Of a stretch of 64,000 nucleotides of DNA, positions 1-64,000 are shown one piece after another. The stretch lies in contig NZ_FODR01000007.1 of assembly GCF_900110415.1 (NCBI RefSeq), positions 124,001-188,000 on the forward strand, given 5' to 3'. Below the pieces are notes generated by a model that saw nothing but the letters and a program-made list of their open reading frames with translations, did not search any database and was not told the DNA's origin. Made by a program: the position numbers and the translations under genes. How positions within the stretch are numbered: position 1 is the stretch's first letter; the number at the start of each line of letters is the position of its first letter. Source of the stretch: Mucilaginibacter sp. OK283 (GTDB lineage: Bacteria; Bacteroidota; Bacteroidia; Sphingobacteriales; Sphingobacteriaceae).

Positions 1-409
1 AACGTATATTGGCGTAATGCCCTGTAGCTATAAATTCGCAATCCAGTTTATCGGCACGTTTTAGCAAGGCTTCCCATTTAATGTGGGTATTGCATAACAC
101 ACATGGGTTGGGGGTGCGGCCGGCCAGGTACTCGTCAACAAAGTTATCAATTACAAAATCGCCAAACTCATTGCGGATATCCAGGATATAATGCGGGAAG
201 CCATAGCCAACGGCCAAAGCACGGGCATCATTAATGCTATCAAGGCTGCAGCAGCCCGTTTCTTTCGAGCTTCCGCCCGATGAGGCATAGTCCCAGGTTT
301 TCATAGTGAGCCCGATAACTTCATAGCCCTGCTCATGCAGCATCACCGCTGCTACCGAACTATCAACGCCACCGCTCATTGCCACTAAGATCCTGCCATG
401 CTTACTCAT
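1..409 (-). CDS. mnmA: tRNA-specific 2-thiouridylase MnmA, N-terminal part (runs off window)
   Basis: Sulfurtransferase that makes 2-thiouridine at position 34 of Lys/Glu/Gln tRNAs in the cytoplasm, using ATP to adenylate the uridine. About 136 N-terminal residues are visible. The PP-loop SGGVDSS follows the start directly, and NPCVLCN near residue 100 holds the first catalytic cysteine of the family. The start is the ATG at 409-407, since MSKHGRILVAMSGGVDSS is the normal beginning of the family. The C-terminal half lies outside the window. The family assignment is firm. Confidence 0.95.
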   Translation of the reverse strand, partial: MSKHGRILVAMSGGVDSSVAAVMLHEQGYEVIGLTMKTWDYASSGGSSKETGCCSLDSINDARALAVGYGFPHYILDIRNEFGDFVIDNFVDEYLAGRTPNPCVLCNTHIKWEALLKRADKLDCEFIATGHYANIR

Positions 410-478
410 AATGGGCGCAAAGATACACTTTTGTGTTTTATGTTGATATAGGGGTTAGGTCAGGCGAGGGCAATAATT

Positions 479-509
479 TAGTATCAAGTAGTGAGTATCA
501 AGTATCAAG
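479..509 (+). repeat. AGTATCAAG word repeat, single arm
   Basis: About 31 bases made of the word AGTATCAAG with AGTGAGT inserted. It is nearly identical to the left arm of the long hairpin at 16726-16756 about 16 kb away, but no matching reverse-complement arm is present here. It looks like half of the same element, next to the TTCATTGG repeat at 516-659. Confidence 0.75.
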
Positions 510-515
510 ACTTTT

Positions 516-659
516 TTGGTTCATTGGTTCACTTGTTCATTAGTTCATTGGTCTTTTCTGGTGGGATTGCCAGATAGATAGGAGGTATTTAGCCAAGAAG
601 CTATTTGCCTGCGATGCCCGCGTTCCAATGAACCAATGAACCAATGAACCAATGAACTA
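516..659 (-). repeat. Tandem TTCATTGG repeat with inverted arm, abutting a stop codon
   Basis: Read on the minus strand, the TAG stop of the DUF2459 gene (659-657) is followed at once by four exact copies of TTCATTGG (656-625). After a spacer of about 70 bases the reverse complement follows in slightly degenerate form (553-516). The transcript could fold into a long hairpin just past the coding region, so it may work as a terminator or 3' stabiliser. It shares this architecture with the repeats at 12383, 16726, 48011, 53440 and 58593. Confidence 0.85.
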
Positions 660-1340
660 CCTGTAATGATAAAATATTCCCCTGTCAAACGGCGTCCACA
701 TGCAGGCGGTTTGGCCGCATGCTTTAAGAGCTTTATTGGCCCAGGTATTGCAGGTATAAAACATATTGTATTTTCGGTTGGCCTCGTAAAACGCGTCGCT
801 GGTGCCGTAGTTGGCATTTGTTTTTATGTTGATGACATTTCCGGCGCTGTCTCGTTTGAAGCTGTCGTTAATAAAAGCTATCAGCCTTTTGTACTGATCA
901 TTGCTGATCATGATCTTTTTACAATTGTTGTTCTCCTGCATTGCCCGGTAATAAGTAGCGTGAATGGCCGAAGTACTTAAAGCGAAGGCGGCCTTAAACG
1001 CCGTACTAAACTTTAATTGCGACCAGGTAGGAGTGTTGAGGTAAAACCCCTTATCGCCCCAGCCAACTGCCAGGTATTTTGCCGTGGTATCGCGGCCCGT
1101 TGTATTTTGATACGGCATCTCTTTGCTCCAATCTGTCACATTACTTTTTACGGGAACTACAATGTCGGTGTGGTCGCCATTGGTAAGAATATATATGGCC
1201 ACGTCGGCCGAAGTGCCGGATTCTTTTTTTACAGTCCATATCGAAAGTAAAAAAGCCGCCAGCAGGAAAAGCGCAACAAATACTACAAGGCCCAATGCAG
1301 TTCTTAAAAATATTTTCAGGATCTTTTTTATAATTATCAT
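657..1340 (-). CDS. DUF2459 / TIGR02117 family membrane protein
   Basis: A 227-residue protein with one N-terminal membrane segment (about residues 10-35) and an extracytoplasmic domain. The domain carries VGWGDKGFY, CNTWANKAL and a C-terminal RGIFYHYR, which match the DUF2459 (urease-region, TIGR02117) family as I recall it. The Cys-Asn-Thr-Trp motif suggests a papain-like or NlpC-like fold, but no activity is established. It lies downstream of a long AT-rich gap with no clear operon partner. Its stop codon forms part of the TTCATTGG repeat. The family call is good; the function is unknown. Confidence 0.8.
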   Translation of the reverse strand: MIIIKKILKIFLRTALGLVVFVALFLLAAFLLSIWTVKKESGTSADVAIYILTNGDHTDIVVPVKSNVTDWSKEMPYQNTTGRDTTAKYLAVGWGDKGFYLNTPTWSQLKFSTAFKAAFALSTSAIHATYYRAMQENNNCKKIMISNDQYKRLIAFINDSFKRDSAGNVINIKTNANYGTSDAFYEANRKYNMFYTCNTWANKALKACGQTACMWTPFDRGIFYHYR

Positions 1341-1604
1341 AATTGGCGACTGAGGTTGGGTTTGGTGTTAATACAATAAAAAGCACAAGGTAACCTTATG
1401 TTAACACTTATTTAATTTCCCGAATCGCTATTGTGCAATCAATGTGCCCCGAATTGTTATTGCAATACTCATAATTACTCTTTTATTCTTATTAATTATT
1501 GGTTAATTTATATTGATAATAATAGTTTTATATATTTTATATAAAGTGTGAGTTTATGTAGGTATAAGAGGTGTATTTTTAACGTGGCCAATTACCGCCA
1601 ACAT

Positions 1605-1634
1605 AAAAGCCCGTTGAATAAACAACAGGCTTTT
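1605..1634 (-). terminator. Hairpin terminator, possibly bidirectional
   Basis: Twelve-base arms (AAAAGCCCGTTG and CAACAGGCTTTT, one mismatch) around a 6-base loop. On the minus strand it lies about 55 bases past the stop of the 33-codon ORF and ends in a short T run. Confidence 0.6.
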
Positions 1635-1689
1635 ACTTTTTAGGTTAATGTGGACGTATTAGCCGACACTCATCGGGCCAATTTAAGGG

Positions 1690-1791
1690 CTACCCCTTTT
1701 TATTAAGCCATTGCTTAATACGCGAATTGAGCAATATACCTGCAATGGTGCAGGCCACTAAAAGGTATACAATCATGATGTGCTTTGGCAT
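1690..1791 (-). CDS. Putative 33-residue single-pass membrane peptide
   Basis: The ORF starts at ATG 1791 and ends at TAG 1690. It encodes a hydrophobic stretch (MIVYLLVACTIAGILL, residues 6-21) followed by a basic tail (SRIKQWLNKKG), the layout of a small inner-membrane peptide with the positive end inside. A hairpin lies downstream. I recognise no family. Support is the sensible membrane topology, the terminator and the AT-rich upstream region; chance coding cannot be excluded at this length. Confidence 0.4.
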   Translation of the reverse strand: MPKHIMIVYLLVACTIAGILLNSRIKQWLNKKG

Positions 1792-2168
1792 TTTATTTTG
1801 GTTTATAATCTACAATAAATGTAACGGGGATGATACATTTATTGCAAGTGTTTATGAAAATAAATATCTAACCGGTTGAGAAAAAAAGTCAAATACTTAA
1901 ACAAAACTAACACTTTGATATGATGTAGTTTCACTGGCCCGATTCAGCGTTTTATAATATAAAATTTGCGTTTATTTAAAATGAACAAAAAAACGCGTAA
2001 AAAAACATTTTTATAGCCAAAAAACGACATTTTAACGTAGTGTTACGCTAACACTATTTCAATGTTAAAACTAATTTATTGCTATTTTTTTAAAGAATAA
2101 ATGTGCAGTTGACGATTCTAAAAGTTTTATAACTATTTATTAAAATAAACGTAAAAATGAAAATACCT

Positions 2169-2199
2169 ATTGTAACATTCGGATTACAATATAAATTTG
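2169..2199 (+). promoter_or_regulatory. Bacteroidota-type promoter for the 30-codon ORF
   Basis: ATTG at 2169-2172 and TAAATTTG at 2192-2199 are separated by 19 bases, matching the Bacteroidota -33/-7 consensus (TTTG, about 19, TAnnTTTG). It lies 21 bases before the ATG at 2221. Confidence 0.6.
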
Positions 2200-2220
2200 C
2201 TTTACCCTAATTAATTTAAA

Positions 2221-2313
2221 ATGATAAGCCAATTAACGTTAGAACAAAAGCTTCAGGGCGTGATCTTAATGATCATTTGCTTTATTGCCGTAGCGAACTA
2301 TTTAATTAAGTGA
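2221..2313 (+). CDS. Putative 30-residue single-pass membrane peptide
   Basis: ATG 2221 to TGA 2313. The peptide begins MISQLTLEQKLQGV and continues with a hydrophobic helix (ILMIICFIAVANYLI) and a final Lys. It has a consensus promoter 21 bases upstream and a strong terminator 25 bases downstream, so it looks like a free-standing transcription unit of about 160 bases. No family is recognised. If it is not translated, the same unit would be a small RNA. Confidence 0.5.
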   Translation: MISQLTLEQKLQGVILMIICFIAVANYLIK

Positions 2314-2338
2314 GTGCCGACAGAGAGAAGAGAAAATT

Positions 2339-2368
2339 AAGGTGCCTTTTTTGGAGGCGCCTTTTTTT
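2339..2368 (+). terminator. Rho-independent terminator after the 30-codon ORF
   Basis: AAGGTGCC pairs with GGCGCCTT (one G-U) around a 9-base loop, followed by a T run to 2368. It closes the 30-codon transcription unit. Confidence 0.75.
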
Positions 2369-2465
2369 GTGAAATAAATTTTGAGCCGATTTTCTGGGAG
2401 AGGGGCATACTTACATCTTTTATATTAAGATGTAAGGGTGGTATCTGCAATTATTAATAATCTTT

Positions 2466-3713
2466 TTACGGGTTTCTGGTTTGCCCGTTACCCTTAACAA
2501 TCCATTTATAACTGGTAAGCTCCTCGAGACCCATAGGCCCCCGTGCATGGAGTTTTTGGGTACTGATGCCAATCTCGGCGCCTAAGCCAAATTGCGCGCC
2601 GTCTGTGAAGGCGGTGGATGCATTGGCGTAAACCGCTGCAGCGTCAACATCATTTAAAAAGGTGGCAATATTTTCGGCGTCCTCAGATATGATAGCCTCG
2701 CTGTGTTTAGAACTATTAATGGCGATATATTCAAGTGCCGCTTCAAAACTATCAACCGTTTTGATAGCCATCTTCATCGATAAAAATTCGGTGCCAAAAT
2801 GCTCAGGCTGCGCTTTATGTAATAAAGCGTCAGGATAACTGGCTTTTAATGCTTCGTAAGCCCTTTCATCAGCAAATAACTCAACTTCTTTCTCACTGAG
2901 TACATGACTTAACCGGGGCAAGTCACTTAATCTTTCGGCATGAATAATCAGGCAATCAAGGGCGTTACATACACTCACCCTGCGGGTTTTGGCGTTGGCA
3001 ATAATCTCAGCACCTTTTTCAAGGTTGCCTGTTAAATCAAAATAAGTATGTACAATACCTGCACCGGTTTCAATAACAGGTACTTTACTATTATCCCGCA
3101 CAAAATCAATAAGCGACTGGCTGCCGCGTGGTATCAATACATCAACATATCCAATGGCATTTAGTAAAGCCGCCGTAGCCTCTCGTTCTGCAGGTAACAG
3201 GGTAACCATATTGGTATCTATGTGGTGCTTATTTAACACGTTATGAATTATGCCGATAATTGCACGGTTAGAGTAGTCGGCATCACTGCCGCCTTTTAAA
3301 GTACTGATGTTGCCCGTTTTAAAGCAGAGGGCGAATACATCAAAAGTAACATTGGGCCTGGCTTCATAAATTACACCAACAACACCTAATGGTACGCGCA
3401 CTTTGGAAATAGACAGGCCATTGGGCATCTGCGCTTCTGAAAGCTGCTTGCCTAATGGGCTATCCAATTTTGCAACACTGATCATATCGGCAGCAATAGC
3501 TTCAATACGGGCTGCCGTGAGTTTCAACCTGTCATATTTAGGATCTTTCGGATCCATCAAATCAAGATCTTTTTGGTTTTCGGCTAATATCAGGTTGGTT
3601 TGGGCAATTGCTTCGGCGGCCACGTCCAATAAAACCTGGTTAATAAGGGCAGGGGCGAGGGTAGGTTTGCGGCCTGCAACCCGTGCGTTCTCGAAATATA
3701 TATTGTAACTCAT
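2466..3713 (-). CDS. proA: Glutamate-5-semialdehyde dehydrogenase (gamma-glutamyl phosphate reductase)
   Basis: Second step of proline synthesis: NADPH-dependent reduction of gamma-glutamyl phosphate to glutamate-5-semialdehyde in the cytoplasm. The 415 residues match the family length. Seen: [11 protein letters not shown] near 116-126, [11 protein letters not shown] near 139-149, PRGS near 195, and [10 protein letters not shown] with the catalytic Cys near 249. [24 protein letters not shown] is the standard C-terminal signature. It starts 2 bases after the proB stop, so proB-proA form an operon. Confidence 0.97.
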
Positions 3714-3715
3714 TG

Positions 3716-4795
3716 TTAACCTTGTAAATAAAGATAATCATAATGCACCAAAGGCTTTTGGTTTTTTTGCCCGATGCGTTCTTTGGCTTTGTCCGATCCG
3801 TATTCGGCGATTCCAAGGCCTATCAGCTTTTGGTTTTCATCCATTAGCTTAATAATATCGCCCTTTTTAAAGTCGGTTATTACTGCTGCAATTCCAACGG
3901 GCAGCAAACTCGTAGCCTTGCTGGATATCAACGCGGCTTTGGCACCCGCGTTAACTAAAACTGCACCTGTGGCCGATTTTTCGGAATGGGCTATCCATTT
4001 CTTTTTGCCCGATGCTGTTTTATTGGGGATAAACCGGGTATGGATCACTTTATTCTCCAATACATCAGTTAATATATTGTCGCGTTTGCCATTGGCAATG
4101 TGCACTGCAATACCCAACTGTGCCGTTTTTTGCGACATGGTTGATTTGGTGATCATTCCACCGCGGCCAAACTGCGATTTTCCTGAAGAAACAAAGGCTG
4201 CAAAATCAACTACCGAACCGGCCACCTCTTCAATGACGGCCGAGCCCGGCGCTTTAGGGTCACCGTTATATATGCCATCAACATTGGTTAGCACAATTAA
4301 CGCCTGCGCGTTCAGCATAGATGCAATTAATCCGGCCAGTTCATCATTATCCGTAAACATCAGTTCGGTTACCGATACCACATCATTTTCGTTAACCACC
4401 GGTACAACCTGGTGCTGTAGCAGCAGGTCGAGGCAGTTTTTCATATTCAAATAATGCATCCTGTCCCTGAAATCCTCTTTGGTAACCAATACCTGCGAGC
4501 AAAGGATATCAAATTGTTCAAACAGCTGCGAATAAGTATTGATTAATTTTACCTGCCCGATAGAGGCTAAAAGCTGCCTTGCGGCAATAGCATCATATTT
4601 TTCGGATATGGTGATCAAACTCCGGCCGGAAGCGACGGCGCCCGATGACACCAGGATCACTTCTTTTCCTTGTTTTTTGATAGCGGCTATCTGCCCCACC
4701 AGATGTTCGATACGTTGCAGGTCGGGCAAGCCGTTTTCCTGGGTAAAAACATTGGAACCGATTTTGATGATGATACGCTGGTAATTGAAAGACAT
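3716..4795 (-). CDS. proB: Glutamate 5-kinase
   Basis: First and usually feedback-inhibited step of proline synthesis: ATP-dependent phosphorylation of glutamate. An amino-acid-kinase domain ([15 protein letters not shown] at the N-terminus, [11 protein letters not shown] near 50, NENDVVSV near 135, GRGGMITK near 211) is followed by a PUA domain from about residue 275 to the end, as in the E. coli enzyme. At 359 residues it has the expected length. It is upstream of proA with a 2-base gap; no attenuator was seen upstream. Confidence 0.97.
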
Positions 4796-4912
4796 TATAA
4801 ATTAGTACGGGTTGAGCCCCCAATATTACAAAATTGGGAGGGAAGAGGGCGAGATTATTTGAAAATATATCCACTAAAACAGTAGATATTATAGAAAAAT
4901 ATGAATTGAGCC

Positions 4913-4942
4913 TTGACACCGGGGAAAAAATTTCTATTTTTG
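4913..4942 (+). promoter_or_regulatory. Strong Bacteroidota promoter upstream of the Cys leader and TonB receptor
   Basis: TTG at 4913-4915, a 19-base spacer, then TATTTTTG at 4935-4942, an excellent match to TAnnTTTG. Transcription should begin near 4948, about 14 bases before the leader-peptide ATG. The 14-mer TATTTTTGTCGACT recurs at 46615 ahead of the dicarboxylate symporter. Confidence 0.8.
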
Positions 4943-4961
4943 TCGACTAATTCAATAGACT

Positions 4962-5033
4962 ATGTATAATATTTACTCTTTTACTACTATCCCCCCTTTA
5001 AAAACGCAGCTAAATGTCATGTGTTGCTGTTGA
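4962..5033 (+). CDS. Cysteine-ended leader peptide (23 residues, ends MCCC)
   Basis: ATG 4962 to TGA 5033, starting MYNIYSF and ending NVMCCC. It lies between a consensus promoter and the TonB-dependent receptor gene, with 70 bases from its stop to the receptor start. Short upstream ORFs ending in runs of Cys are, in my recollection, common before Bacteroidota uptake genes. Ribosome slowing on three Cys codons would make downstream expression sense cysteine or sulfur supply. The ORF, Cys run and position are seen; the regulatory role is inference. Confidence 0.65.
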   Translation: MYNIYSFTTIPPLKTQLNVMCCC

Positions 5034-5103
5034 TAGCCCCAACCTTAAAGCTATTTTAACAGATAAAACAATAAACAGACATTAAATTATACTGATCCTT
5101 TTC

Positions 5104-8046
5104 ATGAAAACACTTATAAATTCATTTAAACTTATAGCACTTTTTGTACTCCTCGTCCCGGCGATAAGCCATGCCCAGCTTAATGGTTCATACATCATCA
5201 GCGGAGTTGTAAAAGATGACCATGGCCAACCGTTAATAGGTACAACCGTTAGTATTAAAGGTACAACCAACAGCACTGCATCTGATAGTACCGGTAAATT
5301 CTCGTTAACCACCAGCGCTAAACTACCCTATACGTTAGTTTTTACGGCTGTGGGCTTTCAGCCGCAGGAATTTTTCGTTAAAAACGCCAACAGTGCACTA
5401 AATATCCAGTTAAGCAGTCAATCGTTATTGATTAACGAGGTGGTGGTAACCGCATCCCGTAAAGAAGAAAAGCTTTTACGGTCGCCGGTTGCCATTGAAA
5501 AGCTGAGTATTAACGCGCTTAAACAGTCGCCCGGCCCAAGCTTTTACGATGCTTTGGAAAACGTAAAGGGCGTGCAGATGACGACCACCAGTATAACACT
5601 TAAAGTGCCTAACACACGCGGTTTTAACAGCCCGAACAACTTCAGGTTTATGCAGCTGGTTGATGGTGTTGACATGCAATCGGCTACCTTAGGTGTTCCG
5701 CTGGGTAATGCCATTGGCCCAACCGAACTGGATATTGCCAGTATAGAAATTACGCCTGGTGCGGCAGCGGCGCTATATGGCACAAACGCCATCAACGGTT
5801 TATCAAACTTAATAACTAAAGATCCTTTTAGATACCAGGGCTTAAGTGTTTATCACCGCGAGGGTTTAAACCATGTGGGCAATGATAGGTTAGGTGCAAG
5901 CGCCCTTAATGAAACCGCTGTACGTTATGCCAAAGCATTTAACAATAAGTTCGCTTTTAAAGTAAACTTTAGCTACATGCAGGGTAAAGACTGGCAGTCT
6001 GATACCCGTAACGATCAAAACCCGTACTATTTAAAAACCGCAAACCCCGGTTTCCCGGCCTTAACGGGCACCAGCAACGCTGCTTATGACGGCTGGAACA
6101 AATATGGAGATGATGCCCTTGCCGGTAGCAATACCGTGTCAATAAAAGGCCTTACAGTTGATGGTAAAGCAATGCCAAATCTTACAGTTGCCCGTACAGG
6201 ATACAACGAGGTTGATTTGGTTGATCCGAAAGTTACCAACCTGAAACTGGATGGTACATTATCTTATAAATTAACGCCTAATACTATACTGTCTTACACT
6301 TACCGTTACGGCAGGCTTGATGGTGTATTTCAACGAGGCAATAAAATATCGTTACAGGGCGCAACGGTGCAAAACCATAAAGTTGAGCTAAAAGGAAAAG
6401 AATTTCTGGTTCGCGCTTACGAATCGATAGAAAATACCGGTAACTCATTCAACGTAAAACCGCTGGCAGATAACCTGGATTTGAACCATGCCAGTAACTC
6501 GGCCTGGGGCACCACTTTTAAAAACGCGTTAAACGCCTATGGATCTGCAAACGGAGGTTTAACATCTGCAAATCTGGCCGCTGCCGAGCAAGCTGCAAGG
6601 GCTGCCGCAGATAAAGGCAGGGTAGAACCGGGTACTCCTGAATTTGATGCTTTGAGGAAAACCATCATAGGCATCAACAACTGGGATATTAAATCGAGCC
6701 TGATACCAAACGCACCGGTAACCGGCGGCGCGGCACTGGTGCAAAAAAGCCATATGTACAATGCCGAAGCGCAATGGGATTTAACAAGCCGGGTTAAGGT
6801 AGTTGACCTGTTAGTTGGTGGTGATGTGCGGGTATATGCCATTACCCCGGATGGTAACAACTTTGTTGACTTTAGCCGCCCGATTGCCGACAGGAACACA
6901 CCTTTGGCCGATGGCAGCTTTGGTAAAGATGTGATCTACAAAAAGTATGGCGCGTTTACCCAGGTAACCAAAACATTCTTCGACGAAAAATTAAAACTCT
7001 TTGGATCGGTTAGATGGGATTATAACCCTTATTTCGACCCTAAATTTACACCTCGTTTGGCCGCCGTTTATACTTTGAATGAGAACCATAATTTCAGGTT
7101 CACGTTCCAGAATGGGTACCGCTTCCCTTCATTATTCGAGGCCCTGTCATATGTAAACAACGGACGTGTTAAACGTGTAGGCAGTTTGCCATTTATTAAC
7201 GATGGCTTGGGTTATTTAGGCAATAGCTATACTCAAACTTCGGTAGCAAATTTTAACTCAGTTGTTAACGCGGCCGGCGGTACCGACCAGGTTGCCCTGG
7301 CCAACAGGAACCTGTTGAAAGTGGCCGATTTGCCACCCGCGCGTCCGGAACAGATCACTTCATATGAAGTAGGCTACAAAGGAATTGTATTAGATAATAA
7401 AGTGTTTATTGATATTGATGCCTACACCAACCGTTACGACGGATTTTTGGGCCAGGTACAGGTATTTGTACCAAATAGTACAACAGTGGGTACAGACGCC
7501 GCTGTATTAGCCATGCTTGATATTAACCGCGACCCAACAACAGGCACGTCCAGCAACGCTGCAAGCCAGGGGCAAAGCAGGTATCGCGTTTATACCAATG
7601 CTAAAAACATTTACCATAACTATGGTTCATCGGCAGGTATTAGTTATAACTTTTATAAAAGATATACCGTATCTGGTAACGTAAGTTTCAATAAACTAAA
7701 AGCCCAAACCACATCAGATATTTTTGTGACCGGTTTCAATACCCCTGAATGGTCGGGCAACCTATCGTTTGGTAACCGCGAAGTAGCCAAAAATGTAGGC
7801 TTTAACATCGTTTACAAATGGCAGGAGTCGTTCCTGTGGGAAAGTCCGTTGGTAACAGGCAAGGTGCCTGCAATTGGCACATTTGATGCCCAGGTTACTT
7901 ATCGCGTTCCCGCTTACTACGCTACCTTTAAAGTTGGTGCAACCGATATTTTTAACAAACGTTATTATCAGTATGCCGGCGGCCCAACTATCGGTGGCTT
8001 ATATTATGTATCGGTTACGCTTGATGGATTGCTTGCCGGTAAATAA
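5104..8046 (+). CDS. TonB-dependent outer-membrane receptor with carboxypeptidase-regulatory-like domain
   Basis: A 980-residue outer-membrane importer. A signal peptide ends near residue 24 (VPAISHAQ). A carboxypeptidase-regulatory-like beta domain follows (about 30-110: ISGVVKDDHGQPLIGTTVSI). Then come a TonB-box-like EVVVTASR near 112, the plug (about 120-235) and the beta-barrel to the C-terminus. No SusD lipoprotein or substrate enzyme adjoins it, so it is not a typical polysaccharide locus and the ligand is unknown. The Cys-ended leader upstream hints at sulfur-linked control. A terminator follows at 8072. Confidence 0.92.
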   Translation: MKTLINSFKLIALFVLLVPAISHAQLNGSYIISGVVKDDHGQPLIGTTVSIKGTTNSTASDSTGKFSLTTSAKLPYTLVFTAVGFQPQEFFVKNANSALNIQLSSQSLLINEVVVTASRKEEKLLRSPVAIEKLSINALKQSPGPSFYDALENVKGVQMTTTSITLKVPNTRGFNSPNNFRFMQLVDGVDMQSATLGVPLGNAIGPTELDIASIEITPGAAAALYGTNAINGLSNLITKDPFRYQGLSVYHREGLNHVGNDRLGASALNETAVRYAKAFNNKFAFKVNFSYMQGKDWQSDTRNDQNPYYLKTANPGFPALTGTSNAAYDGWNKYGDDALAGSNTVSIKGLTVDGKAMPNLTVARTGYNEVDLVDPKVTNLKLDGTLSYKLTPNTILSYTYRYGRLDGVFQRGNKISLQGATVQNHKVELKGKEFLVRAYESIENTGNSFNVKPLADNLDLNHASNSAWGTTFKNALNAYGSANGGLTSANLAAAEQAARAAADKGRVEPGTPEFDALRKTIIGINNWDIKSSLIPNAPVTGGAALVQKSHMYNAEAQWDLTSRVKVVDLLVGGDVRVYAITPDGNNFVDFSRPIADRNTPLADGSFGKDVIYKKYGAFTQVTKTFFDEKLKLFGSVRWDYNPYFDPKFTPRLAAVYTLNENHNFRFTFQNGYRFPSLFEALSYVNNGRVKRVGSLPFINDGLGYLGNSYTQTSVANFNSVVNAAGGTDQVALANRNLLKVADLPPARPEQITSYEVGYKGIVLDNKVFIDIDAYTNRYDGFLGQVQVFVPNSTTVGTDAAVLAMLDINRDPTTGTSSNAASQGQSRYRVYTNAKNIYHNYGSSAGISYNFYKRYTVSGNVSFNKLKAQTTSDIFVTGFNTPEWSGNLSFGNREVAKNVGFNIVYKWQESFLWESPLVTGKVPAIGTFDAQVTYRVPAYYATFKVGATDIFNKRYYQYAGGPTIGGLYYVSVTLDGLLAGK

Positions 8047-8071
8047 GGAACGAATTTTAGTATAATAAGCA

Positions 8072-8108
8072 AAAAGCGGATGAGGGCAAGCCCATCCGCT
8101 TTTATTTT
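8072..8108 (+). terminator. Terminator between the TonB receptor and ohr (works both ways)
   Basis: Perfect 11-base arms AAAAGCGGATG and CATCCGCTTTT with a 10-base loop and T/A-rich flanks on both sides, in the 78-base gap between two convergent genes. Confidence 0.85.
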
Positions 8109-8124
8109 GAAAATGCCTGCCAAA

Positions 8125-8538
8125 TCAATCGGCTATCACCTTTACTTCAATATTACCTCTTGTTGCTTTTGAATACGGACAACCCTTATGTGCAGCATCA
8201 GCCAGTTTTTGGGCCACATCCCAATCAACGCCAGGGATATGTACATGAAGCTCAGCAGATAAAGCATATGATGAAGCACCTTCCTTATTAAAAGTAATGT
8301 GCACATCAACTGTAGCTTGGGTAACATTTACGCCATCCCTGATACCTACCGAACCAAGTGCGCCCAGGTAACAAGCGCCCCATGCACCTGCAAACAATAA
8401 TTCGGGGTTAGGATAACCATCTTCGCCTCCCATAGCCGCAGGAGCTTTTAGCTCCATATCGATTACGCCATCTTCAGATTTTATATGGCCGTCGCGGCCA
8501 CCCTTTGCTGTTACTACAGCTGTATATACTTTTTCCAT
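8125..8538 (-). CDS. ohr: Organic hydroperoxide resistance protein (Ohr, OsmC superfamily)
   Basis: Thiol peroxidase that reduces organic and fatty-acid hydroperoxides, normally with lipoyl/thiol recycling. The 137 residues match the family length. Both catalytic cysteines are present: GACYLGAL near 57 and GCPYSKATRGN near 119. The N-terminal YTAVVTAKGGRDGHIKSEDG and NPELLFAGA are typical. It stands alone and converges on the TonB receptor. No OhrR-type regulator gene adjoins it. Confidence 0.95.
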   Translation of the reverse strand: MEKVYTAVVTAKGGRDGHIKSEDGVIDMELKAPAAMGGEDGYPNPELLFAGAWGACYLGALGSVGIRDGVNVTQATVDVHITFNKEGASSYALSAELHVHIPGVDWDVAQKLADAAHKGCPYSKATRGNIEVKVIAD

Positions 8539-8925
8539 GATTCAATTCTGTTTATAAAAAAACGATGAATACGGGTTTATGTTTGTCGGAATTGAACTTA
8601 GCCTGTTTTAGCGATGTACATCTTCACACCTGATAGAACACACCTGATAGAACATTTAAACGTTTACTTACGCTTTTTTTAAGGCAAATTTCTAATAGAT
8701 ATCGCCGGCATTTAACAGAGAAAATTTAGCGTTGTGGTGATTTTACGCTTTTTACAATTATGGTAAAGTGACTTTTTTTTTGATTTTTGTTAATAAGTTT
8801 TATGTTGATAACCTCAATTGTTGATTGATTTTAATTAATTAAAGTATTGTTATTCAATATTTTAATAATTATTTGTTATTAACACCTGTTGTTAATAACA
8901 TGTCTATAACAAATTTATTTTTTAC

Positions 8926-8956
8926 TTGACAAAGGTGCTTTTTAGTCCCTATATTG
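8926..8956 (+). promoter_or_regulatory. Promoter of the candidate ncRNA
   Basis: TTGACA at 8926-8931 and TATATTG at 8950-8956 (18 bases apart). It resembles both the Bacteroidota TTG/TAnnTTTG and a general -35/-10 pair, and lies where very AT-rich DNA changes to mixed composition. Confidence 0.55.
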
Positions 8957-8961
8957 TAATC

Positions 8962-9308
8962 ATCAAGAACGACGTACTTTGACAACCTTTCAGGAAAACA
9001 GAAGTTGAATCGGGTGAATCTTCGGAGGAACTAAAGATCAAAAGAAGTTCACTGAGTCATATGAAAGAATTGAACTTACGAAAGTTTGTTCGAAGAAAGA
9101 TTGTGACTAAATAAGGTACCAGGAACGATGCGGAACTCTACGGAGATCCAAAACAGAACTGGTGATATCGCGGTAGTAGATGGTTTGCAAAAACTGTAAA
9201 CGAAGGCATATCGGTCATAGATACACAAAACTTGATGCCGCTGGGAAGCTACGGTTGAACAGGGGTTTGGAAACGGGAGTTCAAATCGAAAGAGGAGGCT
9301 CCCGTTTT
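8962..9308 (+). ncRNA. Candidate non-coding RNA of about 350 nt, family unknown
   Basis: Flanked by a promoter (8926-8956) and a terminator (9271-9308). Base composition differs sharply from the AT-rich sequence before it, and frequent short GAAC/GAAAG-type motifs suggest local stems. No plus-strand ORF longer than about 17 codons (ATG 9061) is present. The 93-codon minus-strand ORF across it looks spurious. I looked for tmRNA, RNase P and SRP RNA hallmarks and did not find them; a 6S-like or Bacteroidota-specific RNA remains possible. The start coordinate is estimated from the promoter. Confidence 0.5.
9271..9308 (+). terminator. Terminator of the candidate ncRNA
   Basis: AAACGGGAG and CTCCCGTTTT form a 9-bp stem around a 19-base loop and end in TTTT, 77 bases before the PIN-PhoH start. 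Confidence 0.75.
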
Positions 9309-9384
9309 CGCTTTTATAAGGTTTTTTATTTTCAGAATGCTTTTTCATTTTGAACAAACGTTAAAAAACCTAATTTAGTAGGAT

Positions 9385-10728
9385 ATGAATAAGGACGGCC
9401 AGCGTAACCAGAAGAAAATTTTTGTTTTAGATACCTCTGTGATCCTTTATGATCACAACGCCTTTCAAAACTTCCAGGAGCATGATGTAGCCATACCCAT
9501 CCAGGTACTGGAAGAACTGGACAATAAAAAAAATGGCAACGATACCCGGAACTTCGAAGCCAGAAGTTTCATCCGGCTGATGGACGACCTGTCAAAAAAC
9601 AACCTGGTAAATGAGTGGATTCCCTTGAACGGGAAAAGTAAAGGTAGTTTTAAAGTAGCCATGGATGTGAAAACCACAGCTACTGATGCCGAAGAAGTTT
9701 TTGGGTCGGACAAAATAGACCACCGCATATTAAACGTTGCCTTAGGCCTTCAGGAAGAATACCCTGCAAAAAAAGTGGTGCTGGTATCAAAAGATATCTG
9801 CCTGCGGCTTAAAGCCAAGTCGCTTAACTTGCATGCCGAGGACTACGAAACCGGTAAAATTAAAAACCTGGCCGAGCTATACACAGGTAAAACCGATGTA
9901 GATAAGGTTACCGAAAAAATTATTTCTCAGTTCAATAAGCAGGAAAATCTGTCTGCCGAAAGCTTGAGTGTACCACAGTACACCAATAATCATTTTTACA
10001 TACTAAAGAGCAAAAAGAGCGATGTATCGGGGTTCTATAACGCGCAAACCCAACAACTGGAAAAAGTTACTGAGCAACCTGTATTTAATATTTTTCCCCG
10101 CAACATTGAGCAGGCTTTCGCCATTCATGCCTTGCTGCATCCGGATATTAAGTTGGTAACTATACAAGGCAATGCAGGCACAGGTAAAACTTTGCTGGCA
10201 CTGGCCAGCGCATTGGAGCAGCGTAAATATTACCGCCAGATTTTTGTTACCCGCCCTATAGTACCGCTCAGTAATAAGGATATTGGCTTTTTACCTGGCG
10301 ACATCAAATCCAAGATTGATCCGTATATGGCCCCCATTTGGGATAACCTAAAATTTATAAAAGATCAGTTTGCTGATGATGATAAAATGCAGGCTAAAAT
10401 TGATGAACTCGTGAGTAATGATAAAATATCTATAGCCCCGCTGGCCTTTATCCGTGGCCGAACGTTGAGTAAGATATTCTTTATTGTAGACGAAGCTCAA
10501 AACCTTACCCCGCACGAGGTGAAAACCATCATATCGCGCGCAGGCGAGAACAGTAAGTTTGTATTTACAGGCGATATTTACCAGATTGATACACCTTACC
10601 TTGATGCCGAGAGTAACGGCTTATCATACCTGATTGATAAAGCCAAAGGGCACCCGCTTTACGCGCACATCACGTTGCAAAAAGGCGAACGGAGCGAACT
10701 GGCAAACTTGGCTACAGAATTGTTGTAA
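9385..10728 (+). CDS. PIN domain-PhoH ATPase fusion (PhoH2-type RNA helicase/RNase)
   Basis: 447 residues. The N-terminal PIN nuclease domain (about 10-150) has VLDTSVILYD and the downstream acidic residues expected of a PIN active site. The C-terminal PhoH ATPase (about 235-447) has Walker A GNAGTGKT near 262 and Walker B FFIVDEAQNL. PhoH2-type proteins studied elsewhere unwind and cleave RNA. It follows the candidate ncRNA and has its own terminator at 10824. A second PhoH protein without a PIN domain is encoded at 15761. Confidence 0.93.
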   Translation: MNKDGQRNQKKIFVLDTSVILYDHNAFQNFQEHDVAIPIQVLEELDNKKNGNDTRNFEARSFIRLMDDLSKNNLVNEWIPLNGKSKGSFKVAMDVKTTATDAEEVFGSDKIDHRILNVALGLQEEYPAKKVVLVSKDICLRLKAKSLNLHAEDYETGKIKNLAELYTGKTDVDKVTEKIISQFNKQENLSAESLSVPQYTNNHFYILKSKKSDVSGFYNAQTQQLEKVTEQPVFNIFPRNIEQAFAIHALLHPDIKLVTIQGNAGTGKTLLALASALEQRKYYRQIFVTRPIVPLSNKDIGFLPGDIKSKIDPYMAPIWDNLKFIKDQFADDDKMQAKIDELVSNDKISIAPLAFIRGRTLSKIFFIVDEAQNLTPHEVKTIISRAGENSKFVFTGDIYQIDTPYLDAESNGLSYLIDKAKGHPLYAHITLQKGERSELANLATELL

Positions 10729-10823
10729 AAAGCCGTATATCACACCACATCGCTACCAGGGTCAAAACCTGTCTCCACGCACAAATAGGCCATATAAGTT
10801 GCCCGGCAAGATTCGGAGATATC

Positions 10824-10868
10824 GTACTAACGTATTTTTAAGTGACTCATTGTTAGTACTGTTTTTTT
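10824..10868 (+). terminator. Terminator after the PIN-PhoH gene
   Basis: Perfect 8-base arms GTACTAAC and GTTAGTAC around a 20-base loop, followed by TGTTTTTTT. Confidence 0.75.
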
Positions 10869-10974
10869 AACATATAGCAGACCTAATAAAAATATATGGC
10901 GGCTTGTATAGTTTGTCATGTTACCCTATGCTAACAATGCCATTTATACATATCTGAAAAGATAACAAAACACC

Positions 10975-12375
10975 CTAAAGTATGTACGTTACGTCCTTCT
11001 CAGGTACAGTAACTATATATCCTTCATCTTCCAGGGAAGCAGCCAACAGCTTCATGCTTTCTCCTTCGCCATGTACCAGGAATACGTTCTTCAGTTTTGA
11101 TTTATCCTGCTGTTTTACATTATCTAAAAGGTCCTGATGGTCGCCGTGAGCACTTAGTACATCTGTTTGTTTAATAGTTGCATAAACGGCTAATTCGCGG
11201 TCTTTAATGTGAACGATAGGATCACCCCGCAATAAGCGGTGCCCCAGGGTTCCTTTGGCGCAATAGCCAATGAACAGGATGGTGCAGTAGTAATTTTGAA
11301 TATTGTAAAATAAATGGTCCTGGATGCGGCCGCCCTCAAGCATTCCTGCTGAAGAAATGATGATACAGGGTTCCCAGTAATTAGAAATCTGGCGGCTATC
11401 TTTCAGGGTTTCTACATAAGTAAGGTTATCAAATTCAAACTCGTCACCTTTATCTTTATAAAAATCCTGAGCTTCCTGGTTTACCAGGCTATGATATTTA
11501 CGGAAAATACCGGTTGCCATGGTTGCCATCGGGCTATCTACAAATACTTTTACGGCTGGTAATAGTCCTTCGGTAAAAATCTTGTTTAACGAATATACCA
11601 ATGACTGCGTACGTCCTATGCTGAAAGCCGGGATAATTAAACGGCCTTGTTCTTTAATACATGCCTTTTCAATAACTTCTACAAGGGTTTCCTCTACCGA
11701 TTTTCCTTTGGTGTGATAACGGCCGCCATACGTTGATTCTGATACCAGGAAGTCAACAGCTGGCAATTGCTGAGGATCATTTAATACGGGGTAATTTTTC
11801 CGGCCGATATCGCCGGTAAAGGCAATAGATTTTTCTTCGCCGTTTTCGGTTACTTTTAAAACAGCAGATGCTGCACCCAACAGGTGGCCAACCGGAATAA
11901 AAGTAAGCTCGATATCGCCGTTAATCCTGAACGGGCGATTAAAGCCAATGGTAACAAAACGTTCCACCGTATCCATCACGTGCTTTTGCAGATAAAGTGG
12001 CTGTGGGCCACCGCCCGAATTGAATTTGCCTTTACCGCGTTTGCGGTTACCCTTGCCTGCCTTATTCATGAAGATGCTTACAGAATCAAGCAATAATAGT
12101 TCGGTCAAATCGGCGGTAGGGGGAGTACATAATATCTGGCCGTTAAAGCCAAGCCTTACCAGTGTAGGTAAATTACCGGAGTGATCGATGTGCGCATGTG
12201 TAAGTATTACCACGTCGATCTCTTCCGGCCGGAAAGGAAAGTTTTCATTTGATTGTATGCTGCGGTCTTTCTCATAATCTAACCCGCAATCCACTAATAT
12301 TTTGTATTGGCCTACCTGCAGCAAATGCATGCTGCCAGTTACCTGTCGGGCTGCCCCGTGTATGGTTAATTTCAT
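10975..12375 (-). CDS. MBL-fold / beta-CASP RNA nuclease family protein
   Basis: 466 residues in the cytoplasmic metallo-beta-lactamase/beta-CASP/RMMBL family, whose members process RNA ends. Seen: HAHIDHSGNLP near 65 (zinc-binding HxHxDH), VSESTYGGRYH near 215 and GRTQSLVY starting the beta-CASP part. C-terminal SAHGDHQDLL and VHGEGES are the RMMBL motifs. I chose the ATG at 12375 because homologues begin MKLTIHGAARQVTGS; an upstream ATG at 12396 would add seven residues read from repeat DNA. The upstream gap is the GACCATGG-type repeat. Confidence 0.9.
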   Translation of the reverse strand: MKLTIHGAARQVTGSMHLLQVGQYKILVDCGLDYEKDRSIQSNENFPFRPEEIDVVILTHAHIDHSGNLPTLVRLGFNGQILCTPPTADLTELLLLDSVSIFMNKAGKGNRKRGKGKFNSGGGPQPLYLQKHVMDTVERFVTIGFNRPFRINGDIELTFIPVGHLLGAASAVLKVTENGEEKSIAFTGDIGRKNYPVLNDPQQLPAVDFLVSESTYGGRYHTKGKSVEETLVEVIEKACIKEQGRLIIPAFSIGRTQSLVYSLNKIFTEGLLPAVKVFVDSPMATMATGIFRKYHSLVNQEAQDFYKDKGDEFEFDNLTYVETLKDSRQISNYWEPCIIISSAGMLEGGRIQDHLFYNIQNYYCTILFIGYCAKGTLGHRLLRGDPIVHIKDRELAVYATIKQTDVLSAHGDHQDLLDNVKQQDKSKLKNVFLVHGEGESMKLLAASLEDEGYIVTVPEKDVTYIL

Positions 12376-12382
12376 TTTTGTT

Positions 12383-12482
12383 GGTCGATGGACCATGGAC
12401 GATAGACCATAGTCTCTGCAAATCTTTTGCAGTGGTAATATATTAAAATAATCGCTACGGTCAATGGTCTACCGACGATGGA
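12383..12482 (-). repeat. GACCATGG/GACGATGG word repeat, imperfect hairpin after the ABC exporter stop
   Basis: Read on the minus strand, the exporter stop (12485-12483) is followed directly by CCATCGTCGGTAGACCAT (12481-12464). After about 50 bases comes a complementary arm at 12410-12393 (15 of 18 pair). A perfect small hairpin (CTGCAAA/TTTGCAG, 12416-12432) sits between them. The element fills almost the whole gap up to the next gene. Confidence 0.75.
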
Positions 12483-14315
12483 TTAACTGGTTTGTGTTTC
12501 AAACTGTAGCTGGCTTAAATAACGATACAGCCCTTGTTCGTTGCCAATGAGTTCCTGGTGACTGCCACTTTCGATAATCTCACCTTTTTCCAGAACGATG
12601 ATCTTATCAGCTTCACGAATAGTTGATAAACGGTGGGCGATAATGATAGACGTACGATCTTTCATTAACTCTTCCAAAGCTTCCTGTACCAGGCGTTCTG
12701 ATTCAGAATCTAAGGATGAGGTTGCCTCATCCAATATCAAAATGGATGGATTTTTAAGCAATGCCCTTGCTATGGCAATGCGCTGGCGCTGCCCGCCTGA
12801 AAGTTTTACCCCCCGTTCGCCAACAATGGTTTCATAACCCTCGGGGAACGATAGTATAAACTGGTGCGCGTTTGCCCGTTTGGCTGCTTGTATAATATCT
12901 TCTTTTGATGCATTCAAGCGGCCATAAGCAATATTCTCTAATATCGATCCGCCGAAAAGCAACACATCCTGCGGAACTATGGCCACCTGGTTACGGATAT
13001 CGGTTATTGAGTATTCGTAAGCCGTGCGGCCATCAAATAAAATAGTACCACTTTGCGGATGGTAAAATTGCAGTATTAACGATGCCATTGTAGATTTGCC
13101 CGAGCCACTTGGCCCAACAATAGCCACTTTTTGGCCGGCTGCAGCATCAAAGGAAATGCCTTTCAGGATAGTTAGCTCAGACCGGGATGGGTAGGCAAAT
13201 ACCACATTATCAAATGACAAATCGCCTTTAATAGGTTGGTCTATTTTGTTATTGCTTTCTACCATCGAAATGTCTTCGCCTTTTTCGGCCAGTATCTCTA
13301 ACACACGCTCGCTTGCGCCAACTGCTTTTTGCAGGTTGGCATACAAGTCGGGGAAACTGCCCATGGCGGCCCCCACAAATATGGAGTACATGATAAACGT
13401 AGTTAAATCGCCCACAAGGATCTCGCCATGGCTAACCAATACCGACCCATACCAAATTACCCCGACAAAAGTCCCGAATAAGCAAAATACGATGAATGAT
13501 GCAAAAATGCCGCGAAATTTGGCCCCTTTAACGGCGATATCAACTACGTTACGTAAAATTTTATCATACCGGGTAGCTTCGTAAGCCTCATTTACAAATG
13601 CTTTAACATTAGCTATCCCCTGCAAAGTTTCTTCAACAATTGTATTTGACTCCGCTAACTTATCCTGCGCCTGGCGTGAAAGTTTGCGAATGAACTTGCC
13701 AAAAAAAACGGCAAAAGCCACAAGAAAAGGCAGTATTGCCAATAAGGCAAGTGTTAACTTGATAGATACTATAGCTAATAAAATAACGCTCCCCACCATA
13801 ATTACCAATTGCCTGATAATCTCGGCGATAGTGGTTGTCAACGTATCCTGAATTTGCGAAAGATCGGCAGAAATGCGGCTATTTAATTCACCAACGCGCC
13901 GGTTGGCAAAAAAATTCATAGGCAGCGTTATCAGCTTAAAATAAGTATCCCTGCGTATATCGGCCAAGGAACGCTCTGCAACCTGCACAAACCACACCAC
14001 CCTAAAAAATGATATGAACGCCTGGCCGAACAGTATAATGAATCCGGCTATCGCTATGGCGTTTAAACTATGTGGTAAGTAGGGGTATTTATATTTACCT
14101 TGCGCCGCATCTATTAAAGCTCCCAGTATTGCCGGGAAAGCAAGGCCTACCAGACTGGAGATGAATAGGAACAATATTCCCGCTATAAATTTCCCCCGGT
14201 ATGGTTTAATATAAGTGAGCAGTTTACGAATATTTTGGATGCTCTGCCTGTTGATTTTTGCTTTGGGTAGTTCGGCTTCTGCTTTAGCGCCACTGTTCAG
14301 TCTTCCTCGTGCCAT
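12483..14315 (-). CDS. ABC exporter, fused permease and ATPase (MsbA/MDR-like)
   Basis: 610 residues: a six-helix transmembrane domain (about 40-330) followed by one ATPase domain (about 365-600). Seen: Walker A GPSGSGKS, Q-loop VPQDVLLFGG, signature LSGGQRQR, Walker B ILILDEATSS and switch His IIAHRLST. It should work as a homodimer exporting lipid or drug-like substrates from the inner membrane. The substrate cannot be told from sequence; MsbA-like lipid export is possible but unproven. It is probably cotranscribed with the 175-residue gene upstream (30-base gap). Confidence 0.9.
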   Translation of the reverse strand: MARGRLNSGAKAEAELPKAKINRQSIQNIRKLLTYIKPYRGKFIAGILFLFISSLVGLAFPAILGALIDAAQGKYKYPYLPHSLNAIAIAGFIILFGQAFISFFRVVWFVQVAERSLADIRRDTYFKLITLPMNFFANRRVGELNSRISADLSQIQDTLTTTIAEIIRQLVIMVGSVILLAIVSIKLTLALLAILPFLVAFAVFFGKFIRKLSRQAQDKLAESNTIVEETLQGIANVKAFVNEAYEATRYDKILRNVVDIAVKGAKFRGIFASFIVFCLFGTFVGVIWYGSVLVSHGEILVGDLTTFIMYSIFVGAAMGSFPDLYANLQKAVGASERVLEILAEKGEDISMVESNNKIDQPIKGDLSFDNVVFAYPSRSELTILKGISFDAAAGQKVAIVGPSGSGKSTMASLILQFYHPQSGTILFDGRTAYEYSITDIRNQVAIVPQDVLLFGGSILENIAYGRLNASKEDIIQAAKRANAHQFILSFPEGYETIVGERGVKLSGGQRQRIAIARALLKNPSILILDEATSSLDSESERLVQEALEELMKDRTSIIIAHRLSTIREADKIIVLEKGEIIESGSHQELIGNEQGLYRYLSQLQFETQTS

Positions 14316-14345
14316 TTATAGTTTTAAGTAGTTACCGGCGCGAAA

Positions 14346-14873
14346 TTACACCTTCCGTTTGTTTTTTTGGTAAAGCAAATACAAAATTGACGCAAGCATG
14401 AGCACAATTACCGTAATATAAATGGGCCTTGAACTGTTTGTTTGCTCTTTGTTTTTAGCAACCTCGGCTTTTAGCAGCGCGTTCTGTTGCCTTAACTTGC
14501 TAATAGTAAGCAGGAAATTATGGTTTATTGTCTCGGCCTCTTTGCTGTGACTTTGAATTTGCCTTTGTTGGAATGCGCTGTATTCAAATAGTATTTTCAG
14601 TTCTTTAAAAATGGCATCGTCAGTGCGGGCTATGTCCATCAGGATACTGTTTGATCTGCGGATATCATTTTTTGTTTGCAAACCAAAAATGCCGGTATGT
14701 TGGCTTAAACTTTGATCGTACTGGCCAAATTTGGCTTTACGCGCTGCCAGCATCGTGTTAATTTTTTTTCGCTGAAGCTGATAGGCTACAGAATCGGAGT
14801 TAGCCTGCGATTGGCCCAACACATCACCCAGGGCAAAAAAACAGAGCAATCCAAATAGTAACAGTTTTTTCAT
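14346..14873 (-). CDS. Hypothetical secreted coiled-coil protein with C-terminal membrane anchor
   Basis: 175 residues. An N-terminal signal peptide (cleavage near residue 20, after GDVLG) is followed by charged helical sequence likely to form a coiled coil (about 25-135, with SKLRQQNALLKAEVAKNKEQ near 122-141). A single transmembrane helix (about 150-168, ITVIVLMLASILYLLY) and a basic tail end it. I recognise no family. It lies 9 bases after the SAM hydrolase gene on the same strand, so cotranscription is likely. Confidence 0.65.
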   Translation of the reverse strand: MKKLLLFGLLCFFALGDVLGQSQANSDSVAYQLQRKKINTMLAARKAKFGQYDQSLSQHTGIFGLQTKNDIRRSNSILMDIARTDDAIFKELKILFEYSAFQQRQIQSHSKEAETINHNFLLTISKLRQQNALLKAEVAKNKEQTNSSRPIYITVIVLMLASILYLLYQKNKRKV

Positions 14874-14882
14874 AGGTTAAAT

Positions 14883-15659
14883 TTACTGAAATTCGATAAT
14901 CACCTTATCGTTAAGGTTTAAACCTAATAAGCCACTGGCGTTACCTTTATTAATGGCAATCTCCAGGTGATCGCTGATGCCAAACAGGCAAAGTTTTTCG
15001 CCAATGGGCACCTCGTTATAGTGCCAGCTTAAATGATTGATAGTTTCGTTGCGTTTAAAATTAAGTACAAATTTACGGCCCTGCTGCACGCTGTTAAAAA
15101 ATTCCTTGGTAATGTTGGTTATCACATTTTGAAACGAATCGATATAAATCACCACACCTTTAATCAGGTTTTTTTCGATAACAGGCTGTAGGTTCATTTT
15201 GTTTTCAATGTCATGCACCGGCAGGCCAATTTCGCTCAGTTTGCCGCCTTTGGCCAGGTGGCAGGCGGCTTTAACAAAGATATCTGCCAGCGGAAAATGC
15301 AGGAACTTTAAATCCTGCATAATGTTTATTTCCACAATTTCTTCCGGGTCGGTATCAAACATCAATGAAAAAATTCCGTTATCGGCACCCACAAAATAAT
15401 GTTTTTTGTACCTTACCGCCAGGTACTTGGTATGATCGCTGTAAACAGTATCAATACCTATAAGGTGTACTGTATCTTCGGGGAAGTAATAAAAACTGTT
15501 CTTTAATATAAATGCGGCCTGCTGCACATTAAAAGCCGCCACGCTGTTGGTAATATCAACTATATTAACTGTGGGCAACAATTTGTAGATGCTACCCTTA
15601 AGCGCAGCCTGGTAAATGTCCTTATCGCCCAAATCAGTAGTTAATGTTATTATTGCCAT
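14883..15659 (-). CDS. SAM hydroxide adenosyltransferase (DUF62 family)
   Basis: 258 residues, the usual family length. These enzymes hydrolyse S-adenosylmethionine to adenosine and methionine through an activated hydroxide; relatives are fluorinase and chlorinase. Seen: ITLTTDLGDKDIYQAALKGS at the N-terminus with the conserved Asp, GADNGIFS near 90, and IDSFQNVITNI in the middle, typical of the C-terminal domain junction. It is divergent from phoH with a 100-base gap that must hold both promoters. Confidence 0.9.
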   Translation of the reverse strand: MAIITLTTDLGDKDIYQAALKGSIYKLLPTVNIVDITNSVAAFNVQQAAFILKNSFYYFPEDTVHLIGIDTVYSDHTKYLAVRYKKHYFVGADNGIFSLMFDTDPEEIVEINIMQDLKFLHFPLADIFVKAACHLAKGGKLSEIGLPVHDIENKMNLQPVIEKNLIKGVVIYIDSFQNVITNITKEFFNSVQQGRKFVLNFKRNETINHLSWHYNEVPIGEKLCLFGISDHLEIAINKGNASGLLGLNLNDKVIIEFQ

Positions 15660-15760
15660 TAATTTTATAAATATTTATTGCTAATCTTGTAATAGCATTT
15701 GAAGCTACAAATATTCAATTTTTAATTCATAAAAATCCGTAACTAAAAAATCAATTAGTA

Positions 15761-16720
15761 TTGAACGAACTTAAGCTATCAATTGAAAACGTAAATCCAG
15801 CCGTATTGTGGGGGCCAAATAATGATCATTTTGAGATCATTAAGAAACAATATCCCAAGCTTAAAATTGTTGCACGGGGCAGCGAAGTAAAAGTTTTGGG
15901 TGATGATCACGAACTCAATGTTTTCCAGGAAAAATTCTCGCATTTGCTTAGTCACGTCGAGAAATTCGAGAACCTGAACATTACCGATCTTGAACGTATT
16001 TTAGGATCAAAAGTATCTTCAAATTCTTCGTCGGAACCTGTAACTGATAAATTTGCCAGTGGCGAAGTTATCGTTTTCGGCCCGAATGGAGTAATGGTGA
16101 AAGCCCGTACCGCCAACCAGCGCAAAATGGTTGATAGCATAAACCAAAGCGACATTTTGTTTGCTATTGGCCCTGCAGGTACCGGGAAAACCTATACTGC
16201 GGTTGCATTGGCCGTGCGTGCTTTAAAGAACAAAGAAATTAAACGCATTATTTTAACCCGCCCGGCGGTTGAAGCGGGAGAAAACCTTGGCTTTTTACCC
16301 GGCGATTTAAAAGAAAAAATCGACCCATACCTGAGGCCGTTGTATGATGCGCTTGATGATATGATCCCGGCAGAGAAATTGAAATTTTACCTGGAAAACC
16401 GTACCATCGAGATTGCACCGCTGGCATTTATGCGTGGCCGTACGCTGGATAATTGCTTTGTGATATTGGATGAGGCCCAAAATGCTACCGATATGCAATT
16501 AAAGATGTTCCTGACACGTATGGGGCCATCGGCCAAGTTTATTGTTACCGGCGACGTAACGCAGATAGATTTGCCCAAAAAACAACAATCGGGCCTGCAC
16601 ACCGCCCTGCGCATATTAACAGATATAAAAGGAATAGAAATAGTATACCTAAGCGGCGAAGACGTTGTACGCCATAAACTGGTACGCAAAATTTTGGCAG
16701 CTTACGGGGATATACAATAA
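15761..16720 (+). CDS. PhoH family ATPase (TTG start)
   Basis: 319 residues: an N-terminal KH-like region (about 1-95) and a PhoH ATPase domain with Walker A GPAGTGKT near 136 and Walker B CFVILDEAQNA near 235. Members are linked to RNA metabolism and, in many bacteria, sit near ybeY. The start is TTG at 15761 (MNELKLSIENVNP); no in-frame ATG precedes the conserved start. A 31-base-arm hairpin begins 5 bases after the stop. This is the shorter paralogue of the PIN-PhoH protein at 9385. Confidence 0.93.
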   Translation: MNELKLSIENVNPAVLWGPNNDHFEIIKKQYPKLKIVARGSEVKVLGDDHELNVFQEKFSHLLSHVEKFENLNITDLERILGSKVSSNSSSEPVTDKFASGEVIVFGPNGVMVKARTANQRKMVDSINQSDILFAIGPAGTGKTYTAVALAVRALKNKEIKRIILTRPAVEAGENLGFLPGDLKEKIDPYLRPLYDALDDMIPAEKLKFYLENRTIEIAPLAFMRGRTLDNCFVILDEAQNATDMQLKMFLTRMGPSAKFIVTGDVTQIDLPKKQQSGLHTALRILTDIKGIEIVYLSGEDVVRHKLVRKILAAYGDIQ

Positions 16721-16725
16721 GAAGG

Positions 16726-16836
16726 TAGTATCAAGTAGTTAGTATCAAGTATCAAGATGCATTGCATATTTGATACTTGTTCTGTCTTTTAAATCGGGCA
16801 AAATACTTGCTACTTGATACTAACTACTTGATACTA
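16726..16836 (+). repeat. Long inverted repeat of TAGTATCAAG words between phoH and purC
   Basis: Arms 16726-16756 and 16806-16836 are reverse complements at 30 of 31 positions, around a 49-base spacer that holds a further TTTGATACTTG copy. The left arm starts 5 bases after the phoH stop and the right arm ends 5 bases before the purC ATG, so the element fills the whole gap. It could end phoH transcription or mask the purC start. A lone copy of one arm is at 479-509. Confidence 0.9.
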
Positions 16837-16841
16837 AAATT

Positions 16842-17786
16842 ATGAATGCAATAAAAGAAACACATTTTAACTTTCCGGGCCAGACTGGCTTTTATAAGGG
16901 AAAGGTACGTGATGTATATACGATAGATAATAAGTACCTGGCCATGGTAGTATCCGACAGGATCTCGGCCTTTGATGTGGTATTACCCGAGGCTATCCCT
17001 TACAAGGGGCAGGTGCTTAACCAAATAGCCGCCCGTTTTTTAAAGGCTACCAGCGATATTGTACCCAATTGGGTAATATCTGTGCCCGACCCAAGTGTTA
17101 CCATTGGCCGCATTTGTGAGCCTTTTAAAGTGGAGATGGTAATACGCGGATACTTAGCCGGTCATGCCGCACGTGAATACGCGGCCGGCCGCCGGCAGGT
17201 TTGCGGTGAAGCACTGCCCGAGGGTTTAAAGGAAAATGATATCCTGCCCGAGCCAATAATTACACCTACTACCAAAGCATCGGTAGGGCATGATGAAGAT
17301 ATTTCAAAAGCGGATATACTGGCCAAGGGTATTGTATCTGCCGAAGATTATGCCCAACTGGAGGCCTATACCAAAGCGTTGTTTAAACGCGGTACCGAAA
17401 TTGCTGCCAAACAAGGCTTAATATTGGTTGATACCAAATATGAGTTTGGTAAGGTTGATGGCGTTATTTATTTAATAGATGAAATCCATACCCCCGACTC
17501 TTCAAGATATTTTTATAAGGAAGGTTATGAGGAACGCCAGCAAAAAGATGAACCGCAAAAACAGCTCTCGAAAGAGTTTGTACGCAAATGGCTGATTGAA
17601 AACGGTTTTCAGGGTAAGGAAGGCCAGGTTGTTCCGGTAATGACCGAAGAGATTGTAGCGTCGATATCTGAACGTTATATCGAACTTTATGAAAAGATCA
17701 TAGGTGAAACGTTTGTGAAATCGGATACAGAAAGTGTGTTAAACAGGGTTGAAACCGCTATAAACAATGCGCTTAGTATTATGTAA
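16842..17786 (+). CDS. purC: Phosphoribosylaminoimidazole-succinocarboxamide synthase (SAICAR synthase)
   Basis: ATP-dependent condensation of CAIR with aspartate in de novo purine synthesis. 314 residues, the longer form of the enzyme (E. coli has about 237). Seen: GKVRDVY near 20, [13 protein letters not shown] near 37, ARGY-type [14 protein letters not shown] near 100, [13 protein letters not shown] near 146 and [13 protein letters not shown] near 195. No other pur gene is adjacent. The hairpin at 16726-16836 ends 5 bases before its ATG. Confidence 0.97.
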
Positions 17787-17838
17787 TTTTTAATTACACA
17801 TAAATTAATCATATCTTAGCTTATTAATTTTTATAAGA

Positions 17839-18216
17839 ATGAAATTTGCTGTCGATAAACACGAGAAATACATTTTAGTGAAGCTTAACGAATCAAAATT
17901 GAATTCGTTAGTAACGCCTCAATTAAAATCTGAACTGATATTGATCAATACGGAAGGACAAAGAAACATCATTCTTGACCTTTCACAAGTGAAATTTGCC
18001 GATTCATCCGGTTTAAGCAGCTTGTTGGTTGGTCACCGTTTGTGCAAAAACGCATCGGGGGTATTTATATTGTGCGGATTGAACGATGCTGTGGCGCGTT
18101 TAATTACTATTTCGCAACTGGATAACGTACTTACAGTTGTACCTACCGCCGAAGAAGGTGTCGATCTTATTTTTATGGAAGAGATCGAGAAAGAATTGAA
18201 AAAAGAATCAAGATAA
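17839..18216 (+). CDS. STAS domain protein (anti-sigma-factor-antagonist-like)
   Basis: 125 residues forming one STAS domain. The loop KFADSSGLSSLLVGHRL (about 53-69) has the Ser that partner-switching kinases phosphorylate in SpoIIAA/RsbV proteins. No anti-sigma kinase or PP2C phosphatase gene lies nearby, so the partner is unknown. It is followed closely (21 bases) by rnz, an arrangement I recall from other Bacteroidota, so the two are probably cotranscribed. Confidence 0.88.
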   Translation: MKFAVDKHEKYILVKLNESKLNSLVTPQLKSELILINTEGQRNIILDLSQVKFADSSGLSSLLVGHRLCKNASGVFILCGLNDAVARLITISQLDNVLTVVPTAEEGVDLIFMEEIEKELKKESR

Positions 18217-18237
18217 TCTGTACATTGTTATCCCATT

Positions 18238-19152
18238 ATGAAATTTGAGGTAACAATACTTGGAAGCAGTTCAGCAACACCCATTTTTAACAGAAATCCT
18301 ACAGCACAAGTGCTCAATATCAATGAGCACTTGTACTTAATTGACTGCGGCGAGGGTACCCAGCAGCAAATGCTGCGTTTTGACATCAAAGCCAGCAGGA
18401 TAGATTATATTTTTATCAGTCACCTGCATGGTGATCATTACCTGGGCCTTGTTGGCCTGCTATCGTCAATGCACCTTAACGGGCGTAAAAAAACACTTTA
18501 TCTTTTTGGGCCACCGCATTTAATGGAGATTATTGATCTGCAGCTAAAATATTCAGAAACTACCCTGCATTTCCCTTTAGAATTTAAACAAACCCATACC
18601 CAACACCCCGAAGTAATCGTAAGCAACAATGACATCATTGTAGAAACGATCCCTCTCAACCATAGGATTGATACTACAGGATTTATCTTCCGCGAAAAAA
18701 AGCGCCTGCGCAAACTTCGTAAGGAGGTAATTGAGTATTTGCAAATCCCGGTGCCTTACTTTACCGCGTTAAAAAAAGGAGCCGATTATACTGCGCCAAA
18801 CGGAGAGGTATACAAAAATGACGATCTGACCATCGATTCGGATCAACCCAAATCATACGCCTACTGCTCTGATACGCTTTACGGTGAACAGTATTTTGAA
18901 CAAATAGCCAACGCCACGTTGCTTTATCACGAAGCCACATTTTTAAATGAGATGCTGGATAGGGCTAATGATACTTTCCATACAACAGCGCTGCAGGCCG
19001 CCGCCGTAGCGCTAAAAACAAACGCGAAAAGATTGCTGATCGGCCATTTTTCGGCGCGTTACAAAACCTTGACTGAGTTGCTGGATGAAGCTAAAAGCAT
19101 ATTCCCCGCAACTGAACTCGCCGTTGAAGGGCGCACTTTTTATATAGAATAA
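18238..19152 (+). CDS. rnz: Ribonuclease Z (tRNA 3' processing endonuclease)
   Basis: 304 residues, the short RNase Z form. It trims 3' trailers of precursor tRNAs. Seen: LGSSSATPIFNRNPTAQ at the N-terminus, zinc motif HLHGDHYLGL near 62-71, YCSDT near 203, HEATF near 231 and GHFSARY near 268. Beginning MKFEVTILGSSSATP, it fits the family start. It follows the STAS gene by 21 bases. Confidence 0.95.
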   Translation: MKFEVTILGSSSATPIFNRNPTAQVLNINEHLYLIDCGEGTQQQMLRFDIKASRIDYIFISHLHGDHYLGLVGLLSSMHLNGRKKTLYLFGPPHLMEIIDLQLKYSETTLHFPLEFKQTHTQHPEVIVSNNDIIVETIPLNHRIDTTGFIFREKKRLRKLRKEVIEYLQIPVPYFTALKKGADYTAPNGEVYKNDDLTIDSDQPKSYAYCSDTLYGEQYFEQIANATLLYHEATFLNEMLDRANDTFHTTALQAAAVALKTNAKRLLIGHFSARYKTLTELLDEAKSIFPATELAVEGRTFYIE

Positions 19153-19468
19153 GTTGTAATAATGGACACGATTGGTGGCTTTTGTGTGATTACGCTGGAA
19201 TATATTGATTTATACAGGTTGTTGCCGGGAACGAAGTACTTCGTTGATATAATTATTAAACATTTCACGATTTAGCATATTGGAGATTGCGTCGTTCCCC
19301 GACATCGTCGTGGTTGGGCCTTAAAGCCAACATGCCAGTTCCTTTTTTAGGATTATCCTATGGGTAGATGTCCGGTAATTCGATGGTATCATCGCTCAAA
19401 ACTTTATATAACAGGTGTTGTTAAAATTTAAACACGATAGTCAAATCGTGCAGAACTATAATACTACT
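19153..19468. other. 316-bp gap, possibly degenerate coding sequence
   Basis: No supported gene. A 31-codon minus-strand ORF (19305-19210, beginning MSGNDAISNML) has protein-like composition and might be the end of a decayed gene, but there is no match I can name. The upstream part of the following MBL gene includes AT-rich sequence suited to a promoter; no clear consensus was found. Confidence 0.4.
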
Positions 19469-20128
19469 ATGAAAATCACTAAATACCTACATTCCTGCCT
19501 TGTATTTGAGTTGGATGAGTATAAGCTATTATTTGACCCTGGTAAATTTTCGTTTGCAGAAGGCGAGGTTACTGCGCAAATGTTTGCTGATGTAAAAGCC
19601 ATCGTTATAACGCACATTCACCCCGACCATTACGAACTTCAAATTTTAAAGAGCATCCTCGATTTAAGCGGGGCTATCGTGATAACCAATAGCCAGATAG
19701 GCAAAGAATTGGACAAGGCCGGGATTATATATACTTTATTTGAAGAGGGTACGGCAAATTTTGGGCCGTTTATTTTGAAAGCCATCCCGGTTATGCATGA
19801 ACCAATTATGGATAATCCATTGCCACAGATGACGGGATTCATCATCAATGACCAGGTACTACACCCAGTTGATTCGATGGAAGATAAGTTACTTGAATAT
19901 AAAGGAATTGAATTATTGTTAATGGTTACCATGGCGCCGTTTGCCAATGAAATACGGATTTCGGGCTTTGCAGATAAGTTACTACCGAAGCAAATCCTGC
20001 CGGTTCATGATGGTTATGCTAAAGAGTTTTTCATAAAACAACGCTACGCGGCTTATGTAAAACACTTTGATAAGCTCGGTATTAAGTTTCACGAGGTTTA
20101 CAAAGTTGGAGATAGTATAACTATTTGA
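19469..20128 (+). CDS. MBL-fold metal-dependent hydrolase (UlaG-like)
   Basis: 219 residues of metallo-beta-lactamase fold: MKITKYLHSCLVFE, then ITHIHPDHYEL near 51-61 (HxHxDH), and late His residues in PVMHEPI and LPVHDGY. It resembles the short UlaG-like/YtkL-type hydrolases whose substrates are mostly unknown. I chose ATG 19469, which matches homologues; an upstream start at 19415 would add 18 residues of no clear character. It is apparently monocistronic. Confidence 0.85.
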   Translation: MKITKYLHSCLVFELDEYKLLFDPGKFSFAEGEVTAQMFADVKAIVITHIHPDHYELQILKSILDLSGAIVITNSQIGKELDKAGIIYTLFEEGTANFGPFILKAIPVMHEPIMDNPLPQMTGFIINDQVLHPVDSMEDKLLEYKGIELLLMVTMAPFANEIRISGFADKLLPKQILPVHDGYAKEFFIKQRYAAYVKHFDKLGIKFHEVYKVGDSITI

Positions 20129-20152
20129 TTGTCAAAAATTTAGTTGTAAAAC

Positions 20153-20182
20153 AAAAAAGTCCCCGCTTGTTACGGCGGAGAC
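20153..20182 (-). terminator. Minus-strand terminator-like hairpin (possible antisense small RNA end)
   Basis: On the minus strand GTCTCCGC and GCGGGGAC (7 of 8 pair) are followed directly by TTTTTTG. It lies between two plus-strand genes, pointing the wrong way for both, so it may end a small RNA transcribed from about 20260-20300 leftward. No matching promoter was convincingly found. Confidence 0.4.
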
Positions 20183-20327
20183 CTCTATGGAACCAACCTC
20201 CTGCTAAGCTGGCCCACATTAACCTTATCACATTTCAAAAGTGTAGATTAATAATGAAGAAAGTATGAACTTCGTTTTTATACCTAAGCTTAATTTTACA
20301 TCTTAGCAAAAAAGCCGGATAATTTGT

Positions 20328-20960
20328 ATGCAGAAGCCCGATAGCCTTATTTTTGACATGGATGGAACCCTTTGGGACGCTGTTGACACGTACACCAATT
20401 CATGGAATCTAACTTTTGAAAAACTTGATATAAACAGGATAATAAACCGCACTGAGTTATTGGGCCTTATCGGAATGGAGGGTAAAAAACTAACCAGGGC
20501 TTTATTGCCCGAACTTGACGACGATATAGCCCAGGGAATTTACATGGATGTAAATGAAACCCGGAGGCAAATATTACCGCAAAGCGGTGGTAATATGTAC
20601 GAAGGCGTTATCGAAGGGATAAAACTATTGGCAACAAAATATAAAATTTTTGTCCTGAGTAATTGTGCGGTCGGTATTATCCCGTTATTTATATCGTGGG
20701 CAAACATTGGCGATTATGTTACCGATTATATAGCATATGGGGAAAACAGTATGCCCAAGCATTACAACATGCATCTGTTGATAGATAAACATGGGCTTAA
20801 AGCCCCGGTATATGTGGGCGATACACAAGGTGACGCGGAGCAGACACGAATAGCAGGCATACCTTTTATATTTGTGAGTTACGGATTTGGAAAAACAGAG
20901 GATTATGAACACAAGTTTAATGACTTTCCATCGTTAACATCCTATTATATGGGTTTGTAA
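20328..20960 (+). CDS. HAD-superfamily phosphatase (phosphoglycolate phosphatase-like)
   Basis: 210 residues with the HAD motifs: FDMDGTLWDAVDTY (motif I, residues 8-21, two catalytic Asp), LSNC near 110 (motif II), and YVGDTQGDAEQTRIAGI (motif IV region, about 163-179). A helical cap sits between motifs I and II, so it is a subfamily IA phosphatase of small phosphorylated metabolites. The substrate is unknown. The next gene follows after 29 bases on the same strand. Confidence 0.88.
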   Translation: MQKPDSLIFDMDGTLWDAVDTYTNSWNLTFEKLDINRIINRTELLGLIGMEGKKLTRALLPELDDDIAQGIYMDVNETRRQILPQSGGNMYEGVIEGIKLLATKYKIFVLSNCAVGIIPLFISWANIGDYVTDYIAYGENSMPKHYNMHLLIDKHGLKAPVYVGDTQGDAEQTRIAGIPFIFVSYGFGKTEDYEHKFNDFPSLTSYYMGL

Positions 20961-20989
20961 GCAAAGCCATATTCCATAAATATAATTAA

Positions 20990-21763
20990 ATGATAAAACA
21001 CGGGTTTTTGTTATTTGCATTTATTATTGTTTTTGGCGAATTGCACGCCCAAAAAGTACAATTGGATTCTATCCGGTGGATTAATAAAGACCTCGGACAC
21101 TTATATTTCGAGAACGGTCGTGTTAATTTCAATTTTATTGGAAATGATAAATTCAAAAGTCATTATTCCATTGTGAAGGATACTTTGATCATGACGGATA
21201 TTTACACTTCAAGCGTCGATAATTTTAAGGTTAAACATAAAATTAACTTTAAATTTTTGATCAGGGACCTTACCAAAAACCGCCTTTACATTAAAGCTGT
21301 AGATTCAAATGCCATTAAACTTGCTGGCCCCGACACTTATGAATTTACAAATTTAAAAAATAGCTATGATAAGGATATTAAACTATCTGCTGTGCGTTTT
21401 TTATCTTCCACCTGTCATGGAGATTGTCCGCAACTTGAAATATTAATTGGGGCCGACGGCGATTATCATTTAAGAGGAGGGGAGTACGCCGATCCTTTTA
21501 AAGGTGAGTTTACAGGGAAATTATCAAAACCACAACTTGATACACTAAACTATTGGCTTAAACATAGCGAACTTAAAAAAATGTACAACTGGCGACAGCA
21601 AGACCAGGTTATTGATATGCCTAATTATTATTTTGAGTTTGATTTTGAAAATAATAAAAAAAAGCTGAGCGTAACAACAAATCAACCACCATTAAACATG
21701 ACCGGCCTGGTGGAATTTATGTTATCATCCTATAAAAAAGTAAAATTAACACCGGTAAAATAA
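20990..21763 (+). CDS. Secreted DUF6438-like protein
   Basis: 257 residues with a signal peptide (MIKHGFLLFAFIIVFGELHAQ, cleavage near 21). The second half has STCHGDCPQLEILIGADGDYHLRGG (about 141-165), which fits the DUF6438 pattern of two close cysteines before a beta strand. It is probably periplasmic or surface-exposed, function unknown. The stop is 11 bases from the convergent histidine kinase stop. Confidence 0.7.
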   Translation: MIKHGFLLFAFIIVFGELHAQKVQLDSIRWINKDLGHLYFENGRVNFNFIGNDKFKSHYSIVKDTLIMTDIYTSSVDNFKVKHKINFKFLIRDLTKNRLYIKAVDSNAIKLAGPDTYEFTNLKNSYDKDIKLSAVRFLSSTCHGDCPQLEILIGADGDYHLRGGEYADPFKGEFTGKLSKPQLDTLNYWLKHSELKKMYNWRQQDQVIDMPNYYFEFDFENNKKKLSVTTNQPPLNMTGLVEFMLSSYKKVKLTPVK

Positions 21764-21774
21764 CTGTGCAGGTG

Positions 21775-23256
21775 TTATGCTGGGATGCTAAAATAAAAAG
21801 TTGAGCCTACACCTTCTGTGCTTTCAACCCATACTTTGCCTTTATGACATTGTATAATCTCGGTGGATAGGTAAAGGCCAATGCCAAAACCCGAAACGTT
21901 TTTGATTTTTTCATTGTCTACCCGGTAAAAACGATAAAACACCTTCTTATGATCTTTTAGCTTAATACCCACCCCTTCATCGGTAACGGATACAACAACA
22001 TATCCGTCGTTGTTAATGCATTTGACAATGATTTTCGTCTCTTTGGCCGAATATTTTACAGCGTTGCTTAGAAAATTACCGATAACCTGGCCAAGTTTTT
22101 CCCTGTCGCCGGTAACGTTTAAGTTGCCTGGGTTGTTAAAAATAACGATATGGCTATAGGTGGATTGCAGTAATTCAGAAATGCAATCTTCTATAAGTTT
22201 ATTGATATCGAACAATTCGGGCTTTAGTTGCAGCTTTCCTGATTCCAGTTTAGAGAGGTCAAGAAAGCCATGAATCAGGTCGGTCATTTTGTTAACCTGG
22301 TTATTGGCTTTGCTTAACACATTGTTAATAAAAGCATCATTATCTGAAGCCAGTTTTTTTGATAGTATCTGAATATATGATTTAATTGAAGTTAGCGGGG
22401 TTTTTAACTCATGGCTGGCCATGGCTATAAAATCGTTTTTCCTGATTTCATCCCGTTTAATTTCGGTTACGTCAATCACAGTACCCAGCATCCTGATTGG
22501 TTTTTGTCGCTCGTCAATAACAAGTTTACCTTTGATACTCAGCCAGTGGATGCTATTATCCGGCCAAACAACCCGTACATCGTATGCATAAATGCCACTT
22601 TTTTTTGCTTCTTGATATGCATCCGCAATTACCTGCTGATCTTCGGGTAATACCTGTTTTTGAAATACATATACTGATGATAGCCTGCTGTCTGCAGGAT
22701 GGCCAAACAACTCGGCTAATTGTGGCGAACATAACCGTACTTCGTCTTTAAAGTCCCAGTCAAATGTCGCAAAACCGGTAGCTTCGGCGGCAAGGCGTAA
22801 CCTGTTTTCGCTTTCGATAGCGGCTTCTTTTGCATTTACCTCACCTGTTATTTCGGCAATTGTATTTAAAATATAAGCAACCTTACCATCAGGCCCATTA
22901 AACGGAACATTACTACATGACCAATACCTGATCTTATAATCCCCGGTTTCGGGGTCACGGGTATCATAACGGTAGGTGGGTATATCAATTTTGAGGCCGG
23001 TTTCCACTACTTTAGTAAATGTTTTACGGGCGCCGCTTTCATCAGATGGGTCATCGTCATCATCGGGAAAAACCTGGAAAAAACTTTTGCCGATAATTAT
23101 TTCACGGGTAGCATTAGTTATGTTAAGGTAAGCCTCGTTTGCAGCCATAATGGTGAAATGTGGTGCATCGGCCTTTACCAACAGTGAACCAGGCGATTTT
23201 TCAAATATAATTTTGAAAATCTCATCTGGCAAAACAGGCGATAGTTCGGAGGGCAT
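21775..23256 (-). CDS. PAS-domain sensor histidine kinase, soluble
   Basis: 493 residues with no membrane segment. Two PAS domains (about 10-135, with a PAC-like end YILNTIAEITGE, and about 145-265, ending MLGTVIDVTEI) precede HisKA (FIAMASHELKTPLTSIKSY, about 278-296, phosphorylated His near 284). HATPase_c follows with N-box NFLSNAVKYS, DEGVGI and GFGIGLYLS. It autophosphorylates on His and passes phosphate to a response regulator; none is encoded nearby. It belongs to the same subfamily as the kinases at 24757 and 30076. Confidence 0.93.
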   Translation of the reverse strand: MPSELSPVLPDEIFKIIFEKSPGSLLVKADAPHFTIMAANEAYLNITNATREIIIGKSFFQVFPDDDDDPSDESGARKTFTKVVETGLKIDIPTYRYDTRDPETGDYKIRYWSCSNVPFNGPDGKVAYILNTIAEITGEVNAKEAAIESENRLRLAAEATGFATFDWDFKDEVRLCSPQLAELFGHPADSRLSSVYVFQKQVLPEDQQVIADAYQEAKKSGIYAYDVRVVWPDNSIHWLSIKGKLVIDERQKPIRMLGTVIDVTEIKRDEIRKNDFIAMASHELKTPLTSIKSYIQILSKKLASDNDAFINNVLSKANNQVNKMTDLIHGFLDLSKLESGKLQLKPELFDINKLIEDCISELLQSTYSHIVIFNNPGNLNVTGDREKLGQVIGNFLSNAVKYSAKETKIIVKCINNDGYVVVSVTDEGVGIKLKDHKKVFYRFYRVDNEKIKNVSGFGIGLYLSTEIIQCHKGKVWVESTEGVGSTFYFSIPA

Positions 23257-23437
23257 TTTTATTATTTTAGGTAAACTTAAATAAAGTTAGGGTTTAAACT
23301 TAATATGGGTAATTATTAATAATATTTTTTATTTAATCTTTAGGAAACTGATTGCAAATTATATGTTCTTTTTATTTGAACTATCGTTCTGCTTGGTACC
23401 AACTTTTTGTAGCTTTAGATAATTAAAAATACCATTT

Positions 23438-23827
23438 ATGAAAACCAAAACCAGGCTTATTCTTTTATCAATTGTATTATTATTACTTGCTGGCTTTTTT
23501 TACTACCGGTTTTACTTTGTTTTTGGTGAGGGCGCTAAAGCAGGTACTATGAATTATTTTGTAAAAAAGGGTTATATTTTTAAAACTTATGAGGGCAAGC
23601 TGATACAGAATGGTATACGTACACAAACGCAAGGCAATATTGCTTCAAATGAGTTTATGTTTTCGGTAACAAATGAAAAAGTGGCTCAGCAGTTAAACAA
23701 CAATGCCGGTTCGTATCTGGAATTACATTATAAAGAATACCTGCACACACTGCCATGGAGAGGGGTTAGTGTATTTGTTGTTGATAGTATAATTTCGGCT
23801 AAACCAATAAACCCGGTTAATCCTTAA
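23438..23827 (+). CDS. Hypothetical protein with N-terminal membrane anchor
   Basis: 129 residues. One hydrophobic helix (about 8-28, LILLSIVLLLLAGFFYYRF) is followed by a soluble domain with GYIFKTYEGKL, NEFMFSVTNEKVAQQL and LHYKEYLHTLPWRG. I recognise this as a recurrent Bacteroidota hypothetical family but know no function. Its last 4 bases overlap the convergent 107-residue gene. Confidence 0.65.
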   Translation: MKTKTRLILLSIVLLLLAGFFYYRFYFVFGEGAKAGTMNYFVKKGYIFKTYEGKLIQNGIRTQTQGNIASNEFMFSVTNEKVAQQLNNNAGSYLELHYKEYLHTLPWRGVSVFVVDSIISAKPINPVNP

Positions 23828-24147
23828 AAAAGACTATCGGCTTTACCGGAGTTAGGTTCTGTAATCTTACTTAAATTAAAGGCCAGTTGACCGCCAACAT
23901 TGTTGGCTTTTATCAAGCCTTTATCAAACAGGTAGTTAAGTATATCGTCGGCATTTTTTTGGTGGGTGCCGGGATTAGTGCCCGGTTCAAGCAGGCTTAG
24001 TTTTGCTGCAACTTCGCCCGCTGTTGCTTCACCTAACTGGGCAAGTGCAAATACAACATTATTTTGCACGCAAGCTGAGGGCGAATATTCATGCGGCACG
24101 TGTAATGGTTTGTAGTCATCAAAGAATGAATGATCGGCGCTATTCAT
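23824..24147 (-). CDS. Hypothetical protein, possible winged-helix fold
   Basis: 107 residues with no signal peptide or membrane helix. The central part (about 28-90: NNVVFALAQLGEATAGEVAAKL, then ILNYLFDKGLIKANNVGGQLAFNL) has the helix-turn-helix-wing rhythm of a small winged-helix protein, with GEATAGEVAAKL as a possible HTH. This is inference from pattern only; no family is named. It lies 10 bases downstream of the DUF2383 gene on the same strand. Confidence 0.55.
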   Translation of the reverse strand: MNSADHSFFDDYKPLHVPHEYSPSACVQNNVVFALAQLGEATAGEVAAKLSLLEPGTNPGTHQKNADDILNYLFDKGLIKANNVGGQLAFNLSKITEPNSGKADSLF

Positions 24148-24157
24148 GGTAATACAA

Positions 24158-24628
24158 TTAAATATTTACAGCTTCGCGTAATGTCTTAACAGTTTCATGC
24201 GATGTTTTGAACCCCTCCAATTGCCATGCTAAAAGGTTTACAACTTTATCATCTTCCCAAATAAGCTCTTTATCGTCCTGTGCTTTCCTGTATGCCTTGA
24301 TGATCACATCTTCTCCATACTCACAATCGGCCAGTATGCCCTGCCTGTCTTTATTGATAAGTACGGCTTTCAGGTTAACCCAGGTGTGATAAAATTTGCC
24401 CGATAATGTAGTGCCGTCGGTTGGGTGGCCACCTAAAAACAGGATATATTCTTTTAACTCGCTGACGTTATTTTTACTTTGATCAACATATTCATTAAAT
24501 AGCAAAACCAGGTCACTTTCTGTTGAATCTTCAAGGGCCTTTTGATAACCTGCTATACGGTCGTTATTTATTTTGATCAGATCGTTAAGTGCCGAGATCT
24601 GGTGTTGGATATGCTGTAATACTCCCAT
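24158..24628 (-). CDS. DUF2383 / PA2169-type four-helix protein (ferritin-like)
   Basis: 156 residues, all-helical. It begins MGVLQHIQHQISALNDLIKIN and continues with paired helices typical of the DUF2383 ferritin-like family (NDLIKINNDRIAGYQKA, then LVLLFNEYVDQSKNNVSEL and GEDVIIKAYRKAQDD). The family is stress-associated in several groups and its function is unsettled. I chose the ATG at 24628; a longer reading to 24826 would overlap the kinase gene upstream and adds unrelated sequence. It is probably cotranscribed with the 107-residue gene. Confidence 0.75.
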   Translation of the reverse strand: MGVLQHIQHQISALNDLIKINNDRIAGYQKALEDSTESDLVLLFNEYVDQSKNNVSELKEYILFLGGHPTDGTTLSGKFYHTWVNLKAVLINKDRQGILADCEYGEDVIIKAYRKAQDDKELIWEDDKVVNLLAWQLEGFKTSHETVKTLREAVNI

Positions 24629-24756
24629 GGCTTTATTTATATAATATAAACACAACATACTATGGGAGTTAATGTTTTGCAGATGTGTTAAGTAACTGAA
24701 ATCAGGTATTCGGATTTTTGGATAGAGAGATATAATTAACGGAAAATTAAAACTTG

Positions 24757-27357
24757 TTACTCCTTCCCCTCTGCAGGTAAAGCAAAGCAAAAAGTAGATC
24801 CTTTTCCTTCCACACTGTTTACCCACATTCTGCCACCTTCACGTTTAATTATTTCCGACGATATGTATAACCCCAAACCCAAACCCGGGAAAGTATGTTG
24901 CTTGTCGCCACTAACCCTATAAAATTGTTCAAATACTCTATCTTTTTTATCATCAGGAATGCCAATGCCAAAGTCCTGCACACAAGCAATGGCTTCTTTA
25001 TTTTTTAATCGGGTGCTCACAATTATCTGATCAGTATGTGGCGAGTATTTTATTGCATTAGTTATCAGGTTGGTAATTACCTGGCTTATGCGGTCTTTAT
25101 CCGAATAAATCTGGCCGGTTTCGGTGAAATCAGCCACCAACTTATGTTTTTGCGTGGTATGCTGCAAATCATCTATGGTTTCTTTAATTACCTGGTTAAA
25201 ATCAAACCACACTTTGTTAAATTGTAACCTGCCCGAGTTTATTTTCGTAACATCTAACAAATCGCCAATTAAATTAGTAAGCCGGTTTACCTGGGCGTCC
25301 ATTCTGTTTACCATTTCGGCCTTTTTAGTTTCTCCTTCCCGGGTAAGCATGGCACCAAGTACCTGCGCATAGGCTTTTATACTGGTTACCGGCGTTTTTA
25401 ACTCATGACTGGCGATGCCTAAAAAATCATCTTTTTGACGCTGCAACTGTTTTTGCTCGTCTATATCGGTATTGGTACCAAACCATTTAACAATCTTCCC
25501 GTCGTTAACAAAAGGAAATGCCTGGGCAAGGTGCCATTTATAAACCCGGTTTTTATCGAGCAGCCTAAACTCATATTGGTATATATCTCCGGTTTTTATC
25601 GATGATGTCCATGCTGCAACACATCCATCAGCATCTTCGGGATGTACCATGTTTAACCATGCTGTGCCAATTATCTGCTCCTGGCTTGTTCCAAAATAAT
25701 CTGTTGCACGTTGGTTTACATAATCTATGTTACCATCTGTAGTCGCTGTCCATAATTGTACGGGCATAAAATCGGTAACAAACTCAAACTGCTTAATCTG
25801 GTCGTTTAGCTGCTGTCTGTCGGCAATTTCCCGGCGCATATCACGTGCTATTGTAGCGCGGCCTTGTGGTTTACCAGTAACCGAATCATACACCAGCATT
25901 GTTGTTCCATAAACAGGTATGGCGTCGCCGGTTTCAAAATGCTTGAAATTAATTTCACCCGACCATTTGCCATCTTTCATCAGCCCCTTGTTTACTTTAT
26001 TAACCAGTTTAGCTAATTCGGACTTCGTTAAATACTCGCTGTTGTGTCGTTCCAGTTCGTGCTGGCTTTTTATGCCTAACATAACACGCCCGGCCGCATT
26101 AACATAACTTACATTGCCGTCCAGGTCAGACAGGCTAACAAAGTCAGAACTGTGATCAATAAGCGTTAATAACTTATATTGTTCATTATGTGCTTTTTTT
26201 TCAGGCCTCAGGTCGCGGGCAACAGTAGCCAGTCCAATGGCGTTATCCGAATAATCATCATTAATTCGGAACGAATTTACGTATACAGGTATCGGTTCGC
26301 CCGTTTTAAAATGCCTGTATCTTATTTCGCCACTCCATTTACCGTTTTCCTGTATAGCAGGTAATATTTTATCGGTTACAATTTGTCTGTCATCTTCATG
26401 GAAGTAATTAAATCCGGGTGTTAATGTATCGGCTGTGTCATTTATCCCCAATAAATTAAAACCAGACTTATTTAGGTAACTAACCTCGGCAGATGCGTTA
26501 CCCAGTATAACGGTATCAGCAGTGTTTTCAACCAGGGCTATCAACTTTTGTTGCTCCTGCCTGTATAGTTGTTCGCGGGTAGCGTCCCTTATGATACCGG
26601 CAAAACGCCAAAGCTCGTTATTCAACCCGAAATATGCCTTGCCTTTACATTGAATCCAATGTTTCAGGCTCCCGTCCTTATTGATTGTTCTGAATGTAAT
26701 ATCATAATTGCCATCCGACGATGGATTGTACGCATTCTGGACAGCCTCCCTCACCCGAAACTCGTCTTCGGGATGGATGTACCTGAAAATATCGTTGTAA
26801 GTTATTTCATCGCCCGCCGAAAAACCGCATAGCTCTTTGCAGCGATCATCCCAAATCACAATTTTCTGGGGTGGGTAAAGATCCCATGTGCCTATTTCTG
26901 CTGCATGTAAAGTAAATTGTTTACGTTCCTCGCTTTCTTTTAATTTTTGGCGGGTTAATACCAATTCGGTAACATCTGCTGCTGTATTTAAAACTCCCCA
27001 AACCTGGCCATCGCTGTTCTTTATTGGCGTAAATACAAAGTTAAAGTAAAATGTTTCAAGGCACTCATTTACAACTATATCAACACGTGCTTCTGTTGCC
27101 TCATAAGCTACCCCTGTATTATATACATTGTTAAGGATATCAAAAACCGGTTGTGTTTTTAGTTCGGGCAATAATTCAAAATAAGGTTTACCAATAACAT
27201 CATTGCCTTTTGCAAATATTTTGATGATGGCTTTATTGGCAATTTTTATCTGCATATCCCGCCCTACATAAAGACCAACCGGACTTGGCGATTCTTCGAT
27301 TAACGTGCGAAAGATGTTTTCGTTATTGAGTAAACTTTGTTCTGTAGTGTTGGTCAT
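24757..27357 (-). CDS. Multi-PAS sensor histidine kinase, soluble
   Basis: 866 residues with five PAS/PAC units in a row (about 15-135, 145-260, 265-385, 390-510, 515-640). The PAC ends are recognisable as TAADVTE, GIIRDATRE, TVARDLRPE, TIARDMRRE and TNTDIDEQ. HisKA follows (FLGIASHELKTPVTSIKAY, about 648-666) and HATPase_c with NLITNAIKYSP, VQDFGIGIP and GLGLGLYIS. There is no membrane segment. PAS3 and PAS4 are similar to each other and look like an internal duplication. It is divergent from kaiC with a 346-base gap, so it may act with the Kai operon. Confidence 0.92.
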   Translation of the reverse strand: MTNTTEQSLLNNENIFRTLIEESPSPVGLYVGRDMQIKIANKAIIKIFAKGNDVIGKPYFELLPELKTQPVFDILNNVYNTGVAYEATEARVDIVVNECLETFYFNFVFTPIKNSDGQVWGVLNTAADVTELVLTRQKLKESEERKQFTLHAAEIGTWDLYPPQKIVIWDDRCKELCGFSAGDEITYNDIFRYIHPEDEFRVREAVQNAYNPSSDGNYDITFRTINKDGSLKHWIQCKGKAYFGLNNELWRFAGIIRDATREQLYRQEQQKLIALVENTADTVILGNASAEVSYLNKSGFNLLGINDTADTLTPGFNYFHEDDRQIVTDKILPAIQENGKWSGEIRYRHFKTGEPIPVYVNSFRINDDYSDNAIGLATVARDLRPEKKAHNEQYKLLTLIDHSSDFVSLSDLDGNVSYVNAAGRVMLGIKSQHELERHNSEYLTKSELAKLVNKVNKGLMKDGKWSGEINFKHFETGDAIPVYGTTMLVYDSVTGKPQGRATIARDMRREIADRQQLNDQIKQFEFVTDFMPVQLWTATTDGNIDYVNQRATDYFGTSQEQIIGTAWLNMVHPEDADGCVAAWTSSIKTGDIYQYEFRLLDKNRVYKWHLAQAFPFVNDGKIVKWFGTNTDIDEQKQLQRQKDDFLGIASHELKTPVTSIKAYAQVLGAMLTREGETKKAEMVNRMDAQVNRLTNLIGDLLDVTKINSGRLQFNKVWFDFNQVIKETIDDLQHTTQKHKLVADFTETGQIYSDKDRISQVITNLITNAIKYSPHTDQIIVSTRLKNKEAIACVQDFGIGIPDDKKDRVFEQFYRVSGDKQHTFPGLGLGLYISSEIIKREGGRMWVNSVEGKGSTFCFALPAEGKE

Positions 27358-27703
27358 TTACCTGGAAAAGTATGTAATAAAGCCTTTTAATTTATTGGTA
27401 ATAAACTAAAAAAGCAGTAATGTGTTTTAATGGATTTTGATATGCTGTTATTGGAAATATCTGTAAGTTAGTTGTTTTTAGCCATATAAAGCTGGTTTTA
27501 TAAACAATTAATTATCGGGCCATTGATGTAAATTATTTAAGTGATAACGGGCTAACGCTACATTTAGCAAACTAAAAAGCCGCTTCAATTTAATAAATAA
27601 ATTCCCCCAGATAAAACAAATTATACCCGTATCGCATTATTAACCAATTAAATTGCAAATACATGTGCGTTTATAAAATGTACGAAGTAAAACGCTATTC
27701 ACG
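27358..27703. other. 346-bp divergent promoter region between kinase and kaiC
   Basis: AT-rich DNA that must hold promoters for both the multi-PAS kinase (leftward) and the kai operon (rightward). I found no full -33/-7 consensus and no ORF worth naming. Confidence 0.4.
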
Positions 27704-29437
27704 ATGAGTATAGTAAAAAAAGAAGAAAAGGGGAATTTTCCCACGTTACCTAAAAGCCAAACTGGTATAACAGGCTTAGATGAAATAACTGGCGGTGGGC
27801 TACCTAAAGGCCGCCCCACCTTAATATGTGGCGAAGCTGGCTGCGGTAAAACTTTAATGTCGCTCGAATTTATCATTCGGGGCGCAACGGAGTTTGGCGA
27901 GCCAGGTGTATTTATGGCGTTTGAGGAGAAGGCCGAGGAGTTGGCCATGAACGTAGCTTCATTAGGTTTTGACCTTATAAAGTTGCAAACCGATAACATG
28001 GTAAAGATTGATCATGTTCATATTGATCGTAGTGAGATTGAAGAAACCGGCGAATATGACCTGGAGGGCCTTTTTATAAGATTGGGCTATTCCATAGATG
28101 CAATTGGCGCTAAAAGGGTGGTGTTAGACACACTTGAAAATTTATTTTCGGGCCTAACCGATCAAACTATTCTTCGGGCCGAACTACGCAGGTTATTTGG
28201 CTTTTTGAAAGGCAAAGGTGTTACTGCCATAATAACCGGCGAAAAAGGCGAAGGCCCATCTTTAACCCGGCAGGGCCTGGAAGAATATGTTTCTGATTGC
28301 GTTATCCTGCTTGACCACCGCGTTATAAACCAGATTTCTACCCGCAGGTTACGGGTTATCAAGTATCGCGGATCGCAACACGGCACTAACGAATATCCTT
28401 TTTTAATAGACGAGGACGGTATTTCTGTTTTACCGGTAACATCTTTAAAACTGGGAAAAGATGTGTCGTCGCAAAGAGTTTCTTCGGGTATTCCGGCTCT
28501 TGATAACATGCTGGGCGGACGCGGTTTTTTTAAGGGTAGCAGCGTTTTAGTTTCAGGCACAGCCGGCACAGGAAAAACCAGTATAGCTGCATACTTTGCC
28601 AACGAAACCTGTAATAGCGGTAAAAGATGTTTGTACTTCGCGTTCGAGGAGTCGCCAAAACAAATTATCAGAAATATGAAATCTATCAATGTGGATATGC
28701 AAAAACACATTGATAATAACCTGCTGCAATTTTACGCATCCAGGCCTACTTTGTATGGCCTTGAAATGCACCTGGTGGCCATTTATAAACTTATTAAAAA
28801 ATTTAAACCCGCCGCCGTTGTGCTTGACCCCATAACCAACCTCATTACTGTTGGCTCGGTAAGTGAAGTAAAATCAATGCTGATAAGGCTGATAGATTTT
28901 TTGCAGGAAGAACAAATTACGGTAATGTTTACGGCCCTCACCCTTAATACTATAATCAGCGACCAAACCGACGAAGGTGTTTCCTCGCTTGTTGATGCAT
29001 GGCTATTGGTGCGTGATATTGAATATAACGGAGAGCGGAACAGAGGCATGTACATCATGAAATCGCGTGGTATGAAACATAGTAACCAGGTGCGTGAGTT
29101 TGTTATTACAGACAACGGGCTCGATCTGGTAGATGTATATCTTGGGCCTGATGGCGTACTTACCGGCTCGGCACGTGAAGCAGAAAAACTAAAAGAAAAA
29201 ACCGGGCTTGCATTGAGAGATTTTGCTGTATCGCGTAAAGACAAGGAGATTATGCGCAAGCGAATGATGTTGGAATCAAAAATAACTAACCTAAAAGCAG
29301 AGTACGAATCAATTGAAGACGAGTTGAATAAAATTTATTTAGAGGAAGAACTAAAGCAACAGATAATAGAAAAGAACCGGGAAGAAATTACGAGGATGCG
29401 CAGAGGGACAACTGGTGCTGATAAGAACAAGAGCTAA
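27704..29437 (+). CDS. kaiC: KaiC family ATPase/kinase, two RecA-like domains
   Basis: 577 residues. CI has Walker A GEAGCGKT (43-50), FEEK (73-76) with the catalytic Glu pair, and VVLDTLENL. CII has GTAGTGKT (285-292), FEES and VVLDPITNL. The CII autophosphorylation pair is Ser427-Ser428 (GVSSLVD), with Thr422 at the place of cyanobacterial Thr426. Family knowledge: KaiC cycles between ATPase, kinase and phosphatase states and binds KaiB. Residues about 500-565 form a charged coiled-coil tail instead of the KaiA-binding tail, and no kaiA is present. It heads kaiC-kaiB-kaiB-kinase. Confidence 0.95.
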   Translation: MSIVKKEEKGNFPTLPKSQTGITGLDEITGGGLPKGRPTLICGEAGCGKTLMSLEFIIRGATEFGEPGVFMAFEEKAEELAMNVASLGFDLIKLQTDNMVKIDHVHIDRSEIEETGEYDLEGLFIRLGYSIDAIGAKRVVLDTLENLFSGLTDQTILRAELRRLFGFLKGKGVTAIITGEKGEGPSLTRQGLEEYVSDCVILLDHRVINQISTRRLRVIKYRGSQHGTNEYPFLIDEDGISVLPVTSLKLGKDVSSQRVSSGIPALDNMLGGRGFFKGSSVLVSGTAGTGKTSIAAYFANETCNSGKRCLYFAFEESPKQIIRNMKSINVDMQKHIDNNLLQFYASRPTLYGLEMHLVAIYKLIKKFKPAAVVLDPITNLITVGSVSEVKSMLIRLIDFLQEEQITVMFTALTLNTIISDQTDEGVSSLVDAWLLVRDIEYNGERNRGMYIMKSRGMKHSNQVREFVITDNGLDLVDVYLGPDGVLTGSAREAEKLKEKTGLALRDFAVSRKDKEIMRKRMMLESKITNLKAEYESIEDELNKIYLEEELKQQIIEKNREEITRMRRGTTGADKNKS

Positions 29438-29443
29438 AATACA

Positions 29444-29731
29444 ATGGAAGAAGAAATAGTAAAATATGAATTGAGGTTGTACGTTGCCGGCAAAACAGCC
29501 AAATCTGTCGCCGCGCTTGCCAACCTGAAAAAATATTGCGAAGAGTACTTAAAAGGCCAGTACGCAATTGAGGTAATAGATTTATTGGTGCAGCCCCAAC
29601 TTGCCGAAGGCGACCAGATATTTGCAATACCTACCCTGGTAAGAAAGGTGCCTGAACCTATCAGGAAAATCATTGGCGATTTATCAAACGAAGAAAAAGT
29701 GCTGGTGGGTTTAAATATCAGGCCACGCTAA
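29444..29731 (+). CDS. kaiB: KaiB (first copy)
   Basis: 95 residues, thioredoxin-like KaiB fold: [21 protein letters not shown] at the N-terminus, [23 protein letters not shown] in the middle and [15 protein letters not shown] near the end, all matching cyanobacterial KaiB. It starts 6 bases after kaiC. KaiB binds the CI ring of phosphorylated KaiC after switching fold. Two copies in tandem suggest different partners or heteromers. Confidence 0.95.
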
Positions 29732-29741
29732 AGAAAATATA

Positions 29742-30074
29742 ATGTCTGAACAAGATCAACTGCCACCTTTGGCCCGGAATTTAAACCTTGATGATGGGAG
29801 TGTTTTTCAGTTACGCTTGTTTGTAGCCGGAGCCTCGCCAAATTCAACGCGTGCTATATCCAATTTAAAGGGTATTTGCGAACAGTATTTAAAGGGCAAT
29901 TATGAATTGGTAATTATAGACGTTTACCAACAGCCATTAATTGCCGAAAGTGAACAGATTATTGCCTTGCCGCTGCTAATTAAAAAAGCGCCAGGCACCG
30001 AGCGCCGATTAATAGGCGACATGAGTAATATCGCCAAAGTACTTCGCGGGCTTGGTTTATATACTGATTATTAA
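29742..30074 (+). CDS. kaiB: KaiB (second copy)
   Basis: 110 residues with a KaiB core (FQLRLFVAGASPNSTRAISNL, VIIDVYQQPLIAESEQIIALPLLIKK, LIGDMSNIAKVLRGLGL) preceded by about 18 extra residues. It differs from the first copy, for example ALPLLIKK against AIPTLVRK and GDMSN against GDLSN, so the two are old paralogues rather than a recent duplication. It is 10 bases after kaiB1, and its stop is one base before the kinase ATG. Confidence 0.93.
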   Translation: MSEQDQLPPLARNLNLDDGSVFQLRLFVAGASPNSTRAISNLKGICEQYLKGNYELVIIDVYQQPLIAESEQIIALPLLIKKAPGTERRLIGDMSNIAKVLRGLGLYTDY

Positions 30075-30075
30075 T

Positions 30076-31740
30076 ATGAATCCTGCTAAATTGACATACG
30101 ACGAGCTATTACAAGAGTTTCGGGAGGTTCAGCTTCAATTGGATGAAGCAAACGATACTATTGACGCCATACGAAATGGCCAGGTTGATGCACTTATTGT
30201 TAAAGATGATACCGGGCATCAATTATATACACTTAAAACAGCCGACCAGACATACCGGGTTTTTATTGAAAAAATGAACGAGGGGGCTGTTACCCTGAAC
30301 AGGGAAGGGGTAATCCTTTACAGTAATTCGCGTTTTGCAACGATGATGAACATGCCTTTAGAGCGGGTAATTGGATTAAGGTTTGAAACTTTTATACCCG
30401 AAATTTCTCAGGAAAGGTTTAATTATATGATTAATAATGGCTGGGAAGAAGATTGCAAAGGGGAGATTTTGTTAGCAGATAAAAGTGGCCATTTAACCCC
30501 TTGTTTGTTATCATGCACAACACTCAGTCTTGACGAAGGCCTGTCGCTTAGTTTGATACTTACCGATTTAACTACTCAAAAAGAAGCCGAATGGGAACTC
30601 AAAGTAAAAAATGATCAGCTTATTGCAGCACAGGAAGAAACTAAAAAATTGAATAATGAACTTGAGGATACAGTAAAGGAGCGTACGAAAGACTTGCTGA
30701 TAAGCAGGGAGCATTTTAAGCTGCTAAGCGACAATATTCCGCAGATGAGCTGGACAAACCTGCCCAATGGCGAAATTGATTTTTTTAATCAGCAATGGTA
30801 TAATTATACAGGCTTACGATTTAGCGAGACCGCAGGTTGGGGGTGGCAACGCGTAGTCCATCCGGATGACCTTGCGATAACCATGGATAAATATGTACAT
30901 TCATTGAAAACCGGGGTTGTTTTTGAGGTAGAAAACCGCTATCTGCGTTGGGATGGAAAATACCGCTGGCATTTGAACAGGGCCATGCCCTTGAAAGGTG
31001 ATAATGGAGAAATTGTTTTTTGGGTGGGCACAGCTACTGATATTGAAGATCAGAAACAGGAAATGGAACGTAAAGATGAATTTATAGGTGTAGCCAGCCA
31101 TGAACTTAAAACACCGCTAACCAGCTTAAAAGGCTACATTCAACTCATCAGCGGCTATAATAAGGAACACGTGCCGCCGGTTGTTAAACAATATATTGAA
31201 AAAGCAGCGATTGCTGTAAATAAACTACAACGCTTGATAAATGACTTACTTGACGTGAGCAAAATACATGCGGGCAGGCTTGAATATGCGATCGAAGAAG
31301 TTAACTTGCGCGATTTGGTTGCAACATCGCTTGAGAACGCGCAGCACATGTATCCCCAGCATGAGTTTGATAACCTGGCCACATCCCCTTTTAAAATTAT
31401 TGGAAATGCTGAAAGGTTAGAACAAGTAGTTATGAATTTTATAAATAACGCCGTAAAATACTCGCAGGTAAACAAAAAGATAATTATTAAAACCGAAATC
31501 AATGAAAATGTGGTGCGCTTATCTGTTACCGATTTTGGAATTGGGTTATCTGCCGGGCAGATTGAGCGTATATTTGAACGTTTTTACCGCGTTGAAGATC
31601 AAAAATTCATGGCGAGTGGCCTGGGCATGGGGCTTTATATCAGCACCGAAATTATAAATAATCACAACGGCAAGATAGGAGTAGAGAGTGAATTGGGCAA
31701 AGGCGCAACCTTTTATTTTGAGTTGCCAATAATAGCTTAA
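30076..31740 (+). CDS. PAS sensor histidine kinase of the kai operon
   Basis: 554 residues from the ATG at 30076, one base after the kaiB2 stop. An N-terminal helix (YDELLQEFREVQLQLDEANDTIDAIRNGQVDALIV, about 8-42) leads into PAS1 (about 57-170), a short coiled coil (about 175-207) and PAS2 (about 210-330). HisKA (FIGVASHELKTPLTSLKGY) and HATPase_c (NFINNAVKYS, TDFGIGLS, GLGMGLYIS) follow. No membrane helix. Being last in the operon, it is the likely output partner of the Kai proteins, as SasA is in cyanobacteria, but it lacks a KaiB-like domain. A longer start at 30052 would overlap kaiB2. Confidence 0.92.
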   Translation: MNPAKLTYDELLQEFREVQLQLDEANDTIDAIRNGQVDALIVKDDTGHQLYTLKTADQTYRVFIEKMNEGAVTLNREGVILYSNSRFATMMNMPLERVIGLRFETFIPEISQERFNYMINNGWEEDCKGEILLADKSGHLTPCLLSCTTLSLDEGLSLSLILTDLTTQKEAEWELKVKNDQLIAAQEETKKLNNELEDTVKERTKDLLISREHFKLLSDNIPQMSWTNLPNGEIDFFNQQWYNYTGLRFSETAGWGWQRVVHPDDLAITMDKYVHSLKTGVVFEVENRYLRWDGKYRWHLNRAMPLKGDNGEIVFWVGTATDIEDQKQEMERKDEFIGVASHELKTPLTSLKGYIQLISGYNKEHVPPVVKQYIEKAAIAVNKLQRLINDLLDVSKIHAGRLEYAIEEVNLRDLVATSLENAQHMYPQHEFDNLATSPFKIIGNAERLEQVVMNFINNAVKYSQVNKKIIIKTEINENVVRLSVTDFGIGLSAGQIERIFERFYRVEDQKFMASGLGMGLYISTEIINNHNGKIGVESELGKGATFYFELPIIA

Positions 31741-31844
31741 TATTTGCCCGTCAAATTATTTTAGGCTAAAATTGCGGTTACATTAATTACTTCTGATATT
31801 GGAGGTAAAATGGTTTGGTTAGCAAATCTATATATATCATAAAC

Positions 31845-32621
31845 ATGTCGGCCATCGATAACGGAAATGTATCAAGCGTAATAAGTACCAATGGTGCGGC
31901 TACTATTAGTTTCTATCACCCATCCCAAAATTCACTCCCATCTCATTTACTGCAAAAGCTGGCTAAAAGTATCCGGGAGGCAGGCGTCGATGACGCTGTA
32001 AAAGTGATTATATTAAAAAGTGAGGGAGATCGTACATTTTGTGCCGGCGCCAGCTTTGATGAACTGATGCAGATAAAGGATAAGGAACAAGGCTGCAAAT
32101 TTTTTTCAGGCTTTGCTGATGTAATCAACGCGTGCCGCAAATCGCCCAAGCTAATTGTTGCCCGGGTGCAGGGGAAAGCCGTTGGCGGTGGGGTGGGCCT
32201 GGCAGCAGCAGCAGATTATTGTGTGGCTACCCAATTCGCCGCGATAAAGCTAAGCGAGCTTGCAATAGGGATAGGGCCATTTGTGATATCGCCGGCGGTG
32301 ATACGTAAAGTTGGGTTACCGGCATTTTCGCAATTGACTTTTCAGGCAACTGAATTCCAAACTGCGCAATGGGCAAAAGAAAAGGGCTTGTATAACGAAG
32401 TATATGACGATATAACCTCTCTCGATTTTGCTGTTAATGAGTTAGTAAACAAACTTGTGTCGTATAATCCCGCGGCCTTAACTGCCCTTAAACAACTATT
32501 ATGGGAAGGAACCAACGATTGGGATTCGTTATTAGCTGGTAGGGCGGCAATTAGTGGCGAACTTGTATTATCCGATTTTACCCAGCAGGCACTTCAGGTT
32601 TTTTTAACCTCAAAAAAATGA
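31845..32621 (+). CDS. Enoyl-CoA hydratase/isomerase family protein
   Basis: 258 residues of crotonase fold. Seen: FCAGASFDEL near 65 (first oxyanion-hole segment) and GKAVGGGVGLAAAADYCVA near 108-126 (second). The residue at the usual second catalytic Glu position lies in LAIGIGPFVISPAV; it is not the classic Glu pair, so hydratase activity is not certain. It resembles methylglutaconyl-CoA hydratase or isomerase types. I chose ATG 31845 (MSAIDNG) over an in-frame TTG at 31815. A 10-codon ORF with GGAGG upstream (31810) ends just before it. Confidence 0.82.
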   Translation: MSAIDNGNVSSVISTNGAATISFYHPSQNSLPSHLLQKLAKSIREAGVDDAVKVIILKSEGDRTFCAGASFDELMQIKDKEQGCKFFSGFADVINACRKSPKLIVARVQGKAVGGGVGLAAAADYCVATQFAAIKLSELAIGIGPFVISPAVIRKVGLPAFSQLTFQATEFQTAQWAKEKGLYNEVYDDITSLDFAVNELVNKLVSYNPAALTALKQLLWEGTNDWDSLLAGRAAISGELVLSDFTQQALQVFLTSKK

Positions 32622-32826
32622 GTAGCTGTTAGTTTAATCAATAGGTTTTGATTTTTTTATGTACTAATCAAAATAGTTATTACCCACTGAATCCATCATC
32701 TATTAAAATTAGCTTTGGGCTGATTTTGTTATAACTTTATCAGGATAAATTTACAGCCCAAACTACATCCTGATTAAAGCGAAATATTTGGTAAATTATA
32801 TAGCTTGCAGGAATATTTTATTTTAA

Positions 32827-35496
32827 ATGTACTGTCCTCAAAAAAGCAAATTTATAACCTTTGTAAGCTTATTCACCATATTGGCAGGTGTATTAGTTAT
32901 CTGTGGGTGGCTTTTGAACATAGACGCACTTAAAACACTCATACCTCAATATGTAACGGTGAAATTTAGCACTGCAATGTGCCTGTGTTTTTTGGGAGTA
33001 ACTACTTTATTAACCCAACAATCTCCCAAAAAGAATATCAGGTTTGCATTAATTACACTATCAATCATCGTTGCGTTGTTTGGCTTATTTGGTTTATTGC
33101 AGGACCTGCTGCAGTTTCACGTCGTTACTGATCAATTTTTTAATGGCGGCAATGATACCTTAACCAATACCAACTACTCTTATAATAGCTATGCAACCAT
33201 AAACACTTCTATTTGTACCTTGTTGTTAGGTTTGGCCTTTTTGCTGCTTGGTTACAAGCAACAGAAAATACAACTGATAGGGCAGTATATGCTTCATGTT
33301 GTTACACTTATTTCAACTGTTGCCATCATCGGTTATTTATATGGCCTGTCGCTGTTTTATAAGTTCAGCTATGTGAGCTCGATGCCGGTGCATACCGCAT
33401 CGTTGTTTTTTGGGATTTCAATAGCAGCCGCGTTTTTGCATCCCCAATATGGCTTAACCAATCTGTTTACCGGTAGCAGGGTGGGTAATCAAATGGCCCG
33501 TAAGTTATTTTTACCGTTGGAACTGATATTTGTTGTTTTGGGTTTTCTTAGGTTTAAAACACAATATAACCACCTGGTTACACTTGAGGTTAGTATATAT
33601 ATGCTACCCCTCATCATGCTTGTCATTTGCCTTACCATAGTTGCTTTAACCGCAATATGGCTTAACCGCATAGATGAAAAACGCTCTGCTGCGGAAAATG
33701 AAGTTATTTCAATTAACAGTTCGCTTGAGAAAAGGGTAGCAGAACGATCTGTTGAACTAACAGCGCTGGTAGACAAACTTGGCGAAAGTGAACGCCGGTA
33801 CCGTTTGCTTATTGAACATGCTTCAGATGCCATATATGTGCTTAATTTCGACAATAATTTTACCGAAGTAAACGCCAGCATGTGCAAAATGACCGGTTAC
33901 TCGCGTGAAGAACTTTTACAACTTAATTTAGTAAACCTGATTGAGCCCGGGCATCTTAAAATTGACCCCATCGTCTTGAGCCCGGATGAATTGGCTGAGG
34001 CAGTTATTAAAGAACGTCGTTTTCTGAAGAAAGACGGCACCAGTTTTGACGTAGAAGTAAACGTAAAAAAATTTTCAGACGACCGCATCCTGGTTATAGC
34101 CCGCGATATTACAGCACGTAAGGCAATGGAAACCGAGCTAAGACTTGCGGAACTAAAATTCAGAACTTTGGCCGAAAAATCAATGGTGGGCATCTACATT
34201 GTTCAAAAGAGGAAATTCACCTATGTAAATCCACGTTTTGCACAGGTTTTTGGATATAGCCAGGAAGAGCTTATTAATGCCCCATCTGCAGCAATGGTTG
34301 TTAGCGAGCAACACAGGGACATCGCGTTAGAGCACATCCGTGCCCGGTTAGCAGGAGAGATTGACAGTATTGATTACGAGGCAATTGGCCAACGGGCAGA
34401 TGGATCATTAAACTGGGTAGAGTTTTATGGTAACATGGTAACTATTGATGGTGAACCCACCATTATAGGATCAATGATAGATATAACAGAAAGGAAAGAG
34501 GCTGAGGAATTACTGCGCCAATCTGAACTGAAATATAAATTGCTGTTTGATAGCAACCCATTACCCATGTGGATGATCTCGAAAGACGATCTTTCGATAA
34601 TTGCTGCAAATAAAGCTGCAACAAGACACTACGGGTATACCATTGATGAGTTTTTACAGATGAATGCCAGGGATCTTAGGATTGAAGAGGATTGGAGCGC
34701 CATGGTTGATAGCTTTAATAAAAACACTTCTGACTCAGGAGATCAGGGTATTTTTAAACATCAAAGGAAAGATGGATCGATAATTAATGTTCAGATCATT
34801 ACACAGGATATTGTATTTAATGGGCGGCCGGTGAGGTTATCATTGGCTAACGATATTACTGAAAAAATTAAGTCGGAAGAGTTACTGCGCAAATCAGAAG
34901 CTAACCTTCAAACAATTTTAAATACCACAGATTCTGCTTATGCGCTGTTTGATAAAAACCTGCGTGTACTGGCATATAATACGATGGCTGCGAAGTTTAT
35001 AAAAACGCAATATAAGCACGAACAGGATGGCGCTGATTTGCCTGCAGATTATTTTCCCATTGAACGGTTTCCTCAGCTTGAAAAGTTTGCCGGCCAGGTG
35101 TTAACCGGACATCATGTAAGTTATGAAATTGATTACCAGCAGCCCAATGGTGATACGATGTGGTATGACGTAAGGTTGTTGCCAATTATTGACAGCAATG
35201 ATCTGATATTGGGGCTTATGATATCGCTTTATGACATTACCGAAAGAAAGAATGCCGAAAGCGATCTGAAAGCTGCTTATGAACGGATTCATGCTCAGAT
35301 AAACAGCATAAAAACGATGGCCTGGAAGCAATCTCACTTTATGCGCAGCCCTGTTGCTAATTTAAAGGGACTTGCAGCAATGCTTAAAGATGATCCGGGG
35401 GATGCCACCGCTTTAGCTTATGTTATGTTTGAACTTGACCGTCTTGACGCTGTGATAATTGAAATGGCAAATGATGCAGCCATTCACGAGGACTAA
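32827..35496 (+). CDS. Membrane multi-PAS protein with truncated kinase region (no ATPase domain)
   Basis: 889 residues. The N-terminal half-kilobase of coding holds seven or eight transmembrane helices (about 10-280). A short coiled coil follows (about 290-315) and four PAS/PAC domains (about 325-435, 445-560, 565-685, 690-810). The last 65 residues hold a DHp-like helix with KQSHFMRSPVANLKGL, a His-box relative, and then the protein ends. There is no HATPase_c, so it cannot autophosphorylate alone. It could dimerise with or be phosphorylated by another kinase. It is monocistronic. Confidence 0.85.
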   Translation: MYCPQKSKFITFVSLFTILAGVLVICGWLLNIDALKTLIPQYVTVKFSTAMCLCFLGVTTLLTQQSPKKNIRFALITLSIIVALFGLFGLLQDLLQFHVVTDQFFNGGNDTLTNTNYSYNSYATINTSICTLLLGLAFLLLGYKQQKIQLIGQYMLHVVTLISTVAIIGYLYGLSLFYKFSYVSSMPVHTASLFFGISIAAAFLHPQYGLTNLFTGSRVGNQMARKLFLPLELIFVVLGFLRFKTQYNHLVTLEVSIYMLPLIMLVICLTIVALTAIWLNRIDEKRSAAENEVISINSSLEKRVAERSVELTALVDKLGESERRYRLLIEHASDAIYVLNFDNNFTEVNASMCKMTGYSREELLQLNLVNLIEPGHLKIDPIVLSPDELAEAVIKERRFLKKDGTSFDVEVNVKKFSDDRILVIARDITARKAMETELRLAELKFRTLAEKSMVGIYIVQKRKFTYVNPRFAQVFGYSQEELINAPSAAMVVSEQHRDIALEHIRARLAGEIDSIDYEAIGQRADGSLNWVEFYGNMVTIDGEPTIIGSMIDITERKEAEELLRQSELKYKLLFDSNPLPMWMISKDDLSIIAANKAATRHYGYTIDEFLQMNARDLRIEEDWSAMVDSFNKNTSDSGDQGIFKHQRKDGSIINVQIITQDIVFNGRPVRLSLANDITEKIKSEELLRKSEANLQTILNTTDSAYALFDKNLRVLAYNTMAAKFIKTQYKHEQDGADLPADYFPIERFPQLEKFAGQVLTGHHVSYEIDYQQPNGDTMWYDVRLLPIIDSNDLILGLMISLYDITERKNAESDLKAAYERIHAQINSIKTMAWKQSHFMRSPVANLKGLAAMLKDDPGDATALAYVMFELDRLDAVIIEMANDAAIHED

Positions 35497-35573
35497 ATGG
35501 TTTTAATATTCAAAACGAAAGTCTATCCGGTATTGCAGGATGGGTTTCATTTTGAATATTTTTTATTTACGTA

Positions 35574-35852
35574 TTACCAGCGGCGGTGGCCATGAAATGG
35601 CCTATAATATGCCCTGTGATAGTACGGTCTGCAATAGCTTACGGAAGTGTAATATCGTGGTCTGCCGTAATAAACACTTCTACGATAGTAAACGGGTTCG
35701 GGGTAGTAAGGACGATAATCATCGGCTATAATAACCCGGTGATGTGGGTAGCGATATCCAAATGACGCGGCAATGGATATACTTTGAGCTTTGGCAAATT
35801 GAAATGAAAATAATATGGCCAGGGTTATTATCGAAATTTTAATCAGTTTCAT
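35574..35852 (-). CDS. Small secreted Tyr/Arg/His-rich protein
   Basis: 92 residues. The signal peptide ends near residue 22 (FQFAKAQ). The mature part is about one quarter Tyr with many Arg, His and Pro in short motifs (YRYPHHR, PYYPEPVYYRR, YYHRAYYRPFHGHRRW). Such low-complexity secreted proteins recur in Bacteroidota as hypothetical proteins. It has no cysteine pair or lipobox; a surface or cell-wall-associated role is inference. Confidence 0.7.
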   Translation of the reverse strand: MKLIKISIITLAILFSFQFAKAQSISIAASFGYRYPHHRVIIADDYRPYYPEPVYYRRSVYYGRPRYYTSVSYCRPYYHRAYYRPFHGHRRW

Positions 35853-35943
35853 GGCTTTAAAAATTTATTAGTTAATAACTTTGTCTACATTTATATTGAC
35901 TGGAAAATAAACCACCGGTTTAATTTTTTTATTCTTTTTAAGC

Positions 35944-37626
35944 ATGTATTACATCATTTTTACGGTACTACTTTTGTCTATTGTGCTAACAATTTCATAC
36001 ATAGTATCTTATTTTGGGAGATTACGGGCTGAAGAAAAAAAACTGGAGAAAATCAAAAATAAATGGGCTAAACCGGTAAACTCAAAGCGCAATTTCGATT
36101 TGATAAAAATTTACCTGGATGCAGATATTACTAAAGGCAAAATAACAGCGGTAACCTCGGATGACCTTGACCTGAAAAATGTTTTTAACTATATAGACAG
36201 AACTAATTCAAAACCCGGAAAACAATTATTATATAAAAAACTGCATTTTCCGGAAACATCACCGGATAATTTATTGAAACTTGATGCTAAGGTAACGGCC
36301 CTGAACGCGGATGCACCTAATCGCGAATTTTTGGAACTCGAACTTTCAAAGCTCAACCATAGTAATGCCTATCAAATTCCCAACTTATTTTTAAAAACGC
36401 ATGCGCCACTATTTGCACCTGTAATGGCTTTGTATGTTAAAATAGTGCCGTATTTAATTTTAGCGGTAATTATTTCACTTATTGTTATACCTAACCCTGT
36501 TAGCTTGATTATATTGGGCGTTCTGTTGGGTTACAACACAATATTTCATTTTGCCAGCAAGGAAAAAGCAGCTGGATATTCTGACTCACTGCCCCAACTG
36601 TTAATAATGCATAAAGTAGCCGTTTGGTTAGTTAAATATGCCAATATCGGCGATACAGGTGACATCAAAAGGTGCCTCGTAAATCTCGCCGGCCTGAGAC
36701 GATCATTGACTATTGTGAATTTCGAAAGTGAGCTGGTGGTTGATTCGGACTCCCCTGGCTATGCGGTATTCCAGTTTTTTAAGGTGCTTTTTCTGCTCGA
36801 ACCCCATATCTACACCAATTCAATAAACCACATTGGCAAATTCCGCGACGATATTGAAAAGGTGTACAACTTTGTAGCCGAGGTAGATATGCTGATAGCC
36901 ATACAATCGGTAAGGGAAGGTTTGCCGTTTTATAGCAAGCCTGAATTTATCAGCGAGGATGCCAAAATGGAAATTACCGACCTGTTCCATCCTTTGATAG
37001 ATAATTGTGTGCCTAATTCATTGTATACCCGGGCAGATAGGGGAGCTTTGATAACCGGCTCAAACATGTCGGGGAAAACTACATTCATTAAGGCAATAGC
37101 AATCAATACTTTGTTGGCCCAAACTATATTTACCAGCTGCGCCAAGGCTTACAAGGCACCATTCCTGAAAATACAAACCAGTATCAAAATAACAGATAGT
37201 ATTGAAGAGCAACAAAGCTTTTTTCAGGCACAGGCGATGGCTATATTAAATATTGTTGATAGCAGCAGTGCTGCCGAAGAAATTAAAAGCCTGGTTATTA
37301 TAGATGAAATTTTCAGGGGAACAAATACAATTGAACGTATTGCGGCCGCAAAATCGGTATTATCATATATCACAGCCAATGATAATTTTGTTTTTGTATC
37401 TACCCATGACCTTGAACTGGCCGAATTACTTGATGAAGACTTTGCCATTTACTCGTTTGAAGATTCCAAATCGGGCAAAACGCTGGTATTTGATTACAAA
37501 TTAAAAGAGGGACTGCTTAAAAGCAAAAATGGTATTGCCATATTGGCCTCCATGGGCTACCCGGAATCTGTAATTGATGACGCTAATATAGTTAGCGAAC
37601 GCATGATGTTGAAGTATATGGAGTAG
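35944..37626 (+). CDS. MutS-family ATPase with N-terminal membrane segments
   Basis: 560 residues. An N-terminal transmembrane helix (about 1-22) and a hydrophobic hairpin in the middle (about 155-200) are followed by a MutS-type core and ABC-like ATPase. Seen: Walker A TGSNMSGKTTF near 372, Walker B SLVIIDEIFRGTNTIERIA near 448 and STHDLELAEL. It lacks the mismatch-binding domain I of canonical MutS, so it is a MutS-like protein of unknown role. A second copy of its last 25 codons lies 190 bases downstream at 37742. Confidence 0.88.
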   Translation: MYYIIFTVLLLSIVLTISYIVSYFGRLRAEEKKLEKIKNKWAKPVNSKRNFDLIKIYLDADITKGKITAVTSDDLDLKNVFNYIDRTNSKPGKQLLYKKLHFPETSPDNLLKLDAKVTALNADAPNREFLELELSKLNHSNAYQIPNLFLKTHAPLFAPVMALYVKIVPYLILAVIISLIVIPNPVSLIILGVLLGYNTIFHFASKEKAAGYSDSLPQLLIMHKVAVWLVKYANIGDTGDIKRCLVNLAGLRRSLTIVNFESELVVDSDSPGYAVFQFFKVLFLLEPHIYTNSINHIGKFRDDIEKVYNFVAEVDMLIAIQSVREGLPFYSKPEFISEDAKMEITDLFHPLIDNCVPNSLYTRADRGALITGSNMSGKTTFIKAIAINTLLAQTIFTSCAKAYKAPFLKIQTSIKITDSIEEQQSFFQAQAMAILNIVDSSSAAEEIKSLVIIDEIFRGTNTIERIAAAKSVLSYITANDNFVFVSTHDLELAELLDEDFAIYSFEDSKSGKTLVFDYKLKEGLLKSKNGIAILASMGYPESVIDDANIVSERMMLKYME

Positions 37627-37727
37627 GGGGGCTGTAGCATTAAGTGGCGTACCTACGGCACGCAAAGCCCTTCCTTTTGTTTTCTACCGATATTTGACTC
37701 CTACGGAGTCGTTTTGCATGGCTGATT
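37552..37727 (+). repeat. Tandem duplication, copy 1 (3' end of MutS-like gene plus REP)
   Basis: 176 bases: the last 25 codons of the MutS-like gene with its TAG, then the REP element 1. Copy 2 is at 37742-37917 with no gap or insertion between the aligned sequences, about 8% different overall. Confidence 0.9.
37632..37710 (+). repeat. REP-like palindromic element 1
   Basis: Two palindromes: GCGTACC/GGCACGC around TAC, and GACTCC TAC GGAGTC, joined by a pyrimidine-rich stretch with TTTTCTACCGATAT. Four copies occur before the transposase. Confidence 0.85.
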
Positions 37728-37741
37728 TTAAATTAACATCT

Positions 37742-37917
37742 ATGGGGTACCCGGAATCTGTAATTGAAGATGCTCACATCGTAAGCGAACGCATGACGTT
37801 GAAGTATATGGAGTAGGGAGCCTGTAGCATTAAGTGGCGTACCTACGGCACACAAAGCCCTTCCTTTTGTTTTCTACCGATATTTGACTCCTGTGGAGTC
37901 GTTTTGTATGGTTGATT
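37742..37917 (+). pseudogene. Tandem duplication, copy 2 (MutS-like gene remnant plus REP)
   Basis: Carries an intact stretch of 24 codons corresponding to the C-terminus of the MutS-like protein (MGYPESVIEDAHIVS and so on, with D to E, N to H and M to T changes), its TAG and a second REP. The remnant has no start signal and cannot be a gene. Eight of the 75 coding bases differ from copy 1. Confidence 0.85.
37822..37900 (+). repeat. REP-like palindromic element 2
   Basis: Same as element 1, with the second palindrome reading GACTCC TGT GGAGTC, so the stem is conserved and only the loop changed. Confidence 0.85.
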
Positions 37918-37968
37918 CAATTTTTAAAAATGATAGATTCGACTCTTGTATATATAAGTCAGATAAGT

Positions 37969-38036
37969 GACCCCGTCGGGGTCCGATATCGGTAGAAAAA
38001 AATAAAACGTAGGATGCGTGCCATAGGTACGCCACT
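37969..38036 (-). repeat. REP-like palindromic element 3, inverted
   Basis: Reverse orientation. The palindrome reads GACCCC GTC GGGGTC: both stem sides changed together from elements 1 and 2 (T to C and A to G), which supports a folded structure. The other palindrome reads GCGTGCC ATA GGTACGC. Confidence 0.85.
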
Positions 38037-38086
38037 CTTGCTTTCTTTTTTATGAAATTTTTTGTACTATTATAAATCAGATAAGT

Positions 38087-38156
38087 AACCCCATCGGTGT
38101 CTGATGTCGGTAGAAAATGGATAAACATAGGTTTACGTGCCGTAGGTACGCTACTT
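38087..38156 (-). repeat. REP-like palindromic element 4, inverted and partly decayed
   Basis: Same order as element 3. The first palindrome (AACCCCATCGGTGTC) has lost pairing, while CGTGCC GTA GGTACG is kept. It lies 22 bases before the transposase ATG. Confidence 0.75.
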
Positions 38157-38177
38157 ACAAACCAAAATCAACAAACA

Positions 38178-38639
38178 ATGGCCAATACCTATACCCAGAT
38201 TCACATTCAATGTGTTATAGCCGTAAAATTTCGGCAGTCACTCATCAAACCAACGTGGAAAGACGAGTTGCATAAATATATTACCGGAATTGTCAAAAAC
38301 AACGGCCATAAGATGATAAGCATCAATAGTATGCCAGATCACCTGCATTTATTCTTTGGTTTCAGACCAACCCAATCATTATCAGACTTGATGAAAATGG
38401 TAAAAGGCTCATCGTCTGAATGGATTAATAAGGAGAAATTTAGTAATTCCCCATTCAAATGGCAGGAGGGGTATGGAGCGTTCTCTTACTCGCGGTCTCA
38501 TATTAAAAAAGTTGCTTTATATATTGAAAACCAGGAAGAACATCATCGGCATAAAACCTTTTTAGAAGAGTATAAGCAATTTCTTGACCATTTTGAAGTA
38601 GACTACGATGAACGATATATTTTCAAGCCGTTAGAATAG
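38178..38639 (+). CDS. IS200/RAYT-like Y1 HUH transposase
   Basis: 153 residues. The HUH motif is HLHLFF near residue 60, and the catalytic Tyr is in YIENQEEHHRHKTF near 117-130. The N-terminus MANTYTQIHIQCVIAVKFRQ is typical. These enzymes cut and join single-stranded DNA at hairpins. The chosen ATG 38178 matches the family; an upstream start at 38097 would run through the REP. There is no right end: the stop lies 5 bases from the convergent cbpM stop. With four REPs upstream it fits a REP-associated transposase or a 3'-truncated IS200. Confidence 0.88.
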   Translation: MANTYTQIHIQCVIAVKFRQSLIKPTWKDELHKYITGIVKNNGHKMISINSMPDHLHLFFGFRPTQSLSDLMKMVKGSSSEWINKEKFSNSPFKWQEGYGAFSYSRSHIKKVALYIENQEEHHRHKTFLEEYKQFLDHFEVDYDERYIFKPLE

Positions 38640-38644
38640 GCAAC

Positions 38645-38938
38645 TTACTCCCCCTCATACAGTTTCAGCTTATTCCTCAGCCCACGCATATTTTCCTGCA
38701 TTTGTTCAATCCTGTCAAGCATATGGGTTATAGCCTCGATGCCTGCAATATTGATGTCCAACTCGTGCAAGCTAATTATTTTCTGAAGTTTTTTTAATTC
38801 CGACTCGGGAATGAATATGGTTTGGTCAACTTCTTTAACATCAACAAGCCCCGCTTGCCGCAATGAAGTAATAAAAGTGAACTCTACATTATGGTAAACA
38901 CAAAATTCATCGACTGTAATTAGATTCTCCGTTTTCAT
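38645..38938 (-). CDS. cbpM: Chaperone modulator CbpM-like protein
   Basis: 97 residues, MerR-like helix-turn-helix at the N-terminus (ITVDEFCVYHNVEFTFITSLRQAGLV) and a coiled-coil C-terminus, as in CbpM, which binds the J domain of CbpA and modulates it. It lies 5 bases after the cbpA stop on the same strand. The assignment rests on size, context and the N-terminal pattern. Confidence 0.8.
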   Translation of the reverse strand: MKTENLITVDEFCVYHNVEFTFITSLRQAGLVDVKEVDQTIFIPESELKKLQKIISLHELDINIAGIEAITHMLDRIEQMQENMRGLRNKLKLYEGE

Positions 38939-38943
38939 AATAT

Positions 38944-39849
38944 TCAGGATTTTGACAGTTCTTCAAACAGTTGCTTTTGTTTTTCGGTAAGGTTGGTTGG
39001 TATTTTTATATTATAGGTAAGATATAAGTCGCCAAACTCATTCTCTTTTTTATAAACTGGCATACCCTTGCCTTTCAGTTTTACCTTAGTGCCATTTTGA
39101 GTTTCGGGCTTTACTTTAACTTTTACTTTTCCGGTTGGCGTTTCGGCCATGATCTCGCCGCCTAATACCGCTGTATATAAATCAAGATCAATGGTATTAT
39201 AAAGGTTGGCGCCATCGCGTTTAAAACGGGCATCGGCAGGGATATTGAATTTAATAAACAGATCGCCGGCTGGGCCTCCATTTACACCCGGGCCCCCATG
39301 GCCTGCAATTTTTATGGTCTGCCCATTTTCAATTCCCGCCGGGATAGTAATTCGTATATTTTTTCCGTTAACGGTAAGCGTTTGCTTATGTGTTTGCAAA
39401 GTATCCTGTAGGTTCAATTGGAATTCGGCATTCAAATCCTGCCCGCGGTACCCTGTGCGGCGCCCACCACCTGCGCCTCCGGCTCCACCAAACATCGATT
39501 GGAAGAAATCAGAAAAATCTTCGCCTCCGCCAAAGCCGCCTCCAAATCCTTCAAAGCCACCCGCCCCACCATTGCTACGTTGCCGGTTTTGTTGCTGCCT
39601 GGTTTGTTGTTCATATGCTTCGCCATGTTGCCAGTTTTCGCCGTATTTATCGTATTTTTTGCGTTTTTCGGGGTCGCTTAGTACTTCATTGGCCTCGTTT
39701 ATTTCCTGGAATTTTTTATTCGCTTCAGCGTCGTTGGGGTTTAAGTCGGGATGATATTTGCGGGCCAGCTTGCGGTAAGCATTTTTAACGTCTTTGTCCG
39801 AAGCTGCCTTGTCTACCCCTAATATTTTATAATAATCAATAAAAGCCAT
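38944..39849 (-). CDS. cbpA: DnaJ-like co-chaperone CbpA
   Basis: 301 residues. A J domain (about 1-70, HPD in KYHPDLN), a glycine/phenylalanine-rich linker (about 90-130, [19 protein letters not shown]), and a two-lobed DnaJ C-terminal substrate-binding region (about 135-295). There is no zinc-finger domain, so it is the CbpA type rather than DnaJ. It stimulates DnaK. It forms an operon with cbpM. Confidence 0.93.
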
Positions 39850-40075
39850 GATTGGTTGATGTGTAACTTATTCTAAATAACTGTATAAAGATAAGATGGT
39901 TTTCAAATAATCCGGCATTATAAACGGTCAACATTTGGTTATATATTCTAATTATATCACGCGGTTGTTTTTACCAGATTTGTAATGCCGCCAAACATCG
40001 GGATCGTTTTACCTGGGATTGAATAGCGATGAAAGAAAAAATATAAAGTTTAAAATAGTAGTGTAAATTTGATAC

Positions 40076-40411
40076 ATGCAAAACCAATTTTTTCACCTAT
40101 TTAGCGATATCAAAACCAAAGAGATTGCGCCGGGATATTTTTCAAAACTGATCCACACTAATTCCAACACCATAAATTTTATTGAAGTAAAGGCTGGGAT
40201 ATCTTTACCGATGCATAAACACGTACACGAACAATCTTCGTTTGTGCTGGAAGGCAAATTTGAGCTTACTGTTGATGGTATTCCGCAGGTGTTAGATCCC
40301 GGGATGTTTGCAATCATCCCATCAAATATTGTGCATGGTGGTACCGCTGTTACTGATTGCAAACTAATTGATATTTTTAGCCCTGCCCGCGAGGATTATA
40401 AATTATTGTAA
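40076..40411 (+). CDS. Cupin-domain protein
   Basis: 111 residues, one small cupin barrel: ISLPMHKHVHEQSSFVLEGKFEL (His cluster for metal, about 42-64) and FAIIPSNIVHGG (second motif). No signal peptide. Metal-binding and enzymatic role cannot be told; such proteins are often isomerases, dioxygenases or regulators. Nothing in the neighbourhood points to a pathway. The next gene is 67 bases away. Confidence 0.85.
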   Translation: MQNQFFHLFSDIKTKEIAPGYFSKLIHTNSNTINFIEVKAGISLPMHKHVHEQSSFVLEGKFELTVDGIPQVLDPGMFAIIPSNIVHGGTAVTDCKLIDIFSPAREDYKLL

Positions 40412-40478
40412 GCGGTTAATTTTGTTAGGGATTTATTGCTGTAAATACTAAGTTTGCCCTCCCAAAAAACAACATACT

Positions 40479-40988
40479 ATGCCAATAACCAAAGCAACGC
40501 TTACCGACGTAGCCGAACTAAATATATTAATTAATAGTGCCTACCGGGGCGAAGAATCAAAAAAAGGCTGGACTACAGAAACAGACCTGGTTGGCGGTAT
40601 CAGGATTGATGAACCGATGTTGATTGATTACCTGAATAACGATGCCATCACTATTTTAAAATATACCAACACAGATGGCAAGATCATAGGTACGGTATAC
40701 CTTGAAGTTAAAGGGGACAAGTTATACCTGGGTATGTTTAGCGTATCGCCGGCGCTGCAAAACGGGGGAGTGGGCCGCGCTTTAATTGAGGAGGCCGAAG
40801 TTATTGCAAAGCGACTTAACCTCCATACCATCAGCATGACGGTAATACGTAGCCGCAAAGAGTTGATTAGCTGGTATGAGCGGCGCGGTTACGCATTCAC
40901 GGGCGAAATTCAGCCATTTCATGATCACGGCCGTTTTGGAGCACCAAAAGAATTGATAGAACTTATTGTAATGGAAAAAACGGTTTAA
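40479..40988 (+). CDS. GNAT-family N-acetyltransferase
   Basis: 169 residues. The GNAT core is visible: LGMFSVSPALQNGGVGRALIEEAEVIAK (about 87-114), containing the acetyl-CoA pyrophosphate-binding loop (Q-x-x-G-x-G/A type), and SMTVIRSRKELISWYERRGYAF near 118-139. The acceptor substrate is unknown. Its stop overlaps the stop of the convergent chloramphenicol-acetyltransferase-like gene by a few bases. Confidence 0.88.
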   Translation: MPITKATLTDVAELNILINSAYRGEESKKGWTTETDLVGGIRIDEPMLIDYLNNDAITILKYTNTDGKIIGTVYLEVKGDKLYLGMFSVSPALQNGGVGRALIEEAEVIAKRLNLHTISMTVIRSRKELISWYERRGYAFTGEIQPFHDHGRFGAPKELIELIVMEKTV

Positions 40989-41614
40989 GCGCCGTTATTC
41001 ATTAGTTGCTGAAAACTATCAATAAACTGGCCCACGTGTAAGCCATCTACCAGGGCGTGATGTACATGGATAGATACAGGCATTGATCTTTTGCCATCCT
41101 CTTGTATTGTCATTTTGCCAAAGGAGATCTTGGGGCAGCTATCTTCAATACCAAACATCCGGGCATGCGATATACTGGTAAAGTCGATCCACGGTAATGA
41201 CGAAAACCGGATGATATTGGTTGCCGAAGAGCGTACCAGCTCATTGGATTGTTGCACCTGCTCAACCTCCTGATTGGCGGCAACTATAAATTCATCAAAT
41301 GAAGGCGCGTATGGAAACGATCCGAAGCCGAATGTGCCATTTGTACGCCCAACGGTTGATCCTCCGTCTACCTGATCGTGGATGTATACTTCATCACCTT
41401 CGATGCGATAAGTAAATTCGGCTATTTTTTGCGAAGCAGCTAACGCAAGGTACATGGTGTATAAAAAGAATGATGCCTTTTTTTCTTTGGCAAATACGTA
41501 CGCGGCTGTACAATCCATAATTACGGTTACACCGTAATAAGGCTCGTCAAATTGCTTAAAGAAAAGAAAATGTTCTTTGCGTACCCAGGTATCAAGATCT
41601 AATTTTTTCTTCAT
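40985..41614 (-). CDS. Chloramphenicol acetyltransferase-like protein (CatA type)
   Basis: 209 residues with the CAT fold. The catalytic His lies in VHHALVDGLHVG near 185-196, and the N-terminus WVRKEHFLFFKQFDEPYYGVT matches. Many chromosomal members have not been shown to give resistance, so activity on chloramphenicol is not assumed. It overlaps the HAD gene start by 4 bases (ATGA), so both are in one operon. Confidence 0.88.
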   Translation of the reverse strand: MKKKLDLDTWVRKEHFLFFKQFDEPYYGVTVIMDCTAAYVFAKEKKASFFLYTMYLALAASQKIAEFTYRIEGDEVYIHDQVDGGSTVGRTNGTFGFGSFPYAPSFDEFIVAANQEVEQVQQSNELVRSSATNIIRFSSLPWIDFTSISHARMFGIEDSCPKISFGKMTIQEDGKRSMPVSIHVHHALVDGLHVGQFIDSFQQLMNNGA

Positions 41615-42300
41615 CCTTTTACCGATGATAAAATATCTGTAAGCTTATCGGCCTGCATGAATTTTTCATGACTTAAGCTTGTCTCCACATGTTCATGTGC
41701 CCAGGTGGTATGATAGGGTACATGTATAGCATATCCGCCAATATTCAACACCGGCATTACATCCGATTTAAGGGAATTGCCCACCATCATAAACTCTTCA
41801 GGGTTGATATCCAGGTGTTTTATCAGTTTAATATAATCATCTTCCTTTTTATCGCTCATAATCTCGATATGGTGAAAATAATGCGCCAGGCCCGATTTTT
41901 TTAGTTTACGTTCCTGGTCAAGCAAATCGCCTTTTGTGGCTACAACCAGGCGATAATCAGTTTTTAGCGTTGATAAAACGTGCTCCACGCCATCCAGCAG
42001 TTCAATAGGCTCATTAAGCATCTCTCGCCCATATTGTAAAATAATGTTGATGGTATCAATACCAATCTTATTGTCTGATATTTTTAATGCGGCTTCAATC
42101 ATACTCAGGATATAGCCTTTTATGCCATAACCATAAAGAGGGAGGTTATCAACCTCTACCTTAAAAAGCTCCTTTGAAATATCATGTTCGGGCAAAAAAT
42201 CTTCCAGCAGGCTGCAAAACTTTCTCTCTGTATTCTGAAAATAAGGTTCGTTAACCCAAAGGGTATCGTCGGCATCAAAAGCGATAACTTTTAATTTCAT
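41611..42300 (-). CDS. HAD-family hydrolase
   Basis: 229 residues from the ATG at 42300, as MKLKVIAFDADDTLWV is the HAD motif I (two Asp). Motif II is VVATKGD and the motif IV region is MMVGNSLKSDVMP. A helical cap follows motif I. A phosphatase on a small molecule is likely. A longer ORF to 42399 adds sequence read from the dispersed 44-base repeat and is not used. It is first of a two-gene operon with the CAT-like gene. Confidence 0.88.
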   Translation of the reverse strand: MKLKVIAFDADDTLWVNEPYFQNTERKFCSLLEDFLPEHDISKELFKVEVDNLPLYGYGIKGYILSMIEAALKISDNKIGIDTINIILQYGREMLNEPIELLDGVEHVLSTLKTDYRLVVATKGDLLDQERKLKKSGLAHYFHHIEIMSDKKEDDYIKLIKHLDINPEEFMMVGNSLKSDVMPVLNIGGYAIHVPYHTTWAHEHVETSLSHEKFMQADKLTDILSSVKG

Positions 42301-42641
42301 GGTAATTGGTAAACTGATTGCAATAATAACGATACCGCTTGAATTATTTGACAAAATTGCATTAATGGCAGTGCAAACGCATCTAAGTTGGGTTAACATA
42401 ACTTAACACATTTCAGGAAATATATTTATAAATATCTAATAATCAGTACTTTGTAATTCAGATAAGGTTAACATTAAACTGATGTTTTGCCAAATTTAAA
42501 CGCATCAATTTTTGAGCCTATTAGTGGCCAAAATAGGTACCAAACAGATTTAAATCTTTTAGTAAGAAGCAGGTAATAAACACAAAGTAAGCAATATCTT
42601 TTTTAATAATCCGGTAACCTTTTTTTCAAAAACTGGTCTCC
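42301..42641. other. 341-bp gap with one copy of the 44-base dispersed repeat
   Basis: Contains the repeat at 42373-42416 and an AT-rich stretch; no other feature is supported. It must hold the promoters of the HAD operon (left) and the DUF1493-like gene (right). Confidence 0.5.
42373..42416 (+). repeat. 44-base dispersed repeat, copy 1
   Basis: Begins GCAAACGCATCTAAGTTGGG and ends CACATTTCAG, with a TTAACATAACTTAA inverted motif inside. 43 of 44 bases match the reverse complement of 55958-56001. Beyond it both copies go on into AT-rich sequence sharing TTTATAAATATCT. Confidence 0.9.
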
Positions 42642-43064
42642 ATGATGCAACCTTTGTTTTTAAAACAACGTCCTATAACCAACATGATCAAAACTATTCA
42701 ATTAATGGAAGAGATACTGCCCCCTTTAAAAGAATTTATTGTTGATTATTGCAGCCGCTACAAAATTCGCAGTGTAGACCCCGGTAGCCTTTGCCTTGAA
42801 ACCAGCCTCGATCTTGACCTCGATATTTTTGATATCGAAATAGACCTCTTCCTGGCCGATTTTACCGATCAGTTTAAAATAGACCAATCTAAATTTACCT
42901 GGTACAAATACGGGTACCCCAAAGGTTCAACCCGGGTAAGGATGATAAAAATGGTGTTTGGGTATAACAGCACCTGGGTAAAGCAACTTGCACATTACTG
43001 TTACAAACCCAAGTTTAAAGTGCGCAATTTGCAGGACGCCGTTATAACCGGTATGTTGGTGTAA
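42642..43064 (+). CDS. DUF1493-like small protein
   Basis: 140 residues. After LPPLKEFIVDYC comes SLCLETSLDLDLDIFDIEIDLFLADFTDQFKID (about 47-79), a helical pattern with an acidic stretch reminiscent of acyl-carrier-like DUF1493 proteins, although the conserved Ser arm is not obvious to me. The start is uncertain: MMQ at 42642 is used, but MIKTIQLMEEIL 14 codons later is also possible. No operon partner. Confidence 0.55.
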   Translation: MMQPLFLKQRPITNMIKTIQLMEEILPPLKEFIVDYCSRYKIRSVDPGSLCLETSLDLDLDIFDIEIDLFLADFTDQFKIDQSKFTWYKYGYPKGSTRVRMIKMVFGYNSTWVKQLAHYCYKPKFKVRNLQDAVITGMLV

Positions 43065-43147
43065 TTGCAAAAGCCCGCCGATCGGGACTGAAAAAGTCTG
43101 CATTGCAGCCGCAAATAGGGTATCACCTAAAATATTTTTGCTTTGTG

Positions 43148-43369
43148 TTAAAGATCAGTAGCCCTGGTATGGGTACGCTTTACATAATTACGGATATCGA
43201 GCACAATACCAGCGAAGAAGTAGAATATAAGGGGGAAACCTACCGCTAAAAACGATGAATAAATAAAAAACAAACGGATTTTGGCTATCGAAATGTTGAA
43301 TTTTTCGCCCAGGTATGTACATACACCGAAGGAGTAGCGTTCAAAAAAAGTTAATATTCTTTGTAGCAT
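43148..43369 (-). CDS. PspC-domain membrane protein
   Basis: 73 residues with one PspC-like domain: LGEKFNISIAKIRLFFIYSSFLAVGFPLIFYFFAGIVLDI, where a short amphipathic helix is followed by a transmembrane region (about 30-62). PspC proteins act in envelope stress. It lies one base after the DUF2851 gene on the same strand, so it is cotranscribed; a Bacteroidota pattern rather than the phage-shock operon of Proteobacteria. Confidence 0.82.
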   Translation of the reverse strand: MLQRILTFFERYSFGVCTYLGEKFNISIAKIRLFFIYSSFLAVGFPLIFYFFAGIVLDIRNYVKRTHTRATDL

Positions 43370-43370
43370 G

Positions 43371-44657
43371 TCAGCTGAGCTTTAATATTTTATTACCAAC
43401 GCCACATTGCAGGCATTTCTTGTAATTACAATAGTTATTTTTTAGTTCGATCAGTGCCTGCGATTCAAATGCATTGGTAATTTTCACCCCTAAGTTAACA
43501 AAATCTGCGGTAATATTGTTCTTTTCGGCCGGTAAATTTTCTAAAAGTTTTAGTGCGCGGCTAATATAATATTGCTGCTGGTGGTGTTTGCCATGGCTAA
43601 ACAAGAACAAGGCAAGGGTATTGCTAAGCAATATATCAACCGAAGCCGCTCCCATAACTTTAGGCAATGGTTTTGAAACTACATCAAAACGGTAATGATT
43701 GTCCCAATACTCGTTTGTTTTAATGGATGCAAACAGGTTGCGTAAGGCATCGATATCCTTTATCTCCAATATCTTCGAAAACAAGTGATTGGCACTAACA
43801 ATCAGCGCGGCAAATTGGGCAAGCCTGATGGTTGGGAAATTTGGAGGCCTTAAGCGCATAAATTTCCACAAATGGTTTTCTATTGGTTTAAGGCTGTATT
43901 TTTTTCGCAGGTAATCATATTCCTTTTTTAACTTAACGGGATAGTCATCGCTCAGGTCGCCCTCTAAAAAACCTGCCTGGCCAAATATGAGCGCTTCAAT
44001 TTGCATCGGGTTATTCTTGTTTTTGGCCAACGTAAGCTGTGGCAACGATTTTGCGAGCAGTTCAAAGGGCAGGGCATTTGTTTTAAATCCAAAATTGGCG
44101 GCTAAAAACTGGTAAAACGTTTCTTCCCAATCCCCACGGTTAATGGTAAGGGCGGCTATTACGGCAGTTGATTTTTTTTCCAGCCGTTCCACCAAAACAC
44201 GGGTAAGCCAGTTGTGCATAATTAGGCGGTCAACTGCACCAATACTTGCTTCACATGGTATGATAGTTTGGTTGCCGAATATCATCTGGTGATAACGGCC
44301 ATATAATTCGGCCGGTACCCTGTCATTTAATTGCAGCGTAGGAACTGTTCGCCCATTGTTCAGTTTTAACGGTAAATCGTTGTTATAAACAACATGCAAA
44401 ATCACATTATTATAAGCTTCATCGGTGGTGTGTCCGTGCTTTTGCCAATCGGAAGCCGAAAGATGTACTTCCACATTTCCAGCCCAAAGCGTTTCTCCAA
44501 TTTTAATCCGGGCGTTATGAAAATCGGGGCCGGAATCGCTGTTGTGAATACCCGTGGAGAATATTTCCAGTGCCTCGCCATCTTCCGTTCGCAAATCTGA
44601 ACGGTCAAACAGACGGAATTTCCATACGTAATGCAAAAAATCTTCGGTAAAAAGCAT
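43371..44657 (-). CDS. DUF2851 family protein
   Basis: 428 residues. Seen: SGPDFHNARIKIGETLWAGNVEVHLSASDW near 38-67, then HGHTTDEAYNNVILHVVY, and a C-terminal CNYKKCLQCGVGNKIL with three cysteines. It matches DUF2851, common in Bacteroidota, with no known function. The His and Asp positions suggest a nuclease-like fold, as inference only. It precedes PspC by one base. Confidence 0.8.
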   Translation of the reverse strand: MLFTEDFLHYVWKFRLFDRSDLRTEDGEALEIFSTGIHNSDSGPDFHNARIKIGETLWAGNVEVHLSASDWQKHGHTTDEAYNNVILHVVYNNDLPLKLNNGRTVPTLQLNDRVPAELYGRYHQMIFGNQTIIPCEASIGAVDRLIMHNWLTRVLVERLEKKSTAVIAALTINRGDWEETFYQFLAANFGFKTNALPFELLAKSLPQLTLAKNKNNPMQIEALIFGQAGFLEGDLSDDYPVKLKKEYDYLRKKYSLKPIENHLWKFMRLRPPNFPTIRLAQFAALIVSANHLFSKILEIKDIDALRNLFASIKTNEYWDNHYRFDVVSKPLPKVMGAASVDILLSNTLALFLFSHGKHHQQQYYISRALKLLENLPAEKNNITADFVNLGVKITNAFESQALIELKNNYCNYKKCLQCGVGNKILKLS

Positions 44658-44764
44658 GCTTTAAATATAGTGAGTAGTTGATTTAGTTAGATTAGGCTGA
44701 TTAAATTTTTTGTACGATAATTTGATTATGGTACATTTATACGTTTACCTTTTTTAAGCAAAAT

Positions 44765-46063
44765 ATGACTAATACATCCCATGTTACCGTTAAAACAACA
44801 GGCGACCGTATCAAATCAATAATTGGCGGATCGTTAGGAAACCTGGTTGAATGGTACGATTGGTATGTGTACTCTGCATTTTCGCTTTATTTCTCCAGCT
44901 CGTTTTTTCCCAAAGGCGACCAGACAGCCCAACTATTAAATACCGCAGGTGTATTTGCCCTTGGCTTCCTGATGCGGCCGATAGGCGGGTGGCTGATGGG
45001 TACATATGCCGATAAACATGGTCGTAAAAAGGCGCTAACCATATCGGTGCTGCTCATGAGCCTTGGCTCGCTTATTATTACCATAACGCCTGGTTACAAA
45101 ACTATTGGTGTTGCTGCGCCGTTGCTGTTGGTGCTGGCCCGTGTTATACAGGGCCTGAGTGTTGGCGGCGAATATGGTACAAGCGCAACTTATTTAAGCG
45201 AAATGGCAGGCCGCAAACACCGGGGTTTTTATTCCAGCTTTCAATATGTAACCCTCATTATGGGCCAGCTGCTTGCCCTGGGATTATTGGTTTTATTGCA
45301 ACGAATATTTTTAACTGAGCAACAGTTACATGACTGGGGCTGGCGCATCGCTTTCGGTATCGGAGCATGTCTGGCTGTGATTACTATGTACCTGCGCCGT
45401 AGTTTGCAGGAATCCGCGTCCTTTGCTAAAGAAAAACCCAGTACAATAAACGGTACTATTGCCGAACTGGCCAAACATCCAAAGGCTGTGCTTACAGTTA
45501 TAGGCCTTACGGCAGGAGGTACATTGGCATTTTACACGTTTACAACGTATATGCAAAAGTTCCTGGTAGATACATCTGGTTTTAGCAAAGCCGAAGCTAC
45601 CTTAATTTCAAGCCTTACTTTACTGGTTTTTATGCTGATACAGCCGCTATTTGGATTGTTATCTGATAACATCGGGCGCAAACCATTGCTGATAGGTTTT
45701 GGCATTTTAGGTACAATAACCACTATCCCGATACTCACATTGCTGGGAGGCACAAAAGACGGCTGGATTGCCTTCGGCCTTATTTTGGCAGCGCTTATTA
45801 TTGTAAGTGGGTATACCTCTATTAATGCTGTTGTAAAGGCAGAACTTTTCCCGGCAAATATCCGGGCGCTTGGTGTTGGTTTCCCGTATGCCATTGCAGT
45901 ATCTATATTTGGCGGGTCGGCCGAATACATTGCTTTAGGTTTTAAAACGGTGCATCACGCCCAATGGTTTTACTGGTACGTAACCGTGTGCATAGCTTTA
46001 TCATTAGCGCTGTATATTACCATGAGGGATACCCGGAAACACTCGAAGATGGAGGAGGATTAA
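44765..46063 (+). CDS. MFS transporter, metabolite:H+ symporter (MHS) type
   Basis: 432 residues, 12 predicted transmembrane helices. Seen: GSLGNLVEWYDWYVYSAFSLYFSSSFFP at the N-terminus, PIGGWLMGTYADKHGRKKAL near 77-96, ARVIQGLSVGGEYGTSATYL near 126-145. These match the alpha-ketoglutarate/citrate-type MHS group. The substrate is likely a small organic acid but not determined here. No catabolic gene is adjacent. The next gene across a 576-base gap is also an organic-acid carrier. Confidence 0.88.
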   Translation: MTNTSHVTVKTTGDRIKSIIGGSLGNLVEWYDWYVYSAFSLYFSSSFFPKGDQTAQLLNTAGVFALGFLMRPIGGWLMGTYADKHGRKKALTISVLLMSLGSLIITITPGYKTIGVAAPLLLVLARVIQGLSVGGEYGTSATYLSEMAGRKHRGFYSSFQYVTLIMGQLLALGLLVLLQRIFLTEQQLHDWGWRIAFGIGACLAVITMYLRRSLQESASFAKEKPSTINGTIAELAKHPKAVLTVIGLTAGGTLAFYTFTTYMQKFLVDTSGFSKAEATLISSLTLLVFMLIQPLFGLLSDNIGRKPLLIGFGILGTITTIPILTLLGGTKDGWIAFGLILAALIIVSGYTSINAVVKAELFPANIRALGVGFPYAIAVSIFGGSAEYIALGFKTVHHAQWFYWYVTVCIALSLALYITMRDTRKHSKMEED

Positions 46064-46639
46064 GGTTGGATGTGTAGATTTTAGAATTCAAATATGCACA
46101 TGATCTTAGCGAGATGTCAGTCCGAAAATTTAGTTCAGGTTGGCTACAGCGGCGCTTGTTTCGTGTTGGGACAAAAAAGTATTTTGTTTTGCATTGGAAT
46201 AAAAATAATGGATCACGCAGAATTTTGCCTCTTTTATCGCTAAAGTCAGGCATATCGCTTTTCGCCAATTAAATTTAAATTAACAACATAAGTACTATTA
46301 AAAAGCGGTTGTATTCAAAAGCCGTACCTTGAATTGTTGCTTTATTTTGTTTGCCAAATTATAAATGTTTTGCGCCACCCAAATCGGCAGTTCACTTACT
46401 TTGATTGCCAGACCAGTGAATCTGAATTACTCAGATTACTACATAGTGTGTAGTAATAGTGCGTTTTTTACAAATGTGTCAAAATTGTCTTTTAGTTCGT
46501 TATTTACAGTCGAAATTTTACCGTCGACGTGGTTGACTCGGGATTTTTGCCTGTAGCATACTAAATTGGTAATGCGTAATGTTTGCGATTCCAAATTTTA
46601 GTGGAAGTAATTTGTATTTTTGTCGACTGATCAAAATCA
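46064..46639. other. 576-bp gap with the symporter promoter
   Basis: Two short open frames occur (minus strand 46268-46017 and plus strand 46365-46556) but have no protein features I can support. It may contain remnants of a dispersed sequence. A -7 TATTTTTG at 46615-46622 precedes the symporter. I found no terminator after the MFS gene. Confidence 0.4.
46615..46622 (+). promoter_or_regulatory. Putative -7 element of the symporter promoter
   Basis: TATTTTTG followed by TCGACT, identical over 14 bases to the receptor-leader promoter at 4935. The -33 box is not well conserved at the expected distance. The symporter ATG is 17 bases downstream. Confidence 0.45.
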
Positions 46640-48016
46640 ATGCAAAAGAAAAGTAAGCTTACGCTATATATTTTTATAGCCCTTATCGCCGGTGTAATAG
46701 TAGGTTATATTTATAACACCAATGTAATCAATAAAATTAATGCCAATATAAGTACAGCCGAGGCTCATATTAAAGCCATCGATAAAAACTTATTAGCATC
46801 GGCAGATACCACTACAGAAGCTTTCAAATCCATAAAAAAACTGAGGCAGACGGAAGTAAAAGCTCAGCAGGAAAACAGCACCTTAAGGGAGGATAGACTG
46901 GAGGGCTTTAATATTTTAAGCAAGATTTTCCTGAATTTGATAAAGATGATTGTGGCGCCGCTGGTGTTTACAACGCTGGTGGTTGGCGTGGCAAAAGTAG
47001 GCGATATTAAAGCAGTAGGCAGGATAGGCGGTAAAACGATGCTTTGGTTCGTCAGTGCCACCTTAGTGTCGTTATTATTAGGAATGCTGTTGGTTAACTT
47101 ATTTGAACCAGGTAAAACCATGCACCTGCCGTTGCCAGACAGCCATTTAAGTACCGGTATCAAGAAATCGGCACTGTCGCTAACCGAATTTATCGGGCAT
47201 GTGTTCCCCTCAAGCTTTATCAAATCAATGGCCGATAACGAGATATTGCAGATTGTGGTGTTTTCGCTTTTTTTTGGCATAGCCACAGCGGCGGTTGGTG
47301 AGCAAGGTAAAATTGTCATTAAAGCCATGGATGCTATTGCACATGTGATATTAAAGATAACCGGCTATGTGATGAAACTGGCCCCTGTTGCCGTGTTTGG
47401 CGCTATAACAGCGGTAATTGCCCGGCAGGGTTTAGGTGTACTATCAACCTACGGTATATTTATCGGCGAATTCTACTTTTCGTTAGTGCTGCTTTGGCTC
47501 ATTATTATACTGGCCGGCTTTATTGTATTGCGCAAACCTGTTTTCAGATTAATAAGCAACATAAAAGATGCTATGCTGATCGCCTTCAGCACTTCAACCA
47601 GCGAAGCTGCTTACCCTAAAGTTCTGTTGGAATTGGAGCGTTTTGGCTGCAGTAACAAAATTGTGAGTTTCGTATTACCATTGGGATACTCATTTAATTT
47701 GGATGGCAGCATGATGTATATGACCTTTGCATCGTTGTTTTTGGCGCAGTCGTACGATATTCACTTATCGTTTGGGCACCAGCTGTCTATGCTGTTGGTG
47801 CTGATGCTTACAAGCAAGGGTGTAGCGGGCGTACCAAGGGCTTCATTAGTTGTTATTGCAGGAACACTATCAATGTTTAATATCCCAGAGGCGGGATTGT
47901 TCCTGTTGATAGGAATTGATCCGTTGCTGGATATGGGTAGATCGGCAACGAATGTTTTGGGCAATGCCATGGCTACTGCAGTTGTAAGCAAGTGGGAAGG
48001 GGAACTGGATAATTAG
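46640..48016 (+). CDS. Dicarboxylate/amino acid:cation symporter (DAACS family)
   Basis: 458 residues. Eight transmembrane helices with two re-entrant hairpins. The signature STSTSEAAYPKVLLELERFG near 316-335 matches the GltP/DctA family, and LPLGYSFNLDGSMMYMT near 347-363 is the second. It takes up glutamate, aspartate or C4-dicarboxylates with H+ or Na+. A charged, helical insert (about 30-80) between the first two helices is longer than in E. coli GltP. The stop TAG is the start of the 35-base left inverted repeat. Confidence 0.92.
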   Translation: MQKKSKLTLYIFIALIAGVIVGYIYNTNVINKINANISTAEAHIKAIDKNLLASADTTTEAFKSIKKLRQTEVKAQQENSTLREDRLEGFNILSKIFLNLIKMIVAPLVFTTLVVGVAKVGDIKAVGRIGGKTMLWFVSATLVSLLLGMLLVNLFEPGKTMHLPLPDSHLSTGIKKSALSLTEFIGHVFPSSFIKSMADNEILQIVVFSLFFGIATAAVGEQGKIVIKAMDAIAHVILKITGYVMKLAPVAVFGAITAVIARQGLGVLSTYGIFIGEFYFSLVLLWLIIILAGFIVLRKPVFRLISNIKDAMLIAFSTSTSEAAYPKVLLELERFGCSNKIVSFVLPLGYSFNLDGSMMYMTFASLFLAQSYDIHLSFGHQLSMLLVLMLTSKGVAGVPRASLVVIAGTLSMFNIPEAGLFLLIGIDPLLDMGRSATNVLGNAMATAVVSKWEGELDN

Positions 48017-48033
48017 TGAATTAGCGATTTAGT

Positions 48034-48061
48034 GAATTCGTGATTTTTTAATCGCTGATTC
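48034..48061 (+). terminator. Local hairpin inside the left inverted repeat
   Basis: GAATTCGTGATT and AATCGCTGATTC (9 of 12 pair) around TTTT. It competes with pairing to the far arm and may end the symporter transcript. Confidence 0.45.
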
Positions 48062-48103
48062 AAATAATTACTCTTATGGCCGATATCCTATATTTTATAA
48101 TTG

Positions 48104-48481
48104 ATGATAAATAGTGAAAAAATTGATTTTGCAGAGGCATTTAGAATTCGCACAAAAAAGTTTGTTGTAGATAATATTAGATTTTACAAAACTTTACCAA
48201 AAACAGAGGAAGCTAAGATAATTGGAAGGCAGTTACTCAGATCGTCTTCATCTGTAGGAGCGAATTATAGAGCTGCCTGTCGGGCAAGGTCGCAAGCCGA
48301 ATTTTATGCCAAGCTGTCGATAGTTGTTGAAGAAGTTGATGAATCGGCATTTTGGATGGAAGTACTAATTGAAGCTCAAATAGTTAATAAGTCGGATCTG
48401 ATATTATTATTAGACGAAGCCAATCAAATCCTTAAAATAGTATCTGCGTCAAGAAAAACAGTGTCTACCAATAAAAAATGA
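48104..48481 (+). CDS. Four-helix-bundle protein, 23S rRNA intervening-sequence type (TIGR02436)
   Basis: 125 residues. Seen: EAFRIRTKKFVVDNIRFYKTLPKTEEAKIIGRQLLRSSSSVGANYRAACRARSQAEFYAKLSIVVEEVDESAFW (about 9-82), matching the 23S rRNA IVS-encoded protein family, which forms a helical pentamer of basic character. The reaction, if any, is unknown. The ATG at 48104 is preceded by an in-frame TTG at 48101. The gene lies alone inside the inverted-repeat unit. Confidence 0.9.
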   Translation: MINSEKIDFAEAFRIRTKKFVVDNIRFYKTLPKTEEAKIIGRQLLRSSSSVGANYRAACRARSQAEFYAKLSIVVEEVDESAFWMEVLIEAQIVNKSDLILLLDEANQILKIVSASRKTVSTNKK

Positions 48482-48541
48482 CAACCAATTTTAAATTCAA
48501 TAATCACTAATTCACTAACTCGCTAACTCACTAATTAATAT

Positions 48542-49039
48542 ATGTCTTCAAAAACAAAAAAAATATTTCTCATCTCCACAATCGTTATTCCATTCCTTTT
48601 ATACTGTTTTTACTACTACGGTATGATGATTAAAAACGCGCCTTACCGGTTTGCTGATTTTCAGTCCATATCGATCCAGTATGGCGAGAAGGATTCATTG
48701 GTTAATAAATTTAACTCAAGCACCGGCGACTACCAATACCTTAACAAGCGCGATTCGCTGGTTAAGGTAAACGTTAAGCTTACTGAGAATGACCTGCTCT
48801 ATTTGCACCACAAGGCAGCCGGCCTGGGTTTCTGGGATTTTCCATCGAACGAGAGGGGAGATACTGTTAAAGAGAAACCGGTGCGTTATATCATCGAGTT
48901 TAAATATAAAACCAAAACCAAACGGGTTGTTTTTGATTCGAACTTTGCGGGCGACCCTAAATTGATAGATGCCAATAAACAGCTGATCAAAGAAATTGAT
49001 CAAAGTTTAACAACGGCGGAACGAAGACTGAAAAAATAA
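48542..49039 (+). CDS. Hypothetical protein with N-terminal membrane anchor
   Basis: 165 residues. A hydrophobic helix near residues 8-27 (FLISTIVIPFLLYCFYYYG) is followed by a soluble domain of mixed strand and helix (LVKVNVKLTENDLLYLHHKAAGLGFWDFPS near 73-102, VRYIIEFKYKTKTKRVVFDSN). No family is recognised. The start ATG is 5 bases from the right inverted repeat. The following gap to rplU has a strong promoter. Confidence 0.6.
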   Translation: MSSKTKKIFLISTIVIPFLLYCFYYYGMMIKNAPYRFADFQSISIQYGEKDSLVNKFNSSTGDYQYLNKRDSLVKVNVKLTENDLLYLHHKAAGLGFWDFPSNERGDTVKEKPVRYIIEFKYKTKTKRVVFDSNFAGDPKLIDANKQLIKEIDQSLTTAERRLKK

Positions 49040-49051
49040 AAGGCGGCAGGG

Positions 49052-49082
49052 TTGTTTATTAAATAACCAATCCCTATATTTG
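49052..49082 (+). promoter_or_regulatory. Promoter of rplU-rpmA
   Basis: TTG at 49052-49054, a 20-base spacer, and TATATTTG at 49075-49082, a full match to the TAnnTTTG element. It lies 32 bases before the rplU ATG. Confidence 0.8.
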
Positions 49083-49114
49083 CACCTCGAATTTTAAAAC
49101 AATAATTAACAAAC

Positions 49115-49423
49115 ATGTACGCAATAGTAAGTATAGCAGGACAGCAATTTAAGGTTGCAAAAGACCAGCAGATCTTTGTACACAGGTTACAAGGTGACGA
49201 GGGCGCTAGTATTGAATTTGACAGTGTATTGTTAGCAGAAAACGAAGGTTCATTCAAATTAGGTTCTGATTTGAAAGGCGCTAAAGTATCGGCTAAGATC
49301 TTGTCTCATTTAAAAGGTGATAAAGTAATCGTTTTCAAAAAGAAACGTAGAAAAGGTTACAAAAAGAAAAACGGTCACCGTCAGCAATTTACCAAGATCG
49401 AGATCACTGGTATCACATTATAA
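49115..49423 (+). CDS. rplU: 50S ribosomal protein L21
   Basis: 102 residues, the normal size. It begins MYAIVSIAGQQFKVAKDQQIFVHRL and ends HRQQFTKIEITGI, both typical of L21. It binds 23S rRNA in domain I together with L20. It has a consensus promoter and shares an operon with rpmA. Confidence 0.97.
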   Translation: MYAIVSIAGQQFKVAKDQQIFVHRLQGDEGASIEFDSVLLAENEGSFKLGSDLKGAKVSAKILSHLKGDKVIVFKKKRRKGYKKKNGHRQQFTKIEITGITL

Positions 49424-49473
49424 TTTAAAGTTTTAAACCGAGCCGATTTATCAGCTCATAAAAGATATAAACA

Positions 49474-49863
49474 ATGGCACACAAAAAAGGGGCCGGTAGT
49501 TCCAGAAACGGCCGCGAGTCGCATAGCAAACGTTTAGGTATCAAAATTTTCGGTGGTCAGCCAGCAATTGCAGGTAATATCATCGTTCGTCAGCGTGGTA
49601 CTAAACATAACCCAGGCGTTAACGTAGGTATCGGCAGAGATCATACCTTATTCGCTTTAGCCGAAGGTATTGTAGTTTTCCGCAAAAAAGCTGATAACCG
49701 TTCATACGTTTCAGTTGTTCCGGCTACTGAAGCAGTTGCCGAAGTAGCAGCAGCGCCAGCGGTAGTTGAAGCAGCACCTGTTGCAGAAGAAGCTCCAAAA
49801 GCAAAGAAAGCAGCAGCACCAAAAGCTAAAAAAGCTGATACTGAAGAAGCAGCAGCTGAGTAA
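49474..49863 (+). CDS. rpmA: 50S ribosomal protein L27 with long C-terminal Ala/Lys/Glu tail
   Basis: 129 residues. The L27 core is residues 1-85 ([45 protein letters not shown]). A low-complexity tail of about 40 residues follows, rich in Ala, Lys, Glu and Pro. The N-terminus begins with MAHKK rather than a cleavable prosequence. The function at the peptidyl-transferase centre is standard; the tail is extra and probably disordered. Confidence 0.97.
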
Positions 49864-49887
49864 TTAGCAAAGCTTTATAGATATAAG

Positions 49888-49919
49888 AAATCCTGGGTCA
49901 ATTTGATCCGGGATTTTTT
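49888..49919 (+). terminator. Terminator after rpmA
   Basis: AAATCCTGGGTC and GATCCGGGATTT form a nearly perfect 12-base stem around AATTT and end in TTTTTT. Confidence 0.8.
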
Positions 49920-49934
49920 AGTTTACAGCCATTT

Positions 49935-50354
49935 TCATCTAACCGACATGTAAAAGCTAATTGGTATAGTGTAATACATGCGTACAGGAGTCCCGGCAAC
50001 TAAGGCCGGTGCCCATTTGGGAGAGGTCTTGATTACCCTGATTGCCTCCAGGTCAAGGTCCTTGTCAACACTCCTTATTACTATAGGGTTAAGTATTGAA
50101 CCATCTTTTTCAATGATCATTTGAACAAATACCCTGCCCTGGATACCCCTCAGACGGCAACTTAAAGGATATCGAATATTTTTAGCGATAAAGAGAGTGA
50201 ACTGGTCATTTCCCCCCGGAAACCGGGGCATGGAATCGACTACAGAATAAACAGAATCATTAGGAGGTATCACCACTATTCCTGCTGATGATTGGGCTTT
50301 AATACTGATGGAATACGCAAACGCGAAAAATAATAAGATAAAGGCTTTATACAT
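49935..50354 (-). CDS. Secreted TonB C-terminal domain protein
   Basis: 139 residues. A signal peptide (residues 1-20, ending IKAQ) is followed by a TonB_C domain: MPRFPGGNDQFTLFIAKNIRYPL near 42-64, VQMIIEKDGSILNPIVI and AIRVIKTSPKWAPALVAGTPVRMYYTIPISF near the end. It lacks the membrane anchor and Pro-rich spacer of true TonB, so it is unlikely to energise receptors. A second one lies on the other side of the M1 peptidase gene at 52003. Confidence 0.85.
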   Translation of the reverse strand: MYKAFILLFFAFAYSISIKAQSSAGIVVIPPNDSVYSVVDSMPRFPGGNDQFTLFIAKNIRYPLSCRLRGIQGRVFVQMIIEKDGSILNPIVIRSVDKDLDLEAIRVIKTSPKWAPALVAGTPVRMYYTIPISFYMSVR

Positions 50355-50386
50355 ATAATATGGTAATAAAGCTAATATAAATCTTT

Positions 50387-51979
50387 TTATTCTACTATCA
50401 GCTTCTTTAAATAATAAGTATCCGGATCTATCACCGGCATGGTTTTGCTTGTGAGTGTTATCCCTTTTTTATCCAGGGTGTATCTTTTGGTAAGGCCATC
50501 AGTAGTAATGTCAGCAGGTAGCGGCATATCAATATTTTGAAGTTGGATGAGGTACTTATCACCGCGCTTTGCGGTTACATGAACTTCGAGTTTATTAACA
50601 GAATAAATATAGAGATCAAATAATGGTTTCAAATTGATACCGGCGGCTTTGCTGAAATATTCCTGCACATCTGCAGTAGTAACCAGGTTACTGTAGGTGT
50701 ATTTAGGACTTGTAACAAAGCTTTTTATAGTTGGGAAGAAGATGGTATCGCCCATGATGTATCTCAGCGTATGCATAAAGAATGCGCCTTTACCGTAAAT
50801 ATCGCCATTATAAGCCGCCTCTTCGTCGATATCTTTTCCTATTACCAAGGGGATTTTGTTGCCAAATGAAAGTGCAGCTTGCTGGAAGTGTTTAATATAG
50901 GCTTGTTCGCCCTCCAAATCCCGTATGGGCATGGCATCGCCAAAGGTGCAAATACCTTCGTGGATCCAGTAATCGGCCCAGTCTTTGGCCGTTACTTTGT
51001 TGCCCCACCATTCGTGGCCAAATTCGTGATGCATCAGCCAGTCAAAGTCCTTTCCGCCGAGTTTACTGTACCTGAATTTGTTGCCATAGGCATTCATGGT
51101 TTGATGCTCCATACCCAGATGTGGCGTTTCGGCTATGCCTATTTTCTCTTTGGCCCATGGGTACTCGCCGAAGTATTTTTCCTGTATGCTGATGGTTTGC
51201 TCAAAAATATCCAGGTGGCGGTTGGCCTTGGCGGCATCCTCCTTCAGCACATAAAACTGGATGGGTACGGTAGTTCCATTAACGGTTTTATATGGCCTGC
51301 TTACCACCGTATAATCGCCTACGTTAAATAAGATACTGTAGTTGTTGATGCTATAGTTGGTTTTCCAATGATAAGTAGCTTTATCGCCGCTTTTGGTTAC
51401 TTTTTGCAACAGGCCCGGCCCGGCAACTACCAGGTCTTTAGGTACGGTTATCATCATATCAACACCGTCATTTGGCTCATCCGAAGGGTGATCCTTACAT
51501 GGGAAATAGAGTTTACCACCGGTGCCCTCGGCTGTGATGGCAACCCAGGCATGCCCGGTTGAATCCTTTGTCCACGTAAACCCATCATCCCATGGCGGGC
51601 GACGGGCTACATGAGGTTTGCCTCCATATACTACTTTAACGCTTGCCTTGCCGGCAGGTAATTCTTTTGTTGTGTTTATAGTGATTAGGTTATTTTGATA
51701 AGTGAATGGTTCCTTTTTTCCGTTTACCAAAACGTTGCTGATCTTTAAAGAGTCCAACAGGTCAAAAAGTAATACTTTGGTGGGCTGCGCCATGATTACA
51801 TCAATGGTTGTATAACCATCTATAGTTTTCTGAACAGGATCAACAGTTAAGGAGATCGAATAATGTCGTACATCCATAATGGCTTGCTCTTGTTTGAGTT
51901 TGCCGCCAGAGGTTAGGGTTTGGGCATTTGCGAAGTTCGCAATAGATAATAGGAGATAGATTATATAACGCAATTTCAT
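50387..51979 (-). CDS. M1-family zinc metallopeptidase, secreted
   Basis: 530 residues with a signal peptide (residues 1-19). The zinc motif HHEFGHEWWGN is near 317-327, with the downstream Glu in IHEGICTFGD. The substrate-binding GAMEN region is altered to GMEHQTMN near 294. It lacks the long C-terminal helical domain of aminopeptidase N, so it is shorter than the E. coli enzyme (about 870). It likely cleaves N-terminal residues from peptides in the periplasm. Confidence 0.9.
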   Translation of the reverse strand: MKLRYIIYLLLSIANFANAQTLTSGGKLKQEQAIMDVRHYSISLTVDPVQKTIDGYTTIDVIMAQPTKVLLFDLLDSLKISNVLVNGKKEPFTYQNNLITINTTKELPAGKASVKVVYGGKPHVARRPPWDDGFTWTKDSTGHAWVAITAEGTGGKLYFPCKDHPSDEPNDGVDMMITVPKDLVVAGPGLLQKVTKSGDKATYHWKTNYSINNYSILFNVGDYTVVSRPYKTVNGTTVPIQFYVLKEDAAKANRHLDIFEQTISIQEKYFGEYPWAKEKIGIAETPHLGMEHQTMNAYGNKFRYSKLGGKDFDWLMHHEFGHEWWGNKVTAKDWADYWIHEGICTFGDAMPIRDLEGEQAYIKHFQQAALSFGNKIPLVIGKDIDEEAAYNGDIYGKGAFFMHTLRYIMGDTIFFPTIKSFVTSPKYTYSNLVTTADVQEYFSKAAGINLKPLFDLYIYSVNKLEVHVTAKRGDKYLIQLQNIDMPLPADITTDGLTKRYTLDKKGITLTSKTMPVIDPDTYYLKKLIVE

Positions 51980-52002
51980 TACGACTGAATTTATTTATCT
52001 CA

Positions 52003-52428
52003 TTAATTCTTTAGCTCTTTGATATCGGGAGGGCCGCCGGTAGGCGCCCCAAATTTAACAGGAACGGAGAATTTTGTTCTTACTTTATTCCCATTATTGA
52101 TGCCAGGTTTCCATTTTGGGCTGTTGCCCACTATCTTGATTGCAATGGAATCTGCCTCAGGATTAAAACTCAAGGTAGTAATTGGATTGGTTGGACTACC
52201 ATCTTTTTCAATTACAAAAGTTACGACTACCATTCCTGTGGAGGTATCTTTTCTGTTTGATTTTTTTAGACTTGAGTTGACATAAGCTTTAAACGCTTCC
52301 GTACCACCAGGGAATTCCGGAAGTTTATCAACCTCGTTGTATACTTGAGAGGTGTCCTGCTTTGCTTTTTGAGCGTTTGCAGAAAATCCTACCAGAATAA
52401 TAGCTGCCAAAAATAATGTCTTTTTCAT
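52003..52428 (-). CDS. Secreted TonB C-terminal domain protein
   Basis: 141 residues. Signal peptide (residues 1-19, ending SANAQ) and a TonB_C domain: LPEFPGGTEAFKAYVNSSL near 36-54, VVVTFVIEKDGSPTNPI and NSPKWKPGINNGNKVRTKFSVPVKF. Like the one at 49935, it lacks a membrane anchor. It is 23 bases upstream of the M1 peptidase and on the same strand. Confidence 0.85.
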   Translation of the reverse strand: MKKTLFLAAIILVGFSANAQKAKQDTSQVYNEVDKLPEFPGGTEAFKAYVNSSLKKSNRKDTSTGMVVVTFVIEKDGSPTNPITTLSFNPEADSIAIKIVGNSPKWKPGINNGNKVRTKFSVPVKFGAPTGGPPDIKELKN

Positions 52429-52441
52429 AACCTAAATATAA

Positions 52442-53416
52442 TCAATACTCCCTCACCAACAAATTATCGGCAAACTGTCTTAAATACTGGCGGCGATCTT
52501 CCGACAGATTGATCTGATCCAGGGCATTAAAAGCCATTTCTGCATAGGTTTGCATCGCATCTTCTGCATAATTTCTGATGTTCAAACTGTCGTAAATAGC
52601 TGTTACCGCTGCAACCTTATCGGAGGCAGTAAATTCTTCAAGATTTAGCCACTTTTCAAGTTCGGTTGCCTGGCTGTCTTTTGCCAGTTCAAGCGCCTTT
52701 ATCAGCAGATATGTTTTTTTATTGGATAGTATATCACCGCCAACCTGCTTACCAAATTTTTCCGGGTCGCCGTAAACATCCAGTATATCATCCTGTAACT
52801 GGAAAGCGATACCCAGGTTTACGCCAAAATCGTATAATAATTGCGCATCTCCTACTGTAGCGCCACCTATAATAGAGCCTATTTTTAAAGTGCCGCCCAA
52901 TAACACAGCGGTTTTAAGCCGAATCATATCCACGTATTCGTCTATCTGTACATTGTTGCGCTGCTCAAAGCTCATGTCAATTTGTTGGCCTTCGCATACA
53001 CCTGTGGCTGTCTCGTTAAAAACATCCATTACCCGGCGCAAAATAGCATCGTCAACCTTCATCATGAATTTGTTAGCTTCTACCATCATGGCATCGCCGG
53101 ATAGTATGGCTACATTGGCGTTCCATTTTTCGTGTACTGTAATTTTACCGCGGCGCAAGGGAGCTTTATCCATAATGTCATCGTGCATCAGTGTAAAATT
53201 GTGGAACACTTCGATGGCCAGGGCAGGCTCTATCGCTTTTTCCACATCGCCTCCAAACAGGTCGCATGCCATTAGCAGCAGGGCAGGGCGCAAGCGCTTA
53301 CCGCCAAGCGAAAGTATGTAGCTTATAGGTTCGTAAAGATCGGTAGGATATGCCGGAAAAGTAAGTTCGTCTACAGCCTTGCTCACCATGGCATGTAGTT
53401 CTGTAAGTTGTTTCAT
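52442..53416 (-). CDS. Polyprenyl synthetase (isoprenyl diphosphate synthase)
   Basis: 324 residues from the ATG at 53416 (MKQLTELHAMVSKAVDELTF). The two Asp-rich motifs are DDIMD near 88 (LMHDDIMDKAPLRRGK) and DDILD near 212 (FQLQDDILDVYGDPEKFGK), and GGKRLRPALLL precedes the first. Product length (C15, C20 or longer) is not predicted. A longer start to 53482 would read the hairpin repeat. Confidence 0.93.
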   Translation of the reverse strand: MKQLTELHAMVSKAVDELTFPAYPTDLYEPISYILSLGGKRLRPALLLMACDLFGGDVEKAIEPALAIEVFHNFTLMHDDIMDKAPLRRGKITVHEKWNANVAILSGDAMMVEANKFMMKVDDAILRRVMDVFNETATGVCEGQQIDMSFEQRNNVQIDEYVDMIRLKTAVLLGGTLKIGSIIGGATVGDAQLLYDFGVNLGIAFQLQDDILDVYGDPEKFGKQVGGDILSNKKTYLLIKALELAKDSQATELEKWLNLEEFTASDKVAAVTAIYDSLNIRNYAEDAMQTYAEMAFNALDQINLSEDRRQYLRQFADNLLVREY

Positions 53417-53439
53417 TTTTGTAGTTAACAGTTGATTAA

Positions 53440-53506
53440 GTTGATTGAGTTGGATTAAGTTGATTGAGTTACCAAAACCCAATCAACTTAATCCAACTCA
53501 ATCAAC
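53440..53506 (-). repeat. Long hairpin of GTTGATT/GTTGGATT words after rnr
   Basis: Arms 53440-53470 and 53476-53506 are reverse complements at 30 of 31 positions around a 5-base loop. Related words continue on both sides to the rnr stop (53523-53521) and toward the next ATG (53416). On the minus strand it follows rnr directly. Such a long, near-perfect helix should be an RNase III substrate. Confidence 0.9.
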
Positions 53507-53520
53507 CAATCAACTCAATA

Positions 53521-55659
53521 TCAATCCTGTACTAACGAAAAATCAATTTGCTTCTTGGTCAAGTCAACGTTTTTAACCCTGATTTTTACCTCATCGCCCA
53601 GCTGGTAAATCTTCTTTTTACGCTGACCAATGATGCAATAGTTTTTCTCGTCCAAAGTATAAAAATCATCGGATATATCGCGCAGGCGAATCATGCCCTC
53701 ACATTTATTTTCGATAATTTCGACATACATACCCCACTCTGTAACTCCCGAGATAATACCTGTAAAAGTGTTGCCAACCTGGTCGCGCAGGTATTCTGCT
53801 TGTTTGTATTTAACAGATGAGCGTTCGGCATCAGCTGCTTTCTTTTCCATTTGCGAACTGTGGGAACATAGCTTTTCGTAATGTTCTGCATTTACCGATT
53901 GTCCGCCGTTTAAATAATGGAATAACAGGCGGTGTACCATTACATCCGGGTACCGGCGAATAGGAGAGGTGAAGTGCGTATAATGGTCAAATGCCAGACC
54001 ATAGTGGCTGCTGGTTTTTGTGGTATAAATGGCCTTAGCCATCGACCTGATGGCCAGTTGGGTAAGTACATTTTGTTCTTTTTTGCCTTCCACATCTTCC
54101 ATCAGGAAGTTTAACGATTTAGCAGTTTCTTTATCCGATTTAGTGTTTATCTTATAGCCAAACCTGGCAGCAAATTGCGCAAAATTGGCTAATGCATCTG
54201 GTTTAGGTGAATCATGTGCGCGATAAACAAAGGTATATTTGTGTTTTCCTTTGCCCATTTTACTTACATGCTCGGCAACCTTACGGTTAGCCAATAGCAT
54301 AAAATCTTCTATCAGTTTATGGGCATCTTTACGTTCTTTTACATAAACACCGGTTGGTTTTCCTGCTGTATCAAGCTTAAATTTAACCTCGGTAGTTTCA
54401 AAGCTGATGGCGCCGTTTTTAAATTTACGGTCGCGTAGTTTATAAGCTAAGGCATTTAGTTTAAGGATCTCGTCTTTAAAATCGCCTTCTTTGTTTTCTA
54501 TTACTTCCTGAACTTCTTCATACGTAAAACGCCTGTCTGAGTAAATGATGGTTTTGCCGTACCATTCGGTTTGGATAAATGCATTCTCGTCCAGTTCAAA
54601 AACTGCCGAAAAACATAGCTTTTCTTCTTTAGGGCGCAACGAGCACAAACCGTTTGAAAGGCGTTCGGGCAACATCGGGATAACCCTATCAACCAGGTAA
54701 ACCGAGGTAGCACGATCAAATGCTTCTTTATCAAGGGCAGAATCCGGAATGATATAATGCGATACATCGGCGATATGCACACCAACTTCGTAATTGCCAT
54801 TCTCGAGTATTTTAAACGATAATGCATCGTCAAAATCCTTGGCATCAAATGGATCGATAGTAAACGTGGTGATATCTCTGAAGTCCCTTCTGCGGGCAAT
54901 TTCTTCTGGGGTGATCACATCCGATATCTCCTCCGACTCATGTTCAACCTCGGCCGGGAAGGATAAAGGAAAACCATATTCGGCAAGGATGGCATTCATC
55001 TCGGTGTCATTCTCGCCCTGTGCACCTAAAATGTGTTTTATCCTTCCAATGGGGTTTTTGGCCTCAGCCGGCCAGTCGGTAATTTCTGCAACTGCTTTTA
55101 TCCCATTTTTAGCACCGTTGAGCTCGCTCATCGGGATAAAAATGTCATGCATCATTTTACGGTCATCCGGGATGAAAAATGCAAAGCGCTCAGATAGCTT
55201 TACAATTCCTGTAAATTCCATTTTGGCGCGCTGCAGTATTTCGATGATCTCGCCTTCTTTACGTTTGCCTTTGCTAATGGCATATACGTAAACTTTAACG
55301 CGGTCGCCATGCAAAGCATTGCGAAGCTTGCGTGGGGCAACAAAAATGTCGCTTTCCAACTCATCATCGGTAACTATAAATGCCGAGCCGTCGTTCGTCA
55401 GATCGACACGGCCTTCCATAAATGTTTTTAGTTCAAGTAGTTGGAATTTGCCGGGCGAAACCTCTTTCAGTACAGATTTAAAAGCCTCGTCTTTTAGAAT
55501 ATCAAATATAATCTCGCGCGATTCGGGATCGCGGACGTTTAATTTTGCAGAAACCTGTTTATAATTAAGTGGCGTATTGCCGTTTTGTTCAAATACATCA
55601 AGTACCATTTGGGTGAGTACCTGAACGATAGAAGAATTATTTTTCTTTTTTTTAGACAT
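53521..55659 (-). CDS. rnr: Ribonuclease R
   Basis: 712 residues. An N-terminal helix-turn-helix-like segment, two cold-shock-type OB folds (about 75-230), the RNB catalytic domain (ITTFTIDPFDAKDFDDALSF near 262-281 with the metal-binding Asp cluster) and a C-terminal S1 domain (FTGIISGVTEWGMYVEI near 638-654). It degrades structured RNA 3' to 5'. The hairpin repeat follows its stop immediately, so its own transcript ends in a structure it could digest. Confidence 0.95.
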   Translation of the reverse strand: MSKKKKNNSSIVQVLTQMVLDVFEQNGNTPLNYKQVSAKLNVRDPESREIIFDILKDEAFKSVLKEVSPGKFQLLELKTFMEGRVDLTNDGSAFIVTDDELESDIFVAPRKLRNALHGDRVKVYVYAISKGKRKEGEIIEILQRAKMEFTGIVKLSERFAFFIPDDRKMMHDIFIPMSELNGAKNGIKAVAEITDWPAEAKNPIGRIKHILGAQGENDTEMNAILAEYGFPLSFPAEVEHESEEISDVITPEEIARRRDFRDITTFTIDPFDAKDFDDALSFKILENGNYEVGVHIADVSHYIIPDSALDKEAFDRATSVYLVDRVIPMLPERLSNGLCSLRPKEEKLCFSAVFELDENAFIQTEWYGKTIIYSDRRFTYEEVQEVIENKEGDFKDEILKLNALAYKLRDRKFKNGAISFETTEVKFKLDTAGKPTGVYVKERKDAHKLIEDFMLLANRKVAEHVSKMGKGKHKYTFVYRAHDSPKPDALANFAQFAARFGYKINTKSDKETAKSLNFLMEDVEGKKEQNVLTQLAIRSMAKAIYTTKTSSHYGLAFDHYTHFTSPIRRYPDVMVHRLLFHYLNGGQSVNAEHYEKLCSHSSQMEKKAADAERSSVKYKQAEYLRDQVGNTFTGIISGVTEWGMYVEIIENKCEGMIRLRDISDDFYTLDEKNYCIIGQRKKKIYQLGDEVKIRVKNVDLTKKQIDFSLVQD

Positions 55660-55794
55660 ACAAAAGTATTTGCGCTAAGATACAGATTTTTGGTGTTTGG
55701 GGGTGAAGGCGAAAAAGACAGGGTTAGGGAAATCGATTTTAAATTTGAGGTAGTGAATTTGCTCGATCAGTGGGAGCCCATTTTTTGAGTTAGA

Positions 55795-55845
55795 CACGAA
55801 TTCCTGACAATCCGGCTAAATTTATCGAATTTCACGAATTTTTGG
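55795..55845 (-). repeat. AATTCGTG/AATTCGATAAATTT word repeat
   Basis: On the minus strand, AATTCGTGAAATTCGATAAA is followed by a second AATTCGTG after about 20 bases. The 9-base units ATTTATCGA, ATTTCACGA and ATTTTTGGA follow one another on the plus strand. Confidence 0.6.
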
Positions 55846-55957
55846 ATTGATAGACTGCATAACTTAAGATATACGCTAAATTACGGGAAACCTCAATTTA
55901 ATGTTAACCATGTAAAATTATAAAATGTTTATTTTCAGATATTTATAAATTAAATAT

Positions 55958-56001
55958 CTGAAATGTGTTAAGTTATGTTAACCCATCTTAGATGCGTTTG
56001 C
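55958..56001 (-). repeat. 44-base dispersed repeat, copy 2
   Basis: Reverse complement of the sequence at 42373-42416 with one mismatch. It lies 9 bases past the stop of the ABC ATPase gene in the sense direction, beside a 10-bp AT-rich hairpin. Confidence 0.9.
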
Positions 56002-56010
56002 CCTTCGCTA

Positions 56011-57723
56011 TTACCCTTGCGGAATCGATGCAATCAAATTCCTGGTGTACTTCTCCTTTGGTCTGTAATAAATATCATCGGGGTAACCTGTTTCAATAAT
56101 TTCGCCTTTATTCATTACCATCATCCTGTCGGATATGTGTTTAATAACGGCAAGATCATGCGAAATGAAAATGTAAGTGAGTTTAAACTCCTGCTGTAGT
56201 TCGCGTATCAGGTTAAGCACCTGTGCCTGTACAGACACATCAAGCGCCGACACTGATTCGTCGCAGATTATAAATTTAGGTTGCAGTGCCAGTGCCCGTG
56301 CTATCACTATACGTTGCCGCTGGCCTCCTGAAAACTCATGCGGGTAACGGTTAAAATGTTCGGGCAGCAGATTTACCCGTTCCAGTAATTCCAATACGTG
56401 TTTTTTGCGTTTGATATTATTGGCATAAAACTGGTGTACCTGCAAAGGCTCCATGATGGATTGACCGACGGTTAATTTGGGATTTAAAGATGAATAAGGA
56501 TCCTGAAAAATGATTTGGATATTGCGGCGAATCTCGCGCAGGTCGTTCTTTTTTAAGCTGCGCAGATCTGTATTTTCAAAACTGATATTACCGGCTGTGG
56601 GCTCAATCAGTCTTAAAATGGTACGGCCTAACGTTGTTTTTCCGCAACCCGATTCGCCAACCAGGCCAAGTGTTTCGCCGGGGTAAACTTCAAAACTTAC
56701 GTTGTTTACAGCTTTAACCACTTTTTTTGACAGGCCCAACAAGCCCGTACTAACCGGGAACCAGGTTGAGAGTTGACTAATCTTTAATAAAGGTTCTTGT
56801 GTATAAAGCTGTGTCCTTCTTGCTTCTATTTCAGCATCAGGATAATGATACATTGTCCTGATGTTTTCTATAGTGACCGATGATTTATTTTGGATATTTT
56901 CTGCATCAAAAAAATCGGCAACTATCGGCAGTTTCTTTAAATGTTGATTTGGTGATGGCCTGCACGCTAATAAGCCTTTGGTGTATGGGTGACTGGGATG
57001 ATCGAATAAGTCGGGCGTATTGGCTTCCTCAACAATTTCGCCTTTATACATCACCATTACCCGGTCGGCAATTTCTTTAATAACCCCCAGGTCATGCGAA
57101 ATGAAGATCAGGCTCATTTGGCGTGCTTTTTTAAGGCAGAGCAGTAATTCTATGATAGTTTTCTGTACGGTTACATCCAACGCGGTGGTAGGCTCATCGG
57201 CTATTAATATCTCCGGATTGCAGGATAGGGCCATAGCTATCATCACCCGTTGCTTTTGGCCACCAGAAATTTGGTGCGGGTAGCTATCAAAAATAGCTTC
57301 AGGGCGGGGGAGTTGTACTTCGTTAAAAAGTTCGATGGTTTTCTTTTTTGCTTCGGCCTTGCCCAATCCCAAATGTAGCCGGATAGCCTCGGTTAACTGG
57401 AAGCCGCAGGTAAGCACTGGATTAAGCGATGTCATGGGCTCCTGAAAGATCATGGCCATACGGTTGCCCCGAATGTCGCGCATATCAGCCTCGGATAGTT
57501 TGCACAAACTACTATCGTTTAAAAGCACCTCCCCGGTAATAACAGTTTTATCCGCATCCAATAACCGCATCAAAGCAAGTGAGGTAACTGATTTACCCGA
57601 ACCGGATTCACCTACAATTCCAATAGTTTCGCCTTTTTGTAAGTTAAAGGAAATATTTTTTACAGCTTTAAATAAGCCATCTCCCGTTTTAAAACTAACC
57701 TCCAGATTTTTTACTTTCAGCAT
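56011..57723 (-). CDS. ABC transporter ATPase with two fused ATP-binding domains (peptide type, YejF-like)
   Basis: 570 residues from the ATG at 57723 ([11 protein letters not shown]). NBD1: Walker A GESGSGKS near 38, signature SGGQKQR, Walker [16 protein letters not shown]2: GESGCGKT near 325, [19 protein letters not shown]. This is the fused pair that powers di/oligopeptide or nickel ABC importers; no permease or binding protein is next to it. The ATG overlaps the exonuclease stop (TAATG), so both are one operon. A longer start at 57828 would overlap that gene. Confidence 0.92.
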
Positions 57724-58436
57724 TATTGGCCAACTATAGTTATCATCTCGTCTTTTATTAAATCTTCGCCGCGATAACGCCTTATCAGCTGGGCGGTAGC
57801 AACTACATCTTTTTGGCAATAGATGCAAATCCGGTCAAGCTGGTTTTCGTTCCAGTAAACGTGCCCCACCATGCTGCCGTCAATGTCGTCTTTTGGGGTA
57901 GGAATATCAAAAATGGCTGTAAGCAAATTTAGTGAGGTGTAATTTTTATAATCGCCAAATTTCCATAGCTCCATGGTATCCAGGTGGATAATTTCCCAGG
58001 GCTTTTTACCTGCAAGTTGTAGCTGGGGCGGAAAAGGAAGCCCGTTAATTAACAAACGCCTACAGATATATGGATAATCAAACTCCTTGCCGTTATGGGC
58101 CACCAAAACCAGGTTAGCAGGCTGGCTAAACAACAAAGCCGAAAAGTTGATGAGCAATTCTTTTTCATTATGCCCCGCGAACGATTTAACCCGCAAACCT
58201 ATATTTTCTTTTCCCTTAGTGAAAACTCCAACGGATATACATACTATCTTACCAAATTCGGCCCAGATACCCGCGCGTTGGTAATATTCTTCGGGTGTTT
58301 CATCTTTACGCTGATATTGCGTTTTTACCTCCCAAAGCTTTTTAAAATGCTCAGGCACTTCATCATGTGTACCATATTGCGGCACAGTTTCAATATCAAT
58401 TACCAATAAATTATGCAGGTCATACTGCTCAAGCAT
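57723..58436 (-). CDS. 3'-5' exonuclease, PolB-like DEDD family
   Basis: 237 residues. The DEDD motifs are visible: LLVIDIETVPQ (motif I, DIE near 14-16), VAHNGKEFDYPYI (motif II, near 112-124) and IYCQKDVVATAQLI near 210-223 (motif III). It matches the predicted 3'-5' exonuclease with a PolB-like fold. No polymerase domain. It likely trims or proofreads nucleic acid 3' ends. It is the first gene of a two-gene operon with the ABC ATPase. Confidence 0.85.
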   Translation of the reverse strand: MLEQYDLHNLLVIDIETVPQYGTHDEVPEHFKKLWEVKTQYQRKDETPEEYYQRAGIWAEFGKIVCISVGVFTKGKENIGLRVKSFAGHNEKELLINFSALLFSQPANLVLVAHNGKEFDYPYICRRLLINGLPFPPQLQLAGKKPWEIIHLDTMELWKFGDYKNYTSLNLLTAIFDIPTPKDDIDGSMVGHVYWNENQLDRICIYCQKDVVATAQLIRRYRGEDLIKDEMITIVGQ

Positions 58437-58567
58437 CGTGGGTTAGTTTTATGGAGCAATATAATGAATGTTTTAGTTTGATAGGTTTTACGTGATACGT
58501 TTTAGGTTATACGTTTGTAATTTTATTAATGCGTAACAAATCGCTCGATAGCTGGGATAATACTTTA

Positions 58568-58592
58568 AAAATTATTTCGCAGAAATAATTTT
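58568..58592 (-). terminator. AT-rich hairpin downstream of pbpC
   Basis: Perfect 11-base arms AAAATTATTTC and GAAATAATTTT around GCA. On the minus strand it follows the CACCACT array and is followed by TTTAAAG. Confidence 0.6.
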
Positions 58593-58658
58593 CACCACTC
58601 ACCACTCACCACTCACCACTCACCACTCACCACTCACCACTCACCACTCACCACTCAC
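58593..58658 (-). repeat. Tandem 7-mer array CACCACT (GTGAGTG on the sense strand), about nine copies
   Basis: About 66 bases of exact 7-base repeats that begin at the pbpC stop codon (the codons AGT AAG TAA lead into GTGAGTGGTGAGTGG). No reverse-complement arm is seen, unlike the other word repeats. The copy number is likely variable between strains. Confidence 0.9.
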
Positions 58659-61049
58659 TTACTTACTCAAAATTTCAAATCCAATATTAACGGTATTACC
58701 ATTGCCATCAACCAGGGTAAGTATATGCTTGCCTGGCGGCGGGTTTAAAGCCAGCTGGTGGAAATCTTTGGTAGTTCCCATATACTGATCATCCAGGTGC
58801 CAGAATATTTTCATGCCCGGCAAGCGGTGTGCTGCGTTACAAATCATCCGTCCGCGGGCACCATCGGCTTCAAGGGGGATGTATATTTTTGCGCCATCCT
58901 TGGGGTAAATTATCTCCATAGTATTTCCATTCTCTGTCTGGGCGCAGTCTGCCCGGAAGGGTGGAAGTACATGGTATTGATAATTGCGGGATTTGTAATA
59001 ATACTCCATAGACGGTGGCAGCACAAACCATTTTTTGTTAAGCATTTGATCTGGTGGTTCGCAATTACCATTTACCTGGTATTGCCCATCGGCAGACAGA
59101 TGAATAAGCTGGTGATAAGGGCAAACAGGTGCCCTTAAGCCGGTTTTAGGAACCAGCACCTGGTCAATATCCTGGCAGTATTGCCCGGCACGATAGCCGC
59201 TTTGCCTGCAAACGTCAATTTTTACCATTTCGCCGGTTGGCATTGCAAACCAGTCTTTTGATGCAGGCAGTAATCTAAAAATCTCGAACAGGGCAGGGGC
59301 AGCGGCGTTAATACCGGTTAAACCCGGCCTGCCTTCGCCATCGGTATTACCAACCCAAACACCCACCACGTACCTTGGTGTAACACCAATGGCCCAACCA
59401 TCCCGAAAGCCAAAGCTTGTCCCTGTTTTCCAGGCCACGCGCTGGCTTGAACTAAATTGCTGCCATAGCATTTCTTCACCCGGCCTCATCACTTCTTCCA
59501 TGGCTTGGAAAGTACTATAGATAGAAGCCGCATCAAGCAGGCCCGATTTTTCCAGATCAGCTTTCTTAATATCCTGTTTATTATAAACAGGGTTATGAAA
59601 ATCCTCAGGATCGTAACTACCATTGTATTTATCATAGTGATTAAGCACCCTGGCCATATCCGCATAAGCGCCTGTAAGTTCCCAAAGCGTATTTTCGCCG
59701 CCGCCCAATATCAGCGATAATCCATAATGATTTGCCGGTTTGGATAGGGTGGTGATGCCAATTTTGTGCAAAAAGTCGTAAAATTTCTCGAATTTATACT
59801 GCTGCAGTAGTTTTACGGCTGGTATGTTCAGTGATCTTGCCAAAGCCTTTGATGCAGGTACAGCGCCATCATACCCCATGTCGAAATTTTCCGGGTGGTA
59901 GCCGGCTATTAATGTTGGTACGTCTGGCAGTAAACTGTTAGGCAATATCAACCCATTATGTATTGCGGAAGCATACAATAGTGGTTTTAGCGTACTTCCG
60001 GGGCTGCGCGGGGCATCAATCACATCTACATCGCTTTCCATTTGTGGGTCTTCATGATGGGTAATATTACCGGCATAAGCCAGTGTTTCGCCGGTTTCAA
60101 CATCCAGCACAATAGCGGCTATATTGTTAATGTCGTTTGCTTTTAAAACCTGGTGATGTTGCTCCAAAATATCGTTGACTTGTTGCTGTAGCCCCGAACG
60201 AATACTTGTACGAATACGGGTATCGCCCACCGGCTTGGCATCATAATCGTTTTTAAAACGTTGTAATAAATGAGGGGCAAGGGATGGCAGCGGCATGGGC
60301 CTTTCAGGAACGGGTTCCAGTTTTGCCAATTCGGCCGTTATACTGTCAATAACACCCTGCTTATATAATCTGTTAAGCAACCTATTTCTTTTGTTCAGCA
60401 ATGTTTGCCTGTTCCTGCCGGGATGTACTAATGACGGCGCATTGGGCAATACCGCCATTGCTGCCATTTCGCCCCAGGAAAGTTTATCGGGGCTGCGACC
60501 GAAATAGCGCCAGGAGGCAGCATCCAGGCCAATAACATTGGTGCCAAATGGCGCATTGCTGGTATAAAGGGCTAATATTTCCTTTTTGCTGTAGGTGAGT
60601 TCGAGCCGGAGCGCCATAAAAATTTCCAGTAACTTATTCCAGATGTTGCGCTTGTGTTTGGTAGCCAGCCTTATTACCTGCATAGTAAGGGTACTGCCGC
60701 CGCTGGTTATTTTTTTTGAGCTCAGATTTTGTTTGATAGCGCGCCCAAAAGCAAGAATATCAAAGCCAGGGTGGTTTTCAAAACGTTTATCCTCAAAAGC
60801 AATGATACATTGTTTGAATTTTTCTGGTACGCTATCATTATAGGGAAAACGCCATTGGCCGTCTTTTGCTATAGATGCACCGAGTAATTGACCCTGATTA
60901 TCGTCAATTACGTACGAAGTAGGGTTTTTAAATAATGGTTTTGGCAAACAAAACCAAAACAACACGGTTAAAACGAACAGGAATACAAGCAGAAATATTA
61001 CTTTTGGTTTTTTTAAGCAGATTTTTATCCGTTTTAACACAGTTTGCAT
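58659..61049 (-). CDS. pbpC: Penicillin-binding protein 1C (bifunctional transglycosylase/transpeptidase)
   Basis: 796 residues. One N-terminal membrane helix (about 15-33), a GT51 transglycosylase (about 55-230, with CIIAFEDKRFENHPG, GGSTLTMQVIRL and KILALY-type KEILALYTSN), a transpeptidase (SPGSTLKPLLYA with catalytic Ser, and KTGTSFGFRDGWAIG) and the C-terminal BiPBP_C domain (about 700-796). It polymerises and crosslinks peptidoglycan in the periplasm. The companion alpha-2-macroglobulin gene often found next to pbpC is not present here. Confidence 0.95.
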   Translation of the reverse strand: MQTVLKRIKICLKKPKVIFLLVFLFVLTVLFWFCLPKPLFKNPTSYVIDDNQGQLLGASIAKDGQWRFPYNDSVPEKFKQCIIAFEDKRFENHPGFDILAFGRAIKQNLSSKKITSGGSTLTMQVIRLATKHKRNIWNKLLEIFMALRLELTYSKKEILALYTSNAPFGTNVIGLDAASWRYFGRSPDKLSWGEMAAMAVLPNAPSLVHPGRNRQTLLNKRNRLLNRLYKQGVIDSITAELAKLEPVPERPMPLPSLAPHLLQRFKNDYDAKPVGDTRIRTSIRSGLQQQVNDILEQHHQVLKANDINNIAAIVLDVETGETLAYAGNITHHEDPQMESDVDVIDAPRSPGSTLKPLLYASAIHNGLILPNSLLPDVPTLIAGYHPENFDMGYDGAVPASKALARSLNIPAVKLLQQYKFEKFYDFLHKIGITTLSKPANHYGLSLILGGGENTLWELTGAYADMARVLNHYDKYNGSYDPEDFHNPVYNKQDIKKADLEKSGLLDAASIYSTFQAMEEVMRPGEEMLWQQFSSSQRVAWKTGTSFGFRDGWAIGVTPRYVVGVWVGNTDGEGRPGLTGINAAAPALFEIFRLLPASKDWFAMPTGEMVKIDVCRQSGYRAGQYCQDIDQVLVPKTGLRAPVCPYHQLIHLSADGQYQVNGNCEPPDQMLNKKWFVLPPSMEYYYKSRNYQYHVLPPFRADCAQTENGNTMEIIYPKDGAKIYIPLEADGARGRMICNAAHRLPGMKIFWHLDDQYMGTTKDFHQLALNPPPGKHILTLVDGNGNTVNIGFEILSK

Positions 61050-61131
61050 TAAATAATATTTTCAATAAAGATATAACTAAGCTTTATATCACTACCATAT
61101 CCGAAACCGGATTTTTTGATAAACAACGATA

Positions 61132-61857
61132 ATGGGCATACAAAAACTTTCAATTATTATCCCGGCTTATAACGAAGGTAACACCATACATTTAATTTTG
61201 AATAAAATTAAAGCGGTTAACCTGACTAATGATATCCAAAAAGAAGTTATTATTGTAAACGACTGTTCAACAGACCACACGGAACTTGCCATTAGTTCAT
61301 ACCAACAATCCAACACGGATGTAAATATCCAGTACTTTAAACACGATGTAAATAAGGGCAAGGGGGCAGCCCTGCACACCGGTATCTCAAAAGCAACCGG
61401 TGAATATCTTATAATACAAGATGCTGATTTAGAGTACGATCCGGCTGAATATAACGATTTGCTGAAACCAGTAATAAACGGCTTTGCTGATGTTGTTTAC
61501 GGATCCAGGTTTATGGGGAGCAATCCGCACCGTATTTTGTTTTTTTGGCATACCATAGGCAACAGGTGGCTAACCTTTGCATCAAACATGTTTAGTAACC
61601 TTAATCTTACGGATATGGAAACCTGTTATAAACTGTTTGATACCAAGCTGATACAGGCCATCCCCCTTACCGAAAAACGCTTTGGGTTTGAGCCCGAGGT
61701 TACCATCAAAATATCCAGGGTGCCTAAAATCCGAATTTATGAAGTGGGGATTTCTTACTATGGCCGTACTTATGAAGAAGGAAAGAAAATAGGGTGGAAG
61801 GATGGCGTGAGAGCTATATACTGTATACTAAAATACGGGCTGTTTAAAAGTAAATAG
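61132..61857 (+). CDS. Family 2 glycosyltransferase (dolichyl-phosphate-sugar synthase type)
   Basis: 241 residues. LSIIIPAYNEGNTIHLIL at the N-terminus, QDADLEYDPAEY near 98-109 (the DXD-like motif), VVYGSRFMGSNPHRILFFWHTIGNR near 124-148. It is the small cytoplasmic-face type that transfers a sugar from a nucleotide sugar to a polyprenyl phosphate. No C-terminal membrane helices. A compound hairpin follows the gene. Confidence 0.9.
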   Translation: MGIQKLSIIIPAYNEGNTIHLILNKIKAVNLTNDIQKEVIIVNDCSTDHTELAISSYQQSNTDVNIQYFKHDVNKGKGAALHTGISKATGEYLIIQDADLEYDPAEYNDLLKPVINGFADVVYGSRFMGSNPHRILFFWHTIGNRWLTFASNMFSNLNLTDMETCYKLFDTKLIQAIPLTEKRFGFEPEVTIKISRVPKIRIYEVGISYYGRTYEEGKKIGWKDGVRAIYCILKYGLFKSK

Positions 61858-61879
61858 CTTTAAAAAATAGTAGTAGAAT

Positions 61880-61943
61880 GCACAAATCACACATTTTTTG
61901 ATAAGTTTATTTCAAAAAAATACAATTTTTGTGCGTTTTTTTT
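61880..61943 (+). terminator. Compound terminator after the glycosyltransferase
   Basis: Outer stem GCACAAAT/ATTTTTGTGC, inner stem ATTTTTTGA/TCAAAAAAAT, followed by eight T residues. Confidence 0.7.
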
Positions 61944-62015
61944 GCAAACAATGCTTACACGGTTTTTAGAATCAATTTAAATGCTGCCGACTTATTAAAA
62001 CATCATCAATAATTG

Positions 62016-63191
62016 TTATTGGCGGCGTTGGGCTTTTTCCCAAACAGCACTTTGTGTGGTTGTAAAATACCTGATGATGCCGGCTAATACAGCGTAGTTC
62101 ATCACACAGAAATAATAAGGGATAAACAATACCTTTATGCGCAACTGCTTTTTCTCCATAATATAACCTAAAAATGCCAACATGTAAAATAGCACCTGGG
62201 CAAACAGCAGTAACTGCCATCCGGTTGCGCCGGGTTCACAAGTAAGTACCACATTTAAAATAAAAGACAGGATGAGCAGGAAGGGGGTCACCGTCCACCG
62301 CAATACCCGGTGACTAATGTACTGGAACGACAGGATTGGGTAGGGGAAAGGATTAAACAAACTTTTTAACCGCAATATGGATTGCATACCTCCGGCAGCT
62401 ATGCGGATTTTCCGTTTTAATTCTTCAGTTACATTTGCGGATGCGGTTTCGGTGGCGTAGGCTTCGGGTTCATAAACAATGCGGTAGCCTTTTTCGGCGA
62501 TCAGCATAGATATCATAAAATCATCCAATACCGTATCGGCCGGTACCGGTAAATAAAGTGACCGCCTTACGCTGAACAGTTCGCCTGCCGCGCCAACAAC
62601 CGAATATAATTCAGAATCCCACTTTTTAAGTGCCGACTCATATTTCCAGTAAAACCCTTCACCGGCGGCGCTTGCATCGGCATTTTCATCAATATGTACA
62701 CGTTTTTCGCCGGCCACCGCGCCAACGGTTGGGTCGGTGTAATGCCTGCAAATCTTTATCAGCGCATCTTTGTTCAAAAAGGTATTGGCATCGGTAAAAA
62801 CTACAGCCTCGGTATCTACAGACTCCATTGCGCGGTGAACGGCAGCTATTTTGCCGGCGCGCTGCGGCTGATGCAAAAGCCGGATCTGGGGATACCCGCC
62901 AATAATGTCGGGCGTGCTATCAGATGAGCCATCGGTTATAAAAATAATTTTTAGTTTGCCTACTGGGTAGTTAAGCAGCAAGCTATTAGCAATTTTTTCT
63001 TTTATAAAAAACTCCTCATTATACGCCGCCACAACCAGGGTACAGGTAGGGAGTGCGTCCAGGTTTTCGCCTACCGGCTTTTTAGGCCCTCTCACTATTC
63101 TTTTCAGTTTAATGATAAAGTATAAAAGAATGCCGTATCCTGCAAATGTGTAAAATACAATAATGAGGCTTAACAGTAAAATTATTTTCAT
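62016..63191 (-). CDS. Membrane-bound family 2 glycosyltransferase (processive type)
   Basis: 391 residues from the ATG at 63191 (MKIILLLSLIIVFYTFAGYG). An N-terminal membrane helix, a GT2 domain (CTLVVAAYNEEFFIKEK, FITDGSSDSTPDII, VFTDANTFLNKDAL), EDEX-like VLDDFMISMLI near 225 and R-type ELKRKIRIAAGGMQSI, then three C-terminal helices (about 295-375). It resembles polymerising, cellulose-synthase-like glycosyltransferases. Product unknown. The ATG overlaps the stop of the next gene (ATGA), so both are one operon. Confidence 0.88.
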   Translation of the reverse strand: MKIILLLSLIIVFYTFAGYGILLYFIIKLKRIVRGPKKPVGENLDALPTCTLVVAAYNEEFFIKEKIANSLLLNYPVGKLKIIFITDGSSDSTPDIIGGYPQIRLLHQPQRAGKIAAVHRAMESVDTEAVVFTDANTFLNKDALIKICRHYTDPTVGAVAGEKRVHIDENADASAAGEGFYWKYESALKKWDSELYSVVGAAGELFSVRRSLYLPVPADTVLDDFMISMLIAEKGYRIVYEPEAYATETASANVTEELKRKIRIAAGGMQSILRLKSLFNPFPYPILSFQYISHRVLRWTVTPFLLILSFILNVVLTCEPGATGWQLLLFAQVLFYMLAFLGYIMEKKQLRIKVLFIPYYFCVMNYAVLAGIIRYFTTTQSAVWEKAQRRQ

Positions 63192-64000
63192 GCTATAGTA
63201 TTTATAGGATAACCTAAGTTGCTGCTGTTTTTTGAATGGGTAAGATTCCACCACACTGCTTTAAAAAGCATGGGTATAAAAGCGTAATTTTTGTTTTTTA
63301 TATAAGCTAATACGTTGCGCGGCACCACCAGCAACAGGAAATAAATAAAAAAAAATATTTTTTTGTGAGCAGGGGCATTACGCCGCGTAAACAAAATGCG
63401 GTTGCGGTTCATGAAATATTCCTTGAGCTTACTTTTTTTGCCCACGGATATCGATTCTTTATGATAAATCAATGCATCGGTATTTACCCAGGCCTGGTAA
63501 CCTGTTCTTTTGATCATCTCGCACCAGTCTACCTCTTCATAGTACAGGAAAAAATTTTCGGCCATGAGCCCGGCTTTGTCAATGGCTTCTTTTTTAATCA
63601 TCATGGCCGCACCATGGCAGTAGGCTGTTGGCCCAATAATATGATTAAACTGCCCCTGGTCTTTTTGCCTTAACCCAATACAACTATTGCGGCATGTATA
63701 ATAATCCATGGGCGTATAGCCGGCGTATTGAATTAAACCCTTGTCGCTGTAATATTTTATCATGGGCGAAATGATACCTACATCATCAAATGTTTCCAAA
63801 GTGTCTACCAGGCCATCTATCAGCCCCGGTGTAAATTCGGTATCGTTGTTAACCAGGAAAATATAATCTCCCGTGGCCTGTTTAATGCCCAGGTTATTAC
63901 CACCCGCAAAACCCATGTTAGCATCCGACCGGATAGATTTGATATCTGGGTACTTTACCAGCCACCCGGGCACCGGGTTTATTTTGCTGGCATTGTCAAC
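63188..64000 (-). CDS. Family 2 glycosyltransferase, rhamnosyltransferase-like (N-terminus outside window)
   Basis: 271 codons visible, open at the window edge; the frame continues upstream (VDNASKINPVPGW). Seen: DANMGFAGGNNLGIKQATGDYIFLVNNDTEF (acceptor and DXD-like region), GAAMMIKKEAIDKAGLMAENFFLYYEEVDWCEM and a C-terminal hydrophobic helix. It belongs to the rhamnosyl/GlcNAc-type GT2 group that builds surface polysaccharide. No true start is inside the window. Confidence 0.88.
   Translation of the reverse strand, partial: VDNASKINPVPGWLVKYPDIKSIRSDANMGFAGGNNLGIKQATGDYIFLVNNDTEFTPGLIDGLVDTLETFDDVGIISPMIKYYSDKGLIQYAGYTPMDYYTCRNSCIGLRQKDQGQFNHIIGPTAYCHGAAMMIKKEAIDKAGLMAENFFLYYEEVDWCEMIKRTGYQAWVNTDALIYHKESISVGKKSKLKEYFMNRNRILFTRRNAPAHKKIFFFIYFLLLVVPRNVLAYIKNKNYAFIPMLFKAVWWNLTHSKNSSNLGYPINTIA

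Follow-up and report, generated by a model that had tools for sequence, protein, structure and literature searches.

Why should a gene for a four-helix-bundle protein sit between two protein genes, at the centre of a long inverted repeat? Proteins of this family (S23, also annotated 23S rRNA IVP) are familiar from the intervening sequences (IVSs) of 23S rRNA, in Leptospira among others, and we know of no catalytic activity or function for them. The locus lies in a 64,000-nt stretch of Mucilaginibacter sp. OK283 DNA (the window). We consider it likely that the unit belongs to a family of small, IVS-like insertion elements located between protein genes, a reading in which the mechanism is inferred. 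The stem, its repeated words, their placement and sense orientation, the pairing of words with proteins, the gene-less (solo) derivatives and the polymorphism are all observed directly; among the points against the reading is that direct evidence is lacking for transposition, for RNA cleavage and for protein binding.

The unit between the symporter gene and its neighbour

The features of the locus, in the numbering of the window, are as follows.

46640..48016, + strand: sodium:dicarboxylate symporter gene (PF00375), the upstream gene, with its stop codon within the left arm
48010..48052, + strand: left arm, an array of words of about 8 nt (TTAGTGAA/TTAGCGA), paired with the right arm when folded as RNA
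48104..48481, + strand: four-helix-bundle (S23 / 23S rRNA IVP) gene, 125 amino acids from the ATG at 48104; a TTG at 48101 is also in frame
48495..48537, + strand: right arm, the same words inverted
48542..49039, + strand: downstream ORF of 165 amino acids, 5' of rplU-like and rpmA-like ORFs

A sequence-only reading of this DNA had claimed arms of 35 nt. The inverted repeat around the gene is confirmed and is longer than that: two 43-nt arms, 88% complementary and 442 nt apart, whose score of 33 is the highest of any inverted repeat in the window (pairs within 1.6 kb). As that reading held, the arms enclose one gene only (48101/48104-48481, + strand), which matches TIGR02436 (77.8 bits, cut-off 24) and PF05635 (54.8 bits, cut-off 33.8). 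Beyond these two the enclosed protein has no family matches, and it is not an HuH tyrosine (Y1) transposase; compared with PDB 2RLD, it gives an E value of 2.4e-15. The placement between the symporter stop and the next ATG is equally as described, with the stop codon (TAG, 48014-48016) inside the left arm and the right arm ending 4 nt short of the ATG at 48542, the start of an ORF without a Pfam or NCBIfam match. When the unit is folded as RNA the arms pair over their full length (z = -3.55, with 0 of 100 shuffles as low), and an Rfam scan of the window returns nothing at the gathering threshold and only sub-threshold noise at the unit. Two other repeats of the window may be recorded here: a perfect 7-bp tandem repeat (TCACCAC x 9.6) at 58592-58658, and a 190-bp tandem repeat (1.9 copies, 91%) at 37552-38157 with several overlapping inverted repeats.

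The proposed likeness to 23S rRNA IVSs holds in plan and fails in location. The Coxiella IVS is 428-444 nt long, with a terminal stem of about 28 bp and an S23 ORF in the loop; it is cut by RNase III, its ORF is preceded by three tandem copies of the heptamer GACAGAT, and its S23 protein has been suggested not to be made in vivo (PMC4990558). The units studied here share its size, its terminal stem, its ORF in the loop and the heptamers before the ORF, but they lie between protein genes, have word arms on both sides, occur in many copies per genome and are accompanied by solo hairpins. No unit lies in rRNA at the loci tested, and conserved 23S motifs are absent around the short loci save for an isolated 11-mer in L041. 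Because the units match the plan of an IVS and yet lie outside rRNA, we call them IVS-like rather than rRNA IVSs.

Word arms, placement and protein lineage

The genome from which the window comes (the own genome) contains eight TIGR02436 genes, every one of them flanked by inverted arrays of a degenerate short word. The words differ gene by gene (AGTATCA, GTCCATA, GTTCATG, AAGTCTT, TGCAGAT, ATTTGAA, GTCATTA and, in the window, TTAGTGAA). Shuffling the flanks of these eight copies gives maximum arm scores of 15-19; the arms of two units (L002 and L007) are visible by eye and fall below this control. That family members should have flanking inverted repeats is borne out more widely: an arm-pairing score of at least 18 is reached at 85% of 60 genus loci (median 24) against 1.6% of 1028 control genes from a 1.26-Mb portion of the own genome (median 11), and clear arms flank 115 of 170 loci sampled across Bacteroidota. 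In a phylum sample the score is at least 18 at 14 of 30 loci, and among 78 named Bacteroidota loci (Pedobacter, Flavobacterium, Chryseobacterium, Algoriphagus, Hymenobacter, Pontibacter, Kordia and others) it is at least 18 at 48 (62%) and at least 16 at 79%, with a period of 7 nearly throughout. S23/IVP genes occur in 114 of 148 sampled Bacteroidota genomes. Within the genus, protein L042 of genome G006 is identical to L223, which comes from a Mucilaginibacter record.

The anatomy of the family can be read from the 115 clear-armed units (230 arms). A period of 7 fits best in 183 arms and a period of 8, which is also that of the window unit, in 33; the median arm is 36 nt, the median unit spans 486 nt, and gene-bearing copies are about 430-700 bp long. 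Both neighbours are co-directional with the enclosed gene in 99 of 106 cases, where gene order alone predicts about 36% (72% of neighbour pairs run the same way, and in half of these the direction is the right one). Placement at stop codons, which had been suspected from the window, extends across the family and to start codons as well: the outer arm edge lies at a median of -1 nt from the upstream stop (quartiles -4 and +3) and +6 nt from the downstream start (quartiles 1 and 11). Either targeting or strong selection against every other position may account for this fit from stop to start.

If the arms differ from gene to gene, what determines their words? Protein similarity and word similarity are correlated (Mantel r 0.341, against a maximum of 0.165 in 2000 permutations) even with unit pairs that have related flanking genes, and so share a site, left out. 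Words are practically never shared at protein similarity below 0.4 and are shared by 35% of pairs at 0.6-0.8, and on the protein tree ten word classes need 16 changes compared with 39.0 when shuffled. Since the word classes were set by hand-made patterns, the Mantel test is the cleaner of the two. On these sequence comparisons we conclude that the words go with the protein rather than with the site: every protein lineage has a word of its own, which recurs in its copies even where the sites are unrelated. Two solved relatives, 2RLD and 2GSC, have five chains each, and the Xanthomonas protein is described in the literature, as quoted in PMC4990558, as a homopentameric ring. It is speculation that one word serves each subunit (5 x 7 = 35 nt, near the median arm).

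Strict compensatory change at the window site is rejected, since a left arm finds its best partner in the right arm of the same unit in only 4 of 10 cases. Within one word class own-arm pairing exceeds cross pairing only modestly (24.9 vs 21.8). A change from TTAGTGA to TTATTGA is shared by both arms in four units (L016, L027, L033 and L037). Because two-sided word changes of this sort fit conversion or slippage as well as selection, we do not claim covariation.

A second protein family, GxxExxY (TIGR04256), occupies a similar frame, with arm scores of at least 18 at 23 of 27 genus loci. Its words are different and longer (among them TTAACCACAGAGTTAACAGAG, TTGTCTGAACCGGAATTAAACGAATT, TTGTCTGAACCGGAATT and ACCGCTGATT), and it has solo hairpins of its own. 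The loci concerned are L323-L352; in the own genome they are found at C18:578162-578857 (L342) and C14:98915-99259.

Gene-less hairpins and changing sites

Word repeats had also been noticed at other gene ends of the window, and we find them there as three hairpins without a gene, none assigned a strand.

519..657: solo hairpin of GTTCATTGGTTCA words, gene-less, from the inverted-repeat scan
16726..16836: solo hairpin with the AGTATCAAGTAGTTAGTATCAAGTATCAAG arm of the own-genome gene-bearing unit L001 (match score 30)
53440..53506: solo hairpin of GTTGATTGAGTTGGATT words, the class of the gene-bearing unit L089 of the same species, by word match

These three belong to 43 gene-less word hairpins, roughly 50-220 bp long, in 1.26 Mb of the own genome. 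The supposed link between IVS proteins and such repeats is found in the words themselves, which hairpins elsewhere share with gene-bearing units: 63% of the 43 match arms of gene-bearing units resident in the species (4% in a recoded control), and 86% match some unit of the genus (control 27%). Hairpin density is 3.4 per 100 kb in the own genome and 3.5 in a second genome of the species, compared with 0.25 in G036, a genus member without a detected TIGR02436 gene and the only such genome sampled; within the own genome the density is uneven (0.7-5.4 per 100 kb). Solo hairpins lie close to stop codons (median 3.5 nt) and show no clear enrichment in co-directional gaps (44 of 56 vs a baseline of about 72%). 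Further hairpin families are abundant in the own genome, with CCGTCATTGCGAGGTACGAAGCAATCCC, CTGTCATCCTGAGGAACGAAGGATCT and CCCCCTAACCCCCTAAAGGGGG as their sequences (e.g. C14:590689, C14:656754 and C18:558943), and one hairpin of the GC-rich type fills a site that is occupied by a four-helix-bundle unit in the sister strain.

Comparing the window site across relatives, we find that synteny is not fixed. In 29 genus loci the gene is present in 11 (orthologous, 76-100% identity), absent from 17 and decayed in one (L022), where arms and a C-terminal remnant survive, and gaps that lack the gene often keep short runs of right-arm-like words. A host gene in fixed synteny is rejected by this patchy presence. 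Six loci (L017, L019, L020, L021, L023 and L024) have another insert of about 350-450 bp (gccgcgttagggattgcagtg...gcgaggacttgtaacg) in the gap between the symporter and the next gene, conserved among most carriers and without a significant Rfam match. The orthologues have a median dN of 0.12 with dS saturated, so that the ratio of about 0.07 is only rough; the protein is under purifying selection.

The suggestion of a mobile element is supported, but the window copy itself is mostly inherited and sometimes lost: by its pattern of presence, absence and decay, the copy is old. As the unit is vertical across a clade, many other copies may be old and static as well. Elsewhere synteny varies within the species, with five further sites differing between two of its genomes. 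The own genome has a unit between purK-like and purE-like genes whose right arm provides the downstream start codon; the same-species genome G020 has other DNA in its place, and four units of G020 have no counterpart in the own genome. Because such gaps are often filled by other words, another stem or another gene, clean insertion cannot be claimed for every case, and some of these rewritten gaps could be recombination of whole intergenic regions. At two shared sites (own C18:582366-582563 and C18:675573-675730, compared with G020) solo hairpins keep their word class while their loops are replaced, which suggests exchange between hairpins of one class.

Plasmids of cyanobacteria provide cleaner cases of an empty site. 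In a plasmid of Picosynechococcus PCC 7003, cmr2 and cmr3 flank the gene and leave a gap of about 36 nt on each side, whereas in the PCC 7002 counterpart cmr2 and cmr3 are 12 nt apart and the flanks are 90% identical, so that an empty site is set against a 428-nt unit. The last cmr2 codons and the entire gap differ between the two, as if the PCC 7003 unit had taken the place of everything between stop and start. At the units we see no target-site duplication; the gap is replaced instead, and this argues for something other than a standard transposase. At one Nostoc site three states are found: empty in C057, a gene unit in N. edaphicum and C052 (word GGGAACA), and a solo hairpin in ATCC 53789 (GGGAACT/GGGAACA). 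The arms of cyanobacterial S23 genes consist of GGGAACA-, TTAGCTT- and GTGACAG-type heptamers, with Nostoc HK-01, one of ten cyanobacterial loci, lacking clear arms.

Mechanism, rivals and relatives

How might such a unit work? We infer that the arms pair in the polycistronic mRNA and would thereby separate the flanking reading frames, and that the paired arms would offer double-stranded RNA for processing by RNase III, as in 23S rRNA IVSs. The protein would bind its own words, in single-stranded or stem form and perhaps with one word per subunit, and would drive or license a process that copies word hairpins, some carrying the gene and some not, into the gaps between cistrons. On this view gene-less hairpins are non-autonomous derivatives, standing to gene-bearing units as REPINs stand to RAYTs. 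The interpretation offered by the sequence-only reading is supported overall, although RNase III cleavage, RNA excision and transposition in the laboratory are not shown.

The main rival is that the protein is an RNA-binding regulator of the host, with the gene-end hairpins as its regulon (serving mRNA 3' end protection, attenuation or translational control), the arms autoregulatory and the units domesticated rather than mobile. Arms that read in sense and sit tight against stop and start codons would suit a regulator, as would the strong constraint on the protein, the long retention of the window unit in a clade and the translational role that MacGregor 2015 (PMC4679880) proposed for heptamer arrays 5' of start codons. 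A regulon is nevertheless hard to reconcile with presence that is sporadic and polymorphic within one species, with neighbour genes that vary from unit to unit, with many unrelated word classes per genome, and with sites taken over by other inserts or empty in closely related plasmids, and we regard this explanation as unlikely. We find it rather less likely still that the arms are the terminal inverted repeats of a MITE-like DNA element, moved in trans by another transposase with the gene as a passenger. Gene-less hairpins do far outnumber gene-bearing units, and GxxExxY genes occupy similar frames with other words; yet we noticed no transposase among the word-armed genes of 1.26 Mb, the words track protein lineage, and neither the sense orientation (99 of 106) nor the stop-to-start edges would be expected of a blind DNA transposon. 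That an ordinary gene merely happens to be flanked by intrinsic terminators or by chance repeats we can hardly credit: intergenic stem-loops are common and the own genome has many other hairpin families, but a chance or terminator stem is contradicted by the size of the effect relative to control genes (85% vs 1.6%) and shuffles, and has no place for the gene in the loop, the heptad periodicity or the pairing of protein with word.

An element family with a gene of its own resembles several known systems without coinciding with any of them. Like RAYTs and REPINs, it combines a gene copy flanked by inverted repeats with many gene-less hairpins of lineage-specific sequence; unlike them, it encodes a four-helix bundle where RAYTs are HuH tyrosine transposases, its arms are arrays of 7-8-nt words, and its copies read in sense from stop to start codon. 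Avd of the diversity-generating retroelements has the same four-helix-bundle pentamer fold; in an unsystematic look at the listed ORFs from 44 to 53 kb, neither a reverse transcriptase nor template/variable repeats were noticed. Intergenic arrays of 7-nt words, often beside start codons, are shared with the cyanobacterial STRR and the TAACTGA heptamer repeats. Such heptamer repeats have been known for decades, to our knowledge without a mechanism. In Beggiatoaceae, Cyanobacteria and Bacteroidetes, MacGregor 2015 described TAACTGA repeats that precede start codons, without finding a mechanism for them, and the text mentions neither S23 nor four-helix-bundle genes (PMC4679880). We found no literature that links S23 or four-helix-bundle proteins to word repeats, in a search that mostly did not cover subscription papers, and a word-armed S23 element family is apparently undescribed.

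A wider proposition, which we put forward tentatively and to which we do not quite commit ourselves, is that bacteria harbour a new class of mobile elements, which set stems from stop to start in operons and have S23/IVP proteins (and GxxExxY proteins with other words) as their agents. Each protein would read its own 7-8-nt word, one per subunit of the ring; the heptamer repeats of Bacteroidota and Cyanobacteria would be non-autonomous offspring, and 23S rRNA IVSs would be copies that landed in rRNA. Such a family would give an origin to the heptamer repeats scattered through bacterial genomes and expose a common source of strain-to-strain change between cistrons. By tying S23 proteins to heptamer repeats, and by naming a word specific to the protein and an exact site of insertion, it makes both puzzles biochemically testable.

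Genes of this kind could be mistaken for CRISPR genes. The 23S rRNA IVP appears among CRISPR-associated genes in a published survey (PMC10910872), and this association may be partly due to insertions such as those described here, which offer a possible reason for '23S rRNA IVP' genes in cas operons. In two cyanobacteria a four-helix-bundle gene lies between cas6 and cas4; together with the arrangement cmr2/gene/cmr3, the cas-operon loci are L378, L379 and L382.
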